Positions 1 to 7,204 of a DNA stretch of 7,204 bases are shown piece by piece. The first letter of the stretch is position 1; every line of letters starts with the position of its first letter. This DNA comes from an uncultured Anaerolineaceae bacterium (GTDB lineage Bacteria > Chloroflexota > Anaerolineae > Promineifilales > Promineifilaceae), in the NCBI GenBank assembly GCA_937967805.1, contig CALBTC010000088.1, forward strand, positions 1-7,204. Direction: 5' to 3'. The translations under genes were made by a program, and so were the position numbers. Under the pieces are notes generated by a model, which worked only from the letters and a program-made list of their open reading frames with translations, had not been told where the DNA came from and did not search any database.

Positions 1-94
1 GTAGTCAATTAGTAATCAATTCAGCTGCACAAACCTTACCGAATCTGCCACCTTTTGTTTGCTGCCTGGCTCTGATTTGCATAAGATGGACGCT

Positions 95-850
95 ATGTAT
101 CCCATTTTGACGCGATTGGGTCCATTTTTTATCTACAGCTACACGGCCGTTTTTACCGTGGGTTTTCTGTTCGCCTGGGTCGTTACCCAACGCCAACCGG
201 CGCAACAAACATTGCCTGCCTGGCGGGATGCGGCGCTGAATATTTTGCTGCTCGGCTGGCTGGGAGCGCGGATCAGCTTTGTCTGGTTGAATTGGAGCTA
301 CTTTGCCGAACGGCCGTCTGAACTGCTGCAACTGTGGCAAGGCGGGCTGACTGCTTTTGGCGGATTAGCGGGCGGTTTGCTCGGCCTGGGGCTGTGGTGC
401 TGGTGGCAGAAACGGCCGTTCCTGGCCTACGCCACCCTGTTTTCCCCAGCCGTTTTGCTGCTCATCATCGCCGGCTGGGCCGCTTGTTGGGTCGACGGCT
501 GTGCTTACGGGGCAACCACCACGCTAGGCCCGCTGTCCGCCGACCTGCCGGACCATTTTGGTGTTTTTGCTGTGCGCTATCAGACCCAACTGCTGGGAAT
601 TGGACTCAATTTACTGGCCCTGGTTTTTGTACTGCTGTGGCAGCAGCGATGGGGCAACGGCCGTCTCTTTGCCCTCACCCTACTCCTGGCCGGCCTCATC
701 CATTTTGCGCTCACCTTTTTGCGGGGAGACAGTGTGCCCACCCTGGCCGGCTGGCGCCTGGACAGTTGGCTGGCGCTGATTTTCGCCATTGTGGGATTGA
801 TCCTGTTACAATACGGCCGTCTATCAAAGAGTAAGCAAGTGGGCAAGTAG
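95..850 (+). CDS. Lgt-like polytopic membrane protein (probably not an active Lgt)
   Basis: A 251-residue hydrophobic protein with about seven membrane segments that follows the layout of prolipoprotein diacylglyceryl transferase (Lgt), the inner-membrane enzyme that moves diacylglycerol from phosphatidylglycerol to a lipobox cysteine. Family landmarks are the start MYPILTRLGPFFIYSY, the GARI motif at residues 57-60, the WQGGLTAFGGLAGG loop at 81-94, and GWAACWVDGCAYG at 127-139, which sits where true Lgt has GR-x-x-NF-x-N-x-E-x-x-G. The Arg, Asn and Glu expected there are Trp, Cys and Cys, the conserved His of the HGG loop is absent, and the late Arg/Glu pair reads as His and Thr. I therefore infer a divergent paralogue of unknown activity. 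The start is uncertain: TTG 59 and ATG 86 are in frame, but ATG 95 begins right at the family homology. The last codons and stop lie inside a tandem repeat. Confidence 0.7.
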   Translation: MYPILTRLGPFFIYSYTAVFTVGFLFAWVVTQRQPAQQTLPAWRDAALNILLLGWLGARISFVWLNWSYFAERPSELLQLWQGGLTAFGGLAGGLLGLGLWCWWQKRPFLAYATLFSPAVLLLIIAGWAACWVDGCAYGATTTLGPLSADLPDHFGVFAVRYQTQLLGIGLNLLALVFVLLWQQRWGNGRLFALTLLLAGLIHFALTFLRGDSVPTLAGWRLDSWLALIFAIVGLILLQYGRLSKSKQVGK

Positions 851-904
851 GCAAGTGGCAGGTGAATTCATAGCACCTGCAAACCTGCAACTTGCAAACC
901 TGCA
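835..904. repeat. Octamer tandem repeat with inverted counterpart
   Basis: Three octamers (GCAAGTGG, GCAAGTAG, GCAAGTGG) run from 835 to 858. After a short AATTCATAG loop the complementary words follow: CACCTGC at 874-880, and TGCAAACCTGCA exactly duplicated at 878-889 and 893-904. Positions 843-864 pair imperfectly with 874-895 (15 of 22 positions, with both 6-7 base ends perfect). The element contains the TAG stop of the Lgt-like gene and fills the gap before the amidase gene. There is no U-tract, so it is not a classical terminator. Confidence 0.6.
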
Positions 905-914
905 CACATAACCT

Positions 915-1766
915 ATGAAACTAAAAGTTGGACTTGCCCAAATTACTCCCAAACTCGGCAACCTGGAAGCCAATCTGGAGCGCCACCTGGCCGCCATTGA
1001 AGAAGCTGCCGAAAGCGGCGTAGAGCTGCTCATCTTCCCCGAGCTTTCCCTCACCGGCTACCGCCTGCGCGACCTGGCCTTCAGCGTCGCCATCCAGCCC
1101 TCGTACAAGAACCCGATCTTTGCCCGCCTGCTGGACGCCAGCCGGGACATGGACCTGGTCGTCGGCTTTGTGGAAAGTGATAAGCGGCAAAAGTTTTTCA
1201 TCTCCGCCGCCTATCTTTCCGGTGGCGAGGTGGTGCATCTGCACCGCAAAGTGTACCTGCCCACCTACGGCATGTTCGACGAGGGGCGCTACTTTGCCTG
1301 GGGCGACGCCATTCGCGCCTTCGACACCCGTTTTGGCCGCGTCGGCATCCTCATCTGCGAAGATTTCTGGCACGTCAGCGCCGCCTACACCCTCTGGCTC
1401 GATGGGGCCGACATCCTCATTCTCACCTCCTCCTCGCCGGGGCGTGGGCTGGCCACCGAGCAAAAAATCGGCAGCGCCCGCTGGGTGGAGCACATCAACC
1501 AGGCGTATGCCAGCATGTTTACCAACTTTGTGCTGCACACCAACCGCACCGGCTTTGAAGACGGCGTCACCTTTTACGGCGGCTCCACCATCTATGATCC
1601 GGAAGGCAACCTGCTGAGCCAGGGCGCTTACTATGAAGAAGCCATTGTCACCGCCAGGCTGGATTTAAACGATATCCGCCGCGCCCGCATCCGCCTGCCC
1701 CTGCTGCGCGACGAGCGCGTGGGGCTCACCCGGCGGGAGCTGAGCCGGATTTTGAAAGACAAGTAG
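915..1766 (+). CDS. Carbon-nitrogen hydrolase, NAD+ synthetase glutaminase-type
   Basis: A 283-residue cytosolic nitrilase-superfamily amidase. The catalytic triad is complete: Glu43 in FPELSLTGY, Lys112 in LHRKVYLPTYGMFDEGRYF and Cys148 in GILICEDFWH. The KVYLPTYGxFDExRYF and ICEDFWH wording is that of the N-terminal glutaminase domain of glutamine-dependent NAD+ synthetase (NadE), which hydrolyses glutamine and channels ammonia. The ATP-binding synthetase domain (SGGxDS) is missing and none follows the stop, so this is a free-standing amidase. It could feed ammonia to a separate NadE or act on another small amide; the substrate cannot be read from the sequence. The start is ATG 915, with no clear Shine-Dalgarno site. 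It lies 64 bases after the Lgt-like gene, across a repeat, and probably does not depend on it. Confidence 0.82.
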   Translation: MKLKVGLAQITPKLGNLEANLERHLAAIEEAAESGVELLIFPELSLTGYRLRDLAFSVAIQPSYKNPIFARLLDASRDMDLVVGFVESDKRQKFFISAAYLSGGEVVHLHRKVYLPTYGMFDEGRYFAWGDAIRAFDTRFGRVGILICEDFWHVSAAYTLWLDGADILILTSSSPGRGLATEQKIGSARWVEHINQAYASMFTNFVLHTNRTGFEDGVTFYGGSTIYDPEGNLLSQGAYYEEAIVTARLDLNDIRRARIRLPLLRDERVGLTRRELSRILKDK

Positions 1767-1810
1767 ATGTATAGAGATATTTATCAGCAGATTACTCCCT
1801 TGAAAATACC

Positions 1811-1859
1811 TCACGCAAAGTCGCAAAGACCGTTTTACGCACTTTGCGACTTTGCGTGA
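1811..1859. repeat. Perfect 18-bp inverted repeat made of octamers
   Basis: The left arm 1811-1828 (TCACGCAAAGTCGCAAAG) is perfectly complementary to 1842-1859, with a 13-base loop. Each arm is two octamers of the CGCAAAG type. It lies in the 153-base gap between the amidase gene and era. The right flank is not T-rich, so an intrinsic terminator is unlikely, although the stem could still protect or end a transcript. I saw no other feature in this gap. Confidence 0.75.
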
Positions 1860-1919
1860 AATTTGTATTCGTGGGGGTGTGCCGCCGTTGATGAAATCTC
1901 CTGTGCAATGAGCAGATAG

Positions 1920-2867
1920 ATGATTATGAATGAATCAACACCTGTCCCATCTGGCTACGAGACAAGCGACGACCACCGCTCCGGTTTTGTGTCCGTCATT
2001 GGCCGGCCCAACGTGGGCAAAAGCACACTGATTAACGCGCTGCTGCAGGAGAAGATCAACATCGTCACGCCGCGGCCGCAGACCACGCGCAGCCGCCAGC
2101 TGGGCATCCTCACCACGGCCGAATACCAGATCATCTTCATAGACACGCCCGGCCTGATGCAGCCGCGCCACAAGCTGGACGAATTCATGGTGGAAACGGC
2201 CACGGACAGCCTCAACGAAGCCGACGTGGTGCTTTGGCTGGTAGACGGCAGCGAGCCCGTCGGCCCCGGCGACCGGGCCATTGCCGAGCAGTTGCAAGCG
2301 GTTGATGACACCATTCCCATCATCCTGGCCATCAACAAAAGCGACGTCACTGCGCCGGAAAACGTCATGCCGCACACCGAGGCATACCGGGCACTGGCCC
2401 CGGAAGCTGACTGGATTTTCTTCTCGGCGCAGCGGGGAGACGGCCGTTCCGAACTCCTCGACCTCATTGTGCAGGCTTTGCCCCAAGGCCCGCGCTACTA
2501 CCCGCCCGACCAGGTGACCGACGTCTATTTACGCGACATGGCTGCTGAACTGATCCGCGAACAAATTATGTTGCAGCTTCGGGATGAGATACCGTACGGC
2601 GTGGCCGTGCAGGTAGACCAGTTCAAAGAGCGCGACAACGGCGTCACTTACATCAGCGCCAACATTTTTGTGGAGCGCGACAGCCACAAAGCGATTGTCA
2701 TCGGCGCCAAAGGGAGCCAACTGCGCCAAATTGGCGCCGCCGCCCGCAAGGAGATCGAGGCCCTGCTTGAGGGCAAAGTGTTCCTGGAACTGTGGGTGAA
2801 AGTGGAACCCAAATGGCGCCGCAACGAAAACGCCCTCAAACGCCTGGGGTACAGCAGACCAGAATAA
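1920..2867 (+). CDS. era: GTPase Era, 16S rRNA/30S assembly factor
   Basis: A 315-residue Era GTPase. It binds the 3' end of 16S rRNA and helps 30S subunit maturation, coupling it to growth and cell-cycle progress. All GTPase motifs are present: G1 GRPNVGKS at 28-35, G2 around TPRPQTTR at 50-57, G3 DTPG at 75-78, G4 NKSD at 139-142 and G5 SAQ at 169-171. The C-terminal KH domain carries its GxxG loop as GAKG at 262-265, followed by the usual basic VKxxWRR-like tail. Against E. coli Era (301 residues) it has about 13 extra polar residues before G1. Starts at ATG 1920 and ATG 1926 are both possible and neither has a clear ribosome-binding site. The usual neighbours (rnc, recO, ybeY) are absent, so it appears to be transcribed alone. 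Confidence 0.97.
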   Translation: MIMNESTPVPSGYETSDDHRSGFVSVIGRPNVGKSTLINALLQEKINIVTPRPQTTRSRQLGILTTAEYQIIFIDTPGLMQPRHKLDEFMVETATDSLNEADVVLWLVDGSEPVGPGDRAIAEQLQAVDDTIPIILAINKSDVTAPENVMPHTEAYRALAPEADWIFFSAQRGDGRSELLDLIVQALPQGPRYYPPDQVTDVYLRDMAAELIREQIMLQLRDEIPYGVAVQVDQFKERDNGVTYISANIFVERDSHKAIVIGAKGSQLRQIGAAARKEIEALLEGKVFLELWVKVEPKWRRNENALKRLGYSRPE

Positions 2868-2890
2868 CGGCAGGAAATTCTTCCTATTTT

Positions 2891-2924
2891 CCGTGTCTTT
2901 TAGCTCACATCCGTGTCTTATAGC
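2891..2924. repeat. Short direct repeat CCGTGTCTT(T/A)TAGC
   Basis: A 14-base word at 2891-2904 recurs at 2911-2924 with a single T-to-A difference, giving a 20-base period just downstream of era. Function unknown. Confidence 0.5.
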
Positions 2925-2931
2925 ATAATCC

Positions 2932-2989
2932 AGATTGGACCAATTTCTGTAACCACACAGGTTGTATCCCAAGAAAATTGGTCCAATCT
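2932..2989. promoter_or_regulatory. Paired ATTGGWCCAAT palindromes forming a 15-bp inverted repeat
   Basis: Positions 2932-2946 are complementary to 2975-2989 (15 bp). Each arm contains its own palindrome: ATTGGACCAAT at 2934-2944 and ATTGGTCCAAT at 2977-2987. Their centres are 43 bases apart, about four helical turns. A smaller AACC-ACACA-GGTT hairpin sits between them. The layout suits two dimer sites for a looping repressor. The core resembles operators of the FadR branch of GntR regulators, which is only a resemblance. It lies about 80 bases upstream of the candidate promoter of the Tat-signal protein gene. A dispersed repeat or an RNA hairpin at the end of the era transcript are alternatives. 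Confidence 0.45.
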
Positions 2990-3024
2990 CTGAGAGGCTT
3001 AATAGTTGCATTAGGCAAAGGTGG

Positions 3025-3054
3025 TTGATCGATATAGAACATTCGTGCTAAAAT
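3025..3054 (+). promoter_or_regulatory. Candidate sigma-70 promoter for the Tat-signal protein gene
   Basis: TTGATC at 3025-3030 and TAAAAT at 3049-3054 are separated by 18 bases, which would give a leader of about 110 bases before ATG 3171. The match to consensus is moderate and there is no experimental support. Confidence 0.35.
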
Positions 3055-3156
3055 TGCCAGGGTTGGCCCAAACCGGGCGTTTGCGTTTGTTGAGCCAATT
3101 TTCTCGGGCGCATTTGCAGAAGCACGTTGTTTTGTAAGGTAACGATCACCTTCGCC

Positions 3157-3163
3157 TAAGGAG
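3157..3163 (+). promoter_or_regulatory. Ribosome binding site TAAGGAG that decides the start
   Basis: TAAGGAG is the strongest Shine-Dalgarno site in the window. It is one base from the in-frame ATG at 3165 but seven from ATG 3171, so 3171 is the likely start. Confidence 0.75.
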
Positions 3164-3170
3164 AATGGAT

Positions 3171-4220
3171 ATGACAAACCAGGATGAACAGGTAGTAAGC
3201 CGTCGCAAGTTTATTAAGGCAGCGGCGCTAACGGCCGTTGCCGCTTCCGCCACCGGCGCTGGAGCCGCCATTTACAATCAATCCACCGCCAATGACACCG
3301 TCGTCACTTCCGTATCGAACGCCGCTGCGCCAGTCATCAATACGGCCGTTTCCCCCACCACGCCAGCCAACAACGATCTCTTCACCCGGCTTGCCGCTGC
3401 CCAGGCGGAAAACGTGCGCCTGCAATCGGCGCTGGATGCCGCGCAGCGCCAGCTCGCCAGCCTCGAGCAAAACAATCAATCCACCGCCAGCAACAGCGAA
3501 GCGTTAACGGTGGAACTGAACCAGGCCAATGAACGAATTGGCGTTTTGGCCGGACTGATTGCGCTGTACGAAGAGCTAGAAGCGGTCGATGTGGAAACGG
3601 CCGTGCAAAACGGTCTCGCCAATTTCTCTGGCAACCTCGATACCATGCTGGCCGAAGTGCCCACCCTGTCTGAGAGCATTCAGATGGGGCGGCAGGCGCT
3701 GGAGAATTTTGAATCCCAGATACCGGTGCTGGACAACGGCCGTCTCTGGCTCATCGATCATCTCAGCAAAATCGAGGGATATTTCCAGGTCGTTGAACAG
3801 CTTCTGGCCGAAGCGGTGGACCGGGTTGGCCCCTTCCTGCAAATGCTTACCGACTGGTTTGATAGCGTCAAGCGCTGGCTCCCGTTTGGCATGGGGCAGA
3901 CGGCCACCACCATCATGCAATCCATCACCGATCTCATCATGGAAACGCCCAACACCCTCAGCGGGCTGGATACCAACGTGATGCAACCGCTCAACGTCTG
4001 GCTCAACCGCGACCAAAACAACGAAACGGCTCTGCACCAAACCCTCATCAAGCCCATCCGCGACGACCTGATGCCCAAGGCCGACACCACCGTCAGCAAA
4101 GTGCAGCAGATGGATGAATCGTATAAAACGGCCCTGAAGGAACCGGTGGAAACGGCCGTTGCCGGCCGGCACATCATCCGCAATTTGATCACTGAGTACC
4201 GGCAGCAGCATGGGGTTTAG
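3171..4220 (+). CDS. Tat-signal coiled-coil protein of unknown function
   Basis: A 349-residue protein I cannot assign to a named family. Residues 10-16, SRRKFIK, are a good twin-arginine motif, followed by a small-residue hydrophobic stretch at 17-34, so it is probably exported folded by the Tat system. It may be cleaved after the Ala pair at 32-33 or kept as an N-terminal anchor; there is no lipobox cysteine. A Thr/Ala/Pro-rich linker (about 36-68) leads to a predicted coiled coil at 70-136, and then a mostly helical, amphipathic C-terminal region to the end. No catalytic motif or cofactor site is visible, and a structural or scaffold role at the membrane is only a guess. It has its own candidate promoter and a strong ribosome-binding site, and converges with the ATP-grasp gene. 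It holds five ACGGCCGT octamers. Confidence 0.8.
   Translation: MTNQDEQVVSRRKFIKAAALTAVAASATGAGAAIYNQSTANDTVVTSVSNAAAPVINTAVSPTTPANNDLFTRLAAAQAENVRLQSALDAAQRQLASLEQNNQSTASNSEALTVELNQANERIGVLAGLIALYEELEAVDVETAVQNGLANFSGNLDTMLAEVPTLSESIQMGRQALENFESQIPVLDNGRLWLIDHLSKIEGYFQVVEQLLAEAVDRVGPFLQMLTDWFDSVKRWLPFGMGQTATTIMQSITDLIMETPNTLSGLDTNVMQPLNVWLNRDQNNETALHQTLIKPIRDDLMPKADTTVSKVQQMDESYKTALKEPVETAVAGRHIIRNLITEYRQQHGV
3274..3489 (+). repeat. Exact 18-bp in-frame direct repeat in the Tat-signal gene
   Basis: ACAATCAATCCACCGCCA occurs at 3274-3291 and 3472-3489, 198 bases apart and in the same codon phase, so Asn-Gln-Ser-Thr-Ala appears on both sides of the first coiled-coil part. It suggests a small internal duplication or gene conversion. 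Confidence 0.75.
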
Positions 4221-4221
4221 T

Positions 4222-4286
4222 GATCGGTAATCGGTAGGTCAGTGATCGGTAATCAGTGAAAAGTTTACCGATTACCGATTACCGAT
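4222..4286. repeat. Heptamer tandem repeat hairpin between convergent genes
   Basis: GATCGGT and AATCGGT (4222-4235), then after one 8-base unit GATCGGT and AATCAGT (4244-4257), are followed by three exact TACCGAT heptamers (4266-4286). The 14-base arm 4223-4236 pairs perfectly with either 4266-4279 or 4273-4286. It fills the gap between the stops of the Tat-signal and ATP-grasp genes, where it could act as a two-way transcription barrier, although no T-run is present. Confidence 0.75.
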
Positions 4287-4292
4287 TAATGG

Positions 4293-5510
4293 TTAAGTTG
4301 GCGCCGTGTCTAAGGGTGGGGCCACGGCCAAAAAGTCGTGGGCGAAGCGCTGGCTGTAGTCGTGGATGAGCTGCTCGACGCGCTCATGTTTTGGCGAGGC
4401 GACGATGAGGCCGGCGTGGTGCTGCTTGTGGACACGATACACAACTTCCGGGTCCTGGTAGCCGGACAAATCGGGCCATTCCTGCCGTGCCAGGCAAATC
4501 ATGACGCCGGCGTATTCCCCTTTGTCCGTTGGCACCTGGTAGTTTTCATTGCGAAGCGCGGCCGTTTCCAATTTCGCCCACTCTGCCCACAAATTAATCC
4601 CCGATGATGCCTCTACCAACTGCTCAATATTTGCGCCGCCGACACGTGCGGCCGTTTCCAAAAAATAAAAGTCGCCGTCTGCCCCCTTGATAAACTCCGT
4701 GTGGGCCACGCCGCGCTCCATTCCCAGTGCCAGAACCAGCTTGTTGTGCAGCTTGATGAGCGCCTTCGTCTCCTTGCCCTGGCGCGGCATCGTGCGGGTA
4801 ACAAAAACGCCGCCTTCATGGGCCACGTCGATGGGCGGCTGCAAATATTGGTGCGCCGAGGCAAACACAACCTTGCCCTGCCACACAATCGCATCCACAT
4901 GATAAACCGGCCCAGACACAAACTGCTCCAGCAAAAAATAAGATTGCAAATCGCCCAGCTCGTCCAGCTTGCGCCACAGCATCTCCGAATGCTCCATGCG
5001 CTTGATGCCCATCGCCCCAGCCTCGGCCCGCGGTTTGAGCAGCCAGGGGGGCGGCACCCGGCTCATGAATTCGCGTAACTGATCGTAGTTGAAGACGGCC
5101 GTAAACTCCGGCACCTTAAACCCTTCCTGCCGCGCCTTCACCCGCATCGCCAGCTTATCCCGGAAATGGCGGCTCGCCGTCTCCCCCATCCCCGGCAGCC
5201 GAAAATGCTCGCGCAGCGCCGACGCCGTCAGCACGTCATAATCATCTAGGGGGATGATTTGGTCCACAGCCCAGCCCCGCATAAAGTAAGCGACGGCGTA
5301 AATAATGTCTGGCTGGGCCGAAAGCTGCGGCATGTAAAACACCTCATCAATGCTCTCCCACGGCCACGCTTCTCCCTGTAACTTTTCCCGCGTTACCAAC
5401 ACTACCCGGCAGCCAGCCTGTTCAGCGGCAACCAAGAAGGTTGTTCCTTTAAAATAGCTTGCCAGGCACAAAATTGTCACCGGCTTTTTCTCAGAGTCCA
5501 CGTATGACAT
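4293..5510 (-). CDS. ATP-grasp family ligase
   Basis: A 405-residue cytosolic protein of the ATP-grasp superfamily, which uses ATP to make an acyl-phosphate and joins it to an amine or thiol. A Rossmann-like pre-ATP-grasp domain (VTILCLASYFKGTTFLVAAE, residues 11-30, onward to about 110) precedes the ATP-grasp fold. Candidate nucleotide-binding residues are Lys119, Lys159 in LLKP, the flexible loop AGAMGI at 164-169 and Glu195 in LLEQFV. Candidate metal ligands are Glu272 in HTEF and Glu285 in FLETAARVGG; this last motif replaces the classical ExN with ETA, as in several amino-acid ligase-like subgroups. Substrates cannot be told from the sequence, and a peptide- or amino-acid-ligase role is a guess. 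ATG 5510 is preferred over TTG 5513 because AAGGA at 5515-5519 is four bases from the former and one from the latter. It stands alone, with an operator-like region upstream. Confidence 0.85.
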   Translation of the reverse strand: MSYVDSEKKPVTILCLASYFKGTTFLVAAEQAGCRVVLVTREKLQGEAWPWESIDEVFYMPQLSAQPDIIYAVAYFMRGWAVDQIIPLDDYDVLTASALREHFRLPGMGETASRHFRDKLAMRVKARQEGFKVPEFTAVFNYDQLREFMSRVPPPWLLKPRAEAGAMGIKRMEHSEMLWRKLDELGDLQSYFLLEQFVSGPVYHVDAIVWQGKVVFASAHQYLQPPIDVAHEGGVFVTRTMPRQGKETKALIKLHNKLVLALGMERGVAHTEFIKGADGDFYFLETAARVGGANIEQLVEASSGINLWAEWAKLETAALRNENYQVPTDKGEYAGVMICLARQEWPDLSGYQDPEVVYRVHKQHHAGLIVASPKHERVEQLIHDYSQRFAHDFLAVAPPLDTAPT

Positions 5511-5540
5511 CAATTCCTTTTTAGTTTTTTACAGCTATAA

Positions 5541-5615
5541 CTACAACGAATTGGAGTGAACAACAAATTTGTTTGCGCCCGATTTAAATTCGTTAATTAC
5601 TAAAATTCGTTGTAG
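5541..5615 (-). promoter_or_regulatory. Operator-like inverted repeats upstream of the ATP-grasp gene
   Basis: CTACAACGAATT at 5541-5552 is perfectly complementary to 5604-5615. Between them lies a perfect 12-bp palindrome, AACAAATTTGTT, at 5562-5573, and ACGAATTT is repeated directly on the - strand. The DNA is much more AT-rich than the genes around it. Weak promoter-like hexamers (TTGTTC, 17 bases, TTATAG on the - strand) fall across the inner repeat. This suits a regulated promoter for the ATP-grasp gene; no regulator gene is adjacent. Confidence 0.45.
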
Positions 5616-5622
5616 CCACCGG

Positions 5623-6429
5623 TTACTGTATCAGCAGCAAAACAATCGTCACAATCGCGGCAATCGTCAGCACAAAAAAGCTGATGATAAGCAAAATCAC
5701 CAGCCAGTCGGTGTCTTGCCGGTTGATTGGACGGTAGCTGGTGGTGAGATCGGCGAGCGGTTCTTCTAATTCTTGGGGAGCGGCCTGTTCAGGGGGAACG
5801 GCCGTATCCACTAACGCCTCAGGCGGCTCCACTTCTTCCGGCATGTACTTAGCCAAAAACGCCGGCGTCAGCTCCAGTTCATCCTCACTATCCATCGCCT
5901 CAGACAACCTGGAGATAAGTTCTTCATCCAGTTCAGCCTTGGGCGCTCGGGGAGGAACTACTTCATCCGTCTCATCCTCAACCCCAGCAACCTCCACTTC
6001 TGGCGGTGCGAGCTTCCTCACCCAAACCGGCAGCTCCTGGTCCGTTTGCGTTGGGGCCACAGCCGCTCTCGCCTTCACGGCCGCCAGGGCCGACAATAGC
6101 CCTTCACTTTCAGCCAACAACTCTCGCGAACTGCGGTCAGGTGCACCCAATGGTTCAGACTTTATCACCTCAATATCGCGGGCCAGTAAATAATAGCGAA
6201 GCTGTTCCGCATCAAACATCAGATGCCCGCCGGCACGTACTTCATCCCCCTTCCCAATCTGGCCATTTTCATCAGTCTGGCAATGTAAGCGGTGGGAACC
6301 TTCTGCCAAAATGAAACCATTGCTATCTAACTGCTCAACCCGGCCCACGACAAATACCAGTCCTAACGGTAATTCGGGGGGAAGTTTAGAGGCTAAACGG
6401 CCGTTCAACCCACTAACCGAAATCTCCAT
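5623..6429 (-). CDS. Tail-anchored protein with OB-fold-like N-terminal domain
   Basis: A 268-residue protein that I do not recognise as a named gene. Residues about 22-90 (LVFVVGRVEQLD, then GFILAEGSHRLHC, then GKGDEVRAGGHLM and YYLLARDIEVI) read like a five-stranded OB fold of the kind that binds single-stranded nucleic acid or acts as a small beta-barrel adaptor. Residues 91-241 are rich in Glu, Asp, Pro and Ala and are probably disordered. Residues 242-268 are one strong membrane helix ending in Ile-Gln, so the protein is probably tail-anchored with its bulk in the cytosol. ATG 6429 is chosen over TTG 6453 because GGAG at 6436-6439 lies six bases upstream. It is divergent from the tRNA-tuf operon and 112 bases upstream of the ATP-grasp gene. 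The OB assignment is from pattern only. Confidence 0.7.
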   Translation of the reverse strand: MEISVSGLNGRLASKLPPELPLGLVFVVGRVEQLDSNGFILAEGSHRLHCQTDENGQIGKGDEVRAGGHLMFDAEQLRYYLLARDIEVIKSEPLGAPDRSSRELLAESEGLLSALAAVKARAAVAPTQTDQELPVWVRKLAPPEVEVAGVEDETDEVVPPRAPKAELDEELISRLSEAMDSEDELELTPAFLAKYMPEEVEPPEALVDTAVPPEQAAPQELEEPLADLTTSYRPINRQDTDWLVILLIISFFVLTIAAIVTIVLLLIQ

Positions 6430-6471
6430 AACCAACTCCAAAACAATGCCCAATCGCTAAATTCTTCGCCC

Positions 6472-6477
6472 ATTATA
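6472..6477 (-). promoter_or_regulatory. -10 box TATAAT for the OB-fold-like gene
   Basis: On the - strand a perfect TATAAT lies about 43 bases before ATG 6429, which would give a leader of roughly 35 bases. The -35 region is not recognisable. Confidence 0.45.
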
Positions 6478-6560
6478 AACGAACTCGACAAGCAAAGATA
6501 CGTAATTCTGCTCAACAAAAACATTTTCCCGGCATAACCGGCAAATTTCCCTAAAACAAT

Positions 6561-6588
6561 TTGACGAAAAAAACACAAATGCTATACT
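6561..6588 (+). promoter_or_regulatory. Strong sigma-70 promoter of the tRNA-tuf operon
   Basis: TTGACG at 6561-6566 and TATACT at 6583-6588 are 16 bases apart with an A-rich spacer. Start of transcription is expected near 6595, about 50 bases before the first tRNA. The sequence just after the -10 box is fairly GC-rich (TCCGCC), as in stable-RNA promoters controlled by the stringent response. Confidence 0.75.
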
Positions 6589-6599
6589 TATCCGCCTGA

Positions 6600-6638
6600 G
6601 GTTGCTCAACGAGCAGCAGAGGTGACTTGCCTGCAACC
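6600..6638 (+). other. Leader stem-loop before the first tRNA
   Basis: GGTTGC at 6600-6605 pairs with GCAACC at 6633-6638, enclosing a smaller possible GCTC/GAGC hairpin at 6604-6614. It lies between the promoter and the first tRNA and may be a processing leader; only six outer pairs are clear. Confidence 0.4.
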
Positions 6639-6646
6639 ATATACAT

Positions 6647-6719
6647 GCCGACGTAGCTCAATTGGCAGAGCAATGCTCTTGTAAAGCATAGGTTATGGGT
6701 TCAAGTCCCATCGTCGGCT
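6647..6719 (+). tRNA. tRNA-Thr(UGU)
   Basis: A 73-base cloverleaf. The acceptor stem GCCGACG/CGTCGGC, D stem GCTC/GAGC, anticodon stem ATGCT/AGCAT and T stem ATGGG/CCCAT are all perfect. The anticodon TGT is at 6680-6682 in loop CTTGTAA. G1-C72 and C2-G71, known threonine identity pairs, are present. The discriminator base is T and CCA is not encoded. First gene of the operon, equivalent in order to E. coli thrU. Confidence 0.97.
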
Positions 6720-6743
6720 TGTTAACACATACTTATATTTTGA

Positions 6744-6826
6744 GGGTCAGTGTCCCGAGCGGCAAAGGGGGCGGACTGTAAATCCGCTGGCGATAGCCTT
6801 CGTAGGTTCGAGTCCTACCTGGCCCA
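6744..6826 (+). tRNA. tRNA-Tyr(GUA)
   Basis: An 83-base class II tRNA with the long variable arm expected for bacterial tyrosine tRNA. The acceptor stem GGGTCAG/CTGGCCC contains one T-G wobble. The anticodon stem GCGGA/TCCGC holds loop CTGTAAA with GTA at 6778-6780, and the T stem GTAGG/CCTAC encloses TTCGAGT. The discriminator is A, followed by CC but not a complete CCA. It lies 24 bases after tRNA-Thr(UGU). Confidence 0.96.
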
Positions 6827-6831
6827 CCTTC

Positions 6832-6920
6832 CAGTTTGCAGTACCCAGTTAACAGTGTTCAGTAAAAACCCTGATTTACTGATTGCGATTTACTGATTAC
6901 CAACTCACTGATTACTGTTT
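6832..6920. repeat. Heptamer tandem repeat hairpin inside the tRNA operon
   Basis: Five consecutive heptamers beginning with CAGT (CAGTTTG, CAGTACC, CAGTTAA, CAGTGTT, CAGTAAA) fill 6832-6866. They are followed by ACTG heptamers ACTGATT at 6878, 6892 and 6907 and ACTGTTT at 6914, nearly all in one 7-base phase. TCAGTAAA at 6859-6866 pairs with TTTACTGA at 6875-6882 or at 6889-6896. The element occupies the place where E. coli has its Gly tRNA. Confidence 0.75.
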
Positions 6921-6928
6921 ACCGAGCT

Positions 6929-7000
<72 letters not shown>

Positions 7001-7004
7001 TCTG

Positions 7005-7041
7005 CCCCGTCTATCTTGTACTAGACAACAGGATGGCGGGG
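7005..7041 (+). other. Stem-loop after the last tRNA
   Basis: CCCCG at 7005-7009 pairs with CGGGG at 7037-7041. Inside it ATCTTGT (7013-7019) pairs in two blocks with ACAA and GAT (7025-7034) around an ACTAG loop. The following TATTGTTGT is only loosely T-rich. It may separate tRNA processing from tuf mRNA or weaken read-through. Confidence 0.4.
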
Positions 7042-7056
7042 TATTGTTGTGAAAAC

Positions 7057-7096
7057 GGCGAGCATCACAATATTTATTATTGTTAAAAAGCTCGCC
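7057..7096 (+). promoter_or_regulatory. tuf leader stem-loop
   Basis: GGCGAGC at 7057-7063 pairs with GCTCGCC at 7090-7096, and ACAATA at 7067-7072 pairs with TATTGT at 7078-7083 inside it. A competing stem, TTGTGA (7047-7052) with TCACAA (7065-7070), cannot form at the same time as the inner helix. No T-run follows, so it is not a terminator. A role in mRNA stability or translational control of tuf is possible but unproven. Confidence 0.4.
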
Positions 7097-7160
7097 TTGA
7101 AGTGACTAAATTGGCAACATTAATTTAGATCAAACAATAAGGAACAAGGGTTTATTAACG

Positions 7161-7204
7161 ATGGCAAAAGAAAAATTTGTGCGCGAAAAACCACATGTGA
7201 ACAT
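7161..7204 (+). CDS. tuf: Elongation factor Tu, N-terminal fragment (runs off the window)
   Basis: The only codons present spell MAKEKFVREKPHVN followed by the start of another codon, the near-universal N-terminus of bacterial EF-Tu, which delivers aminoacyl-tRNA to the ribosome with GTP. The GTPase motifs lie beyond the window edge. AAGGG at 7146-7150 is ten bases before ATG 7161 and may serve as ribosome-binding site. Location directly after Thr and Tyr tRNAs supports the call (the tufB arrangement) and implies co-transcription from the promoter at 6561. Confidence 0.93.
   Translation, partial: MAKEKFVREKPHVN

Follow-up and report, generated by a model that had tools for sequence, protein, structure and literature searches.

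The octamer ACGGCCGT belongs to the highly iterated palindromes (HIPs). Its hosts are a lineage of uncultured Chloroflexota within Anaerolineae/Ardenticatenia, probably the Promineifilales, and it looks like the HIP1 phenomenon of cyanobacteria arisen separately. That it represents a HIP outside of cyanobacteria follows from its genome-wide density, the saturation of the sites able to encode it, the conservation of its positions between relatives and the presence of sister words. HIPs are described in PMC4390886 as GC-rich palindromic words at about 500-2500 per million bases, a range that accommodates the 990-2100 per Mb (0.99-2.1 per kb; rounded genome sizes) of 22 word-rich Chloroflexota genomes, i.e. 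19 of 396 from the class and three more. Like cyanobacterial HIP1 (GCGATCGC; Elhai 2015, PMC4390886), the word is a GC-rich palindromic octamer occurring about once per kb, and in both groups some lineages swap the outer bases (to TCGATCGA in cyanobacteria; PMC4390886). Identity with HIP1 is nevertheless excluded, as the word differs from GCGATCGC, with a core of CGGCCG instead of CGATCG, and the relatives are Chloroflexota and not cyanobacteria. A literature search returned no publication on ACGGCCGT among the matches listed.

The window, i.e. the whole stretch of 7,204 nucleotides analysed here, contains six full-length protein genes:

59..850, + strand, lgt, prolipoprotein diacylglyceryl transferase (PF01790); 5 words
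915..1766, + strand, carbon-nitrogen hydrolase (PF00795); 0 words, 0 codon contexts able to encode the word
1920..2867, + strand, era-like GTPase (MMR_HSR1 and KH_2); 1 word
3165..4220, + strand, 351-aa protein without Pfam match, twin-Arg-like start by eye; 5 words
4293..5513, - strand, ATP-grasp protein (PF13535, slightly below cut-off); 1 word
5623..6453, - strand, 276-aa protein, no Pfam match, by eye a hydrophobic stretch at the C-terminus; 2 words

The copies of ACGGCCGT, listed without strand, lie in these genes as follows:

143..150, lgt, phase Thr-Ala-Val
310..317, lgt, phase x-Arg-Pro
412..419, lgt, phase x-Arg-Pro
657..664, lgt, phase x-Gly-Arg
813..820, lgt, phase x-Gly-Arg
2440..2447, era, phase x-Gly-Arg
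3231..3238, 3165-4220 gene, phase Thr-Ala-Val
3342..3349, 3165-4220 gene, phase Thr-Ala-Val
3597..3604, 3165-4220 gene, phase Thr-Ala-Val
3736..3743, 3165-4220 gene, phase x-Gly-Arg
4152..4159, 3165-4220 gene, phase Thr-Ala-Val
5095..5102, ATP-grasp gene (- strand), phase Thr-Ala-Val
5798..5805, 5623-6453 gene (- strand), phase Thr-Ala-Val
6397..6404, 5623-6453 gene (- strand), phase x-Gly-Arg

The 14 exact copies reported in a first-pass annotation are confirmed, against a mean of 0.11 and a maximum of 1 in 200 dinucleotide shuffles of the window; ACGGCCGT is its most frequent 8-mer, the runner-up palindromic 8-mers having two copies each. Their distribution over five of the six full-length genes, the carbon-nitrogen hydrolase gene having none, and their reading in three codon phases (7 Thr-Ala-Val, 5 x-Gly-Arg, 2 Arg-Pro) likewise agree with that annotation. 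Synonymous codon shuffles of the window genes (two sets of 5000, in which the lgt frame was mis-set) gave means of 1.5 and 1.7 copies with a maximum of 7 and thus fail to reproduce the 14, so that codon usage accounts for about a tenth of them. The further claim that copies occur only in genes and are absent from every gap is true in the window, though weak (0 of 14 intergenic, about 3 expected, P about 0.03), and does not hold genome-wide: in 0.68 Mb of word-rich relatives, divided by an ORF heuristic, long ORFs contain 1097 words in 608 kb (1.80/kb), while 67 copies are found in the 68 kb outside of them (0.99/kb, GC 0.47). The pattern of the window is a small-sample effect.

Genome-wide figures refer to the genomes of relatives, in place of the window's own genome; the relatives of the window were located via its carbon-nitrogen hydrolase (915..1766). 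A 198 kb sample of G001 contains 264 copies, far above the 13 expected from a Markov background of order 3, and ACGGCCGT is its top palindromic 8-mer. Counts in the 22 word-rich genomes range from 2,984 to 14,867, compared to 55-459 for the reversed word. Two sister lineages have alternate words built on the same core CGGCCG, namely GCGGCCGC in G011 and TCGGCCGA in G114, and of 31 single changes of the word 17 fall on the outer position 1/8, a pattern that G011 does not display. The proposal that a Chloroflexota host has a word resembling HIP1 has therefore stood up, with HIP1-like density, near saturation and alternate words in relatives, and neither of the two outcomes that the annotation named as refuting it was obtained.

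Saturation is most evident at codon level. In the window, with lgt read in its correct frame, all 14 codon contexts able to encode ACGGCCGT do so, compared to 28 of 650 for shuffled words, and in four larger samples 82-93% of encodable sites are filled (G001 236/287, G375 247/269, G370 101/109, G358 91/107). The alternate words behave similarly (GCGGCCGC 223/269 in G011; TCGGCCGA 54/68 in G114), while palindromic permutations of ACGGCCGT reach 1-2% in the same six samples (6% in G114). Per 1000 codons, four word-rich samples have 5.6-7.2 contexts able to encode ACGGCCGT and four low genomes 0.4-2.9 (the latter pooled 38 in 31,227 codons). Usage is 60/79 within 50 bp of another word and 301/323 at 200-1000 bp; the idea of a set-point, for which sites about 1 kb apart would suffice, is disfavoured since usage still stands at 76% for contexts within 50 bp of a further word. 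Between relatives, 74-92% of copies are kept in place in eight larger genome comparisons, compared to 12-67% of matched words, e.g. 124/139 versus 690/1656 for G375/G251 and 50/68 versus 106/892 for G375/G358. Third codon positions within the words of the window are identical to L001 and to L002 at 34 of 35 sites each, whereas outside the words identity is 69% and 63%, respectively.

One large amino-methyltransferase (PF01555, 650-700 aa, with AdoMet motif I and catalytic motif IV in a methyltransferase fold) is encoded in 21 of the 22 word-rich genomes (18 of the 19 of the class sample plus G002, G009 and G019), and also in G011 and G114. The remaining genome, G153 (6514 words), does not have it among all 20 candidates scored. 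In the class-wide search three candidates were scored per genome, so that copies may be missed; the enzyme was not found in the CGGCCG-rich G171, G297, G222 and G364, nor among the three candidates scored in each of five moderately core-enriched genomes, and G222 has no match to PF00145, PF01555 or PF02086 at E<=0.001. Conversely, the word-poor G006 carries a piece of the enzyme at a contig end. Other families are less suitable as the common enzyme: m5C methyltransferases (PF00145) are missing from 9 of the 22 word-rich genomes, and Dam-like PF02086, present in 21 of them (weakly in G004), occurs in the word-poor G006, G010, G013 and G021 as well. A common m5C enzyme of G171 and G297 was also sought; comparison of four of the nine PF00145 matches gave no clear orthologue (best cross-pair 44% identity).

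The candidate enzyme has orthologues with a NotI-type restriction partner, which distinguishes this case from HIP1. Pairs of a NotI-family endonuclease (PF12183) and an amino-methyltransferase are found in many Anaerolineae, as in NotI-type restriction-modification, and PF12183 adjoins the enzyme in 14 of 39 neighbourhoods. NotI, the type member of the family, cuts GCGGCCGC, a site identical to the word of G011 and built around the shared core. The endonuclease matches the Pfam NotI model at E 4e-58; its profile matches the NotI chain 3bvq (PDB) weakly (E 0.028), and single-sequence PDB searches gave no match. Unlike in NotI-type systems, the sites are saturated and 20 of the 22 word-rich genomes were found without PF12183 beside the enzyme (G153 lacking the enzyme too), the two with it being G005 and G009. 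A genome need not have lost the endonuclease to be word-rich, as shown by G009 and G011, in which an intact-looking endonuclease (E-x-Q motif) lies beside the enzyme. The solitary methyltransferase for CGGCCG or GGCC anticipated by the first-pass annotation is matched in that the enzyme mostly lacks an adjoining endonuclease, its link to the site being one of correlation.

Enrichment of the core, defined as a CGGCCG density of 1000 per Mb or more and at least 1.3 times that of GCCGGC, occurs in 27 of 50 enzyme-carrying genomes and in 10 of 346 that lack the enzyme (the latter 10 read from the table by eye; Fisher p 4e-20, relatedness ignored), a significance that is overstated because the genomes are related and mostly MAGs of unstated completeness. 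The other 23 of the 50 carriers are not enriched. Enrichment is found in 25 of 32 carriers without PF12183 versus 2 of 18 with it, and in 26 of 32 members of clade 2 of the enzyme tree versus 1 of the 18 remaining carriers (G004 was assigned to clade 2 manually, and the 18 include G039 and G084, which the tree does not contain). Outside clade 2 just one of six carriers without endonuclease is enriched, so that there its lack brings no enrichment.

Enzyme and word are probably tied, on the strength of their correlation across genomes; we infer both the methylation and what keeps the sites. We lean, with moderate confidence, towards ACGGCCGT being a methyltransferase-linked HIP whose site has turned housekeeping under weak selection. 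The NotI-associated candidate enzyme would methylate a cytosine inside the word, presumably as N4-methylcytosine, since neither the core nor the GCGGCCGC variant contains A or T. It may have been freed of its endonuclease, or the site fully protected from it, after which the methylated site would take on a housekeeping role. Weak selection at each site would then lead most synonymous positions able to hold the word to do so, some amino-acid positions also being altered by its spread, and the outer base pair would be set by the specificity of the lineage's enzyme. The mark may be read in mismatch repair, replication or chromosome upkeep; a role in DNA maintenance is our best guess.

Saturation and the spill-over into protein sequence, seen in the excess of encoding contexts over low genomes, would also be expected from a mutational or repair drive, in which biased mismatch repair (by a Vsr-like nuclease or the GmeC-dependent repair of Elhai) turns near-words into words at a site without benefit; a model of this kind was put forward for HIP1 (Elhai 2015, PMC4390886). 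We regard it as unlikely here. Vsr (PF03852) is found in just 6 of the 22 word-rich genomes, and one-off words whose conversion needs an amino-acid change are little depleted at positions 2-4 (O/E 0.71, 1.16 and 0.80; 0.99, 0.94 and 0.85 in low genomes), whereas synonymous one-offs are (34 versus 303 expected). The corresponding values in G011 are O/E 0.79 overall for non-convertible one-offs and 7 versus 98 for synonymous ones, with control words at 0.43 to 1.32. The near-normal frequency of one-offs that cannot convert, the high conservation between relatives and the heavy usage even beside another word would suit a protected site, i.e. words that arise by ordinary mutation and, once methylated or bound, are slow to mutate, piling up without function. 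However, these patterns would suit selection equally, and all eight positions are held, A and T included, which cytosine methylation alone should not shield, and this explanation is rather improbable.

Binding by an abundant DNA-binding or nucleoid protein, with the methyltransferase as a bystander, would explain G153 and those core-rich genomes that lack the enzyme; it has a low probability, given that the enzyme's partner belongs to the NotI family, whose site is the word of G011, and that the outer pair varies among related lineages while the core is constant. Known DNA uptake sequences have a density near that of ACGGCCGT, but maintenance by biased transformation is very improbable for a palindromic octamer whose flanks show modest preferences in the sampled genomes (in G011 the word extends palindromically to CGCGGCCGCG). 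Codon usage or base composition alone, good for the 1.5-1.7 copies and nothing beyond, is refuted by the dinucleotide and synonymous shuffles, the Markov expectation and the saturation of encodable sites, and we give it practically no weight.

The methyltransferase-linked, housekeeping HIP can be placed in a wider reading, which we put forward tentatively and with more doubt than conviction: HIPs may be domesticated restriction-modification sites, in which a NotI-type methyltransferase loses or outgrows its endonuclease, the site saturates and reshapes proteins, and changes in outer-base specificity rewrite thousands of sites. Equally tentatively, the stages may stand side by side in Chloroflexota, as a pair without enrichment, a solitary enzyme with hexamer enrichment, and a solitary enzyme with the octamer. 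Cyanobacterial HIPs are tied to orphan methyltransferases (PMC4390886), as may be the case here via the candidate enzyme. With its three related words, its near-complete saturation and, in relatives, an established type of gene pair, a separate HIP case in a second phylum makes the methylation hypothesis testable by comparison and not by argument. The word may also be an inexpensive marker with which to bin these genomes and recognise foreign DNA in them.

A study of wastewater contigs (PMC12772301) reported m6A and m4C motifs, with one Chloroflexota host among others; its main text gives no GGCC motif among the methylation motifs reported. The candidate enzyme resembles large DUF1156-type methyltransferases (NF042963, PADLOC MTase_II, HmaB, PglX) in its KWWARR start, its long insert and its split PF01555 motifs, with I preceding IV, but is shorter (about 660 aa) and scores 75.8 bits against the NF042963 cut-off of 1000. 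Homologues of it under the name Ca. Leptofilum are located on contigs of 1.3 and 6.4 Mb. Distant relatives of the enzyme are also present in 133 plasmid records, all below 60% identity, and at nine viral loci in IMG/VR, which contain 0-2 words each.

The palindromic 8-mer ACGGCCGT (the word), with its core CGGCCG, occurs 14 times in the window versus a mean of 0.11 in 200 dinucleotide shuffles, and every other palindromic 8-mer has at most two copies. The first-pass annotation had described the word as far above compositional expectation, as spread over five of the six full-length genes and as read in three codon phases, and this description holds: all 14 copies fall in those genes, with phase counts of 7, 5 and 2. 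All 14 places at which the six window proteins could encode the word are filled; for 150 random permutations of its letters, 28 of 650 such places are. Of the checks suggested in that annotation, synonymous shuffling of the window genes (in a run with the lgt frame mis-set) reproduced only 1.5-1.7 of the 14 copies, and a Markov background of order 3 predicted 13 copies in 198 kb of the related genome G001 versus 264 found.

A Pfam scan of the six proteins recognized Lgt, a CN-hydrolase, an Era-like GTPase with KH domain and, slightly below cut-off, an ATP-grasp protein, and gave no match for the other two. Relatives were found via the CN-hydrolase, the best 80 loci being retained; the nearest (L001) belongs to a MAG named Anaerolineaceae NAT123 (98% protein identity) and the second (L002) to one named Anaerolineae SJ142 (93%). 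Counted genome-wide, with the reversed word as control, ACGGCCGT reaches 5,641-12,866 copies in nine of 21 relatives' genomes and 4-181 in the other twelve. In a class sample of 396 evenly drawn genomes, 19 possess 2,984-14,867 copies (0.99-2.1 per kb), intermediate numbers occur in G297 (2,982), G171 (1,727) and G222 (1,189), and the remainder have fewer than 700 each. It is nearly certain that ACGGCCGT is a highly iterated palindrome (HIP), in a phylum new for HIPs. Two contigs of G001 (C1 and C2, loci L111 and L112; 16.8 and 20 kb) are free of the word at a GC content equal to the rest of the MAG; contamination or another foreign origin is the probable explanation, and the word may therefore be of use as a binning marker.

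The core is shared by a family of words. A 150-kb sample of G011 contains GCGGCCGC 221 times versus 12.7 expected, and in G114 the word is TCGGCCGA, which accounts for 27 of 34 CGGCCG in 20 kb and 63 of 81 in 40 kb. Without a fixed flank, the core reaches 3.4-4.7 per kb in G171, G297, G222 and G364 (32-52 kb each), and it is also enriched in 6-20 kb stretches of seven genomes (G241, G055, G134, G087, G341, G288, G334). A class-wide count with GCCGGC as control, as read from the count table, gives 37 of 396 genomes as core-enriched (at least 1000 CGGCCG per Mb and at least 1.3 times GCCGGC). Genome-wide, CGGCCG occurs at 5.1 per kb in G171 (L301, L347) and 3.4 per kb in G297 (L300, L349), GCCGGC being almost missing there (132 and 768 copies), and 25,568 times in the 7.4 Mb of G222 (L341-L343).

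Encodable places are largely saturated: ACGGCCGT fills 236/287 in G001 (a figure lowered by the two word-free contigs), 247/269 in G375, 101/109 in G370 and 91/107 in G358, GCGGCCGC 223/269 in G011, TCGGCCGA 54/68 in G114, and CGGCCG 177/244 in G171 and 112/162 in G297, while 63 palindromic permutations of ACGGCCGT, as control, fill 1-3% (6% in G114). Such places number 5.6-7.2 per 1000 codons in four word-rich samples versus 0.4-2.9 in four low ones (pooled, 38 in 31,227 codons). Usage declines from 301/323 at 200-1000 bp from another word to 60/79 within 50 bp, a small drop limited to very short distances.

We consider it rather likely that the word is set by a NotI-associated amino-methyltransferase (the enzyme): the two co-occur, the enzyme's partner is of the NotI family, and the site known for this family coincides with the word used by G011. 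Of 39 neighbourhoods, 14 have a Cys4 protein immediately next to the enzyme. Three of these proteins were tested, and each falls in Pfam NotI (PF12183; E = 4e-58 in G170, 1e-52 in G005, 6e-11 in G011), and PF12183 matches occur in all 14 genomes with this neighbour and in 63 of 396 class-wide. The NotI site is GCGGCCGC, the word of G011, whose endonuclease looks intact. Some enzyme homologues bear the names Candidatus Leptofilum (placed in Chloroflexota, Ardenticatenia, Promineifilales), Ardenticatenaceae or Anaerolineae. PMC3724700 and PMC4722110 give CGGCCG as the EagI site. The latter describes the methylation at the M.EagI site as C-5, and the present amino-methyltransferase therefore need not be a relative of M.EagI. 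Neither G171 nor G297 has a copy of the enzyme, and both have several m5C methyltransferases; the CGGCCG-rich G222 lacks matches to PF00145, PF01555 and PF02086 (E<=0.001).

Core enrichment was found in 25 of 32 carriers of the enzyme without PF12183 anywhere in the genome versus 2 of 18 with it. The enzyme tree (48 rows) divides into a 16-row clade, mostly not enriched, and a 32-row, mostly enriched clade. Among the genomes counted with the second clade (31 class-sample rows plus the hand-added G004), 24/26 without PF12183 are enriched versus 2/6 with it; among the other 18 carriers, the figures are 1/6 versus 0/12. These counts, which ignore relatedness and include MAGs of unstated completeness, are no more than suggestive that endonuclease loss opens the way to saturation, with G009 and G011 as exceptions. 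In the 22 word-rich genomes the endonuclease adjoins the enzyme only in G005 and G009; in G019 a weak match to PF12183 lies away from the enzyme. The G009 protein retains the E-x-Q motif. That of G005 (L297) reads K-x-Q, 13 others aligned having E-x-Q, and with Lys for an otherwise invariant Glu it may be inactive. In G114 (L288) the methyltransferase is split over two overlapping ORFs and forms a long branch in the enzyme tree; the word there is TCGGCCGA.

Between relatives, with sites taken from both sides of each pair, ACGGCCGT is conserved at 24/26 sites for the window and G001 and at 24/29, 42/51, 124/139, 44/49, 62/70, 50/68 and 50/56 in seven further pairs; letter-matched words are conserved at 12-67% in these eight. 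Three small pairs gave 4/8, 4/7 and 2/3 versus 9-19% for matched words. There are 31 single changes, 17 of them at the outer position; among the remaining 14, all but one are transitions. Words one step from ACGGCCGT and synonymously convertible to it are depleted about ninefold (34 versus 303 expected; 7 of 98 when the test is repeated in G011). A strong conversion drive should lower non-convertible one-offs as well; these come close to expectation at positions 2-4 (0.71, 1.16, 0.80) and are enriched at position 1 (2.40), the overall figure in G011 being 0.79, in a test made coarse by control words spreading from 0.43 to 1.49 across sets. The pattern is compatible with selection and with site protection alike. 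As to the role of the sites, our best guess is selection for a methyl mark that serves DNA maintenance.

Downstream of the six protein genes the window contains:
within 6647-7204: tRNA-Thr, tRNA-Tyr, tRNA-Thr

By eye, the start of an EF-Tu-like gene follows these tRNA genes within the same interval, and the intergenic stretches 1811-1860 and 4221-4290 contain inverted or direct repeats, CGCAAAGTCGCAAAG-like and CGGTAATC-like.
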